IMG/VR virus record: IMGVR_UViG_3300030090_004825
Coordinates: 1-42,283 of that record
Length of the DNA stretch: 42,283 nucleotides
DNA from: a virus
Strand: one strand, 5' to 3'
Shown here: piece by piece, positions 1 to 42,283 of the stretch
Layout of the letters: every line of letters starts with the position of its first letter
Numbering within the stretch: the first letter of the stretch is position 1
Position numbers and translations under genes: made by a program
The notes under the pieces: model-generated
Told to the model about the DNA's origin: nothing
Seen by the model: the letters and a program-made list of their open reading frames with translations, nothing else
Databases searched by the model: none

Positions 1-2
1 CT

Positions 3-3000
3 CAGCTAGTAGAAATAGATGCCTACCTAGCTTCTTTAGATAAATGGATTCACGACCCAAAGAACAAGAACGATGTGTTCATGTTCTTCTGGAAAGATTT
101 CAGAAACCATGTGTCCACCTTGATGAATGACAATTCAACTAGGCGCGGTCAGGTATCACAAAGATCAAAGATACTTTCGTTAGGCAAGGTAGGTGAGGCG
201 TACAAACAGTGGGATGCGTTCCTTGCTGATGTTGGTGGATACCCAGCTAGATTATCCAGACAGTTACTATCAACTGCTGATGAAGCTAAGGAGAGGGCTG
301 AAGACTGGAGGCAGAAACATGCTGAGAAAATGCAGAGTCTTATCTTTGCTGCTGCTAAGTCACACGGGTATGAAGGTAATCCAATTGGGGTGGCTTTATG
401 GAAGAAGAACGTGAAGAAAAAATATTTCGCATACGCCAACAAGACGGGCAGGCTGCTTAATGTTGGTGACGAAATATTTTATGAGGGTCAGAAGAATAAG
501 ATAACTAAAGAGGATGAGGCTGCGCTGAAGTACCAAGCTAAAGCTATCAACGAGTTATACGACCTAAACATGAACAAGCTCAGGGGCAGTGTAGCTGAGT
601 CTAGAAAAGTTTCCGATAAGATTAGAGGCACTGATGAGCAGTTCATAAGAAAGCCACTGAAGACTGGCGATATTACTCTGCCTAAAACATTTGAGTCCAA
701 GTCAGTTGTCTTTGCCAACCAGATTGATTTGTACATGAAAGCCATCGGAGGCCTGTTCAAAGAAATCAATGAGCGCAACTTACCTGAGTCTGTAACAAGA
801 CAACTTAAGCTTTCGATTTATAAGGAAGCCAGAGTAGGAAAGGAAAGTTTGTACGATGTGCTGGCTAACCAGTGGGACTTTATTGAGGCGTTCCTCGATG
901 ATCGAAGCGGCAAGATCACATCGGGCACAAACCCATACTTCACTGAGAAAGTTTATGACGAGGCAAGAGATAAGCTTTTTGATGGGGAGATAACCAACCT
1001 TGAAGACTTGGCAGATCACTTTGCGAAGAACTCAGTGAAGATTGATGAGGATGCTGAAGGTGAGGCAAACGCAGAAGACAATGCGCTTAGCAGAGATGAG
1101 GCATTGTATGAGTTACTAAGGGAGATGGTGTTCCAAGTTCAGAAGGTGCATCAACAGGTAAGCCCAGCGGACACCAGAGGAAAGAGTGATAACATAAAGA
1201 TCACTGTCCTGAATGATAAGAATAGTTTTAATACAGCTAGGCAGGAGCCTATTGCTAATTACTACTTCTATGATTATGGAGTGTCGAGCACGCCTGAGAT
1301 ATCCAAGATCGTTGCCGACTCCTACACTCAATATCTAGATGAGTTTGTGTCTAGCCTTAATAATGTTAAGCAGTACTTAAGGAATGCGGCTGCTGAACTT
1401 AACAAGAACATCGAAGGGTTTGACAGGAAGAAGAGAGATGAGGCTTTGTCTGGTGAAAACTACATTAAGTACGACACACTTAAGACAGATATAAACCAGT
1501 TGGAAACTTTAACTAACCTCTTGGAAGGCATACAGCAGAGAGATCAAAGATTTGAGCAGCAAATGTTCTCAGGTGTCGGGATGCTTGCCTTTAACGACTT
1601 AACAGCCGCCGCCCTCATGTCTTCAACTACTGGTATCAGGAACTTAATAGGCACACCAACCAGAACAAACTTAAGACTTCAGTCTATCTTTGGCTTCAGC
1701 TTTAGAATTAATGCCTATTCGATTGTTAACCTTGGTAAGGCATTGCTTGAGCTAGGAGGAAGGACAGCATACGGGCTTGGCGCTGGCCTTGGTTACGGGG
1801 CTGTAGAGTTTGCTAAGTCAAAGGGTTCAAGAACAAGATCGGCAATGCGCACATTCCTAACAAAAGCTTTTGATGAGGCGTGGACAAAGGAAATTACGAT
1901 TGGTCAATTTAAACTGAATGGGGCACTGAGCCACATTGCTGAGCGAGGCTACGGAATAAGAAGAGATACTGGATTTAGGTTTGATAACTGGTGGGAATCG
2001 CCAGAAACAAGGGGAAGAATTGAGAGGGAGGATGACCTAAAAAGAAGAAGGGATAAGAAGTTTGGAAAGCTGCGAATGAAAGCAGTTGAGTACGCCAATA
2101 AAGCATCGTTTGTTTTGGTGGAAACAGGTACGAACTACGCTCCAAGAATGTTTGATATGACGGGTAACAACATTTCCTATAGACAGGCTAATGTTGTGGC
2201 CAAGGTATTAGACACTCGCTTAAAGAAGATGCACGATACTCTTGGCAGCGAGTTGATCTGGAAGATGTACAACGAGCCTAACAAGGCGTTCGACATGGCA
2301 AAGCTTGAGGCGATTAAGCCAGAACATTTGTTCGCAAATGGTTTCCTGTTTAAGGCTAACGAAACCAACATGAAGAACCTTGAGGACTTGTTTATTCAAG
2401 CTGGGTTGGACTTTCATAAAGAAGCATTAAGTTTTTTGAGACAGCTAGACACTGATAAGAATGCCAGTTTCTTAAGTGACGATGCAACAGGCAGACTTGG
2501 TATTGCGCTGTTTGCTGAGAACACAAGCACAATAGGCAGCAGGTCTCTTGATTTAACGAACAACCCAGACAAACAATTTATCTGGAGGTTATTTGGGTGG
2601 AGCTTTGCAGCTTTTCATAACTCTAACCTTTGGCTTTCTCGGTCTATAAAAGGTAATCCAAAATGGTGGAGCAGGGACGGACTAAGGTTTCAACAGTTCT
2701 TAGCTATCTCTAGTTTCTTGACGATGGGAGCTATGTATTACGGAGGAGGTGAAGAGTTAATTAGAATGCTGAAGATGCTGCTTTACGGCGAGGTTGCGTC
2801 AAACAAACACCCTTGGGAAGAGGACGGGCTTAGGGATCAGGCGGCAGCTTGGGCTCAGTATGCAATGGCTTCGTTCCCTATAGCAAACATACCTGTTAAT
2901 ATGGTTTCAGGGGTGATGGGATCGTCCCCAAAAGCAACCACAGGAACTGATTTATTTTTCCAATCTATTCTTAGTAAAATTTCTGGTTATGTTTCAGGCT

Positions 3001-3677
3001 GGTTTCAAACAGGAGACCCTCTCTATAGAATAGATGCTACTGCGAAATCAATTTTCAGCAGCCCTCTTCATAAAGGTTTAATTGATTTGGTTTCTCCAGT
3101 TGCTGTAGGTCATAAGGACATTACCAATAACGGCAGGTTGATATCTACATACGCAGAGAAAGAGTTCAGAAAAGAGAGGCGTTATAGCGGGGGTGGTTAT
3201 GCAACACCAGTAACTCCACACATTAGAAACCTTGTGGGATATGCAGCAGCAGGAGATTGGGATTCGTTTAAGAAGGAAAGAACAAAAGCAATACAAGCTG
3301 CTGTTGAAATGGAAAAAGAAGACCCAATAAAATATGTGCAGCAAGCTTACTGGGGGAAAGACCCTTGGAGAACAAACCTTAAGGGAACAATCAGCCTTGG
3401 CATGAGGGAGAATATCCTGAAGAAGGTTGAGAGCGGATATGGCAAGAGTACTAAAGATGATTTTCTGGAAACAGAGAGGAACTTTAACAGGGGTTATATC
3501 TTGCTTGGAGGTACTCCTAACAGGTTCAGTTCGCCTAGCATTTCAACTGGCGGTGTGAGTTTGGATTTACCAAGGAGAACTAGAAGGAAGGGAAGGGGCG
3601 CAGAGTTTGATACTAGGCGCACATCTGGGGTAGGAAGGTTAAGGCGATCTAACTTGAGGAAGGTTTACGGGGTTTAG
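3..3677 (+). CDS. Giant virion-associated protein, 5'-partial
   Basis: The frame is open to the left edge (GTG at 75 and ATG at 81 are internal), so the gene starts outside the window; at least 1,224 codons are present. The product is mostly helical and charged, with a hydrophobic Gly/Ala-rich stretch encoded at about 1690-1815 and another hydrophobic stretch at about 2690-2790. It ends in a strongly basic Arg-rich tail. Length, composition and the late-gene orientation fit an internal virion/ejection-type or large polyvalent phage protein. I see no enzymatic motif. Its 3' end overlaps the end of the opposing metallopeptidase gene by 29 bp, so it marks the convergent border of the rightward (late) arm. 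Function is inferred from size, position and membrane-like segments only. Confidence 0.75.
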   Translation, partial: QLVEIDAYLASLDKWIHDPKNKNDVFMFFWKDFRNHVSTLMNDNSTRRGQVSQRSKILSLGKVGEAYKQWDAFLADVGGYPARLSRQLLSTADEAKERAEDWRQKHAEKMQSLIFAAAKSHGYEGNPIGVALWKKNVKKKYFAYANKTGRLLNVGDEIFYEGQKNKITKEDEAALKYQAKAINELYDLNMNKLRGSVAESRKVSDKIRGTDEQFIRKPLKTGDITLPKTFESKSVVFANQIDLYMKAIGGLFKEINERNLPESVTRQLKLSIYKEARVGKESLYDVLANQWDFIEAFLDDRSGKITSGTNPYFTEKVYDEARDKLFDGEITNLEDLADHFAKNSVKIDEDAEGEANAEDNALSRDEALYELLREMVFQVQKVHQQVSPADTRGKSDNIKITVLNDKNSFNTARQEPIANYYFYDYGVSSTPEISKIVADSYTQYLDEFVSSLNNVKQYLRNAAAELNKNIEGFDRKKRDEALSGENYIKYDTLKTDINQLETLTNLLEGIQQRDQRFEQQMFSGVGMLAFNDLTAAALMSSTTGIRNLIGTPTRTNLRLQSIFGFSFRINAYSIVNLGKALLELGGRTAYGLGAGLGYGAVEFAKSKGSRTRSAMRTFLTKAFDEAWTKEITIGQFKLNGALSHIAERGYGIRRDTGFRFDNWWESPETRGRIEREDDLKRRRDKKFGKLRMKAVEYANKASFVLVETGTNYAPRMFDMTGNNISYRQANVVAKVLDTRLKKMHDTLGSELIWKMYNEPNKAFDMAKLEAIKPEHLFANGFLFKANETNMKNLEDLFIQAGLDFHKEALSFLRQLDTDKNASFLSDDATGRLGIALFAENTSTIGSRSLDLTNNPDKQFIWRLFGWSFAAFHNSNLWLSRSIKGNPKWWSRDGLRFQQFLAISSFLTMGAMYYGGGEELIRMLKMLLYGEVASNKHPWEEDGLRDQAAAWAQYAMASFPIANIPVNMVSGVMGSSPKATTGTDLFFQSILSKISGYVSGWFQTGDPLYRIDATAKSIFSSPLHKGLIDLVSPVAVGHKDITNNGRLISTYAEKEFRKERRYSGGGYATPVTPHIRNLVGYAAAGDWDSFKKERTKAIQAAVEMEKEDPIKYVQQAYWGKDPWRTNLKGTISLGMRENILKKVESGYGKSTKDDFLETERNFNRGYILLGGTPNRFSSPSISTGGVSLDLPRRTRRKGRGAEFDTRRTSGVGRLRRSNLRKVYGV

Positions 3678-3999
3678 AAGTAATCTCTTTCATTATCCAC
3701 TTCCAAACATCTGGGCTTTGCTTGATGGCAGTAGCGATCCCGATAGACATCTTCGTGGTAAACTTCTCTTCGTCTATCTTGTTAGGTGCACCCATCCCGT
3801 GATTGATTGCGTGTATGATTTCGTGAAGTAGCGTCTCTGCCCTCGATTGTCGGGGCAGAGACTTTGTTACTGAGATGATCTGAGATTGGAAGTCACACAA
3901 TCCCAATTGCTCAGCACCTGATTCTTCAGGTGGATTCATCCAGTTAATCTTGTAAGTAAGATTCAGTATATCTACTTCAGTTGGTAATCCCCTGTTCAT
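3649..3999 (-). CDS. Small HExxH metallopeptidase-like protein
   Basis: 116 aa with a zincin motif H59-E-I-I-H63 followed by A-I-N-H67, within TLLHEIIHAINHGMG. Two His plus Glu, with a nearby His as possible third ligand, is typical of minimal phage and ImmA/IrrE- or SprT-like zinc peptidases. The first half (about residues 8-50) is beta-rich and places this protein near the peptidase-like domains of phage early regions. It is the last gene of the leftward arm and converges with the giant virion gene. ATG start at 3999; no strong Shine-Dalgarno was seen. Substrate unknown. The metal site is seen in the sequence; the peptidase role is inferred from the motif. Confidence 0.75.
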   Translation of the reverse strand: MNRGLPTEVDILNLTYKINWMNPPEESGAEQLGLCDFQSQIISVTKSLPRQSRAETLLHEIIHAINHGMGAPNKIDEEKFTTKMSIGIATAIKQSPDVWKWIMKEITSKPRKPSSS

Positions 4000-4000
4000 A

Positions 4001-4294
4001 TTAAATAGAAGTCTGGATGCCCCGTCTCAACTGTCCTTAACCATTGAACACAACTTAACCCGTGAGGAACGGGATTTGGTGGGTGAGACACCCAGACTAT
4101 TAAAGAGTAACGTAAGGCTTTGTTTCATGATTGGGATATCTCGTAGCATAGCACGCAATACACTATACAAACCCGTAGTTCGTAGCTCTCCTACGACACC
4201 ATACGCCTTACGTTTAAATTGCCCCCTGCACACCACACTCGCGGGGCAGGGGTTCAACGGAGTTAGTTGCCCAACTAATTGGTTCACCGCTGAA
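4001..4294. ncRNA. Structured non-coding region beside the integrase block
   Basis: About 295 bp without a convincing gene; the long frames on both strands look like chance. It is rich in complementary segments: GTCTGG 4011-4016 with CCAGAC 4092-4097, GTCTCA 4024-4029 with TGAGAC 4084-4089, CCCGT 4059-4063 with ACGGG 4069-4073, a 10-bp helix AACGTAAGGC 4109-4118 with GCCTTACGTT 4205-4214, CGTAG 4181-4185 with CTACG 4191-4195, TGCCCC 4220-4225 with GGGGCA 4243-4248, and TTAGTT 4263-4268 with AACTAA 4273-4278. The helices nest into two multibranched domains. Wobble pairs do not settle the strand. It could be an RNA, an mRNA 3' region, or include attP next to the integrase genes. No terminator or known RNA family was recognised. 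Confidence 0.5.
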
Positions 4295-4537
4295 TTATCT
4301 TCCGAAGAGCCGATCAAAGAACGACTTCTTCTCTTTTGGAATTGGAATATCAAGCAAGGGCAAATCAACTTTGTTTTTATTCGCCCTCTTTTTTAGAGCC
4401 TCGATCTCTACATCAGTAATCAACAATGGAGTTGGCTTCCCTGCGTCCATTGCCCATATGCTAAAGTAGTGATGCTTAGCATTCGTCTTCCTGTTAATGT
4501 TCTTAACCTTTGTTATATGTCCTATTAGTGCTTTCAT
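4295..4537 (-). CDS. Hypothetical small protein
   Basis: 80 aa. The ATG at 4537 is chosen over the one nine bases upstream because it overlaps the TGA of the upstream gene as ATGA, a coupling seen throughout this arm. The product is basic, with a beta-rich first half (ALIGHITKVKNINRKT) and a Lys-rich tail ending FFDRLFGR, a common end for small phage regulators. No domain was recognised. It is the distal gene of the integrase cluster, directly before the structured non-coding region. Confidence 0.65.
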   Translation of the reverse strand: MKALIGHITKVKNINRKTNAKHHYFSIWAMDAGKPTPLLITDVEIEALKKRANKNKVDLPLLDIPIPKEKKSFFDRLFGR

Positions 4538-5103
4538 AATTCCCACCTCATATTAGGGAAGGGGTGAAGCTCATTGTTGGGTACAGTATATGCCCCAGCA
4601 AATTGACCATCTTTCTGATACTTCCCTTCAAGTTCGCTGTCTGATACCCATCCCATGATGTGACAGTGAGCTTCTCCTTTAGTGAAGTTCACCACGACTA
4701 GACCATACGTCCACCCTTCTTTCCTTTCATTTTGCCTGATAGGCAGAAGGTATTGAGTTGGATTCCAGTTAGGCCTTAGCCTTGATCCTTTAAAGTCTAG
4801 TGTTAGTCCAAGTATATCGTAACCTCCATCACCTCTTTCTGGTGTTCTCATGCAGTTCCACCTTTGTATTCTGTACATGTTGTCACTGCCTGTTAGATAT
4901 ATCGTTCCCCCTAGTTGAGCTAATTGACCTGTGAGTTGATCACGCTCAAGCCTCTTAAGTCTCTGCTCTACATCTTGTATATGAGAACCTGACTTCTGAT
5001 TCTTGATTATCCTCGGCCTGAAAAACTCCACCAGTTCAGCCGCCTTGTCTTTGGCCAACTGTATGTCGGATTCACCAAGTACGACTGTGGGGTATTGAAT
5101 CAT
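4534..5103 (-). CDS. Hypothetical protein, possible PD-(D/E)XK nuclease fold
   Basis: 189 aa. Residues 15-60 are helical and charged, followed by a beta-rich core. The core holds D92-G-G-Y-D96 and then L-T-L-D103-F-K105, which resembles the D...(D/E)xK arrangement of PD-(D/E)XK nucleases, and a later segment HCHIMGWVSDSEL (147-158) of the kind found at the edge of such folds. This is inference from a short pattern; a non-nuclease DNA-binding role is equally possible. It overlaps the integrase gene by ATGA (TGA of int 5102-5100, ATG at 5103), so it is probably translated with it. Confidence 0.6.
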   Translation of the reverse strand: MIQYPTVVLGESDIQLAKDKAAELVEFFRPRIIKNQKSGSHIQDVEQRLKRLERDQLTGQLAQLGGTIYLTGSDNMYRIQRWNCMRTPERGDGGYDILGLTLDFKGSRLRPNWNPTQYLLPIRQNERKEGWTYGLVVVNFTKGEAHCHIMGWVSDSELEGKYQKDGQFAGAYTVPNNELHPFPNMRWEL

Positions 5104-5963
5104 CCCAGTATATCCATGATCATTTTTTTCTTGTCCACACTTGGCTTAAAGTAAGGGAACAAGCTGCGAACATCCTTGTGACCCGACAAGTGTCTAACAG
5201 TAAGGATGTCTGCATTAGGGTGAGAGAGCCATCTCGATATGGCCGTTCTCCTAAACGCATGAAATGTTTTACCTTTTTCGTAGAGATTATTTTTTTCCAA
5301 TAGCCGATTGAAATATGTAGATAGCTCTCCGTTCAGAGCCTTGAATGCAAGGTGCGGGACTATGAACTCATGGCTTCTTGTTTCGCTCATCGTAGACAAT
5401 ACATCATGGAGCTCACTTGCCATCGGTATCTCAACAACAGTTTCGTGCTCTTCTGTTTTGCTTGGCTTTTTGACTATGAGTTTTTTATCTAAATCTACTT
5501 CAGACCATTTTAATGTAGCGCAGTCAATGAGCCTCATGGCTGTATTCCATCCTGCTATTATTAAATAGTAGAAGTCTGTACCTTCCGCAGCCTTCTTTAA
5601 CTTTGCATAGTCTTCTTCCGTAAAGGTTACGATAGGTTTCTTGGGCACTGATATCAGCTTCTTGGGAAACTTCTTCACAAGCACTTCGTCTGTGTACCCT
5701 CGCCTATGCATCCATTGAAAAAAGATTTTTATGCTGTGGGCTATCCTGTTCACTGAAGATGGCTGATACTTTCCTTTGATGCTCTTTATAAACTCAAAGA
5801 TATCTTCTTCTTCAGTTGAAATCTCATCCTCTATCACACCTTCCCTGAACTTAACTAAGCCCCAGTTGGTAGTGTTGTTGCCTTCGGCTCCTTCTTCCTC
5901 TCGCTCTTTAATGAATTGATTTAAGCGAGATAACATTTCTGCTGATGTCACATCTCTTTCCAT
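5100..5963 (-). CDS. int: Tyrosine recombinase (phage integrase)
   Basis: 287 aa, the usual size for a phage tyrosine integrase. The N-terminal part (about 1-100) is an alpha-helical core-binding domain. The catalytic domain shows R144 in NTAMRLID, a beta-hairpin Lys (K165-K169 region), H235-A-F-R238, H262 in LSGHKDV, and the nucleophile Y271 in FPYFKP nine residues later. The set is complete, so the enzyme should be active. It would integrate or excise phage DNA at attP/attB, probably together with the adjacent HTH protein. It overlaps the HTH gene upstream by 16 bp and the downstream gene by ATGA. attP was not identified; the structured stretch 4001-4294 is a candidate place to look. Confidence 0.93.
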   Translation of the reverse strand: MERDVTSAEMLSRLNQFIKEREEEGAEGNNTTNWGLVKFREGVIEDEISTEEEDIFEFIKSIKGKYQPSSVNRIAHSIKIFFQWMHRRGYTDEVLVKKFPKKLISVPKKPIVTFTEEDYAKLKKAAEGTDFYYLIIAGWNTAMRLIDCATLKWSEVDLDKKLIVKKPSKTEEHETVVEIPMASELHDVLSTMSETRSHEFIVPHLAFKALNGELSTYFNRLLEKNNLYEKGKTFHAFRRTAISRWLSHPNADILTVRHLSGHKDVRSLFPYFKPSVDKKKMIMDILG

Positions 5964-6520
5964 ATTTTTAATAGTTTGTTGAAGTATCGAACATTCGGAG
6001 ACTTCTTTATATGATTAAACTTACGCCGCTTGAAGTAGTCCATGCTCTTGTTTTGCCTGAGCAGGTCTACCCCGCAAGCACCGCTGAACTTCTGCGCGAA
6101 CCCCACGGGCACATCGTCCCAAGATTTCTTTTCAGATATCCTTTGGATAGTTCTAACAGATACGCCAAGGTCAGAGGCTAACTGTCTATTCGATAGCGAC
6201 TTCCCTTTCCTCCGTGCAAGTAGCCTGCACAAAAATGGAGGCATCTTATCTAGCTTCTCTAGCAGTGACATTGAACCTGTGTAAGTACTCTTTGAGTTTA
6301 TCCTCCTGTTCTTCCAATCGTTTGTTTTTCCTGATCCGCTTTTCTTTCTTTGCTTCGTATTCGTTGATGTATTTTTGGAGTACTTCTGCTGCTCGGTCAG
6401 CGTCGAGCTTGTGGGCGTAGTCCCATCCGTCGACAGGGATTGGGTCTTTTCGCCCAAGCCTTGATCCTGCTGGGGAGTCAATCCCTCCGATGCTTCTAAT
6501 GTAGAGACAGTATCTTCCAT
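5948..6520 (-). CDS. HTH DNA-binding protein, possible recombination directionality factor or regulator
   Basis: 190 aa from the ATG at 6520; an upstream in-frame TTG is less likely. Residues 1-75 are Ser/Thr/Gln-rich and look disordered. Residues about 105-132 contain a helix-turn-helix, LSNRQLASDLGVSVRTIQRI. The C-terminus is basic (DYFKRRKFNHIKKSPNVRYF). The overlap with the integrase start suggests a partner of integration: excisionase-like factor, regulator of int, or a replication-type DNA binder. The HTH is visible; the role is inferred from position. Confidence 0.75.
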   Translation of the reverse strand: MEDTVSTLEASEGLTPQQDQGLGEKTQSLSTDGTTPTSSTLTEQQKYSKNTSTNTKQRKKSGSGKTNDWKNRRINSKSTYTGSMSLLEKLDKMPPFLCRLLARRKGKSLSNRQLASDLGVSVRTIQRISEKKSWDDVPVGFAQKFSGACGVDLLRQNKSMDYFKRRKFNHIKKSPNVRYFNKLLKIWKEM

Positions 6521-6529
6521 CAATCTCTT

Positions 6530-6808
6530 TTACCTTAACCCTGATAAGCAGCCCTTTGGGTATTCCTTCTCGTAATCAATACCTAAATAAGTCTCATCCA
6601 CAGACCCATCCACTTTTTCGTGAACCGTAGTCACTATAACCTGATCATTGCTATCAGTTCTAATGTCCACAAAGTGTCTGGTGTCATCGCACATCTCCAT
6701 AAATTCTTTCACAAGCCCAGCGGTCAGTGTTACCCGACCGCCGAGCTCATGAAGAACCATTCCAAGAATAGCTGACATCCCGATATTGTCGTCAGCTATC
6801 TTATTCAT
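6530..6808 (-). CDS. Hypothetical protein between SSB and the HTH gene
   Basis: 92 aa, acidic, with a helical N-terminus (about 1-42) and a beta-rich C-terminal half (DIRTDSNDQVIVTTVHEKVD). No known domain was recognised. Its ATG overlaps the TGA of the SSB gene by one base (TGATG), which suggests coupled translation with SSB and a role near DNA metabolism. Confidence 0.65.
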   Translation of the reverse strand: MNKIADDNIGMSAILGMVLHELGGRVTLTAGLVKEFMEMCDDTRHFVDIRTDSNDQVIVTTVHEKVDGSVDETYLGIDYEKEYPKGCLSGLR

Positions 6809-7185
6809 CAGAATGGATTTGTAGCAGCGGCAGCATTAGTCAGCGTTTGCTGCGCTGCTTGGCCTTCGTCCTTCTTTCCTCCGTTGGCAAACGAGAACTG
6901 TTCAACAATGGTGTTTAGCTTGGAACGCTTCTGCCCGTCTTCAGTCTCCCAACTGTCAGAGCGCAAGCGTCCTTCAACTAGGATACGATCACCTTTCTTG
7001 AAGTACTTGGAGATCGTCTCTCCTTGCTTACCAAAGGCGGCGCAATCTACATACGCTACCTCTTCGTTCTCACCACGTTTGCGGTTGGTTGCTACTGTGA
7101 AGTTGCAAACTGTCAGGTCTTTCCCAATCTCCTTAGAGCTAGGTTCCCTGACCAGATTGCCCATTACTATTAACTTATTATACAT
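6808..7185 (-). CDS. ssb: Single-stranded DNA-binding protein
   Basis: 125 aa. Residues 1-100 form a classical SSB OB fold: start MYNKLIVMGNLVREPSSKEI, then CNFTVATNRKRGENEEVAYVDC, FGKQGETISKYFKKGDRILVEGRLRSD and a W-E-T-E segment. The C-terminal linker is short and Gln/Ala-rich and ends ATNPF, keeping the Pro-Phe end but lacking the acidic DDDIPF-type tip that usually recruits partner proteins. It lies directly after the exonuclease and Sak4-like genes, consistent with a recombination and replication module in which it coats ssDNA. Confidence 0.93.
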   Translation of the reverse strand: MYNKLIVMGNLVREPSSKEIGKDLTVCNFTVATNRKRGENEEVAYVDCAAFGKQGETISKYFKKGDRILVEGRLRSDSWETEDGQKRSKLNTIVEQFSFANGGKKDEGQAAQQTLTNAAAATNPF

Positions 7186-7187
7186 AT

Positions 7188-7964
7188 TTAGAATGCCTCC
7201 TTTAACGGAGGCGTGTAGTTTTTGGTTTTCTGGTAAAGCTGGTTAGATAGTTTAAATATCTCCCAGCCATCCTTGACCTCATCTGTTCCCCATATTTTTT
7301 CTACGGGTTCTGATGGAGCCTTGGAATCTATTATTAACGAGACACATTGTGTGTCTCCCTCGATGCACTGTTGATATGCAGCTAACTGGTATACCCATGT
7401 TTCGTAGAAGCGTGGCTTGTACTTGACTCCTTGTGTTTTGAAATCAATTACACACTTGCCCCACAGAATATGGTCTGCAACCAAGTCAACTGTGCCAGCA
7501 TAGCCATGCTGCTGATTAACCAGCACGGTCTCTGCCTGATGTACCTTGGTTATGTTCTGATCAAACCAAGGCTTATATTCAACGAACCACGGGTAGACTT
7601 CATCGTCTTCCTGCGGCTCAGTTCGGTCTATGTTGTAATGCTCTAAGGCATTGTGGACTTTCGTTCCAAACGTAGCTGCCACTGATGTTGCCACCTTCAT
7701 GTCTGCCACGATTCTCTTGGCAAACTTGTCAGTGGATTCATCTTCCCCTTGCTCCAGCCTGAGAGCAGACAGGATACCCTGTTCGATCTTCCAGCTTTCA
7801 AGCGCAGGCTTGGACATAATGTTAAGGATGGAAGTAACACTAGGGAACAAACCCTCCACTCTTGCGTCCTTCAAGGTGGTGGGCTTGCCGTTATCCCTAG
7901 TGTGCCTTGGCTCACCATCTCCTGTGTACCAATGGGCCGAGTTGTCTGGTTTAACCCAAGCCAT
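7188..7964 (-). CDS. RecB/Cas4-type PD-(D/E)XK exonuclease
   Basis: 258 aa. Motifs in order: F-G-T-K-V-H104 (the G-T-x-x-H helix of RecB-like nucleases), E146 in QAETVLV, G157-T-V-D160, D174-F-K176 of V-I-D-F-K-T, and the Q-motif Y192-Q-L-A-A-Y197. That is the full active site of PDDEXK_1/Cas4-RecB nucleases. The expected job is processing DNA ends to feed the Sak4-like ATPase and SSB next to it, as in phage recombination operons. It starts with TAATG overlap with the Sak4-like gene. No Cys cluster for an Fe-S domain is visible, so the RecB-like rather than true Cas4 subgroup is more likely. Confidence 0.85.
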   Translation of the reverse strand: MAWVKPDNSAHWYTGDGEPRHTRDNGKPTTLKDARVEGLFPSVTSILNIMSKPALESWKIEQGILSALRLEQGEDESTDKFAKRIVADMKVATSVAATFGTKVHNALEHYNIDRTEPQEDDEVYPWFVEYKPWFDQNITKVHQAETVLVNQQHGYAGTVDLVADHILWGKCVIDFKTQGVKYKPRFYETWVYQLAAYQQCIEGDTQCVSLIIDSKAPSEPVEKIWGTDEVKDGWEIFKLSNQLYQKTKNYTPPLKEAF

Positions 7965-8839
7965 TAAGCTGCCTTAAGCAGTGGGACGATTGAGTTCCAG
8001 TTGTTGATGAAGAAGTTAACCTTCTCGGTTGGAACATTGGACAGATCATCAACTGATGATTCCAAGTGATCACGTTCCTTGGCCAACTTGAGGAACGTCT
8101 CAGCGTTACTCACTTCAGCTATCAGAACCTGCAATTGTTCCAGCGGTGTTGGAACCTTCTCGCCTTGGCCAAGCCATGCAGCCAGACGCTTACCAACTTC
8201 TTCTGTAGGCTTGTTGATAACAAGCCCTGCGAAGTCAGGGATACGAGTCTTTTCAACAATGAGAGTGTTGTCATTGTCGAGGCGTGCCACAAAGTCCAAG
8301 TTGTATTCCCACCCATCCTTGTAGACAGGAGCAAGTCCAACTTTTCTAGGAGCAGCACGGCCCTTCTCGTTCTGTTCGACAACGTATTCAGTCTTGGCCC
8401 TGAGTGTCGTGATGACATGATAGGGTGCGCCCATGACCAGATCGTTGATTCGGTTTAGGATCGGAGATACATCAGCCCAAGCGCGAAAGGAGTTGCCCCC
8501 TTGGCTGCGCTTACCTGCGTTCTCCACCTGTTGCAGTATACCATTCTCTCCCTGCCAGAATGCTGACATGGAATCAATGATTACTGTTTCGTATGAGGCA
8601 GGGATATTCTCCAAGCCCTTGATCAACTCCTTCGGATCGAAGGAGTCTAGCTCGCAGACATCGAAGTCAAACAAGTCTGAATACTTGCTTGCACTTCCAT
8701 GCTCCGTGTCAATGACCGCTGTCTTCCCGCCTAGCCCCTTGGCTATTAACAGGGAAGTGTAGGTCTTACCGCCGCCTGACGGCGCGTATAGGCCAGCCCT
8801 AAGCTTGGCTGACTTCTTTGTTGCTTTCCTGAACTGCAT
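7964..8839 (-). CDS. Sak4-like RecA-fold recombination ATPase
   Basis: 291 aa. Walker A is G16-L-Y-A-P-S-G-G-G-K-T26, Walker B is T-V-I-I-D-S (85-90), and AVIDTEHGSAS (41-51) is the usual sensor stretch of the AAA_24/Sak4 family. The RecA-like core covers about 10-235; the remaining helical tail is variable. Sak4 proteins of phages help SSB-dependent annealing or strand exchange, which fits the neighbouring SSB and RecB-type exonuclease genes. It follows the RusA-like locus with a 2-bp gap after one of the two overlapping frames there. ATG at 8839. Confidence 0.85.
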   Translation of the reverse strand: MQFRKATKKSAKLRAGLYAPSGGGKTYTSLLIAKGLGGKTAVIDTEHGSASKYSDLFDFDVCELDSFDPKELIKGLENIPASYETVIIDSMSAFWQGENGILQQVENAGKRSQGGNSFRAWADVSPILNRINDLVMGAPYHVITTLRAKTEYVVEQNEKGRAAPRKVGLAPVYKDGWEYNLDFVARLDNDNTLIVEKTRIPDFAGLVINKPTEEVGKRLAAWLGQGEKVPTPLEQLQVLIAEVSNAETFLKLAKERDHLESSVDDLSNVPTEKVNFFINNWNSIVPLLKAA

Positions 8840-9158
8840 TATCAGTTTCCTTTATTACTATTATTGCCCCCTCGTTTCCTTTGGGGGCTCTTTTTACTCG
8901 CACCACCACTTCGTCTATCTCCCTCACCGAGTCGTCTAACGGCAGCGACGAGGCAATCCATGATTGTATTGATTGCCCCGTCTGGGTCTCGCCTTCGATT
9001 GTCTGATACAAGGAGGTCAACTGTGATACGAAATCGTTTACGATTGCCTTCATCTGCTTTTTTGCTTTTGGGACTGTGACTAACATATTCCTCCAACAAG
9101 CCTTGCAGTTCTTGAAGTTGGCTATGTGTCCATGCCCTTGTACAACCAGATGAATCAT
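8799..9158 (-). CDS. RusA-like resolvase frame B (N- and C-terminal parts)
   Basis: 119 aa. The start MIHLVVQGHGHIANFKNCK resembles the N-terminal strand and loop of RusA-type Holliday junction resolvases. The end LPLDDSVREIDEVVVRVKRA followed by PKGNEGAIIVI resembles their C-terminal DDS...V..V strand. The middle (about residues 45-72) lacks the catalytic R-R-x-D-x-D segment. That segment is present in the other overlapping frame (8842-9168). Codon use here looks at least as gene-like as in the other frame. The end overlaps the Sak4-like gene by 41 bp. Either this is a real protein whose middle has been overprinted, or the locus is a RusA gene with two compensating frame changes. RusA would resolve recombination intermediates. 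Confidence 0.6.
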   Translation of the reverse strand: MIHLVVQGHGHIANFKNCKACWRNMLVTVPKAKKQMKAIVNDFVSQLTSLYQTIEGETQTGQSIQSWIASSLPLDDSVREIDEVVVRVKRAPKGNEGAIIVIKETDNAVQESNKEVSQA

Positions 9159-9168
9159 CGTGAATCAT
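8842..9168 (-). CDS. RusA-like resolvase frame A (catalytic core)
   Basis: 108 aa in a frame overlapping 8799-9158 almost completely. Residues 46-75 read RFRITVDLLVSDNRRRDPDG then INTIMDCLV, closely matching the RusA core with D61-P-D63 and D71. After about residue 78 the reading becomes Arg/Gly/Asn-rich and unlike RusA, while the matching RusA ending is in frame B. The start overlaps the TGA of the upstream 59-aa gene as ATGA, favouring translation of this frame, and its stop lies 2 bp before the Sak4-like start. Possibly a dual-coding or frameshifted locus. Confidence 0.45.
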   Translation of the reverse strand: MIHDDSSGCTRAWTHSQLQELQGLLEEYVSHSPKSKKADEGNRKRFRITVDLLVSDNRRRDPDGAINTIMDCLVAAVRRLGEGDRRSGGASKKSPQRKRGGNNSNKGN

Positions 9169-9344
9169 TTACTAGCAGTCTTGTTCGCTGCTCGTGTACT
9201 GCTGCCCTTATCAAAAAAAATAGAGGCATCTGCCAAAAAAAACTCGATGGCTTTTTCAGCAGCGTACCCCATTTTAATTCCTTGATCTGAACAAGCTTTC
9301 TTAAACTTGTTGTGCAGCTTCTTGTCTATACTAATTACTGCCAT
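9165..9344 (-). CDS. Small ribbon-helix-helix-like protein
   Basis: 59 aa. A short N-terminal strand (AVISIDKKL) is followed by two amphipathic helices (HNKFKKACSDQGIKMGYAAE and KAIEFFLADAS), which is the outline of Arc/MetJ-type ribbon-helix-helix DNA-binding proteins. The tail is basic. ATG at 9344; the TGA overlaps the next start as ATGA. The upstream 70 bp is AT-rich. Probably a local regulator, inferred from shape only. Confidence 0.6.
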   Translation of the reverse strand: MAVISIDKKLHNKFKKACSDQGIKMGYAAEKAIEFFLADASIFFDKGSSTRAANKTASK

Positions 9345-9413
9345 TCAAAGCCCGAAGTTTAGTAAAGTTTTCCGCACGTTTCAAATAAATTTTAATTTTT
9401 TTTTCGATTTATT

Positions 9414-9686
9414 TTATGCCTCGCCCTCTGAGTCTTCAGCATCTTCCAGCATCTCTTGAGCTTGCTCTTCTTGTTTATTGAGCACCTTGTTTGCGTGCTC
9501 CTGAATGAAGCCGCCGATCATGGCGACACCGCTAAGTCCACCACATTCTATTGCCAACGATGTGGCAATGTCATTTAGAATGTAGGCTGCTTCATGCGGC
9601 TCAAGTCCGTCCTGAGCCATCTTGTTGACGTGATCCAGTGTTTTCTGTGACCAATCAGTTATCTTATCTTGTTTTTCTTTTTCCAT
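9414..9686 (-). CDS. Hypothetical acidic helical protein
   Basis: 90 aa, strongly helical and acidic, ending in a Glu/Asp-rich tail (EEQAQEMLEDAEDSEGEA). It has a Gly-rich hydrophobic stretch GGLSGVAMIGGFI (49-61) in the middle that is too short for a confident membrane span. No domain was recognised. It overlaps the end of the upstream 58-aa frame by 23 bp and is followed by a 69-bp AT-rich gap. Confidence 0.6.
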   Translation of the reverse strand: MEKEKQDKITDWSQKTLDHVNKMAQDGLEPHEAAYILNDIATSLAIECGGLSGVAMIGGFIQEHANKVLNKQEEQAQEMLEDAEDSEGEA

Positions 9687-9840
9687 TTAATTTATGTTTT
9701 CTTTTATGGTTTTGGTTTATCAAGTAATCAATCTTAGATAGCGTAATCCACGCTGGATGCGTGCCGCTCTTGTCTCTTTCTAATATTTTAAACAAGGCAT
9801 CTGCCGCCTCGCTTAATACCTCCTTAACAACTTTCTCCAT
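9664..9840 (-). CDS. Hypothetical 58-aa protein
   Basis: 58 aa: an acidic amphipathic helix (EKVVKEVLSEAADALFKILE) followed by a Lys/Arg-rich tail (NHKRKHKLNGKRKTR). Its ATG overlaps the stop of the upstream 82-aa gene by one base (TAATG), which supports it as a real coupled gene. It runs 23 bp into the next gene. No function recognised. Confidence 0.5.
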   Translation of the reverse strand: MEKVVKEVLSEAADALFKILERDKSGTHPAWITLSKIDYLINQNHKRKHKLNGKRKTR

Positions 9841-10088
9841 TAACTCCAGTGAGCAGTTCTAAACTGTTCCCTGTTGTAATTTTGATCCAACCAACTAGCC
9901 AAGCTTCCCTTATCAGTAGGTATTATCACCTCGTCAATAGAGATTGGCTCGCTGTATTCTTTGGGCCTGTTCTTGTACTCCTTCAGAATTTCACGCTTAC
10001 GATTGTTAGCGTCCTTCTTTGTAGGAGCCCACGAACAGAGCCACCCCTTAGTGGAATCTTTCCACTGTAACTTGTAGAACTTACTCAT
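9840..10088 (-). CDS. Hypothetical 82-aa protein
   Basis: 82 aa. The first 20 residues form a beta-hairpin-like segment rich in Trp (KFYKLQWKDSTKGWLCSWA), followed by a basic helix (KKDANNRKREILKEYKNR), reminiscent of small phage adaptor or anti-host proteins. No family recognised. The start ATGAGTAAG contains the TAA of the tiny upstream frame. Confidence 0.6.
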   Translation of the reverse strand: MSKFYKLQWKDSTKGWLCSWAPTKKDANNRKREILKEYKNRPKEYSEPISIDEVIIPTDKGSLASWLDQNYNREQFRTAHWS

Positions 10089-10149
10089 AGCTTGAATAGA
10101 ATAGCAGGCACATGAACATGGCCGTTGCTAGTAACACATTAATGATCAC
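10081..10149 (-). CDS. Possible 22-aa membrane peptide
   Basis: A GTG-started frame encodes MIINVLLATAMFMCLLFYSS followed by YE, almost entirely one hydrophobic helix. It begins in a GTGA overlap with the stop of the upstream 43-aa gene and ends within the ATGAGTAA that starts the 82-aa gene, so it fills the gap exactly. It may be a micro-membrane protein or only a coupling device. Supported by spacing and hydrophobicity only. Confidence 0.35.
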   Translation of the reverse strand: MIINVLLATAMFMCLLFYSSYE

Positions 10150-10277
10150 CGCTTCCTCCTTTTAGGCTTCTGCCTATTAGTAGCTTTGGTTTTCTTTGAG
10201 TTAGGGATTTCTTTTTGTTCAACATTTGCTAGCCCTTTGGCTTTCGCCCGACTACTCACATATTGATTTATTTTCAT
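10146..10277 (-). CDS. Small basic protein with a duplicated C-terminal tail
   Basis: 43 aa, basic. Its last 14 residues, TKATNRQKPKRRKR, are identical to the end of the neighbouring 47-aa protein encoded at 10274-10417, and the DNA repeat shows a local duplication. The tail is Arg/Lys-rich, like nucleic-acid-binding or virion-packaged peptides. ATG overlaps the upstream TGA as ATGA. No domain recognised. Confidence 0.55.
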   Translation of the reverse strand: MKINQYVSSRAKAKGLANVEQKEIPNSKKTKATNRQKPKRRKR

Positions 10278-10326
10278 CTCTTCCTCCTCTTAGGCTTTTG
10301 CCTATTGGTAGCTTTGGTTTTGTTTG
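10152..10326. repeat. Direct repeat of about 47 bp, 128-bp period
   Basis: Copies at about 10152-10198 and 10280-10326 differ at only about four positions. Each encodes, on the minus strand, the C-terminal KTKATNRQKPKRRKR tail of a different small protein. This is a partial tandem gene duplication in which only the basic tail has been kept the same. Confidence 0.8.
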
Positions 10327-10417
10327 ATCCAGCAGGATTTTCCGTCCACCTTTTTTTATCTACCATTCGCCTTTGTGACGCAACAAATGCGTTGTCATGT
10401 ACTCTGTCTTTACTCAT
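10274..10417 (-). CDS. Small basic protein, paralogous tail
   Basis: 47 aa from the ATG at 10417, which overlaps the TAA of the upstream gene as ATGAGTAA; a longer frame to 10531 is open but is not preferred. The product is basic, with RVHDNAFVASQRRMVDKKRW in the middle and the same 14-residue tail as the next gene. Likely nucleic-acid binding by charge; no family recognised. Confidence 0.55.
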   Translation of the reverse strand: MSKDRVHDNAFVASQRRMVDKKRWTENPAGSNKTKATNRQKPKRRKR

Positions 10418-10661
10418 CGAAGTCCCTCCTATCCATGAATCTATCCTGCAAGTCCTCGATAGCTGCCTCGATGTGTCCGAGTGACAGTCGAATCTGATCC
10501 AAGCCCTTACTCCAAGTGGAGCAATCACCACCCTCTAGGTGAGGGTGGTCATATGCTTCCTTAACCTCATCATCGAATCCGATCATCAGGTCTTTGAAGT
10601 AGTCCAGCTTGTTGTCCGTGTAAGTATCCTCTTCAGGTTCCCTTAATGCAGCTAGACTCAT
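10410..10661 (-). CDS. Hypothetical acidic helical protein
   Basis: 83 aa, acidic and helical (LDYFKDLMIGFDDEVKEA; GLDQIRLSLGHIEAAIEDLQ), with a short middle segment HPHLEGGDCSTW that could bind a metal. No family recognised. The start overlaps the TGA of the ParB-like gene as ATGA (10661-10658). Confidence 0.6.
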   Translation of the reverse strand: MSLAALREPEEDTYTDNKLDYFKDLMIGFDDEVKEAYDHPHLEGGDCSTWSKGLDQIRLSLGHIEAAIEDLQDRFMDRRDFDE

Positions 10662-11668
10662 GGCAATTTAATCTTGTAGCTGACAGTGTTCTTGGCCAAG
10701 CGGGTCAGGACTTCCGCATTTGTGTGCTTGTTAATAGCGTGGATAGTCCACCCCCAGCACAATGCGTAGCCCTCCTTCTGACTGACATTAATGCGAGTCC
10801 AGTCAATTGTTAGCATCTTCTCACGAAGAGTATATAGAGGATCACCTTGGCTCAGCTTGTCACCAGCAAGTAAGTCATCGTAGAACTGCTTGGCATCATC
10901 AGCTTGCGAGTCCCCATCTGAGTCATACTCAACCCACCAGTTAGCAATCGCGCATAGAAGTGGAAGCTGTGTCAGCCCCTTCTTCTTTGAACGGTTATCG
11001 GTAATGTACTGGATAGGTTCTGCAAGTCTGTTCAACTCTTCCTCTATCTCTGTATCCGTAATAACCATAGTCGTTGAATGATATGGTCGCTTTCCGTTGG
11101 CAATGTTCATGTTGGCGTAAAGGGAATACCTTGCCAGCTTCTCGTACCACATGGCCTGTGCATTAGTGACTCTTCCGAACTTCCCAGATAGCCTGAACCT
11201 ATCGGCGTTGCTTCTCTTTCGGCCTATGTCCATCTTGATCATACCCTTCCTTGGCACACCCATTGTAACGTGCATGTGCTGAGGTGTTTTGGAGTTTAGG
11301 ATTGCCTGCAATCTGGTCTGCCCGTCCATCAGTAATCCCTCATCATCAAAGTAGGCGGTGGAAACATTTCCATAAAACTCACCTTGCCTCATGTCCTTGG
11401 CTATTTTCTCCATAGCCGCCTTACTCATGCTTCTGTTGGTAGCATCAACCCCTGTGTTTGAGTTGTAGTGCTTCAACATTTTAGAAGCTATCGCAGGAGT
11501 AATCTCAGTGAAGATGGTGTTCATCACTGGAGAGTGGAACTCATGTTCGACTACCCCTCTGTTAACTAACTCCGAGTGTATATTAACCACTCGGTTCTGT
11601 GCGTGATCCAGTTCCCTAATCAGAGCTTCCGTTGACTCTGCCTTCTTGATTCTAACTTGCTTTTTCAT
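10658..11668 (-). CDS. ParB/Srx-fold-like phage protein
   Basis: 336 aa from the ATG at 11668, which has GGA-type Shine-Dalgarno sequence upstream; an upstream in-frame ATG at 11788 would overlap the previous gene and lies before a hairpin. Residues 75-140 contain the key signature D115-G-Q-T-R-L-Q-A-I preceded by F-D-D-E-G-L-L-M, the DGxxR core of ParB/sulfiredoxin-like nucleases and kinases, then HVTMGVPR. The remaining 190 residues are helical. Related proteins in phages are annotated as ParB-like nuclease or regulator; the actual activity is unknown. It may bind DNA or act on the host. Confidence 0.65.
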   Translation of the reverse strand: MKKQVRIKKAESTEALIRELDHAQNRVVNIHSELVNRGVVEHEFHSPVMNTIFTEITPAIASKMLKHYNSNTGVDATNRSMSKAAMEKIAKDMRQGEFYGNVSTAYFDDEGLLMDGQTRLQAILNSKTPQHMHVTMGVPRKGMIKMDIGRKRSNADRFRLSGKFGRVTNAQAMWYEKLARYSLYANMNIANGKRPYHSTTMVITDTEIEEELNRLAEPIQYITDNRSKKKGLTQLPLLCAIANWWVEYDSDGDSQADDAKQFYDDLLAGDKLSQGDPLYTLREKMLTIDWTRINVSQKEGYALCWGWTIHAINKHTNAEVLTRLAKNTVSYKIKLP

Positions 11669-11699
11669 ATCGCTTTCTTCCTTTCGTTTAGATGCAACA

Positions 11700-11733
11700 G
11701 GGCAACACCCCCACATGAAAAAGGGTGTCGCCC
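11700..11733 (-). promoter_or_regulatory. Hairpin before the ParB-like gene
   Basis: 11700-11710 and 11723-11733 form an 11-bp inverted repeat (GGGCAACACCC / GGGTGTCGCCC, one mismatch) with a 12-nt loop, lying 32 bp before the chosen ATG. There is no T tract on the minus strand, so an RNA stem controlling the ribosome site or an mRNA processing site is more likely than a terminator. Confidence 0.55.
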
Positions 11734-11747
11734 CGCTGCGATGGTAC

Positions 11748-12131
11748 TCATTTTTGCGCGGCCCAATACTCATTGGCGCGGATTGCACACTTAACTTTGT
11801 GAGCCCGTGTGCCAGACTTTGTTGTTTTGCCCAGTAGTTCTGAGCGTGTTAATCCAAGGTCTTTCAGTCCCTTGGTAACATCTATGCGATTACCATAGGA
11901 CTTCTTGGCCTTGGCCTTTATGTTCTTCTCAGCCTTCTTAGAGTTGAGATAGATGGGTTGTTGCTTGGGTTCCTCAAGCTCCAAAGGAGTAGAAGATAAC
12001 CACTCAACATCCCCCTCAATGAGAGAGACAATTGTGTCTAGGTTCTCTGTTGCTTGTTGCTGAGAACATGCAACCTCTAATCGAATAACGACTCGCTTTG
12101 TGTGAGCCCCATTACCGTTTGTTTTGCTCAT
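11748..12131 (-). CDS. Hypothetical basic protein
   Basis: 127 aa. A beta-like N-terminal part (TKRVVIRLEVACSQQQATEN; LDTIVSLIEGD) is followed by a Lys-rich linker and a basic C-terminus with LKDLGLTRSELLGKTTKSG. The last third resembles a short HTH but is not clear. Overlaps the end of the RlpA-like gene by 20 bp. No function recognised. Confidence 0.6.
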   Translation of the reverse strand: MSKTNGNGAHTKRVVIRLEVACSQQQATENLDTIVSLIEGDVEWLSSTPLELEEPKQQPIYLNSKKAEKNIKAKAKKSYGNRIDVTKGLKDLGLTRSELLGKTTKSGTRAHKVKCAIRANEYWAAQK

Positions 12132-12492
12132 TTGTATATGTGAGTTTTACTTTCACTAGCCCTGCCTCTAATGAAGTCAGCTTTGCAAACGCTGCCTTCG
12201 ACAGGTCAATCTTTCTACCCAACCTTTTGGCTGGCCCCCGATCATTTACTCTGACCTTTATGCTCTTGTTCCCCAGCGTAACGGTGACGATGGTTCCAAA
12301 TGGGACATCCCACATAGCACAGGTCATGTCATCAGGATTAAATGGTTCGCCTGATGCAGTAGGGCGACCCCTCAGTTCCTCCCCGTACCAAGAAGCAATG
12401 CCCTTGATTTCGGTTGGAGCCGCCCTTGTCTGCAACAGGACTGCGAATAGGAATACAGTAGCAGTACACCCGTAGCAAATTTTTTTTAACAT
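12112..12492 (-). CDS. RlpA-like double-psi beta-barrel protein with signal peptide
   Basis: 126 aa from the ATG at 12492, preceded by AGGAGG ten bases upstream. Residues 1-25 form a signal peptide (basic start KK, hydrophobic core, TRAAP cleavage). Then G31-I-A-S-W-Y-G, R43-P-T-A-S-G-E, MTCAM (56-60), P64-F-G-T, R81-V-N-D-R-G-P87 and R93-K-I-D96-L-S define the RlpA double-psi barrel, whose family members act on naked glycan strands in the cell wall. The usual TAAH is TCAM here, so the conserved His is replaced by Met60. It is likely exported to the envelope, where it may weaken the wall or bind peptidoglycan. Placement in the early arm rather than a lysis cassette is odd. Confidence 0.85.
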   Translation of the reverse strand: MLKKICYGCTATVFLFAVLLQTRAAPTEIKGIASWYGEELRGRPTASGEPFNPDDMTCAMWDVPFGTIVTVTLGNKSIKVRVNDRGPAKRLGRKIDLSKAAFAKLTSLEAGLVKVKLTYTNEQNKR

Positions 12493-12686
12493 TTTTTTAA
12501 TTCCTCCTGTTTCTTGTACTCCCGAAGGAATTGGAACTCGGCTGTTGTATCTGGATGCCACCTGCCAGATATCAGATTTTCCCTGATCTTTTTGTTGATC
12601 TGATCGTTCATTGGCTTTGCATCTATCCTGTCTATAGCAGGATGCCCTGCCGTGGATATGCGTTCTGTTTTATCTTTTAGGTTCAT
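12486..12686 (-). CDS. Hypothetical 66-aa protein
   Basis: 66 aa, charged, ending KKQEELKKC; helical from about residue 27. No motif recognised. It starts in a TAATG overlap with the end of the alarmone-hydrolase-like gene, and its end overlaps the RlpA-like start by seven bases. It also carries the strong AGGAGG used by that gene. Confidence 0.55.
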   Translation of the reverse strand: MNLKDKTERISTAGHPAIDRIDAKPMNDQINKKIRENLISGRWHPDTTAEFQFLREYKKQEELKKC

Positions 12687-13153
12687 TAATCTACGTTTTC
12701 CAAATAGTGTTTAAGTTTACTAAGGGCTTTGTCGTATCTTTTTTTCATACTGTCTGTAGCTGTTGGGTAGTTGTCCTCAATGTCTGAAATCTTTATTAAG
12801 CTCGCGGCTATTGGATAATCATTGCCATAGAGTATGTCACTTATGTACTGGGAATATGTTATGTTTTCCCTTCTTGTAAGTGCCTCTAAAATACCAGTTA
12901 CGTATTCAGTAAAGCCCTCCGTTTTTATGTCGTCTATTGTTACATCGGTGTCCTCTATTACATCGTGCATTAGTGCAGCTTGAATATTTTCTGATAGCAC
13001 ATCTGGATCGTCTGTCCAAAAGAACGAGTAATTAGTCATGTTATCAACGCACCTTAATGCAACTCTGATGGGGTGGTTAATGTAACTTTCTCCCCCGTGT
13101 CTCTTTTGGTTCAAGTGCGCCTCGGATGCAATCTTGTATGCCTTTATGGTCAT
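12686..13153 (-). CDS. MESH1/SpoT-like HD alarmone hydrolase
   Basis: 155 aa from the ATG at 13153, chosen because it overlaps the upstream TGA as ATGA. The HD-domain signature is complete: A-H-x-x-Q-K-R-H-G-G-E-S-Y-I-N-H27-P, A-L-M-H63-D64-V-I-E67-D68-T, then L-I-K-I-S-D124-I-E-D-N. This pattern is that of the (p)ppGpp 3'-pyrophosphohydrolase domain of SpoT and of stand-alone MESH1 enzymes; there is no synthetase domain. The expected reaction is removal of the 3'-pyrophosphate of (p)ppGpp, which would blunt the host stringent response. An alternative NTP or NADPH substrate cannot be ruled out. Confidence 0.85.
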   Translation of the reverse strand: MTIKAYKIASEAHLNQKRHGGESYINHPIRVALRCVDNMTNYSFFWTDDPDVLSENIQAALMHDVIEDTDVTIDDIKTEGFTEYVTGILEALTRRENITYSQYISDILYGNDYPIAASLIKISDIEDNYPTATDSMKKRYDKALSKLKHYLENVD

Positions 13154-13479
13154 TCCCATTCTACTTTAAGTGCTAAGTCTACCTCGCTTATCTTCACATC
13201 TTCTGTCTCGCCTGTCTCACGGTCGCCGCCCATCACTACGCCAACTCCTGCGAGTGGCTGAGAGCTAAGCTCCGACAGTGTGAAGAACTTCTGATCGTCC
13301 TTGAACAATCCCTCATCGTCGACATACAGAACATCGAAGTTGTCGAACGTGCCAGCAGAGGTGAAGTAGTTTCCACCTACTGCTTCTTGTATTTGTGTGA
13401 TGTCCCCCTTGGTAAACATCTTCTCGTAGATGTTCTGGAGGAACGGGTCAATGATTAGTGCTTTTACTTTGTCTGCCAT
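13150..13479 (-). CDS. DUF3846-like protein
   Basis: 109 aa from the ATG at 13479; an upstream in-frame ATG would overlap the previous frame more. It starts KVKALIIDPF and contains GDITQIQEAVGG, VLYVDDEGLF and QPLAGVGVVMGGD, matching the layout of DUF3846 proteins common in plasmids and phages. Function of the family is unknown. Its TGA overlaps the hydrolase start. Confidence 0.7.
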   Translation of the reverse strand: MADKVKALIIDPFLQNIYEKMFTKGDITQIQEAVGGNYFTSAGTFDNFDVLYVDDEGLFKDDQKFFTLSELSSQPLAGVGVVMGGDRETGETEDVKISEVDLALKVEWE

Positions 13480-13634
13480 AATGCATCCCTTGCTACCGCT
13501 GCCGCGAATTGGCAACGTGTGTTTTGTTCTATCTTCTTCAAGGCTTCAGCCAGTACTGACTTGTCCTTCCTTAGAATCGCGAGTCTGTTTTTGACCCTCA
13601 GTTCGTTTGTTGTGTTGTTGTTTATTACTGTCAT
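13464..13634 (-). CDS. Hypothetical 56-aa helical protein
   Basis: 56 aa; after a short polar start (MTVINNNTTN) it is a basic amphipathic helix of about 30 residues (ELRVKNRLAILRKDKSVLAE) followed by Ala-rich helix. Overlaps the DUF3846-like start by 16 bp. No family recognised. Confidence 0.45.
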   Translation of the reverse strand: MTVINNNTTNELRVKNRLAILRKDKSVLAEALKKIEQNTRCQFAAAVARDALWQTK

Positions 13635-13645
13635 ATATTACCCAC

Positions 13646-14419
13646 TCATTTAAGTAAAACTTTTGACCCTTTCCTTTGGTTGTCTCTACCCCACAAGGGC
13701 TGAAGGTTTGTGTAGTGAAAGCACTTCTTCTGTTCTTCTTCCTTTGTCAGGTCAAATGAGGCGCACGGTTTAATGTGGTCTATGTGAATACCAGATCGCC
13801 CTCCATTGAGAAACACATCCCAATTCATACCGCCAGTAAACTGAGACTCTATGTGATGCGTTAGCTTTTCAAATGTGCAGCCAGTTAATTCTTCAGTAGA
13901 ACTCCTGACCTTTTTGCCAGGATTCATTCCTGATCTCTTAAGAGATGCGCGAATGATTTTGCATAACCTATCTCTGATAGCATAGGAAGGGTTGTTTCTT
14001 CTTAAGTTTCTTTGATACCTGTTCCTTCCGATCCTCATGGTTTCATTTGTTTTGTAATTAATAGCTGTCTTTTTTCTGTACTCTTTTACTTTTTCAGGAT
14101 TGCTATCTTTCCAAGACTTATCACGACATTTGCTAGAGCAAAACTGCTTCGGCTTATACCCTCTCTCCGCCCTGCCTTTGGTCGTAACGAATGTGTTAGT
14201 GCATCCGTCAGCCTTACAGACTCCTTCAACTTTTTCAGCGATCGGTCTATACCATCTGCTTTGAATGCTTCTCATAGCTTCTTTATAGCAGTCTTTCGTG
14301 CAGTATTTCTGAGAGGTGTAAAGGAACTTTACCTTTTTGCCGTGTAGTTTTTTCTCACCATAAGAAAAATTAAACCACTCTCCGCAGCACTTACATTCTC
14401 TCCCCTTCACACAGCCCAT
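13646..14419 (-). CDS. HNH endonuclease with zinc-finger-like motifs
   Basis: 257 aa from the ATG at 14419, which has AAGGAG directly upstream. Residues 9-12 and 40-44 (C-K-C-C, C-T-K-D-C) and 68-73 with 94-98 (C-K-A-D-G-C, C-S-S-K-C) form two Cys-x-Cys treble-clef-like elements. The HNH core is at 209-247: H212-I-D-H215-I-K-P, then N238 in Y-T-N-L-Q-P-L-W and N247 in DNQRKG. It resembles free-standing HNH endonucleases of phages, some of which are homing. It overlaps the end of the 264-aa gene by 13 bp, so any insertion is neatly accommodated in the operon. Confidence 0.85.
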   Translation of the reverse strand: MGCVKGRECKCCGEWFNFSYGEKKLHGKKVKFLYTSQKYCTKDCYKEAMRSIQSRWYRPIAEKVEGVCKADGCTNTFVTTKGRAERGYKPKQFCSSKCRDKSWKDSNPEKVKEYRKKTAINYKTNETMRIGRNRYQRNLRRNNPSYAIRDRLCKIIRASLKRSGMNPGKKVRSSTEELTGCTFEKLTHHIESQFTGGMNWDVFLNGGRSGIHIDHIKPCASFDLTKEEEQKKCFHYTNLQPLWGRDNQRKGSKVLLK

Positions 14420-15201
14420 ACTCCTTCCTCCGATACGATCATCCGTTGTTGTCTGAAGAATGTTTGAAGAGATGACTCGTCCGTTACCGTGTCTGGCAAC
14501 ACGACATTCGTTTCGCTTCTGATAGCAGAGCGAACGCTCGGATTGAGTGGAGCTTGTCTGAATAGCTGGAGCCTGTCGGCTGATATCGGGCAACTATCAA
14601 TATCAGCGGTCAAGCTGGTCAGGGGAGGTTTTCCAGCGAGGAGCCGACTGTGCACCTGAAAGGTGTTGGTGTCAAACACATCGCCCTTCGTGACAGGCAG
14701 CATACTTCCATCATGGAAACGGTAGTGAACCCGACCTCGATGTGAGGTGAAGTTGCAGAAGCCATGCCTCCCTTGTGTCCCTTGAAGTGCCATGTTTCTT
14801 TCGTGCTGCCTGCCCTTGCTCACAAGCAGGTTTAACCTAGAAGCAATCGCTCTGTACCAGTGGTTCAGCGGATCAATTCTGAAACGGCCATCTCTAGCCC
14901 ACACCACAAACGGACGACCGAAGTATGTCACCTGAAAATATTTCCAAGTGTACTGTGTGTTGTCATAAGAGGAATGGGAATCATACGGGGCAAGAGACAT
15001 TCTCCTTTCAATAGGATACTCTTCATCAGGTGGTAAGATGTCCAGCAGTGCCATGTATGTGTTGTCCATTCTCATGGAGCCCCTATTCTTCAGTGATATC
15101 TTTTTAGTTGGGACATACCACTTCCCGTACCACTGCATTTGTTTGAGCCAATGCTTTGTGATGTCATTCGGCTCATTTATTGTATGTATTTGTTCGTTCA
15201 T
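14407..15201 (-). CDS. Hypothetical protein sharing an APxNP module with the ubiquitin-like operon
   Basis: 264 aa from the ATG at 15201. Residues about 20-190 are Trp/Tyr/Arg-rich and beta-like (YGKWYVP, YTWKYFQVTYFGRP, HYRFHDG). The C-terminal 55 residues contain RLQLFRQAPLNPSVRSAIR followed by VVLPDTV, which aligns without gaps to the N-terminus of the 182-aa protein encoded at 16631-17179 (VLDLVRRAPINPMTRGAVRR, then LVVPDEI). The shared stretch is a conserved module of unknown role that ties this gene to the neighbouring conjugation genes, although a terminator lies between them. Confidence 0.65.
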   Translation of the reverse strand: MNEQIHTINEPNDITKHWLKQMQWYGKWYVPTKKISLKNRGSMRMDNTYMALLDILPPDEEYPIERRMSLAPYDSHSSYDNTQYTWKYFQVTYFGRPFVVWARDGRFRIDPLNHWYRAIASRLNLLVSKGRQHERNMALQGTQGRHGFCNFTSHRGRVHYRFHDGSMLPVTKGDVFDTNTFQVHSRLLAGKPPLTSLTADIDSCPISADRLQLFRQAPLNPSVRSAIRSETNVVLPDTVTDESSLQTFFRQQRMIVSEEGVWAV

Positions 15202-15228
15202 TATGTTTTTTTTATTTAGTTGTGGACA

Positions 15229-15256
15229 CAAAAAAAGCAGCGTTGTTAAGCTGCTC
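15229..15256 (-). terminator. Intrinsic terminator after the 74-aa gene
   Basis: On the minus strand AGCAGC (15255-15250) pairs with GCTGCT (15241-15236) over an 8-nt loop and is followed by seven T. It ends the transcript that carries the JAB and 74-aa genes; the next gene (15201) therefore needs its own start or read-through. Confidence 0.8.
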
Positions 15257-15274
15257 TTTCAATCCTGTTCTGCT

Positions 15275-15305
15275 CCCTCGCTCGCAAGAGCGGGGGAATT
15301 TTTTT
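15275..15305 (+). terminator. Plus-strand hairpin with T tract, opposing the operon
   Basis: CCCTCGCTC (15275-15283) pairs with GAGCGGGGG (15288-15296) around a GCAA tetraloop and is followed on the plus strand by AATTTTTTT. This is a good rightward terminator in a region with only leftward genes, so it would stop antisense transcription. In the leftward transcript it forms the same hairpin without a T tract. Confidence 0.6.
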
Positions 15306-15528
15306 AGTTATTGTTGTTCATCTCTTCTGATAGTTCCTCCACGTTATCTCTGATCCACTTCATCGCTGACTCAGTTAACCTGTCAACGAGTAGGTTTCTG
15401 TGGAGATGGCAGGGGACTATCCCGTACTCAAAGAAAAGCTCATCCAAGCTTTCCGCATCTACTTCTAGTTGAAACAAAATAGGACTGCCATTATCTGAAG
15501 TCTCCTGTTCTGTTAGTGAGGTAGCCAT
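15304..15528 (-). CDS. Hypothetical acidic protein of the ubiquitin-like operon
   Basis: 74 aa, acidic (ELSEEMNNNN at the end), mixed strand and helix (ILFQLEVDAESLDELFFEYG). The ATG at 15528 overlaps the end of the JAB gene by 16 bp, so it is the last gene of the same transcript before the terminator. No family recognised. Confidence 0.6.
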   Translation of the reverse strand: MATSLTEQETSDNGSPILFQLEVDAESLDELFFEYGIVPCHLHRNLLVDRLTESAMKWIRDNVEELSEEMNNNN

Positions 15529-16613
15529 TGCTGGTGTGTTATCTCTTTGTCATAATCAAACTCAGTTTCTGTGTACAAAACGTCATCCTTTTCTAAAGAA
15601 GATATGCAGTCATCCATGTCATAGCACAATTGCTCGAAGTCATGTTCATCAATCTTGTGCTCCTTGATAAGATCGCATAGATCAATAAACAAATCGGCAC
15701 ACGATATCACGTCATACCATTGTGCTATATCAGCACCCATTAGCTCTTGTTCTGCTGCAATCTTTTGTATGTAAGGGAATATCTTCTTAGTCACAGAGTC
15801 ATCAATGTTAACGTAAGTCCTTACGTCTTTGAGTTTTTCTGTAACAGCATTGCTGCTCGGATTGATAACGCTTTTCGTTTTAGTGGCAGCAGGGTGGGTC
15901 GCGTAACCAACCGATCTATTGTAGCTGGATGTCCTGTAAAAGGCAGGCTTCTCCTTGGTCACGTTCTCCTTCCACTTGTCAGGGAAGGGGACATCCTTTG
16001 CAGGCTGACACAATTTCTTCTCAAGCGCATAAGGTATGATCTCGTCATCAAGCAGATCGTTCCACTCTTTTGGATATTCAAACCAAGAATCCAGATCGCA
16101 TTCGTACATCTCCTTGTCAAAGCTAACCCTTGAGTGCAGGTCATACTTAGCTCTATCCATATGGCCCACTGTGATATGTAAGCCATCCTGATTCTCCTCA
16201 TCCTTCTCGTCCGTGCCAGACTGGAAGGCAGAAGTTGAACAGTGGTGGTGCACTGACCCAGCGCAGACACAGTTGCCAAGAAGCGCACGTTGATCATTGA
16301 ACTCATCGCCGCTTATCTCCTTGGTTGTCATGCCTGCTGAGCCATAGCTTTGGGGGAATGCCCAAGCTGACCACTCATCTGTTTCTTCATGGTAGAACAG
16401 GCGCACCTGCACCTCGCTACCATGTTCCTCATAAGACCAGTGAAAGAAACTTAGTATTTGTTGCCAAGTCTCCATACTGATCTTTGCTTTGCCGTTCCAA
16501 TTCATGTACGGCTCACTCTTCTCTACCTCAACAGGAACAGTTCCCGTGAAGTAGTCGTTCTCTATAAGCCTCCAAGGCTTACCCTTCTTGTCTACTTTTA
16601 TTGCATCATTCAT
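15513..16613 (-). CDS. JAB/MPN (JAMM) metallopeptidase-domain protein
   Basis: 366 aa. The JAMM metal site is present: Glu at 62/63 in Y-E-E-H-G, then S120-V-H122-H-H124-C-S-T-S-A-F-Q-S132-G-T-D135, i.e. H-x-H-x7-S-x2-D. It is followed by DEENQDGLHITVGHM as in prokaryotic JAB domains next to E1/E2 genes. JAB enzymes cleave isopeptide bonds or trim the C-terminus of ubiquitin-like proteins; this one may process or remove the beta-grasp protein encoded at 19179-19631. The C-terminal 170 residues are helical and unassigned. The gene follows the 182-aa gene with a 17-bp gap. Confidence 0.85.
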   Translation of the reverse strand: MNDAIKVDKKGKPWRLIENDYFTGTVPVEVEKSEPYMNWNGKAKISMETWQQILSFFHWSYEEHGSEVQVRLFYHEETDEWSAWAFPQSYGSAGMTTKEISGDEFNDQRALLGNCVCAGSVHHHCSTSAFQSGTDEKDEENQDGLHITVGHMDRAKYDLHSRVSFDKEMYECDLDSWFEYPKEWNDLLDDEIIPYALEKKLCQPAKDVPFPDKWKENVTKEKPAFYRTSSYNRSVGYATHPAATKTKSVINPSSNAVTEKLKDVRTYVNIDDSVTKKIFPYIQKIAAEQELMGADIAQWYDVISCADLFIDLCDLIKEHKIDEHDFEQLCYDMDDCISSLEKDDVLYTETEFDYDKEITHQQWLPH

Positions 16614-16630
16614 TTATACACCTCTTTCTT

Positions 16631-17179
16631 TTATTCATCCCAACCCGCAACCTCTGCGATCTCATCTAGATGTTCGCTAATGAAGTCACCTATCCAATTA
16701 TCTGTGCTATCACTGATATCTATCCCTTCAGAGTCAGTCTCTTCAAAATCATAGGGCTCACCATCATCGTAGTCAGATGGGCCGTAGTCATAACAAGACT
16801 CCCTTGCAAGACTCATTAAATGATCACGAACTTCGTCTTCGTTATCGCAATCAGATAGCTCATCGAGCGTAAAGGATACGGATGTGCTATAATGCTGAAC
16901 TCTGTTTATCCTTACTGTCCCATAAGTATCTTCTCTGGCATAGACATCGAAGCTAATTTTTTCATTCACATCAGGAATATTCCTTCTGATCCTTTTGAGC
17001 CTGTCCTCTTTTATATTCGCCAGAATATAATCCTCTATCAGCTTTGGTTCCTTGATCTCATCAGGGACTACCAAGTCTGTGATTCTCCTGACCGCGCCCC
17101 TTGTCATGGGATTGATCGGAGCTCTCCTAACTAGGTCTAACACCTGTCTAGGTAATATATTTTCTATTGTAGTTTTCAT
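16631..17179 (-). CDS. Hypothetical protein in the ubiquitin-like operon
   Basis: 182 aa. The N-terminal 40 residues hold the VRRAPINPMTRGAVRR module shared with the C-terminus of the protein encoded at 14407-15201. The rest is mostly acidic and ends in DNWIGDFISEHLDEIAEVAG. Its ATG overlaps the TGA of the E1 gene as ATGA, so it is translated with it. It may be an adaptor or a target of the system; no known domain was recognised. Confidence 0.7.
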   Translation of the reverse strand: MKTTIENILPRQVLDLVRRAPINPMTRGAVRRITDLVVPDEIKEPKLIEDYILANIKEDRLKRIRRNIPDVNEKISFDVYAREDTYGTVRINRVQHYSTSVSFTLDELSDCDNEDEVRDHLMSLARESCYDYGPSDYDDGEPYDFEETDSEGIDISDSTDNWIGDFISEHLDEIAEVAGWDE

Positions 17180-17880
17180 TCCTTACTTGCCTCAATTAAC
17201 ATTTTAGCTGTGAAGCTGAGCGTCTCGTACTTACTGGTTCGCTCAAGCATTAGAACCTCATCCGTTTCAAAGACATCATCTGCTCTTTCATGATGCCAGA
17301 ACAGATGGGTCATAAGAGAAGCGGCCCATTGATTAGCTAATACCAACTGGGGTGACTCCACCTGCGCATCGCCCGTACAGCCCTCTGCTACAATCGGAGA
17401 CCCTGACTTTACCGTGAGTATCTCAGGGTAATAAACGCGGGGGTCGCAAGGCGTACCTTTCCAGTAGTTGTCGTAGTAGTATGCATCAGCATCCTCGTAC
17501 CCGTTGCCACCTATGATTGACTTAGCACCTGTGTCATCACATATAGACAGAATGTCTGCCCTAGCGGGGTGATTGTCAGCGCAGCCAAAGAAGAAGTCAT
17601 CAGCACTAAACCTCTGAACATCATCCTTGGATAAGTATCGAGGCACAGCATTGATGTTTATCTCTGCATACCCGAAGTTAACTACGCACGCTTCGGCTTT
17701 GTTCAAACCCACCTGATGAGGTGAGTACAACTGTCTGTCGAGATTAGATGTCTCTATCTTATCTCCGTCCCAGATGTTTATATTATAGTCGGCCTTATCA
17801 TGTCCGACATTGAGTAGCTTAACTAAAGCAGGGGCGAGCCATGTGCCAACGCCGCCTGCACCTATTATATGTATGTTCAT
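17176..17880 (-). CDS. E1/ThiF-like adenylating enzyme
   Basis: 234 aa. The nucleotide-binding Rossmann start is I6-G-A-G-G-V-G12, then W-D38-G-D40 binding the ribose, N46-L-D-R-Q50, K61 (K-A-E-A), and C-A-D101-N-H-P-A-R106, all landmarks of the E1/MoeB/ThiF superfamily. Candidate catalytic cysteines are C144 (GTPCDPR) and C167 (EGCTGD). There is no CxxC zinc pair. The enzyme would adenylate the C-terminus of the ubiquitin-like protein and transfer it to the E2-like partner. Length and order resemble PRTRC-type ThiF. ATGA overlaps on both sides show tight coupling to the 155- and 182-aa genes. Confidence 0.88.
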   Translation of the reverse strand: MNIHIIGAGGVGTWLAPALVKLLNVGHDKADYNINIWDGDKIETSNLDRQLYSPHQVGLNKAEACVVNFGYAEININAVPRYLSKDDVQRFSADDFFFGCADNHPARADILSICDDTGAKSIIGGNGYEDADAYYYDNYWKGTPCDPRVYYPEILTVKSGSPIVAEGCTGDAQVESPQLVLANQWAASLMTHLFWHHERADDVFETDEVLMLERTSKYETLSFTAKMLIEASKE

Positions 17881-18344
17881 TCTTCGTCTAATCTTGTGGT
17901 CTGTATTATAACTAACTTACTCTCACCGTTGCGATGCCAACTCCTTCTGATATGATCAAGCTCTTGGTAGAACTCCGAATACCTGCGCTTGCTGGCACGA
18001 TCAGTCACCCTTCCGTTATTTATGAGAACCTGAGTCAACCAATTAGTTCTGTCTTGATATATTCTGGGTATATCTAAGGCCTCAACAACTTCCGCTGTTG
18101 TCATGCCGTCAACCCCGTCATGTATCACCCCGACAATAATTGAATCAATCAACTGTCTCCTTTCATTTGAGCTAAGCCTTGAGTACACCCTTTGAGTTTC
18201 GCTGATTGAATTCAAATTTATATCAGCGAAGTTCAGTTCGTGAGCTTTCATTTCAAACAGCGTTCTAGCTTTTGATGATAGCTGCATTTCAAACTGAGTA
18301 CTGAACAGGTCGAAGCCCTCCATAATTGACTCTACAATTTTCAT
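17877..18344 (-). CDS. Hypothetical helical protein between the E2- and E1-like genes
   Basis: 155 aa, mostly helical, with a winged-helix-like segment at about 78-125 (GMTTAEVVEALDIPRIYQDR; NWLTQVLINNGRV) that could be a DNA- or protein-binding domain. ATGA overlaps join it to both neighbours. In related operons an extra gene often sits between E1 and E2. No family assigned. Confidence 0.65.
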   Translation of the reverse strand: MKIVESIMEGFDLFSTQFEMQLSSKARTLFEMKAHELNFADINLNSISETQRVYSRLSSNERRQLIDSIIVGVIHDGVDGMTTAEVVEALDIPRIYQDRTNWLTQVLINNGRVTDRASKRRYSEFYQELDHIRRSWHRNGESKLVIIQTTRLDEE

Positions 18345-19114
18345 ATAGCTAAGTCCTCGATGTAAGAAGCACTGAAGTATTCCAGTATGTCAGAGAGTTG
18401 ACCCTTGGGTTCAAGTTGTTCGTTGGTGTCTGCATGAAACCTGAATAACTTTGATGACTTGTCACCAATGTCGTCAGAAAGGTCAGCGTTCCAAGGCGTG
18501 GAATAAAACAGATCAATGTTTTCGTTGACAGTATCTAACACTGTTCCCGACATTATGTATGCTTCGCCAAAGCATATCTTGCTGTCGTTGTATACATTAC
18601 CAACTGGTAGCCTGAAGTCTCCCTCAGTATCTCTAATCCTTGCATGAAGGTAACTGTTACGCACGACTGGAACTGGGTTGTCGGGCTCAGCCCTTAACTC
18701 GAACGTGATGTATACACGCAGTGCATCTTGTGGCTTCCACTTTAAGTCAAACGTAAGCGCACTTGAGTTACCTGCTGCATTGTTGAAGCTAGGATACAAC
18801 CACTTCTCGTCTCCCTCTTCAGCAACTGCATAACTTGTGTTGAAGTTTAGATACTTCAGCCGAGTTGTCACATAATACCAAGTGTATCCGTTTTGATCTG
18901 TCTTAACGGACATACTTTGCAACATGTTAGTTTCTCCGGGGCATTCAATAGATGATAGGAAAGGAATCTTGAAACTCCTTGTCGAAGCAATCTTATCAAT
19001 AGCTTTGGAGCAATCGCCCAATGGTCGCAGGCTCAGGTCAATTCCGTAAGCCCCGTCATTGGTGAACATAATAGCACCTGAATTAAGTGCTCTTTCTAGA
19101 TTGTGTACTGGCAT
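18341..19114 (-). CDS. E2-like (PRTRC-B/Prok-E2-type) protein
   Basis: 257 aa. A beta-rich core (about 75-160, YYVTTRLKYLNF, LRVYITFELRA) is followed by LPVGNVYNDSKI and C181-F-G, the P-x-x-N-V-x-x-x-x-x-I-C-x-G arrangement around the active-site Cys of prokaryotic E2-like PRTRC-B proteins. C181 would carry the activated ubiquitin-like protein as a thioester. The ending is acidic and aromatic. It is the first gene after the terminator that follows the ubiquitin-like gene and overlaps the next gene by ATGA. E2 assignment is by motif and context; structure prediction would settle it. Confidence 0.7.
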   Translation of the reverse strand: MPVHNLERALNSGAIMFTNDGAYGIDLSLRPLGDCSKAIDKIASTRSFKIPFLSSIECPGETNMLQSMSVKTDQNGYTWYYVTTRLKYLNFNTSYAVAEEGDEKWLYPSFNNAAGNSSALTFDLKWKPQDALRVYITFELRAEPDNPVPVVRNSYLHARIRDTEGDFRLPVGNVYNDSKICFGEAYIMSGTVLDTVNENIDLFYSTPWNADLSDDIGDKSSKLFRFHADTNEQLEPKGQLSDILEYFSASYIEDLAI

Positions 19115-19124
19115 AATATTTTAA

Positions 19125-19153
19125 GAAAAAACCCCCCTCGTTATGAGGGGGGT
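19125..19153 (-). terminator. Intrinsic terminator between the ubiquitin-like and E2-like genes
   Basis: ACCCCCCTC (19131-19139) and GAGGGGGGT (19145-19153) form a 9-bp perfect stem with a 5-nt loop; on the minus strand the second arm is followed by TTTTTT. It would make the small beta-grasp gene more abundant than the enzymes downstream, which suits a system that needs many copies of the modifier. Confidence 0.85.
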
Positions 19154-19178
19154 TAACTGTTCTGCTTTTTACAATCCT

Positions 19179-19631
19179 TTAGACAGCCTTGCTGTTGGCT
19201 GAGTTCTCGACGGTGATAATGTCACCATCCCGCACGGTGATGCTCATGTCCTGATCAGCACCGTTGATTGTTGCTCGCACGTTACTCCCGAACTTGAGAG
19301 CAGGGCGTGCCTCATTGAGCGCGTCCCCGATTGTCGAGCCTGCTTCTACCTCTAGGGTAGCTGTCCGTGACAAACCATAGCGGACTGTCACCGTTACCAA
19401 CTCATCGCTGGCCTTCTCCATGCACAACGGCTCCAGCTTGATAACATCACCATCGGAAACGGTGTTGCTATTCTCAAGCGCAGATGCGTTTGCAATCGCG
19501 CGGTACTGTCCGCTACCCAGCTTGAGCGCCGAGCGCACCTCGTCGATCAATTGACCGACAGTTGTACCTTCTTCTACCTCGGTGGTTACTGAGCGTACCA
19601 CCCCATACTTTACTGTTACGTTGATTAACAT
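19179..19631 (-). CDS. Tandem beta-grasp ubiquitin-like protein
   Basis: 150 aa from the ATG at 19631; the frame extends to 19667 but the domain starts at this Met. Two clearly homologous beta-grasp repeats lie at 2-68 and 78-142: VTVKYG...TEVEEGTTVGQLIDEV...SDGDVIKLEP and VTVRYG...LEVEAGSTIGDALNEA...RDGDIITVE. The G-x-T-V/I-G-D/Q and D-G-D-x-I signatures are those of ThiS/MoaD/ubiquitin-like proteins. The C-terminus is ENSANSKAV, without a Gly-Gly end, so activation would need trimming or a different chemistry. Situated before the E2-, E1- and JAB-like genes, it is the likely modifier of the system. Confidence 0.8.
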   Translation of the reverse strand: MLINVTVKYGVVRSVTTEVEEGTTVGQLIDEVRSALKLGSGQYRAIANASALENSNTVSDGDVIKLEPLCMEKASDELVTVTVRYGLSRTATLEVEAGSTIGDALNEARPALKFGSNVRATINGADQDMSITVRDGDIITVENSANSKAV

Positions 19632-19708
19632 ATGTTTTGTTATGAATGATTCCCGAATTGAAACCATCCAATTCTACACCCCAATTAAGGGGTGCAGAGT
19701 TGGGTGTT

Positions 19709-19933
19709 CTACTTATCATCATCCAACCTAACAAAAGTAAGGGTGCACCTAGCTAATAATTCAGGTGTCCACCCTTGCCTCTCGATCCTCTTGTGTACGC
19801 TTGGCTCATTGTATAGTTCACGCAACGAGTCAAGAGTCCTGTCTATACCCTTGTCGCAAGACAGAATCCTACGCACCCTGATATATGTTTTCTTTGTCAG
19901 GATGTTCCCAAGCTTATTCTTTTCTTTAGGCAT
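19709..19933 (-). CDS. Hypothetical 74-aa basic protein
   Basis: 74 aa, basic and helical (LTKKTYIRVRRILSCDKGID), ending CTLTFVRLDDDK. No domain recognised. It is the gene just upstream of the ubiquitin-like gene and overlaps the end of a 44-aa frame. Confidence 0.55.
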   Translation of the reverse strand: MPKEKNKLGNILTKKTYIRVRRILSCDKGIDRTLDSLRELYNEPSVHKRIERQGWTPELLARCTLTFVRLDDDK

Positions 19934-20031
19934 AGTCTTTCCTTCTCAGATAACTGTTTTAACTTTCTATCATCCAACATCTTTCTCAATGTCAGTGTTA
20001 CTTTCCTTGGTTTATGTTTACTATTATCCAT
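19897..20031 (-). CDS. Possible 44-aa basic protein
   Basis: 44 aa, very basic (KHKPRKVTLTLRKMLDDRKL; KEKERLCLKKRI-like tail). ATG at 20031 lies 18 bp after the terminator at about 20046-20088, the stop lies within the next gene (37 bp overlap). Supported by position and composition only. Confidence 0.4.
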   Translation of the reverse strand: MDNSKHKPRKVTLTLRKMLDDRKLKQLSEKERLCLKKRISLGTS

Positions 20032-20045
20032 TTCTATATACGGGA

Positions 20046-20088
20046 TTAAAAAGAAAAGCCCCGTGTCTCAGGAGGAAACCACGGGGCT
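20046..20088 (-). terminator. Intrinsic terminator
   Basis: AGCCCCGTG (20057-20065) and CACGGGGCT (20080-20088) form a 9-bp stem with a 14-nt loop; on the minus strand it is followed by TTTTCTTTTT. It closes the transcript coming from the right, including the hairpin region 20088-20202. Confidence 0.85.
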
Positions 20089-20202
20089 GCACGTTCTAGG
20101 TGCACCTGTCTACCACTCAGCAGACAGGAAATAATCGGCACACTGGCGGCGCAAAAGGAAAACAAATCCTAGCACATCTTAATAGTGCTACTACCAGAGT
20201 GC
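20088..20202 (-). ncRNA. Hairpin-rich 114-bp gap, small RNA or 3'-UTR candidate
   Basis: No gene is visible. Consecutive stems: CCTGTCT 20105-20111 with AGACAGG 20122-20128 (7 bp), TGCAC 20088-20092 with GTGCA 20100-20104 (5 bp, 7-nt loop), and further right AGCAC...GTGCT (about 20171-20189). They are followed at once by the terminator at 20046-20088. Stem-stem-terminator is the shape of a small RNA or a structured 3'-UTR. A tRNA was considered and rejected. Confidence 0.45.
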
Positions 20203-20472
20203 CTAAAGCTTCTTGTAAATCTTTTGGATTTGTTCGTTTGACAAAGTAGTTTTTATGAATCTCTCGTCATAAGTCACAGGGCCGCACTCCCTGCACTCAC
20301 CCTCTATATGTCCAGAAATATAATTTATTGGCTCGTCTGGTGTGTAGTAATCACTCCAGTCATTTTCATTATTTTTATTGTATTCCTGCTCTGTCAAAAT
20401 AATAAGAGGGCAACTGCAATACGGCCTGCTTATCCATATGTTCCTAATAAATGTGGGATGTTTATGTCTCAT
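20203..20472 (-). CDS. Hypothetical Cys-containing protein
   Basis: 89 aa. Two small Cys clusters, Y-C-S-C (18-21) and E-C-R-E-C (60-64), could form a zinc site. The rest is polar and acidic with a basic end. No family recognised. ATGA overlap with the upstream gene. Confidence 0.6.
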   Translation of the reverse strand: MRHKHPTFIRNIWISRPYCSCPLIILTEQEYNKNNENDWSDYYTPDEPINYISGHIEGECRECGPVTYDERFIKTTLSNEQIQKIYKKL

Positions 20473-20735
20473 ATCTTTACTGGTTCTGCATATATAATTT
20501 TCTTCACCTCGATCTGAGGTATGCCTACTTCTTTGTTCTCACCTATCTTTGGCTCGCTCCCCATGATTGCGTATAGCATTTCATCGGTAGTCCTGTCGGT
20601 GTTCACCCACATAGGTGCAACTTCTATTAAACTAAACCCTGTCAGTGACTGGGTTACTGCCCCTTGTAGCTTGGCTATACCAAACTTATAACCTGCACCG
20701 TTCAGGTGTATACTGTTCTGTTCAAACGGATTCAT
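20469..20735 (-). CDS. Hypothetical protein
   Basis: 88 aa from the ATG at 20735, four bases after the upstream stop; a longer frame to 20828 would overlap the previous gene by 89 bp. Contains GAGYKFGIAKLQGAV and the repeated use of small residues typical of beta-rich phage proteins. No domain recognised. Confidence 0.55.
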   Translation of the reverse strand: MNPFEQNSIHLNGAGYKFGIAKLQGAVTQSLTGFSLIEVAPMWVNTDRTTDEMLYAIMGSEPKIGENKEVGIPQIEVKKIIYAEPVKI

Positions 20736-20739
20736 ATTA

Positions 20740-21171
20740 TTAGTAGCTTTCAATGTGAACGTCAGTGCCGAAGGACATCCGAGAGTCGTTGAACTGAAGT
20801 AATAAGTCGTTGACCCGATAGATGACATGATTGTCAGCGTGTGTTCTGTTAAGACTGAGAGACTCAGAGCCTTTGAATTTCATTCTGAATCTAAGAGCCA
20901 TTAGGTATTTATTGTGAATCTCTCTTTTGAAATCAGATATAATAACAGGATCAGTTGTGTGCCTTATGTCCGTTTGTAAGTTCCTTGTCTTCTGGTTGGA
21001 ATCATGAACGTACACGATAGCTGATCTGTATGGGTAGTGTTCAAGTGAGTCTATTACAGTAGTAGGTTTTATCCAGTGATGGATGTATTCTATTACGTGA
21101 TTCGCCATTGTTTTTGGTTCTTTTAACCAAGCCCAAGGACATTCTGGGTTTTTAAAGTTATGTATTGCCAT
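20740..21171 (-). CDS. Hypothetical protein
   Basis: 143 aa, rich in His, Trp and aromatic residues (CPWAWLKEPKTMANHVIEYI), later HNKYLMALRFRMKFKG. No catalytic motif recognised. The upstream gene ends four bases before the ATG at 21171. Confidence 0.55.
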   Translation of the reverse strand: MAIHNFKNPECPWAWLKEPKTMANHVIEYIHHWIKPTTVIDSLEHYPYRSAIVYVHDSNQKTRNLQTDIRHTTDPVIISDFKREIHNKYLMALRFRMKFKGSESLSLNRTHADNHVIYRVNDLLLQFNDSRMSFGTDVHIESY

Positions 21172-21174
21172 TGA

Positions 21175-22020
21175 TTATATTTTGTAAGGAGTTGCTGCCT
21201 CCCATTTCTTTTTACATTCCTTCATGTCCATACCTGCGAGCTCTCCGCTTATCTCACTTATATCTATAGGGTCGCACCTCTCATGTCTCTGTAAGTAACG
21301 GATCGCATAGTGCAACTCATGCGGGGCTGCAAGAATACCCATCTTTCTGCCTTTCTTAAGAGGCCTTCTCGCAAAGTGTTCCATTTCTCCAAGTGACTCT
21401 AAGTCTTCTTCATGCAGCAAAGCCTCCATGATGGGCATACTTACATTACCACAAATATCCGCTGCCTTATAGAGAGGCTTGGGGTTTTCCTCCTTGTACT
21501 CCTTACGCCACTTAAGGAACTCGTCATGCCTTTCGTGTAAGTTATCAAACAAAATATCAAAGTAATCATCATTGAACTTTTCTTTTGCCTCCTTATGTCT
21601 CTGATCCTCCCATACGACCAACTCTTTAGGCCTATAAAAAAGATGGGTGAACCCCTTCTGCATTGCTGTCAGCAATCCAACCTCATCATACGATTTCTCC
21701 CACTTGTCGTTCGTCCTGTCCTCCCAATCGAATTCCCAATCTCCTTTCTCGTAACCTGATACGAAAATAGCTGGAAGCCCATATAACTCTACCTCCTGCA
21801 ATCCATTTTTATACAGTCCATTCAGACATATGAAATCGGGCGGCTGAAATTCCCATCCATTAAATGACATCATCTTCTGAACCCAATCTTCAGCCGATCT
21901 ATGTGCCCAACTCCAAGATGGTCTATACCAATCGGTACTCCCATCTGATTTAACTTCAACCTCTTCTTCAAACGGGTCTATTTTGTTTCTAGGGTCTGCA
22001 TATGCTATTGCTTGTATCAT
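21175..22020 (-). CDS. Hypothetical acidic Trp-rich protein
   Basis: 281 aa from the ATG at 22020, which overlaps the TGA of the upstream gene as ATGA. Acidic and aromatic (DWYRPSWSWAHRSAEDW; WEFDWEDRTNDKWEK), with a helical C-terminal third. HELHYAIRYLQRHERCD resembles a metal-binding loop but does not define a family. Function unknown. Confidence 0.6.
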   Translation of the reverse strand: MIQAIAYADPRNKIDPFEEEVEVKSDGSTDWYRPSWSWAHRSAEDWVQKMMSFNGWEFQPPDFICLNGLYKNGLQEVELYGLPAIFVSGYEKGDWEFDWEDRTNDKWEKSYDEVGLLTAMQKGFTHLFYRPKELVVWEDQRHKEAKEKFNDDYFDILFDNLHERHDEFLKWRKEYKEENPKPLYKAADICGNVSMPIMEALLHEEDLESLGEMEHFARRPLKKGRKMGILAAPHELHYAIRYLQRHERCDPIDISEISGELAGMDMKECKKKWEAATPYKI

Positions 22021-22166
22021 TTGCTTAGCTCCTTCCATATTTTCTTAAAGGCTATCTCGCCTTCCTTCATTGTCGCAGGTCTGTCACCAATTATATTAGT
22101 GAATACTCTCTGCCCATTGTCCTTCTCTACCTTGAGCTTTCTCAAGGTCTTTCTCTTTCTTCTCAT
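22017..22166 (-). CDS. Small basic protein
   Basis: 49 aa from the ATG at 22166, chosen because it overlaps the TGA of the upstream 40-aa frame as ATGA. Lys/Arg-rich start (MRRKRKTLRKLKVEK), then QRVFTNIIGDRPAT and a helical end. Probably nucleic-acid binding by charge. No family recognised. Confidence 0.5.
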   Translation of the reverse strand: MRRKRKTLRKLKVEKDNGQRVFTNIIGDRPATMKEGEIAFKKIWKELSK

Positions 22167-22285
22167 AACATATCCTTTATTATATCTATGATGTCCTCGC
22201 CGCCCACATATAAGAACCATGCGAACGGCACAAAAAAGGCCGAGAAGATTAACCCCTCGGCCACGCCCCGAACTATATCTTTCAT
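22163..22285 (-). CDS. Possible 40-aa membrane protein
   Basis: 40 aa with one hydrophobic helix (GLIFSAFFVPFAWFLYVGG). It starts two bases after the previous stop and ends in an ATGA overlap, so it fits the operon perfectly. However, a terminator-like hairpin with a T tract lies inside it (22231-22262), so it would be expressed only by read-through. Low confidence. Confidence 0.35.
   Translation of the reverse strand: MKDIVRGVAEGLIFSAFFVPFAWFLYVGGEDIIDIIKDML
22231..22262 (-). terminator. Intrinsic terminator
   Basis: On the minus strand GGCCGAG and CTCGGCC form a perfect 7-bp stem with an 11-nt loop and are followed by TTTTTT. It lies just after the 22287-22577 gene, where it would separate that transcript from the genes to the left. 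Confidence 0.8.
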
Positions 22286-22286
22286 G

Positions 22287-22577
22287 TTACTTGCTGTTCA
22301 GCTTTAAGTCTTTTTCAGCAAAACTTTCCACTTTTGTTTGTCTCATGCCAAACATATACCAGTGAGGAGTCAAGGTTCTCATGTCACCCTCTACTCCATC
22401 ACACCATTGGTGCTTATCCATAGCGTGCATCGCCGCTGCTGCTCCCATCAGAAAGTCAAAAGGTCTCTCTGACTTTTCGTCATTTTCTAGGTCTTCAAAC
22501 CTAGCCTGCATCATGACTACCACTTCTGTTCTTATTTTAGATAGTAGTGCCTTCTGCTCCTCGCTTAGCTCTTTCAT
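22287..22577 (-). CDS. Hypothetical helical protein
   Basis: 96 aa, helical, with an Ala-rich central helix (FDFLMGAAAAMHAMDKHQW). No family recognised. It follows the 148-aa gene with a 2-bp gap and is probably in the same transcript. Confidence 0.6.
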   Translation of the reverse strand: MKELSEEQKALLSKIRTEVVVMMQARFEDLENDEKSERPFDFLMGAAAAMHAMDKHQWCDGVEGDMRTLTPHWYMFGMRQTKVESFAEKDLKLNSK

Positions 22578-22579
22578 AA

Positions 22580-23026
22580 TTATTCTCCTATTAAATCAAC
22601 TGATTCAAGATAATCTTCAAACTCATTCTGAACAAGCTCGCTGAAACTAAGACTCCATTCTGACCTGAAAGGGTGAGACTTTCTCACAGCTTCCACACCA
22701 CACTCGTGTGCACGCATGTAAGCTTCAACGATGTCTTCAGTTTTGTGCGCTGTGTCCGCAACAGCCTTTGCGACTATATCAATACCTACGGAGTAGGTAG
22801 AAAATATCGTCTCATAATCATTGAAGGCATCAGGCTCCAACATCTCGTACACATATGCGTATCGGTAGTTGAAGTTGACCATCCAACTTCCATTGTTAGG
22901 GTACTTCTTGAAAGCCATATGACTCACAACATCCAACAATGCCAACAAAGCTTCTTTATTTAATGAAGCTACTTCCAATGCCTGCTCCTTGTTATCGGTC
23001 ACAGGACTTTCGCATTTAGCGATCAT
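22580..23026 (-). CDS. Hypothetical protein downstream of the giant RNA
   Basis: 148 aa from the ATG at 23026, preceded by AGGAG; a GTG start 18 bases upstream touches the terminator T tract and is less likely. Helical, with aromatic middle (NFNYRYAYVYEMLEPDAFND). No domain recognised. It is the first gene after the terminator ending the 23.05-24.20 kb structured region, so it has its own promoter or depends on read-through. Confidence 0.6.
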   Translation of the reverse strand: MIAKCESPVTDNKEQALEVASLNKEALLALLDVVSHMAFKKYPNNGSWMVNFNYRYAYVYEMLEPDAFNDYETIFSTYSVGIDIVAKAVADTAHKTEDIVEAYMRAHECGVEAVRKSHPFRSEWSLSFSELVQNEFEDYLESVDLIGE

Positions 23027-23044
23027 GTCTCCTGATAAGAACAC

Positions 23045-23072
23045 AAAAAAACCCCAACCTTTTTGGCTGGGG
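23045..23072 (-). terminator. Terminator ending the structured RNA
   Basis: On the minus strand CCCCAGCC (23072-23065), five A, GGTTGGGG (23059-23052) and TTTTTTT form a strong intrinsic terminator. One pair is G-U on the minus strand and an A-C mismatch on the plus strand, so it works leftward. There is no gene to its right for 1.15 kb. Confidence 0.9.
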
Positions 23073-24161
23073 TATATGTCGTGCCCTCTTGTGTGCCTAT
23101 CGGCGGTGGAGCCCTCTTGCTTTACTCAACCTAGACTATGCAGGCTTTCCTGCATTTATGGGGGAGTATCGCCCCATACTGGTTGAAACCACTAAACGAG
23201 CAGGTTCTAGCTACTCGCCGAACGGCTGTCCGTCCTCTACATGGTTCCGATAGACACAAAAGAAGACACGCCGATAACTAGGGCATCCGATAGTCTCGGA
23301 GGAGAAACCCCTAGTCACTAAAACGTGTCAATGATTCGTGATTGTTATGTCAAACTCCATCTGACCGCTCTCGCTCATGCATAGCGGATACCACAGTACG
23401 AGGACTGATCTGGTATCATATACATAGGCTTAACGGCTCAAGGTTAGTCTGCTTCATGCCCACGACGGCATGTTACGAGATACACTGTATCCCGTATCTT
23501 ATTTTGCTGAAGGTCAGATAAACTCCTTGCTTAGCAGGTAAATGCCTTGTGCTCGCTCTCATTACCATACTCGCGGCCCAAGTGTACCCTGACCCGTTCT
23601 CTAGGGTCATTGCTCAGGCGGCGGTGTCAAGTGTGGACGCTTGCATATGCCAACGCATATACAAAGATTACTAGCCTGCCAGCAACCTGATGCCGAACTA
23701 TGGGATATCGAAATATCTGGACACAATCCACCACAGACAGCCTCCAAAGGGTCACGCTACACCCACATATAATGTGGTTCACGATCGCGTTTAGAGTGCT
23801 GTCTGCATTCTAGCCTACATCAGGCCCGCCACTACTATCCCCCGCTAGATGTTGATGCGTAGCCTGTCCGAGTCTATCCGCGCCTCCCATCAAGTATCCC
23901 TTCTCTAAGCCTAACTGGACGCAACAAGCATGGCTTGCTGCCCACCTGAATCCACAGGATGCTACTGTCATAGCTCATTACGGCACTTGCGTATGTTTCA
24001 GCCCTCGTAAACGAGAACCCCAGATCGGAACATAGATATCTACATACCATCAAAGATAACGCGAAGACCAACTGAGTGATCCATTTTACTGGATGTTGTC
24101 ACCCCTCAGTTGTGTTCGACTCTGCTACTGTCTCTGTCTAGCAGGTTAACAGTCTATTGAC

Positions 24162-24194
24162 TGTCATTAGCATTGGATACCAACACTAATGACA
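24162..24194. promoter_or_regulatory. Operator-like dyad at the likely RNA promoter
   Basis: TGTCATTAG (24162-24170) and CTAATGACA (24186-24194) form a perfect 9-bp dyad with a 15-bp spacer. On the minus strand TTGTCA (24195-24190, one base off the -35 consensus) lies 17 bp from TGCTAA, a weak -10. The dyad may be an operator over the promoter of the structured RNA, or the first hairpin of that RNA. It shares the TGTCAT half-site with the dyad at 24486-24530. Confidence 0.45.
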
Positions 24195-24200
24195 ACCAAT

Positions 24201-24231
24201 AAAAAGTGAGCAGGGAATGAACCCTGCCCAC
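24201..24231 (-). terminator. Terminator after the 79-aa gene
   Basis: On the minus strand GTGGGCAGGG and CCCTGCTCAC form a 10-bp stem with one G-U pair and a 6-nt loop, followed by TTTTT. It ends the 24237-24476 transcript and isolates the structured RNA to its left. Confidence 0.85.
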
Positions 24232-24236
24232 TCATG

Positions 24237-24476
24237 TCACTTGCTACGCATATATCGCGCAGCCTGCTTGGCAGCTTTGTAGTGATTGCCAAGCTCGGTA
24301 CAACTACGCCAGCCATTGGGTAACTGTCGCTGCTGATCATAAAGATCACCAACGTATACAGCTACACGTTGCGCTTCATGTCGTGTCGTACCATCGGTGA
24401 CTGTCATGTGACCTGTCACCTTGCCCTGTCGCTTTGCTTTGCGACTGGCACGTTGTTTTGCGTATTTCTTTCGCAT
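24237..24476 (-). CDS. Basic protein with its own operator and terminator
   Basis: 79 aa, very basic at the start (MRKKYAKQRASRKAKRQGK), followed by VTVTDGTTRHEAQRVAVYVG-like strand and a C-terminal helical part. No family recognised. It is a single-gene transcript: an operator-like dyad lies just upstream (24486-24547) and an intrinsic terminator just downstream (24201-24231). It adjoins the giant RNA, so a role as its protein partner or as a regulator is worth testing. Confidence 0.65.
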   Translation of the reverse strand: MRKKYAKQRASRKAKRQGKVTGHMTVTDGTTRHEAQRVAVYVGDLYDQQRQLPNGWRSCTELGNHYKAAKQAARYMRSK

Positions 24477-24485
24477 AACTTAAAT

Positions 24486-24547
24486 GTCATCGCATCTGTC
24501 CGAACTGTCGGAACTGTCAGATGCAATGACGTTTAAATTATTTAAAC
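24486..24547. promoter_or_regulatory. Two dyads upstream of the 79-aa gene
   Basis: GTCATCGCATCTG (24486-24498) and CAGATGCAATGAC (24518-24530) form a 13-bp dyad with one mismatch. Between them lie the direct repeat GAACTGTC x2 and a TCCGA/TCGGA stem. Immediately right, GTTTAAATTATTTAAAC (24531-24547) is a perfect 7-bp dyad. This is a typical multi-site operator and promoter region in the 24477-24577 gap. The TGTCAT/ATGACA half-sites recur at 24162-24194. Confidence 0.6.
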
Positions 24548-24577
24548 ACAAAAAAAATATGCAATCGCATCAGGGCA

Positions 24578-24606
24578 CAAAAAAACCCCCCGCTTTCGCG
24601 GGGGGT
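24578..24606 (-). terminator. Terminator after the Lys-rich gene
   Basis: ACCCCCCGC / GCGGGGGGT form a perfect 9-bp stem with a 4-nt loop, followed on the minus strand by TTTTTTT. It ends the transcript of 24612-25187. Confidence 0.9.
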
Positions 24607-24611
24607 AATGA

Positions 24612-25187
24612 TCAGAGAACGTATTTTTCCGCTCCGACTGTTTTTGTGTTCAATCTGTGGAATAAATCCTCGGATTTGAACCCTGTTTTCTTTGTGACTA
24701 CCTTTTGTGTGAAGGCAATCCCATCGGGCGAATCCACGTTGCCGTTGAATCCAAGCGTTAACTCTTGGCTGAGTTGCCCGCTTTCAACGTCATTCTGCTG
24801 GCGCTGGATTACTTCAACGGTTAATTCCGCTCTGTATTTCCGCAGGTCTTTTACAAGCGCGGTTGCGTCATTGGTTGATTGCTCTTTGGTTAATTCATCA
24901 ACCTTGCATTCCAAATGCCATGCCATGAACGGGCGGCGCGTGGTTGCGTCTACCGCTCCCGCTTTAGTGGGCGGGATTGCTTTAAACAGACGCATTCCCT
25001 TTGGATCGCTTTGCAACCTAGCATTCACTTGGGCGATTTCGGCGCGGCGTTTAGGGGTTAACCCTTTTGCCTTGCGCTTGGTCGCTTTCCGCTTGGCCTT
25101 TGGCTTGGTTGCCTTTGGCGTTGGCTTGGTTGCGTTGCGAGTAGTGCGGCCTTTGGTTGTGCCGCTCTTTTGCGTTTTAGTTTGCAT
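24612..25187 (-). CDS. Histone-H1-like Lys/Ala-rich protein
   Basis: 191 aa from the ATG at 25187; a longer frame to 25274 is open. Residues 1-45 are a Lys/Thr/Ala/Pro-rich tail with KPTPKATKPKAKRKATKRKA, like histone H1 or HU-tail proteins, followed by a compact mixed domain (about 50-190) with no recognised motif. A strand-overlapping plus frame is a shadow. The gene is followed by a terminator and preceded by a long leader, so it is a separate unit. DNA- or RNA-binding or compaction is likely from charge. Codons are more GC-rich than in the neighbours, which may point to a different origin. Confidence 0.65.
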   Translation of the reverse strand: MQTKTQKSGTTKGRTTRNATKPTPKATKPKAKRKATKRKAKGLTPKRRAEIAQVNARLQSDPKGMRLFKAIPPTKAGAVDATTRRPFMAWHLECKVDELTKEQSTNDATALVKDLRKYRAELTVEVIQRQQNDVESGQLSQELTLGFNGNVDSPDGIAFTQKVVTKKTGFKSEDLFHRLNTKTVGAEKYVL

Positions 25188-25472
25188 GATGTTTTTTGTA
25201 TCGGGGGAGAGAATGCCTTTGCCCATACGATGGGGGGCCGTTCCTTCCCTCACAAGTGAAACTCTCCCCCTCAACTACCTGTCATTTTCCTACTGTATGA
25301 AAACAGCATTCCTTTGTTTATGATGGGGGAGTGTAGCGCGAGAAGAAGGGGGGTGGGAGCGGGGGCATACCCCATGTGTGTATATGTATATGTATATGCC
25401 CTTGCGCGACTCTAAGCCATTTTCTAGAAACAACTTTTCGCGTATAAACCTATACTGTAGGCTGTCTGGGCT
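25188..25472. other. Gene-free stretch with repeats and a long dyad
   Basis: No credible gene. GGGGGAGAG (25203-25211) and CTCTCCCCC (25262-25270) form a perfect 9-bp dyad about 50 bp apart, and GGGGGAG recurs near 25326, so the leader of the Lys-rich gene may fold. TATATG is repeated in tandem at about 25379-25398. The right part is AT-rich and leads to a small rightward frame. A promoter for the Lys-rich gene probably lies here; I could not choose one. Confidence 0.5.
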
Positions 25473-25598
25473 ATGGCAGACTTAATTAAAACGCTACAGT
25501 TGGCTCTTGAAGAGGTTGCGACGATAGGAAATCAGAAAGCTATTGATATAATAGAGCGAGCTATAGTGCAGGCTAGACGAATTGATGATCCTAGATAA
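25473..25598 (+). CDS. Possible 41-aa plus-strand protein
   Basis: 41 aa, a continuous amphipathic helix (ADLIKTLQLALEEVATIGNQ, then KAIDIIERAIVQAR). It is the only rightward frame of note in this leftward arm and ends eight bases inside the 3' end of the opposing nuclease gene. TATACT at 25451-25456 could be a -10 box. Supported by good helical periodicity and ATG context only. Confidence 0.4.
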   Translation: MADLIKTLQLALEEVATIGNQKAIDIIERAIVQARRIDDPR

Positions 25599-26031
25599 CG
25601 TCTTTGAAGCCTTTATTCTCTAAAAGTCCCCATGCGCCTAGATAGATTCCCCATTTTGCATCATCTATGTTGTTTGTGTTGACTGATATGGTCTTCATTC
25701 CGTAGATGGCATCGTAGGGAATGATAAGAAACTCCCTTGTAGGTATCCCGACGAAGATATAAACGTCTATATCGCATCGGTCATGGATAGTTTTTTTAGA
25801 GTGGCCTCCCCTGATAGTCCACTTGTAGGCCTTTTCGTTGCCTGAAGGGTGGTTAAATTTGGTGGCAGACTTGATTTGCACCTTATGAATGAATCTGCCT
25901 TTAGTTATTATTCTATCGTAGGGAGCGTAGTCCCCTTCTGGGGTGGAGACATACCAGTCACGTTTAATTAATTCAGCAGTGACAATGCATTCAGCGGCTG
26001 TTCCTAGCTGCTTGTTATGGTGTGTTCCCAT
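25591..26031 (-). CDS. PD-(D/E)XK nuclease/Holliday-junction-resolvase-like protein
   Basis: 146 aa. G10-T-A-A-E14 helix, Y38-D39-R, then V51-Q52-I-K54-S-A (Q-x-K in place of E/D-x-K), a common variant layout of small PD-(D/E)XK proteins such as archaeal-type Hjc and DUF4365-like enzymes. It lies directly after dnaB with a 17-bp overlap and is likely to act on replication or recombination intermediates. The Q substitution is a caution: it may bind rather than cut. Confidence 0.7.
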   Translation of the reverse strand: MGTHHNKQLGTAAECIVTAELIKRDWYVSTPEGDYAPYDRIITKGRFIHKVQIKSATKFNHPSGNEKAYKWTIRGGHSKKTIHDRCDIDVYIFVGIPTREFLIIPYDAIYGMKTISVNTNNIDDAKWGIYLGAWGLLENKGFKDVI

Positions 26032-27382
26032 AGCTGTCTACGGGAATGTCTACTATGGGTGAAGCGTCTCGCATCTTGGTGTACTTTGGGACGAACTCAA
26101 TATTGATTTCACCCACTGGGCCATTCCTCTGTTTGGCAACTATGAGGGACAAGGGGTATGGTTTTCCATCAGACATGTCAACGTCATTATCCCTATGGAG
26201 CATAACTACTACGTCTGCATCTTGTTCTATTGCTCCTGAGTCTCTGAGGTCTGTTAGGCGGGGTTTACGTTCGTTTATGGTTCCAGCGCGGGAGAGTTGA
26301 GATAAGCAGACTACGGGTACGTTCAAGTCCTTTGCTAGGGCTTTTAGTTGTGATGACCAGTATCCTACTTCTAGGGCTCTTGTTTCAAATTTCTTGGAGG
26401 ATGATATTATCTGGAGGTAGTCGATTACGATTAGGTCTATGCCTACGTCACGTTTAAGTCTTTTAGATTTGGATTTAATATTATGGATGGTGCAGGTTCC
26501 GCTATCGTCTACGAAGATTGGGCGTTTACCGATGAGGTCAATGCCAGCCTGAATCTTCTTCATATCATTTTGGGACAGGTCTCCTTTGAGAGCGTCACGG
26601 TAGTCGAGGTTCATCTCGGAGCAGATGGATCGCATTTGGAGTTGAGCGGCTGTCATCTCTAGGGAGAAGAACAGGACGTTATGACCACGGGCTGCTGCTG
26701 CATCGGAGATGCAGAGACCGAGTGAAGTTTTACCTACGCTTGGCCTAGCGGCGATGATATTTAGCTCACCCTTGTTGAGTCCTGAGATCATCTGATCGAG
26801 GTTGTAAAGGCCAGTAGTGATGCCCTTGATACCTCCCTTACGATTGAAGCAATCAGTGAAGAACTCCACGGTATCCTGCCTAATGTCCTTATAAGCCCTT
26901 ACAGACGTTTCTGAGTCCCTTACCTTGCACAGACCCTCGGCTCTTTCAAAAAGCTCTTCTAGCACCCCTGTGGGCTCAGCACTGGGGTCTTGTGCTATCC
27001 TTGATGATACCTCATCGCATAGCATCTTGGTTTCCCGCTTCATTTTTGTCTCTTGCAGGATTTCCAGATAGTACGACCAGTTGAGCGGGGAGGGTGTGAT
27101 GTTCTCGCATTCATCCACGAACTGGATGTTCTGGTGGATATTATTTTCGATGAACTTGCGATTGATGGTGACTTTATCTATCAGCCGATCTTTGTCGTAT
27201 AGGTCAAGGATCACCAGCATGTGATTCTTGCAGATCGGATCGGTGAATAGATTGAGCGGCCTATCTTCCCTAGCAAGCAGCTTGTCTAAGATTTGGGGGT
27301 CTAGAAGAATACAACCGATCAGTCCTCGCTCTGCTGTGTAATCTTCAAGGTGGTCTAGCTTTTTATTATTTAACCTCTGCAT
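26015..27382 (-). CDS. dnaB: DnaB-like replicative helicase
   Basis: 455 aa, normal for DnaB. The N-terminal domain (about 10-125) is followed by the RecA-like core: Walker A A212-R-P-S-V-G-K-T219, S240-L-E-M, Walker B L-I-V-I-D-Y (317-322), then S361-Q-L-S-R and D381-S-G-A-I-E-Q-D-A-D. It unwinds dsDNA 5' to 3' at the phage fork. It follows the initiator gene and the AT-rich tract of the putative origin. A separate helicase loader was not found in the window, so the initiator or a host loader must deliver it. No DNA polymerase or primase gene is present here. Confidence 0.93.
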   Translation of the reverse strand: MQRLNNKKLDHLEDYTAERGLIGCILLDPQILDKLLAREDRPLNLFTDPICKNHMLVILDLYDKDRLIDKVTINRKFIENNIHQNIQFVDECENITPSPLNWSYYLEILQETKMKRETKMLCDEVSSRIAQDPSAEPTGVLEELFERAEGLCKVRDSETSVRAYKDIRQDTVEFFTDCFNRKGGIKGITTGLYNLDQMISGLNKGELNIIAARPSVGKTSLGLCISDAAAARGHNVLFFSLEMTAAQLQMRSICSEMNLDYRDALKGDLSQNDMKKIQAGIDLIGKRPIFVDDSGTCTIHNIKSKSKRLKRDVGIDLIVIDYLQIISSSKKFETRALEVGYWSSQLKALAKDLNVPVVCLSQLSRAGTINERKPRLTDLRDSGAIEQDADVVVMLHRDNDVDMSDGKPYPLSLIVAKQRNGPVGEINIEFVPKYTKMRDASPIVDIPVDSYGNTP

Positions 27383-27458
27383 CCTCGTTATTTATATAAT
27401 ACTACTATAGATGTTAAATTGTGTTATAGATATATATATATATATAGATATATATGTG
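27383..27458. other. AT-rich tract, candidate DNA-unwinding element
   Basis: The 76-bp gap between the initiator and dnaB is almost pure A/T, including a run of alternating TA (TAGATATATATATATATATA and a second ATATAT). It directly adjoins the iterons inside the initiator gene. An easily melted element next to iterons is the standard layout of an iteron origin. Confidence 0.65.
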
Positions 27459-27860
27459 TTAGGAGAATTTGGCCGCAGTTGCGCCCATTCCGCCGATAAA
27501 AATGTCCTGAACTGGGTCTTTTGACTCAACAGTTGGGTTTATTGACTCAACACTTGAGTCATCTGACTCAGTAACTGAGTCTTTAGACTCAACTTGAATT
27601 GGGTCATTTGACTCATCTATTGCGTCAATTGACTCAGTTGTGTCAAGTCCTGAGTAGGTGGCGACCTTGGAGCGGTTGTTGGTCTTGATGACTAGCTGTT
27701 TGGATATCAGCGAGGGCAATCTTTTACTAATTGCTTTGCGAGTCATACCTGTTCTGTAGGACAATCTATTTATAGACATGTCATCTTCACATAACAGGGC
27801 GGCGTATATGCGAAAGCTCAGTGGGTCGAGCTTCGTTCGGTTGAGTTGATCTACTGTCAT
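27459..27860 (-). CDS. Winged-helix replication initiator, lambda O-like
   Basis: 133 aa. A winged-helix DNA-binding domain (about 11-70) has S29-I-N-R-L-S-Y-R-T-G-M-T-R-K-A-I-S-K-R-L as its HTH. Residues 72-117 are seven-residue repeats built on (V/T)ES(K/D/I)D(S/P), encoded by the 21-bp iterons. The ending is QDIFIGGMGATAAKFS. Like lambda O, the gene carries the origin to which its own product probably binds, and dnaB follows. The upstream leader has a terminator-like stem immediately before the ATG at 27860, suggesting controlled expression. Initiator function is inferred from the domain, the iterons and the neighbours. Confidence 0.75.
   Translation of the reverse strand: MTVDQLNRTKLDPLSFRIYAALLCEDDMSINRLSYRTGMTRKAISKRLPSLISKQLVIKTNNRSKVATYSGLDTTESIDAIDESNDPIQVESKDSVTESDDSSVESINPTVESKDPVQDIFIGGMGATAAKFS
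27504..27651. repeat. Six tandem iterons of about 21 bp (candidate replication origin)
   Basis: GACTCA begins at 27523, 27544, 27565, 27586, 27610 and 27631 (spacings 21, 21, 21, 24, 21), with the inverted TGAGTC at 27555 and 27576 completing palindromes of the form GACTCAA-N-TTGAGTC. A further half-unit lies at about 27504-27522. All sit inside the initiator gene, and the AT-rich tract follows. A 21-bp period equals two helical turns and seven codons, so DNA and protein repeats are the same. Confidence 0.8.
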
Positions 27861-27863
27861 TGT

Positions 27864-27951
27864 AAAAAAAAGACCCCCTTGCAGGCCTGAATGCAGAGGT
27901 CGGCTACTAGAAAAGCGAGAAACTAGCTAAGCCATAGGCCCGTAAGGGGGT
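27864..27951 (-). terminator. Terminator-like stem before the initiator gene
   Basis: On the minus strand ACCCCCTT (27951-27944) can pair with AAGGGGGT (27880-27873), with inner GGCC (27940-27937) and GGCC (27887-27884) pairs around a 60-nt loop, and is followed by CTTTTTTTT directly before ATG 27860. It may be an attenuator or end a small leader RNA. The long loop makes a simple terminator less certain. Confidence 0.55.
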
Positions 27952-28069
27952 GTAAAATACTGTTGTTCTTCTTCTTCCTAGCCGATAGCCTGCGTGTAGC
28001 AGGCAACTAACCTCTGCGGGGGTAAGAGTACACATGCCCTGAAAGGCGGCAAGCCCTTTTTAAAAAAAA
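27952..28069. promoter_or_regulatory. Divergent control region between the two arms
   Basis: The gap separates the leftward early arm from the rightward arm, so at least two promoters must lie here. It has a hairpin GCCTGC 27988-27993 / GCAGGC 27999-28004 and several shorter GC-rich stems up to the A tract before ATG 28070. No clear -10/-35 pair could be chosen on either strand. A repressor would most likely act here. Confidence 0.5.
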
Positions 28070-28813
28070 ATGCAAAACAATGAAAAACTCCTGAAAAACA
28101 TAGCAGAAACAGGAGTTATAAGTTTGCCTCAAATGAAGCTTGTATGGGAGGTCATGCAGGAGCAGATGCTCGAAATGATGGTCAACAAGCATGATTCCAT
28201 TGATCTAGGATTTGCAGAAATTTATCCGATTCCTTACCGAACTAACTGGAAGAATGGTCTCTATGATGAGTTCAAATCGCTTGGCCAAGACTTCAAGGGT
28301 AAGAGCCATGAGGCGTGTGTGGAGATAGCGCAGGACAAAGGATTCTGGGCCGAGATGAGCAACACCAGACTGCTGGCATTCAAGGACGATCACATCTATT
28401 GGACGATAGAGGTGGCTCCTAAGAAGCAGTGGTGGGCGAGTACCATAAAGGCAGAGAAAGAAAAAAGAAGCAAGCTATCGGCGGCTGATTACTGCAAGTA
28501 TGTGGCCAAGCTAATTTATAAACTGAAAGGAAAACTGTTAGATGTCTATCGTTCGTTTGTATCACAAGCGGCTATCCCGTGCGGGGGCATTCGCAATAGT
28601 CGCGTTGCAGGGGGCCACTTCCTTGTGCCGTTCATTAGGTCTCGTCAGGTGTCTGCCAAACATCCTGAGAACAGGGGGCCAGTTGATGTGGTGGTCAATC
28701 TTCGGGATGCCTTACACGCAAACGGTGGCCTCGACCACACGGCTGGCGAGATACCGAGAGTGTTGGCAGTGTCCGATATTCAACCACAAGAGAAAGACTT
28801 GCGGGAGCCATGA
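28070..28813 (+). CDS. Hypothetical protein, first gene of the rightward arm
   Basis: 247 aa. The first 160 residues are well formed and basic (LPQMKLVWEVMQEQMLEMMV; YWTIEVAPKKQWWASTIKAE). The last 85 are different in character (GGIRNSRVAGGHFLVPFIRS, RGPVDVVVNLRDALHANGG) and overlap the next gene by 107 bp. A frameshift, fusion or long overlap could explain that. No domain recognised. There is no good Shine-Dalgarno before ATG 28070; an A8 tract precedes it. Confidence 0.6.
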   Translation: MQNNEKLLKNIAETGVISLPQMKLVWEVMQEQMLEMMVNKHDSIDLGFAEIYPIPYRTNWKNGLYDEFKSLGQDFKGKSHEACVEIAQDKGFWAEMSNTRLLAFKDDHIYWTIEVAPKKQWWASTIKAEKEKRSKLSAADYCKYVAKLIYKLKGKLLDVYRSFVSQAAIPCGGIRNSRVAGGHFLVPFIRSRQVSAKHPENRGPVDVVVNLRDALHANGGLDHTAGEIPRVLAVSDIQPQEKDLREP

Positions 28814-28919
28814 TGAGCCTGAATTAGGATGTATGTGTTATATGCCCTTAAAAACGAAATATAAGGACGCGACATGCTGGGCGCGTGATAATGATTTAGA
28901 GTTTGGATGGAATGAGTGA
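28707..28919 (+). CDS. Small Cys-rich protein
   Basis: 70 aa from the ATG at 28707; a longer frame to 28542 is less likely. Cys residues are arranged as C-W-Q-C-P-I-F-N, K-T-C, G-C-M-C-Y and T-C-W, suggesting a zinc-binding fold, and RECWQCPIFNHKRKTCGSHD then LGCMCYMPLKTKYKDATC is characteristic of a short Cys-rich protein family seen in phages. Role unknown; the position before the packaging genes is typical. Confidence 0.6.
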   Translation: MPYTQTVASTTRLARYRECWQCPIFNHKRKTCGSHDEPELGCMCYMPLKTKYKDATCWARDNDLEFGWNE

Positions 28920-29553
28920 TACTGGAGTAATACCTGACGGTGGGACAGTTGATGTCCCAGCTAGTAACCCCGTAGATGTCCCGCCTACCAAGGGATTATT
29001 TTCGCATAAAGAAGCCAAGCAAGCTGCGGCTGAGACAGGATTAGTAGCTTTAAAAAGAAAAAAGTATGGGGAGCTAAAGAAGCTAGGAGACTTTATCGAA
29101 AAAGAAGGGGTAGTTAAGACCAGTATAGGTTATGTATTCCTGTCAGCGGAGAAGCTGGAACCTCTTATGCAGTTAGCAGCAGACATAGCATACGAGTCAG
29201 ATGACGAGACTGTTAAGTTAACAGCTATAAGTAAGGCAGTAGAAGTGTCTAAGCAGTTAACAGAGTCTGCTAAAATCTGTAGCAACATGGTGAATGCCAA
29301 GCAAATCAAGCCAGAAGAGGCTAAAAAGAAGGCAAGCTTTGCTGCTGGGCAAGTATTAACACCGATTCAAATTAATGACCCAAAACAAGTCAACATCACA
29401 GGAGGCGAGTCTGACAACGGAGCAGGCGAGGGAGGCGATAATAGAAACAATCAAGGCGATGCAACACAAGCCGAGCACAGCGTTCCTCGCGGGGATAATG
29501 GCGCAGGCGTTAGGTCTGAAGACAGCAATGGCCAAGAAGGCAATCAAGTGTAA
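28912..29553 (+). CDS. Hypothetical protein, possible small terminase or scaffold partner
   Basis: 213 aa from the ATG at 28912, overlapping the previous stop; an in-frame TTG at 28903 is an alternative. Low-complexity N-terminus (VDVPASNPVDVPP), a helical middle (about 35-130; AYESDDETVKLTAISKAVEVS-like helix) and a beta-like end (PIQINDPKQVNITGG) then Gly/Asn/Asp-rich tail. A helical core with a C-terminal strand next to the terminase module recalls small terminase subunits, but no HTH is visible. The tail overlaps the NMAD1 frame by 179 bp. Confidence 0.5.
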   Translation: MSDTGVIPDGGTVDVPASNPVDVPPTKGLFSHKEAKQAAAETGLVALKRKKYGELKKLGDFIEKEGVVKTSIGYVFLSAEKLEPLMQLAADIAYESDDETVKLTAISKAVEVSKQLTESAKICSNMVNAKQIKPEEAKKKASFAAGQVLTPIQINDPKQVNITGGESDNGAGEGGDNRNNQGDATQAEHSVPRGDNGAGVRSEDSNGQEGNQV

Positions 29554-29818
29554 AATTGAGAATATACTATTATTTGATAAGAAACAGAGTGACTACGGCA
29601 GCAAGAATATAGCTGCGTGGGACAAGAAAGACCTGAACATTCTTGGCGTGGGGTTCAGGCTTAATGATAAACTTCAGCGCATGATGAATTTAACTTGGAA
29701 GCGCATAGAGAGCAAAGAATCGCCAGAGGTTATAGAGGAAAGTATGATAGACACAGCGAAGGACATAGAGAACTACGGGACTATACTGGAGTTACTAGAG
29801 TCCGACGAATGGAGTTAA
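29375..29818 (+). CDS. NMAD1/DUF1599-like protein
   Basis: 147 aa. Conserved signatures of the NMAD1 family (nucleotide modification associated domain 1, DUF1599): K69-K-Q-S-D-Y-G-S-K-N-I, G91-V-G-F-R-L-N-D-K-L-Q-R-M-M-N-L, and E122-S-M-I-D-T-A-K-D-I-E-N-Y-G. The family is associated with base-modification loci of phages, which raises the possibility of modified bases in this genome. The start could be the ATG at 29459 instead, because the first 28 residues overlap the previous gene. The N-terminal part (about 15-55) is helical. Confidence 0.7.
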   Translation: MTQNKSTSQEASLTTEQAREAIIETIKAMQHKPSTAFLAGIMAQALGLKTAMAKKAIKCKIENILLFDKKQSDYGSKNIAAWDKKDLNILGVGFRLNDKLQRMMNLTWKRIESKESPEVIEESMIDTAKDIENYGTILELLESDEWS

Positions 29819-29822
29819 TAAA

Positions 29823-29942
29823 ATGCCGGGATATGGAAAAGGATACAAGATGGGTTCCGCTAAGAAAAAAGCAGGAACGATGAAGAAGGCTTCAACTAAA
29901 AAGAAAAAGCCGACTAAGAAAAAAAATAGTTATGGCTATTAA
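29823..29942 (+). CDS. Lys-rich 39-aa basic protein
   Basis: 39 aa, extremely basic (GSAKKKAGTMKKASTKKKKP) with Gly/Tyr ends (PGYGKGYK, SYGY). Begins four bases after the previous stop and overlaps the next gene. Such Lys-rich mini-proteins occur near packaging genes of tailed phages and may bind DNA in the head. No family assigned. Confidence 0.55.
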   Translation: MPGYGKGYKMGSAKKKAGTMKKASTKKKKPTKKKNSYGY

Positions 29943-30093
29943 GAAAAAGCTGACAAAGAGACAGGAGGATACTCTGAAGAGACATTCAGAGCACCATACC
30001 AAAAAGCATATGGCTCACATGAAGAAGCTAATGATGCAAGGTAAGACCTTTGGTGAGTCTCATAAAATGGCAATGAAGAAAGTTGGAAAATAA
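29932..30093 (+). CDS. Small basic His/Lys-rich protein
   Basis: 53 aa, basic, His-rich in the middle (RHSEHHTKKHMAHMKKLMMQ), with an AxKK end. Overlaps the previous gene by 11 bp. The pattern resembles small basic proteins next to phage packaging genes; the function is not known. Confidence 0.6.
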   Translation: MAIKKKLTKRQEDTLKRHSEHHTKKHMAHMKKLMMQGKTFGESHKMAMKKVGK

Positions 30094-30094
30094 T

Positions 30095-30382
30095 ATGGCA
30101 GCAAAGAAAAAAATGACCGCCGCTGAGAAGAAGGAGTTTGATAGGCGCATGGCTTTGATGAGAAGGGATAACCTGCGAAGAGCTTCCCAGCCAAGATCAA
30201 AGGCTAAGTCTAAGACTGCATCTGGAAAGACGGGTTTAATAGTGCGAGGGAACCCAGTAACGAAGGGAAGTGGTAAGCCACGGGCCAGCCAGAGCCACAT
30301 AGGCAGGCAGATGGGGTCAAAAGTTAACGCGCCTCACGAGTCTACGCCTAAAAAGAAAAGAGTGGTAAGGAAAAGAAAATGA
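30095..30382 (+). CDS. Basic protein next to the terminase
   Basis: 95 aa from the ATG at 30095, one base after the previous stop; a TTG at 30083 is an alternative. Begins MAAKKKMTAAEKKEFDRRMA and ends in a Lys/Arg-rich tail (TPKKKRVVRKRK). It belongs to the same series of small basic genes. DNA binding is likely by charge only. Confidence 0.6.
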   Translation: MAAKKKMTAAEKKEFDRRMALMRRDNLRRASQPRSKAKSKTASGKTGLIVRGNPVTKGSGKPRASQSHIGRQMGSKVNAPHESTPKKKRVVRKRK

Positions 30383-30618
30383 ACAAGACCCAAGAAGAAA
30401 TTGCTAGGAAGATTAGCGGTCTTCTTGGAGAACATTTTAGTAGCTCTTTATTGGTATTAGCCAGTGATCAGATGGACGATGACGACTTCGTGTCTGTCAG
30501 GTTTTTTGGAGGTTGCTTGGCTGCTGTCGGGATGGCTGATTTTGCTAAAACATCGTTAAATAACATGTTGAATGATGCAAGTGAGCCACCTGATACCGAG
30601 GAAGAGACTACAGTCTGA
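30379..30618 (+). CDS. Hypothetical protein
   Basis: 79 aa, acidic, with a hydrophobic middle (SVRFFGGCLAAVGMADF) and an acidic tail. Starts in an ATGA overlap with the upstream gene and ends 11 bp inside the 3' end of the opposing terminase gene. No family recognised. Confidence 0.55.
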   Translation: MNKTQEEIARKISGLLGEHFSSSLLVLASDQMDDDDFVSVRFFGGCLAAVGMADFAKTSLNNMLNDASEPPDTEEETTV

Positions 30619-32074
30619 GCAATTTAGCTGCTGGCGAGTGGTCTCCGATCTGAATTTCGTGAAACATTTCGCCTAGAATGCAATAGGTCGTGGCATCCCA
30701 AACGTGCTTATGTTTGTTATTGCGAACATAAGTGCGTTTACTTCTGCCCTTAGTCTTCTTCAGTCCTCCCTTTAGGCTCTCTATAAGCCCCTCAGAGCGC
30801 ACGGAACAAGTCAACCTTCCCTCGGTTAGCAATTGTTTTGTAAGCATCACACGGAGCCTTACAGACTCAGCAAACTTAGGGCAGGGGCTCAGTACGATCT
30901 CTCCACCCGTAACTCTGGAGACAATCATGGAGTCCCAAGTACCAGCCGCAGATCGGAATCGGTCAACCGCGCTGGCATCAGACCAGTGAACCCACTGGAA
31001 TCTTTTACCAGCTACCTCTTCCCACTCACGCATCATCTCTTGGAATGAGATAGTGAAGTCCTCGATGGTGACTTCTCCGTCAATCACCACTAGCTCATCA
31101 AGCACGTTAAAGGCTGGCCCTGATGTAGTAAGAACCTTCTCCATAATAACAGCCGCGTGGTTTTTGTCGCCCAAGTCCCATCCAGTATAGAGCACATCAG
31201 TGTTCTCGTCTGGGAGTAATACGTCCCAATCTTCAAAGTTACCTTCGTTGTTGCCGCCTACATGGCGCGATGCGAACACGCCAGTAAAGAAACTGTCCTT
31301 GGAAGTCTCCACCCACTTGCCATCTACATAAGAGGCATATAAGTCAGGATCATGTGCAAAGGTGGCTTTTAAATCCTCAAACTCCCGTGGGTCTAGGAAC
31401 GTATTATCCGCAACTTTTGTCTCTATCAGTGTTAAATTCTTTTGGTATTCAGGATTCGGGTGGTCATCTCGTTGTGCTTCTTCATACCATATTTTATATG
31501 CCCAGAAATCTTGCCCTTCTTCTTCGCATGGGTTGGTATCAGCTATCCACATATGTGAATCGTAAGGAACTCCAGGCATACGAAGCTGACCCTTCGGAAA
31601 ACGGAACACATAATCCTCTTTAAAGTTGGTTAGCTCGGACACAAATATGCAGGAAAACACTGTTCCTTTAACTTTTTGGGCTATTTCATCCTCAATTTTA
31701 AGAGAATGTAGCTGAAATTCAGAGTCTCCCCCGTGCATATTGCTGATCTTAAAATGCTCCATTCGGGTGGCTCCATCCATTTTCATGGGCGTTACAAGCT
31801 CGCATCCTTCCAATTGTTCCGTCCATTCGGGGACAATCTTCTGATATAACAAGTCCCACACACCTACTTTGGCGTTTTTTAGGGTGTTAGTGAACACACC
31901 TATACGGGCAGAAGGGGTTTCCCATGCGTGACGCATGAGCCTCTGTAGGACGCCCCACGTTTTAGCTGAGTAACGGGGGCCAGATACAAGTACATATCGG
32001 CCATAGCAGTTAAAGATTTCGTACTGCTTGGGGCTAAGCCGTGGCATCCATACGCCACCATCATCTTCGCTCAT
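30608..32074 (-). CDS. Terminase large subunit
   Basis: 488 aa. The ATPase part has a Walker A-like S31-G-P-R-Y-S-A-K-T39, Walker B V139-F-S-C-I-F-V-S-E147, and the coupling D179-T-N-P. The nuclease part has D300-L-G-D303 with GWDLGDKNHAAVI, and the end shows H-V-W-D-A-T. It cuts and pumps DNA into the prohead through the portal. It is on the minus strand inside the rightward late arm, opposite to its neighbours, which is unusual and may mean its own promoter. Confidence 0.92.
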   Translation of the reverse strand: MSEDDGGVWMPRLSPKQYEIFNCYGRYVLVSGPRYSAKTWGVLQRLMRHAWETPSARIGVFTNTLKNAKVGVWDLLYQKIVPEWTEQLEGCELVTPMKMDGATRMEHFKISNMHGGDSEFQLHSLKIEDEIAQKVKGTVFSCIFVSELTNFKEDYVFRFPKGQLRMPGVPYDSHMWIADTNPCEEEGQDFWAYKIWYEEAQRDDHPNPEYQKNLTLIETKVADNTFLDPREFEDLKATFAHDPDLYASYVDGKWVETSKDSFFTGVFASRHVGGNNEGNFEDWDVLLPDENTDVLYTGWDLGDKNHAAVIMEKVLTTSGPAFNVLDELVVIDGEVTIEDFTISFQEMMREWEEVAGKRFQWVHWSDASAVDRFRSAAGTWDSMIVSRVTGGEIVLSPCPKFAESVRLRVMLTKQLLTEGRLTCSVRSEGLIESLKGGLKKTKGRSKRTYVRNNKHKHVWDATTYCILGEMFHEIQIGDHSPAAKLLRL

Positions 32075-32194
32075 CGCTCCGCGATATTAGTGTCGCGCTA
32101 ATTGTATTCCAAGTAATCTATATGCTGGACAAAGAATATTAAACTAGCATAGTCGGTTCAGGGTGTACTGTCAGCAGCAGTACATATTAATTTA
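32075..32194. promoter_or_regulatory. Divergent gap between terminase and late genes
   Basis: The 120-bp gap carries two hairpins, CGCGA 32080-32084 / TCGCG 32093-32097 and TGTACTG 32164-32170 / CAGTACA 32178-32184. As the flanking genes diverge, promoters for both terminase and the portal operon are expected. No consensus boxes could be assigned with confidence. Confidence 0.5.
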
Positions 32195-32422
32195 ATGATC
32201 ACGGTATCAATAGATTTAACGAAAGAAGGTTATGAGGAATTGGCTGAGCTAATGTCTTCATACACCGTCAATGACTCCGTAGTTTTGGATAATGTTGCAG
32301 GTAGCATTTCTTCTATCAGTCCAGAAGGGGTAGAGATCAAAGTCGATACTCTGGATATAGAGGATTACATGTACGAGGTTCCAGATGAGGATGAGACGGA
32401 GGAGCCCGAAGCGTTAGCTTAA
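32195..32422 (+). CDS. Hypothetical acidic protein
   Basis: 75 aa, acidic, beta-like (TVSIDLTKEGYEELAEL; VVLDNVAGSISSISPEGVEI) with a very acidic tail (PDEDETEEPEALA). No family recognised. First gene of the portal operon. Confidence 0.6.
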   Translation: MITVSIDLTKEGYEELAELMSSYTVNDSVVLDNVAGSISSISPEGVEIKVDTLDIEDYMYEVPDEDETEEPEALA

Positions 32423-32706
32423 TGCGAGAAGCAATAGAGGATAACCTCAAGGTCTTGGTGACTCAGGATAAGCAAGGAAGATATTCCTTCTCTATCCACA
32501 TAAAGAGGCTGAAACCTGAGTTCGACCTAGAGAAAGGAACCGTTGTGTTTGGCCAATACAAAGGTGCAACAGGGAAGATCGAGGAAGGTGTTCCTGTTAA
32601 AATGTTTTTAAAGCTTTATGGCCAAAGCTCCCTGAAGGAGCGTTATAACAGGTTAAAAAAAGCAGTCGACGAGGCTGAAAGAAAAGGAAAGCCAGTACTA
32701 ATATGA
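32422..32706 (+). CDS. Hypothetical protein upstream of portal
   Basis: 94 aa, mixed strand and helix (FSIHIKRLKPEFDLEKGTVV; then a helical end KERYNRLKKAVDEAE). One-base TAATG overlap with the previous gene and four-base overlap with the portal start. No family recognised; a virion accessory role is likely by position. Confidence 0.6.
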   Translation: MREAIEDNLKVLVTQDKQGRYSFSIHIKRLKPEFDLEKGTVVFGQYKGATGKIEEGVPVKMFLKLYGQSSLKERYNRLKKAVDEAERKGKPVLI

Positions 32707-35063
32707 TAGATTTAGATATTCTAAAGGATCGCGGATACTCACAAGAGAAGATGAGGTCTGTGTTCTCCGCAGAGGAAAAGCCAGAGCAGATCGAGAAGCT
32801 GATCGGCAGGATGCGTAATCGCATTCAAGAAGGTGTAAGCCGCAGTCTTCGTGATCATAAGTTGTATTATGCACTGGATTTGGCTTGGAACGCTCCGCTC
32901 CGACAAATTTCCCCCACGCTGTTACATAGTCTTGTGTCTAAAAAAGGAGACGATAAGTCTGTAGCTGAGGCTCTGGATAGTTGGGGTGTATCTCATTTAA
33001 TAGAGGATCATGTATCTGCCAAGGGTGAGACTACTCAGGCACTGAACCTGCCGAGATTCTATCAGATATTTGTTCCCTTGGTTAAGGCGTATGTGACGAT
33101 TAGATGGGCGCGTATCTTTAATGACAGGAACTTGGTTCCTTTATTTAAGTATGAGCCTCACAAGAGCACTCAGCAAAACAGGGTTAAAGGGGAGATCGTA
33201 ACGGATCGTGTTCAGATTATTTCTCAGCAATACGATTATTCCAGTGTTCTCTCTCAAAGCATATTCCAGATGCTGCACTATGGGTACTGCTTGCAGTTTC
33301 CAAAGGAATCTTGGCATAGCGAGAAACAAACAGTTAGAGATGAGGATGGTGAGGAAAAGGAAGTATATACAAAGGAGGGGATCAGATATCATACGCCCCA
33401 CCCAGCTAGAACCTTTTGGGATATAGCCCATAGGCCTTCTAGTTTTAATTCGGATACGGGCTGTAAGTTTAGTGGGTATTGGGCTATACAGAGATATGGA
33501 GATGTGGCAAACAACAAGATGTATTATAACACTGATAAGGTTGCTGCTGGAAGTATTGACTGGCTTACTAGCAATGCCAACTTTGGGTTATATGTGAACT
33601 CTGGTTATTCTGGGACTGTTAAGTTTCTACAGAAAGAATCAGGTGCATTATTGTTGGATAGGGAGAAGGACGTTCAGTACTACACTTCTGATCATGATGA
33701 CTATTCTGTTTTGGTTACGGAATACTTTGAGAAGCTCAATCCCAAGAAGATGGGGCTCTTCGATTACGATCACGATGTTTGGTTCCGATTCTGTGTGGCT
33801 CAAGACGATACTGTTATCTATGCGGAGCCCCTTCCATATTGCCCAGTAGTTTACTACGGCTACGACAGCAACGAGTTGCAGACAGTAAACCCATCATTGT
33901 CCTTGGAGATTTTACCGTTCCAAGATCATGTGGGGAACTTGCTGACTCAATATCTTTTAAGCATTAAGCAGAACCTGACTAACATGACCTTTGTTGATGA
34001 GGATCAGGTTGGTGGTGATACAGTCGAAGAGATCAATGATGCTGGGCAGAACATGTACAGCACATTGAACTTTGTAGGCTATTCATCTCGTAAGGCGCGT
34101 GTAGGACAGCACGATCCAGAGAAAGCATTTACATCATTCAAATTCCCGCAACAAAGTACAACGGAGATCATCAATGGAGTCAGAAGCATCTTGGATATTC
34201 TTGAGCGTGTTCTTGTTCTTTCTGCTCAGGAAGTGGGAGCAGCGGCATCCCATGAGCAAACTGCTGAAGAGGTAAGGAGCATAGCCAGTTACACCAGTAA
34301 CAGGTTGCAGTTCACAAGCTCGTCAGTGGATAGGGCGGTGTATGCGTGGAAGACCCAGATTTACAATGGGTTGATGGCATATGGTGAACCTGAGTTCTAC
34401 GCCCAGCTACAGACTCCTGTTACTAGAGAGAGGTTGGAGAGGCTTGGGTTTACAGTTGAGGATGCTGATGAAGGCATCACATCGAAGCCAGTTGTTGCCG
34501 TGAAAGATAAGACAGCTATTTCCTTAGAGTCCTTCTCTTCAGTTCGTGACGGGATGGATCGTATTAATAACCCAGCCAGCGCAAACGTCATGGCTCAGTT
34601 ATTTGGGGCAGCAATGAGTAATCCTTTGGTTGCTCAAGTGATTGGCCCAGAGCAGGCAGTTGGTCTGCTTAATCAGATATTTGAACTATCAGGTGTGCCG
34701 AGAGACTTCAGGTTGAAGATGGCTAAGTCTGTAGAAGAATTGCAGGCGGCTCAGGAACAGCAAGGAGAAGGTGGTGGACAGAATGTTGCCGCCGTTCAGG
34801 AACAGTTGATGGGTCAGTTGCAGGAAGCAGCACAGGTGATTCAGCAACAAGTTGCGGAACAGTTAGCGCAGAATAGCGAAGCTGTGAGGCAGCAGGTGCT
34901 AACGGATGTCAGCGGGGTAACACAACAGTTAGCTGGACAGGCAGAGGCCAATGCCAATCAGCTATTGAGGCAAGCTCAGGTAATAGAGCAAATAGCAGCG
35001 CAAGTCGGTGGACAGAACGCGTCCCCTGAACCACCTCCTCCCACTGCGCTTGATACAGTTTGA
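32703..35063 (+). CDS. Portal protein
   Basis: 786 aa, the size of podovirus-like portals. A helical start, a long mixed core with several Trp/Tyr-rich motifs (LNLPRFYQIFVPLVKAYVTI; PYCPVVYYGYDSNEL), and a C-terminal extension (about 690-786) that is Gln/Ala-rich and coiled-coil-like, ending with a Pro-rich tail (SPEPPPPTALDTV). It forms the dodecameric ring through which the terminase pumps DNA and to which the tail attaches. Its position after terminase and before scaffold and capsid supports the call. The stop overlaps the next start as TTGA. Confidence 0.8.
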   Translation: MIDLDILKDRGYSQEKMRSVFSAEEKPEQIEKLIGRMRNRIQEGVSRSLRDHKLYYALDLAWNAPLRQISPTLLHSLVSKKGDDKSVAEALDSWGVSHLIEDHVSAKGETTQALNLPRFYQIFVPLVKAYVTIRWARIFNDRNLVPLFKYEPHKSTQQNRVKGEIVTDRVQIISQQYDYSSVLSQSIFQMLHYGYCLQFPKESWHSEKQTVRDEDGEEKEVYTKEGIRYHTPHPARTFWDIAHRPSSFNSDTGCKFSGYWAIQRYGDVANNKMYYNTDKVAAGSIDWLTSNANFGLYVNSGYSGTVKFLQKESGALLLDREKDVQYYTSDHDDYSVLVTEYFEKLNPKKMGLFDYDHDVWFRFCVAQDDTVIYAEPLPYCPVVYYGYDSNELQTVNPSLSLEILPFQDHVGNLLTQYLLSIKQNLTNMTFVDEDQVGGDTVEEINDAGQNMYSTLNFVGYSSRKARVGQHDPEKAFTSFKFPQQSTTEIINGVRSILDILERVLVLSAQEVGAAASHEQTAEEVRSIASYTSNRLQFTSSSVDRAVYAWKTQIYNGLMAYGEPEFYAQLQTPVTRERLERLGFTVEDADEGITSKPVVAVKDKTAISLESFSSVRDGMDRINNPASANVMAQLFGAAMSNPLVAQVIGPEQAVGLLNQIFELSGVPRDFRLKMAKSVEELQAAQEQQGEGGGQNVAAVQEQLMGQLQEAAQVIQQQVAEQLAQNSEAVRQQVLTDVSGVTQQLAGQAEANANQLLRQAQVIEQIAAQVGGQNASPEPPPPTALDTV

Positions 35064-35368
35064 TCAACTACACGAAGAACACCACAACTGATCAAGAAGT
35101 AGTCGACGTTAAAGACTGGCTACTATCACCAAAGGCTAAACTGTTTAGGAAGTATGTCCTGAACGAGATCGCCTATAATCAAGCTATGGCTGGAAAAGAG
35201 GCCAGCCTTAATCACCTTTCAGATAGAGCGTGGGAAGTTAATGACCATGTTAGAAAAGCGGCAGAGTTAATATCATTTATAAGGATTTTGGGTGAGTACT
35301 CTCAGCCAGAAAAAGAACTTTATAAACTAAAACTGGAAATAGACACAAACATAGACACTTATGCCTGA
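35060..35368 (+). CDS. Hypothetical protein with TTG start
   Basis: 102 aa. The frame overlaps the portal stop as TTGA (TTG at 35060), and no ATG lies near the beginning, so a TTG start is inferred. Helical (DWLLSPKAKLFRKYVLNEIA), acidic at the end. It overlaps the scaffold gene by eight bases. Likely a small head or portal accessory protein; no family recognised. Confidence 0.65.
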   Translation: MINYTKNTTTDQEVVDVKDWLLSPKAKLFRKYVLNEIAYNQAMAGKEASLNHLSDRAWEVNDHVRKAAELISFIRILGEYSQPEKELYKLKLEIDTNIDTYA

Positions 35369-36875
35369 ACTACCACAGAAACCCACATTGGAACTCGGTC
35401 AAGGAATCGAAGTTGAAGGAGCGTTTGATACAGAAAAAACCATATCGGGTTCCGATAGGCGCGATGATAGTGTTAAATACACTAACTTTCAGGAACCTGA
35501 ATCAATTAATGTAACTGGAAAGGAAGAGACTGAACCTGAACCAGAGGGAGAAACAGTTGAAAAAGAAGACGCGACTGAGGAGGTGGAGTCTAATCTTTTG
35601 GAACTGAGAAAGATGATGGGGCTTGAGACTAAAGAGGAAAAAGAAAACGAATCTAAAGCGGAAGAAGAGCCTGTTGAGGAAGCCGAAGAAGAAGAGGTAG
35701 AGGAAGAAATAGAAGAGGAAACTGTTGCAGAGGAGAAGCCCAAGAAGAGGTTGAAGAAAAAAGAACCAGCACCTTCATATGAAGATATGGCTAAGCTTGC
35801 TGGTCAGGCAGCAGCCGAAGCACTTAAGCAAAGTGACTCAAACAACAGGACTGAACAAGCTCCTGCTGTTGATTCAGTTGAGTTAGACGAAGAGGATCAG
35901 GGCACATACGAAATCTTTAGTCAGATGGAGAAGTCTAATCCTGATAAGTACAAAGGGATTAGTAAAAAGTTTGCTGACTTCGTGGAATCATCTAAGGAGT
36001 ACCAAAAGGAATGGATGGCTAAGAATCCAGATGATGAGTTTGATCCCGAATCAGATGAACACGCTGCTTTCTATGAAAAGCATGAGCCTAAATATACCCA
36101 GAAAGATTTCAAGAAAGCTGAAAAGAGGGTGGACATGGCTGATGTCCTTGGAGAGGTAGAACAGAAATATCAGGATAAGATAGAGGAGCTAGAGGATAAG
36201 CTATCGCGCAGGACAGAATCCCAGCCTCAAGCAAGGGAAACTGCTGAGACTGCTATCAAAGAAATGGTTGCTCAGGTATCCCCAGAGATGGAGAAGATCA
36301 TAGACGAAAAAGGGCTGGAAGAAGCTGAAAAGGCAGACCCGCTTGTATATGACAAGATATCTCAGGCTGCTGAGACTATTAGCACGATGGTGTATGAGAT
36401 CGAGCAGAACAAGAGTCGCAATGGAACATTCACTCCCAACTCAAGAAACGAAACACATAAGTATGTCTCAGATTTTATAAAGGGTAGGGAGCAGTACGTT
36501 AAGAGCCTGCCAGCCTCTAGTCAGACATGGAACGGTAAGTCATTTGCTACCAACTCAGAGTTTAATAGGATGTCTAATGCAGATAAGGAAAGGCATTGGA
36601 CTATAGATTCTACGCTGCTCAAAAACGAATTGGTCAAAGAAATATCGCAAACTGTTAACGCTGATATAGAGCAATCAAGAAAGATGTTGGAAAGATACGG
36701 AGTTCCTAGTGCGGGGAAAACGGCGCAGACCAAGAAAACTAAAAAGTCCAAAACAGTCAATAAACCCGCGTCCCCAGAGTCTGCCGCCCAAGAGACTAAC
36801 TCCCCGAATTTGACCACTGGCACAGAAGAGATTTCTGGTTCAGAAAAAGAATTAGCGAATTTAATGTGGGGCTAA
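35361..36875 (+). CDS. Scaffold-like head assembly protein
   Basis: 504 aa. Residues about 1-140 are very Glu-rich and repetitive (EEEPVEEAEEEEVEEEIEE), followed by helical and coiled-coil regions to about 350 and a C-terminal Lys/Thr/Ser-rich tail (KTAQTKKTKKSKTVNKPAS). Acidic, helical, between the portal and the capsid gene: the profile of a scaffolding protein, which would shape the prohead and be expelled. No protease active site was recognised. Confidence 0.7.
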   Translation: MPELPQKPTLELGQGIEVEGAFDTEKTISGSDRRDDSVKYTNFQEPESINVTGKEETEPEPEGETVEKEDATEEVESNLLELRKMMGLETKEEKENESKAEEEPVEEAEEEEVEEEIEEETVAEEKPKKRLKKKEPAPSYEDMAKLAGQAAAEALKQSDSNNRTEQAPAVDSVELDEEDQGTYEIFSQMEKSNPDKYKGISKKFADFVESSKEYQKEWMAKNPDDEFDPESDEHAAFYEKHEPKYTQKDFKKAEKRVDMADVLGEVEQKYQDKIEELEDKLSRRTESQPQARETAETAIKEMVAQVSPEMEKIIDEKGLEEAEKADPLVYDKISQAAETISTMVYEIEQNKSRNGTFTPNSRNETHKYVSDFIKGREQYVKSLPASSQTWNGKSFATNSEFNRMSNADKERHWTIDSTLLKNELVKEISQTVNADIEQSRKMLERYGVPSAGKTAQTKKTKKSKTVNKPASPESAAQETNSPNLTTGTEEISGSEKELANLMWG

Positions 36876-36908
36876 TAAAATTTTAGCACCTTTTAGGAGG
36901 AATATATT

Positions 36909-38792
36909 ATGCCTACACAAGCACAATTGTTTGGGGATCATGGCCAGCGATGCGCCACAGCTATCTCTAACAACTACGACTCATGTGGAACGATTACTCG
37001 TTCCAACATAGCATATGCCACTCCAGATGGTCTATTAAGCATATTCAAGAGTAATGATGATTACCGCGATATGCAGTCCTTAATGACCACCAATATGGAG
37101 CTTAAGGCCTGCGGAACCAAGACATACGGTCTATATGACTGGCTCATGTCTTCTGCGCGTCCCGTGGGATCGTTGATCAACCAGAAAAAGATTCAAGGTA
37201 CTGACTCCATTATGGAGCCGTTCATCTTGGCCTCTCAGAAGAGCATCATTAATGATGACTACTGGGCGATAGTTCAGAGTTACCAGACAAGTTTTTATGG
37301 TAGCAATAATGCGACAAATGGAAATGCTGCTTATCCTATTTCTGACGCTCAGCTTGTCGGAGCTACTAGGGTTCTAAGGTTGCACAACCGTTACAGCCTT
37401 GATCCGAATGCTAGTTGGTTTGTTCCTGGAGGTACGCTTCATACGTTTGGACGTAGTTCTACAGGTGCAGCAACACGCACTCAATTCGAGATTATTGCTG
37501 CTGCTGTTGATGGTGCTGCTACTCCTGTTTTCACGGACGTTGCAGTCAAGGCTGTAAGCAATGGAGACAGCATATCTGATGGGACTATCGAAGCAGGTGT
37601 TGCTGTTATTGGAGCCAACAACGTAAGTGATTACGAAAGCTGGTGTAACAATCGTCCTGCTCTGAACCCGAATCGCGTGGTTCCGTTCTGGACTCAGACC
37701 TCTCGCTACACTCTTTGTGTGGATGAGTTCTACAAGGAATGGTTTGCCAAGCTAACCGCCAACAACCCTTACTTTAACAAGTTCGGGGATGTTACTCTTG
37801 CTGAGCGCAACCGCCAGTTGGGAGCAATGTGGCAGAGAGAATGGATGAACTCATTCTTCTGGGGCAAGCGTATTAGCAGTGACCAATCACTGGCCAACTG
37901 GACTGCTCTTGATCCTCAGTACGCACACTACAATGCCAACTTGGGTGGTGTGACTACTTCTGCTAGTAGCCATATCGTTAGCCGCAAGGCCAACGCTATT
38001 GGTGTTTACGAGCAGTTGCAGGCCTGCGGTCGTGTTAAGGACTTGAAAGGTCAGAAGTTGAACTTGGCTGAGTTGTTTAACGAGTTGTACACCTTGTATC
38101 GTACTCGCTCTAACAGCGGCCGTCCTGCTGACAGCATTGATGTTTATACGGACAGCAAGACTGCAAGTCTCATCCAGACTGCAATGGTTAAGTACTACGG
38201 CGCAGCCACGGCTACTAAAGGTGCAGATGGAACGAATAGCGTAATGCGATTCGACTACGGAGTTGCTGACGGCAAGATCGACAAGCTCGGTTTCCGTGTT
38301 CGCAGCTATGAGTTGCTCTACCCGCAGGGCGTCACCCTCAATGTGATAACAGATCATTACTTCGATGACTTTGTTAGCGCAATGAAGGCTGAAGCGTTAA
38401 CCACATCGTCCACCTACAACAACGATGGTTCAACCCGTGCTATTGGTGATAGCGGCCGATTCCTTATGTTCTTGGACTTGGGTGGCGGTATTTATCCCGG
38501 CATCGTTGATTCCAATCGTAAGGTGCACAGTGTTGGTGCGCTGGAAGACTTGGCCAAGATCGACAGTGGTTACGGCTGTGTGATGCGTTCGCCAACCAAG
38601 GAAGTTACACTTAACAGTGTTACTTGGACGGCAGTTGTTGAGTGTCCTGATGATAACCTTATCATCGAGAACTTCGACGATTCAGAGCCAGATACGGTTG
38701 TAAATGTTTCTGCTTACACTGTACTAGGTTCTGGTGCGGGTGATTCGACTGAGACTGACGTTCTGTCTGACGATCCCACATCTGGGGACTAA
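36909..38792 (+). CDS. Major capsid protein (putative)
   Basis: 627 aa, preceded by the strongest ribosome site of the window (AGGAGG eight bases before ATG). Mostly beta and small residues with aromatic-rich segments, GC-richer and more regular codons than neighbours, as for an abundant protein; followed by a strong terminator. Long for a capsid protein, with an acidic C-terminal tail (SEPDTVVNVSAYTVLGSGAG) that could be an added domain. Its place after scaffold and before the connector supports the role. Confidence 0.75.
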   Translation: MPTQAQLFGDHGQRCATAISNNYDSCGTITRSNIAYATPDGLLSIFKSNDDYRDMQSLMTTNMELKACGTKTYGLYDWLMSSARPVGSLINQKKIQGTDSIMEPFILASQKSIINDDYWAIVQSYQTSFYGSNNATNGNAAYPISDAQLVGATRVLRLHNRYSLDPNASWFVPGGTLHTFGRSSTGAATRTQFEIIAAAVDGAATPVFTDVAVKAVSNGDSISDGTIEAGVAVIGANNVSDYESWCNNRPALNPNRVVPFWTQTSRYTLCVDEFYKEWFAKLTANNPYFNKFGDVTLAERNRQLGAMWQREWMNSFFWGKRISSDQSLANWTALDPQYAHYNANLGGVTTSASSHIVSRKANAIGVYEQLQACGRVKDLKGQKLNLAELFNELYTLYRTRSNSGRPADSIDVYTDSKTASLIQTAMVKYYGAATATKGADGTNSVMRFDYGVADGKIDKLGFRVRSYELLYPQGVTLNVITDHYFDDFVSAMKAEALTTSSTYNNDGSTRAIGDSGRFLMFLDLGGGIYPGIVDSNRKVHSVGALEDLAKIDSGYGCVMRSPTKEVTLNSVTWTAVVECPDDNLIIENFDDSEPDTVVNVSAYTVLGSGAGDSTETDVLSDDPTSGD

Positions 38793-38822
38793 TAGTAGAT
38801 TAGTTATATTGTTTTGCCACAA

Positions 38823-38866
38823 GGGTGGCAGGTGGGCCTACGACTGCTTGCCTGTCACCCTTTTTC
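38823..38866 (+). terminator. Terminator after the major capsid gene
   Basis: GGGTGGCAGG (38823-38832) and CCTGTCACCC (38851-38860) form a 10-bp stem with one G-U pair and an 18-nt loop, followed by TTTTT. It lets the capsid gene be transcribed more than the tail genes behind it. Confidence 0.85.
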
Positions 38867-38884
38867 ATAATAAATTCGGGCTGC

Positions 38885-39292
38885 ATGAACAATCGCTATT
38901 ATAAGCAAGTTGATCCAACTACACCGTTGTATTTGAGTAACGGACAGAATCTTGTATTCCCAACTGTAGATAATGAGTTTGGATACATAGCCACTAAGGA
39001 CAAGTTCCTGATAAATGAAATCAACACTGCCATTAACAAAGGCATAGGCGGTGTGATGGTTTCAACAAAAGAAGAGTACTCTGATTACCTAAAAAAAAAA
39101 TCACAGGGAACCATGATTCAGAGGAAATGGAGGGAGGAAATAAGGGGAGGGTACGCGATGGACTCGTCAGTTCCTCCCCAACAAACAGAAAGTGTTCAGC
39201 CTGCGGTCAGCCAAGAGTCTGGTGAGCCTGCGCCTGAACCAGCCCCTGCCCCAAAGAAGAGGGTGGGGAAGTTTAGAAAGAAATCTAAATGA
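38885..39292 (+). CDS. Hypothetical head protein
   Basis: 135 aa from the ATG at 38885, 18 bp after the terminator T tract; a longer frame to 38825 would start inside the terminator. N-terminal globular part (MNNRYYKQVDPTTPLYLSNG), then Pro/Glu/Ala-rich linker and a basic end (KKRVGKFRKKSK). Perhaps a head-stabilising or decoration protein, by position only. Confidence 0.55.
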   Translation: MNNRYYKQVDPTTPLYLSNGQNLVFPTVDNEFGYIATKDKFLINEINTAINKGIGGVMVSTKEEYSDYLKKKSQGTMIQRKWREEIRGGYAMDSSVPPQQTESVQPAVSQESGEPAPEPAPAPKKRVGKFRKKSK

Positions 39293-40080
39293 CTTTTGCC
39301 ACTTTAAAATCGAATGTTCGATCTCAGGTGTTCCCGTATGGTGTGCCTGAGAACCTTAGCACTGTAATCGACAACTACATTGTTGAGGCTTTAGTACACC
39401 TTCAAAGGTACGTCCCGTGTTATCAACAGCTTAATGTCACCAACACGGATGTGCTGTCAGGTAGCACGGCCAACTTTGAAGAGTACATTCGGACTTCGGT
39501 TACTACTGCGCCTGATGGTGTTATTAACCGCTTGTACACAATTGACAGTGATTCGGATAACACCAACTCATCGAGCAAGTTTGATGAGCGTCACTACAAG
39601 CAGAAGAGTTTTCAGGATATTACAGAATGGATTAGGAACGAAGAAGCTACCGATTATTTAAAAGTGGATACAACTAAGTCTGCTTCAGCTTCAACTACTG
39701 ATCCAAAGAATGTTCAGGCTGGAGCCCAGACTTCCGCTGATACAGAGGAGAGAGCTTTCACGGGTATATGGGCCAAGTACAGAGGCAAGCTCTACATTGC
39801 CCCAAGGTTAATTGATTCAGAATCCTTGGTCATCGAATGGACAGGATTCAAGAAGACATGGGCAGATAATGATGTGGTTGATGGTGACGATCCAGAGGTG
39901 CAGAGAGCAGTCAGGCTTTATGTTACCAAGGAACACGCCAGAGACTGGGATCACGATACCGAATCTTACCAGATGGCTACTGCCGAGTTTAACGACACGG
40001 TTAGTGGAATGATCTGGGAGTGCAACCAAAAGGAGATACAAGGAAAACAAATTTATCCCGATCAGGGTAGACCTTACTAA
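39289..40080 (+). CDS. Head-tail connector-like protein
   Basis: 263 aa. An initial helical part (LSTVIDNYIVEALVHLQRYV) precedes a beta-rich middle and a helical end (DPEVQRAVRLYVTKEHARDW). This resembles adaptor/neck proteins (gp4/gp6-type) of tailed phages: a helical bundle with an insertion. It follows the capsid gene with overlap to the previous gene by four bases. Assigned by position and shape. Confidence 0.55.
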   Translation: MTFATLKSNVRSQVFPYGVPENLSTVIDNYIVEALVHLQRYVPCYQQLNVTNTDVLSGSTANFEEYIRTSVTTAPDGVINRLYTIDSDSDNTNSSSKFDERHYKQKSFQDITEWIRNEEATDYLKVDTTKSASASTTDPKNVQAGAQTSADTEERAFTGIWAKYRGKLYIAPRLIDSESLVIEWTGFKKTWADNDVVDGDDPEVQRAVRLYVTKEHARDWDHDTESYQMATAEFNDTVSGMIWECNQKEIQGKQIYPDQGRPY

Positions 40081-40091
40081 GGAGAAATAAT

Positions 40092-40418
40092 ATGAGTTCA
40101 AGTGGATACACACCAAACATAGGAGGAGGGCCGCAGCCTAGTCATTTAATTACTGCTAGTACCGCTGGGGCCAAGAGCGCGACTACCCTATCTGCGGCTA
40201 ACGCTGCAAGGAAGTCGATCACGATACAAAACCAAGGAACAAATGTTTTGTTTGTTAAGCTTGGGGATTCAGCAAGTACATCGTCGTTTCATTACACTGT
40301 TAAGGCTTCAGGTGCTCAAGACAATGGCACAGGTGGCACGATCAAGGTAGATGATTACACTGGTGTTATTACTATTGCTGGTACTAGCCCAAGATATTCA
40401 TACGCAGAGTTCGTATAA
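40092..40418 (+). CDS. Small beta-rich virion protein
   Basis: 108 aa, beta-rich, Ser/Thr/Gly-rich (KSITIQNQGTNVLFVKLGDS; GGTIKVDDYTGVITIAGTS). AAGGAG lies nine bases upstream. Resembles small decoration or receptor-associated proteins. Family not identified. Confidence 0.6.
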   Translation: MSSSGYTPNIGGGPQPSHLITASTAGAKSATTLSAANAARKSITIQNQGTNVLFVKLGDSASTSSFHYTVKASGAQDNGTGGTIKVDDYTGVITIAGTSPRYSYAEFV

Positions 40419-40430
40419 GGACACAGGCAT

Positions 40431-40805
40431 ATGGCAGCAGAAATAACAGGAAGTGGCAGTGGAGGGGGGAGTGTAGGTAAGTACACTTTGCATCTCACTA
40501 ACTATAACTCAGACACCCACACAGGCGTAAGCTATAGCACAACAGATAACTCAAATGACACTGTACAAATAACTCATGGGTTAAATGTGACAAGAGGTAC
40601 GGCTGTGGTTTCAGTTGTTGATTTGCAGTCTGGTTCTGACAGCTTTCAAGATGGAAACATCGGAGCAGCGCAAGCATATGACGGATTAGATTTAAACCAT
40701 ACAGGTCAATGTGTTGTTAATCATAATGGTGCTAATACAATTAAGATTAGGTTTGCAAACACGCCTCAAACCACTGACGACTTTTTAATAACAGTTATTG
40801 GCTAA
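40431..40805 (+). CDS. Beta-rich tail/virion protein
   Basis: 124 aa, beta-rich with many Asn, Thr and Gly (SDTHTGVSYSTTDNSNDTVQ; NHNGANTIKIRFANTPQTTD). Probably a tail or fibre-associated protein; ends with an ATGTCT-type overlap (TAATG) with the next gene. No family identified. Confidence 0.6.
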   Translation: MAAEITGSGSGGGSVGKYTLHLTNYNSDTHTGVSYSTTDNSNDTVQITHGLNVTRGTAVVSVVDLQSGSDSFQDGNIGAAQAYDGLDLNHTGQCVVNHNGANTIKIRFANTPQTTDDFLITVIG

Positions 40806-41098
40806 TGTCTGTTCGTACCAAGATACAGCATGAGACTAAGCGCAAAGGCCCACCCCGTAACTTAGGTCGGGGTGAGCTTGCTTACAATGAAGTCGATGGG
40901 CTTCTGTATATTGGTACTGGTTCAGAGAACAGAGGTCAGGCTAGAAAAAAACTAGCTATAGCGGGAATGGAGTTTGAAGAAGCTTCTTCATTAACCGCCG
41001 AAGAGATCAAACAGCTACTTAAAATAAAAGGAGATGCTGTTGGAACTCAAAACATACAAGAGCTTCACGATAAAACCCTCAACGGAGGATTCTTCTAA
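40805..41098 (+). CDS. Short fibre-like protein with GELAY module
   Basis: 97 aa. Residues 3-35 hold the module K..H-E-T-K-R-K...L-G-R-G-E-L-A-Y-N-E-V-D-G-L-L-Y-I-G-T-G, the N-terminal module found in tail fibre proteins, and it ends LHDKTLNGGFF, a version of the LTNKTL-type fibre repeat. It seems to be a truncated or minimal copy of the next gene. Confidence 0.7.
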   Translation: MSVRTKIQHETKRKGPPRNLGRGELAYNEVDGLLYIGTGSENRGQARKKLAIAGMEFEEASSLTAEEIKQLLKIKGDAVGTQNIQELHDKTLNGGFF

Positions 41099-42144
41099 TG
41101 TCTAATATAATCAAAATCAAACGCAGTGACACCAGCCCAGCGGCTGCGCCAACTGCATTAGCTAGAGGCGAGTTAGCTTTCCAAGAGGTCAGCAATATAC
41201 TTTATGTAGGTTCGGGCAACGAGACAGGAGGAGAGGCAGCTAACAGGCCAGTAGTGGCTGGGCCTCTTAACTTGATGCCAGTCCCTACTGCTAACGTAAA
41301 CTTAAACAGCAAAAGGATCACTAACCTAGCCGCGCCAGTAGCCGCGAACGATGCAGCCCGAAAGGCTGATGTTGATGCGGCGGTGCAAGGGCTGGACGTA
41401 AGGGAGTCAGTCAGGCTACACGTTGTTTCTCCGTCACAAGCCCTGTCAGGCACACCAACGATTGACGGGGTTTCATCTGTTGCTGGGGATCGCGTTCTAG
41501 TATCCGCTCAAGGGACTTCCAATGGAATTTATGTAGTAGCTAGTGGGTCATGGAGTAGGGCAACTGACTTAAATGCAAATGATAGTTGCTCCGCTAATAT
41601 GTTCTTCTTCGTAGAAGAGGGGACAGATTACGCTGACACGGGCTGGGTCTGCACAACTAACGAAGATGTAACACTCGCTAACTTGGCGTTTGCTCAGTTT
41701 AGCGGGACAGGCTCCATAACTGCTGGGGATGGTATAGCAAAGAGCGGGAACACGCTTAGTGCTGATCTGAAAGCTAACGGAGGGTTGGTGATTGAGAGCG
41801 GTAAGGTTGCTCTGAAGCTGGATGCAAGTTCCATTACTGGCAGCTTACCCAATACTAAAGTGTCTGGGCTTGGCTCACTTGCAACTCTCAGCGCGGTAGG
41901 TGCGGCACAGATCACCGACAACACGGTAGGCGCAGCAGAACTAAACGTGAGTGGTAACGGAACTAACGGGCAGTACCTCATAACAGATGGAGACGGTTCG
42001 TTTAGTTGGCAGACATTACCCGTGAACGGGGGAACAGGGATAAATGTAGCGAGCGACTACACTCTTTCCATTGACAACACGGTAGCCACGTTAACGGGAA
42101 CCCAGACGCTTACGAACAAGACAATAGATTGTGGAAGTTTCTAA
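41098..42144 (+). CDS. Tail fibre-like protein
   Basis: 348 aa. The N-terminal module I-K-I-K-R-S-D-T...L-A-R-G-E-L-A-F-Q-E-V-S-N-I-L-Y-V-G-S-G (about 4-40) precedes beta-rich repeats (LNSKRITNLAAPVAANDAAR) and ends LTGTQTLTNKTIDCGSF, a hallmark of phage tail fibres. It starts one base inside the previous stop (TAATG). Likely part of the receptor-binding apparatus. Confidence 0.75.
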   Translation: MSNIIKIKRSDTSPAAAPTALARGELAFQEVSNILYVGSGNETGGEAANRPVVAGPLNLMPVPTANVNLNSKRITNLAAPVAANDAARKADVDAAVQGLDVRESVRLHVVSPSQALSGTPTIDGVSSVAGDRVLVSAQGTSNGIYVVASGSWSRATDLNANDSCSANMFFFVEEGTDYADTGWVCTTNEDVTLANLAFAQFSGTGSITAGDGIAKSGNTLSADLKANGGLVIESGKVALKLDASSITGSLPNTKVSGLGSLATLSAVGAAQITDNTVGAAELNVSGNGTNGQYLITDGDGSFSWQTLPVNGGTGINVASDYTLSIDNTVATLTGTQTLTNKTIDCGSF

Positions 42145-42283
42145 ATGGCCAATACAATTCAGATTAAACGGCGTACAAGCGGTTCGGGTGCGCTTGGGTC
42201 GCTTGCGGTAGGTGAGCTAGGTGTAGACCTTACCGATAGTAATAAACTGTACGTTGGCAGCAGTAGCGGCAACCAACTGCTAA
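42145..42283 (+). CDS. Third fibre-like gene, 3'-partial
   Basis: The open frame begins at the ATG right after the previous TAA and runs off the window. Its start reads IQIKRRTSGSGALGSLAVGE, then L-G-V-D...L-Y-V-G-S, the same module as in the two genes before it. Hence three consecutive fibre-like genes share one N-terminal module; the rest of the gene is outside the window. Confidence 0.75.
   Translation, partial: MANTIQIKRRTSGSGALGSLAVGELGVDLTDSNKLYVGSSSGNQLL

Follow-up and report, generated by a model that had tools for sequence, protein, structure and literature searches.

To our knowledge, few structured RNAs of very large size have been described from bacteria and their phages. GOLLD assembles into a closed 14-mer cage and ROOL into an octameric one, and we know of no function for either cage. 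tRNA genes are frequently, though not obligatorily, found near or in GOLLD. OLE is a bacterial RNA that works with membrane proteins such as OapA, and HEARO (omega-RNA) is about 340 nt long and lies beside an HNH/IsrB gene. GOLLD is encoded by phages and prophages, is at least 0.8 kb long, and has many stems, a variable linker in its interior, and stronger conservation in its 3′ part than in its 5′ part; both GOLLD and ROOL build cages from RNA only, and OLE dimerises (PMC12286853).

The locus described here occupies the minus strand at positions 23045–24201 of a 42,283-base virus record (IMGVR_UViG_3300030090_004825), which was analysed over its whole length and is called the window below. 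The record carries genes for TerL, DnaB, integrase, SSB and recombination proteins, and the phage is of marine type. On balance we favor the reading that this stretch encodes a large (~1.0–1.1 kb), multi-domain, non-coding RNA that is transcribed leftward and belongs to a family outside Rfam, most likely a trans-acting structural RNA and possibly an oligomeric one. The stretch meets the criterion for the general kind, large ornate phage ncRNAs, in being long, non-coding and rich in covarying helices. A previous sequence-only reading had called it gene-free, and we found no ORF longer than 65 aa inside it. In L008, a related contig with 90% identity, a 4-nt indel breaks the 65-aa ORF itself (23874–24071, minus strand); no ORF is conserved, and no protein-coding homologue of 23045–24201 was found.

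Scans with the Rfam models for GOLLD, ROOL, HEARO and OLE, which the same reading had suggested, matched none of these families. Using Rfam 15 at gathering as well as permissive thresholds, the window and the related contigs L009, L013 and L016 gave only sub-threshold chance matches to unrelated families; there was no cmscan match to the OLE model and no Rfam match to HEARO. The GOLLD model (RF02032) had 0 matches at E ≤ 10 in the window, L008, L009, L013, L015 and L016. Across six records, the ROOL model (RF03087) found nothing at E ≤ 10 (the positive-control genomes were also without a match), and it had no match in cmscan of the window, L009, L013 and L016. A literature search, with incomplete coverage, found no description of such a family.

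The likenesses to known systems are nevertheless considerable. As in GOLLD, we see a large phage RNA with many stems, a more conserved 3′ part and a variable internal insert, but this RNA is longer, has no model match and no nearby tRNA, and is bounded by long helices and terminators at both ends. ROOL is likewise a large ornate phage RNA, and its variable linker can be compared to the variable insert here; however, it is only ~0.66 kb long in contrast to ~1.1 kb, and here there is neither a model match nor a tRNA island. Membership in GOLLD or ROOL was rejected in the absence of model matches. A highly diverged member of either family that escapes the Rfam models would fit the similar size class, the phage location, the greater conservation of the 3′ part and an insert resembling the linker described in PMC12286853, but we consider it very unlikely given the lack of matches to GOLLD (E ≤ 10, six records), to ROOL (with unmatched control genomes) and in the permissive cmscan, and given that no tRNA genes were found in the window. 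OLE shares only the character of a large ornate RNA, and differs in being bacterial and in the missing Rfam match. HEARO (omega-RNA) is similar as a structured RNA linked to mobile elements, but no HNH/IsrB gene adjoins the stretch, and the adjoining proteins (22580–23044 and 24237–24476) match no Pfam family. Group I and group II introns are also large structured phage RNAs, some of them without proteins of their own; this identity was rejected, as there is no Rfam match, no interrupted gene, and the flanking ORFs are intact in the window, L009, L013 and L016 (three gene contexts). The RNA may resemble the known ornate RNA families in mechanism, but it does not belong to any of them.

Searches with TerL and DnaB yielded ~20 related viral contigs, most of which are too short to reach the RNA region. 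L008 is a partial homologue whose contig ends inside the region, with the first 340 nt matched at 90%. L009 contains a diverged full-length homologue at ~18,490–19,585; a single-sequence nhmmer profile of the window RNA matched it at 19,013–19,503 (E 2e-9) and, more weakly, at either end. L013, L015 and L016 have a 0.7–1.0 kb non-coding stretch at the same locus after DnaB, from which the RNA is separated by a small conserved gene, one more gene and a terminator; these three RNAs can be aligned with one another, and the RNA loci of L013 and L016 fold with z of −5.6 and −8.6, respectively. Position is thus conserved, with the order DnaB, 146–159-aa gene, further gene(s), terminator and RNA retained in four lineages. 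The gene that follows the RNA is a 154-aa gene in the window, a 64-aa gene in L009 and the MGRRRDHK gene in L013/L016. That the RNA is retained in three lineages with different genes behind it favors action in trans over action in cis.

The evidence base comprises no more than about five distinct sequences, including a partial one, in two sequence-diverged types, which are linked by position, size and the 3′ helix and not by similarity along their full length. Common to the window type and L013/L015/L016 is a 3′ helix, GUGUCyUyUUUUGUGUCUA ... UAGryACAcAArAGGgACAC, and the profile of this helix links the types at 12 bits, compared to none in 900 shuffled sequences. Beyond the 3′ helix and the motif UAGUAGUGG, sequence similarity between the window and L013 types could not be demonstrated; judged from position and the 3′ helix, shared descent is likely, but not proven. 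Exact-motif scans of viral contigs returned known relatives and chance matches only. Among the candidates rejected, the motif match in L026 is a terminator, and L113–L115, L117 and L119 lack similarity to the RNA. Nothing was found in prokaryote genomes picked by TerL, and a pattern search for the 3′ helix in prokaryote genomes gave seven matches, about the chance number, none of them similar by nhmmer. A DnaB profile reached only remote helicases. The central-domain covariance model (CM) finds L009, which was part of its training set, and turned up nothing convincing among the remote loci to which it was applied. The 50,697 phage records contained no match to the RNAs, to TerL or to the 627-aa virion-region protein; the phage group carrying the RNA is absent from the phage records searched.

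Covarying helices in relatives, another check proposed in advance, were found. We ran RNAalifold on alignments made from sequence only, with column shuffles as the null. For the L013/L015/L016 trio, 42–47 pairs are changed on both sides, in contrast to 19.6 ± 3.6 in shuffles, with an energy z of about −14; coding controls from the same contigs (DnaB, TerL and upstream segments) gave z of 0 to −2.8. The central domain, compared between the window and L009, has eight pairs compensated on both sides vs. 2.6 ± 1.5 in shuffles (z −7.6), and pair statistics are weaker for the nested domain at 23265–23329 (z −3.0). No kissing loops with covariation were found; complementary unpaired 5-mers number 8 vs. 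2.2 ± 2.2 in shuffles, with a compensated pair in only one. A decayed protein gene or chance structure can be dismissed almost entirely: the fold energy, only moderately better than in other segments of this phage, would allow it, but covariation far exceeds that of the coding controls and the fold is kept across relatives of ~65% identity. We rejected it as already contradicted by the covariation.

Fold energy itself is less informative. At 23040–24039 the fold energy is −382 kcal/mol (z −5.3) for the minus strand and −304 kcal/mol (z −2.3) for the plus strand, while 900-nt segments elsewhere in the genome have a mean z of about −2.5 (sd 2.4), some reaching −6 to −10. In 150-nt windows the mean z is −1.8 within the stretch vs. 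−1.0 outside, and local scans at this size do not single out the RNA region. With an average z of about −2.5 in this phage's coding segments, fold energy alone is weak evidence, and the case for a structured RNA depends on covariation in relatives, not on energy. Two other parts of the window also fold strongly. The lowest z among the 900-nt segments sampled (−10.6) belongs to the minus strand at 24301–25200, which covers a Lys/Thr-rich 220-aa gene and a palindrome, and on either strand no local hairpin in the window is stronger than the one formed by internal repeats in the ORF at 27459–27860 (z −9.2 and −6.8).

The minus strand had been assigned from the sequence alone, and that assignment is correct: the minus strand folds better, and the G-U evidence, seen as an asymmetry of one-sided changes, fixes the strand. 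On the opposite strand of the L013/L015/L016 trio, covariation falls to z −9.5 from about −14, and one-sided (G-U type) changes number 7 compared to 42 on the forward strand, a drop that would be expected if only the RNA strand can use G-U pairs. This also bears on the possibility that the locus works at the DNA level, for instance as a replication origin or an array of protein-binding sites beside the DnaB gene, in which the hairpins would matter as DNA. The DnaB helicase gene (26015–27382) is indeed near, and the 5′ palindrome scores the same on both strands; however, one strand is strongly favored by both of these measures (z −14 vs. −9.5; one-sided changes 42 vs. 7), no iterated direct repeats were found, and we give this explanation little credence.

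The RNA begins near 24201 and runs leftward, its 3′ end being at a terminator. All elements are given on the minus strand, 5′ to 3′. In a long 5′ hairpin of ~20 bp (24156–24200), both partners have changed in 4 of the 20 pairs among the window, L008 and L009; the z of this hairpin, −11.3, does not differ between the strands, which would also permit it to function as DNA. A second hairpin of the 5′ domain (24069–24112) shows a compensatory change from C-G to U-A in the alignment with L008. The single-stranded motif UAGUAGUGG (23829–23837) also occurs in L013, L015 and L016, and its GUAGUGG in L009. The central domain (23733–23806), which covaries between the window and L009, is built on the stem GCAGACAGC/GCUGUCUGU with an asymmetric internal loop, GUGAA/GUGUAGC, that we infer to be loop-E-like, and contains the conserved motif GUGAACCA-N-UGGGUGUAGC (23756–23782). 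A motif GUGAACCAC..GUGGGUGUAGC was also seen in contig L116 (1410–1437), within a possible intron with a NUMOD4/HNH-like ORF; either a 3D motif that recurs or mere coincidence could account for this.

Several hairpins separate the central domain from the nested helix domain, located exactly where it had been predicted (23265–23329), whose loop segment UCUCCU-hairpin-GAUGCCCU is kept in L009 while stem pairs are changed. A 3′ helix of 21 bp follows, with its 5′ arm GUGUCUUCUUUUGUGUCUAUC (23249–23269) present in L009, L013, L015 and L016, its 3′ arm GAUAGGCACACAAGAGGGCACGAC at 23078–23101, and between them a variable insert domain (23102–23248) of 147 nt in the window, 4 nt in L009, ~15 in L016 and ~165 in L013. 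Bases 23265–23269 belong both to the last arm of the nested helix and, as its first five bases, to the first arm of the 3′ helix; complete formation of both at once is therefore impossible. The terminator comes next.

Leftward terminators had been proposed at both ends, and a scan of a 4-kb region (12 sites found vs. 3.3 expected) recovered both as intrinsic-terminator-like sites on the minus strand, one (24233–24204) ending the upstream leftward gene (24237–24476) and the other (23073–23051) closing the RNA, with an equivalent hairpin in L009 at 19535–19565. Support for the proposal that the RNA forms a transcription unit of its own is only partial: two terminators bound it, but no sigma-70-like promoter was recognised on the minus strand near 24100–24260, and the downstream start codon is too near the terminator for one. 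The leftward gene that follows (22580–23044) more likely starts at ATG 23026, which has a good Shine-Dalgarno sequence, than at 23044. Two minus-strand terminators (23051–23073 and 22238–22262) end only ~20 nt ahead of start codons (23026 and 22220), which leaves a promoter no space; this phage probably uses read-through or antitermination.

This close spacing is what keeps alive the idea that the RNA acts in cis on the next gene, as a leader of unusual length or a processive antiterminator, in which the nested stem and the 3′ helix would be mutually exclusive. The Shine-Dalgarno sequence and ATG at 23026 lie ~20 nt beyond the terminator, with similar spacing in L009 and L013/L016; the nested stem and 3′ helix do overlap, at the five bases given above; and in L013/L016 a stem ahead of the 3′ helix is followed by U7, which is terminator-like. 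We nonetheless think a leader unlikely, though it cannot be set aside: the downstream gene is not the same among the three lineages, a 1-kb fold far exceeds known leaders in size, and the terminator at 22238–22262 is equally close to ATG 22220 without such an RNA.

Other features of the surrounding genome were noted. An inverted repeat at 24475–24541 (24-nt arms, 19-nt loop) overlaps the start region of the gene at 24237–24476 and lies directly after a terminator, resembling the 5′ hairpin of the RNA in placement. Contigs L006 and L007 are 95–96% identical to the window over the DnaB region and diverge abruptly at ~25,280–25,345; judging from these sequences, the region left of ~25,280 appears to be variable. 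A ThiF/E1-like phage protein (Pfam PF00899, E 6e-17) is encoded at 17176–17880.

In the reading that we prefer, selection maintains the fold of the RNA, with paired substitutions preserving helices in relatives while length and sequence drift and one insert grows or shrinks. The RNA would be made between the two terminators, possibly trimmed at the long 5′ and 3′ helices, and would most likely act in trans as a free, scaffold-like structural RNA. By analogy to GOLLD and ROOL it may form homo-oligomers via loop and A-minor contacts; a scaffold or oligomer role is suggested because those two families are the best examples of large, covarying, fully non-coding RNAs of phages in which an insert varies. 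The lack of an ORF, the terminators, the conserved position, the covariation and the strand are established; that the RNA accumulates as a discrete molecule, acts in trans and oligomerises is inferred, without expression data. A bolder version, which we hold only tentatively and regard as doubtful, adds a third lineage to the two cage-forming ones: an unrelated phage RNA that would assemble into an oligomer or cage made of RNA only, with the insert at 23102–23248 as cargo or an interior segment.

The evidence supports a family of large, ornate RNAs in phages that is new and has no Rfam match. Its strongly supported helices are a starting point for probing, and a new family that is unrelated to those already known, and longer, could be used to test independently whether large phage RNAs in general form cages or multimers.
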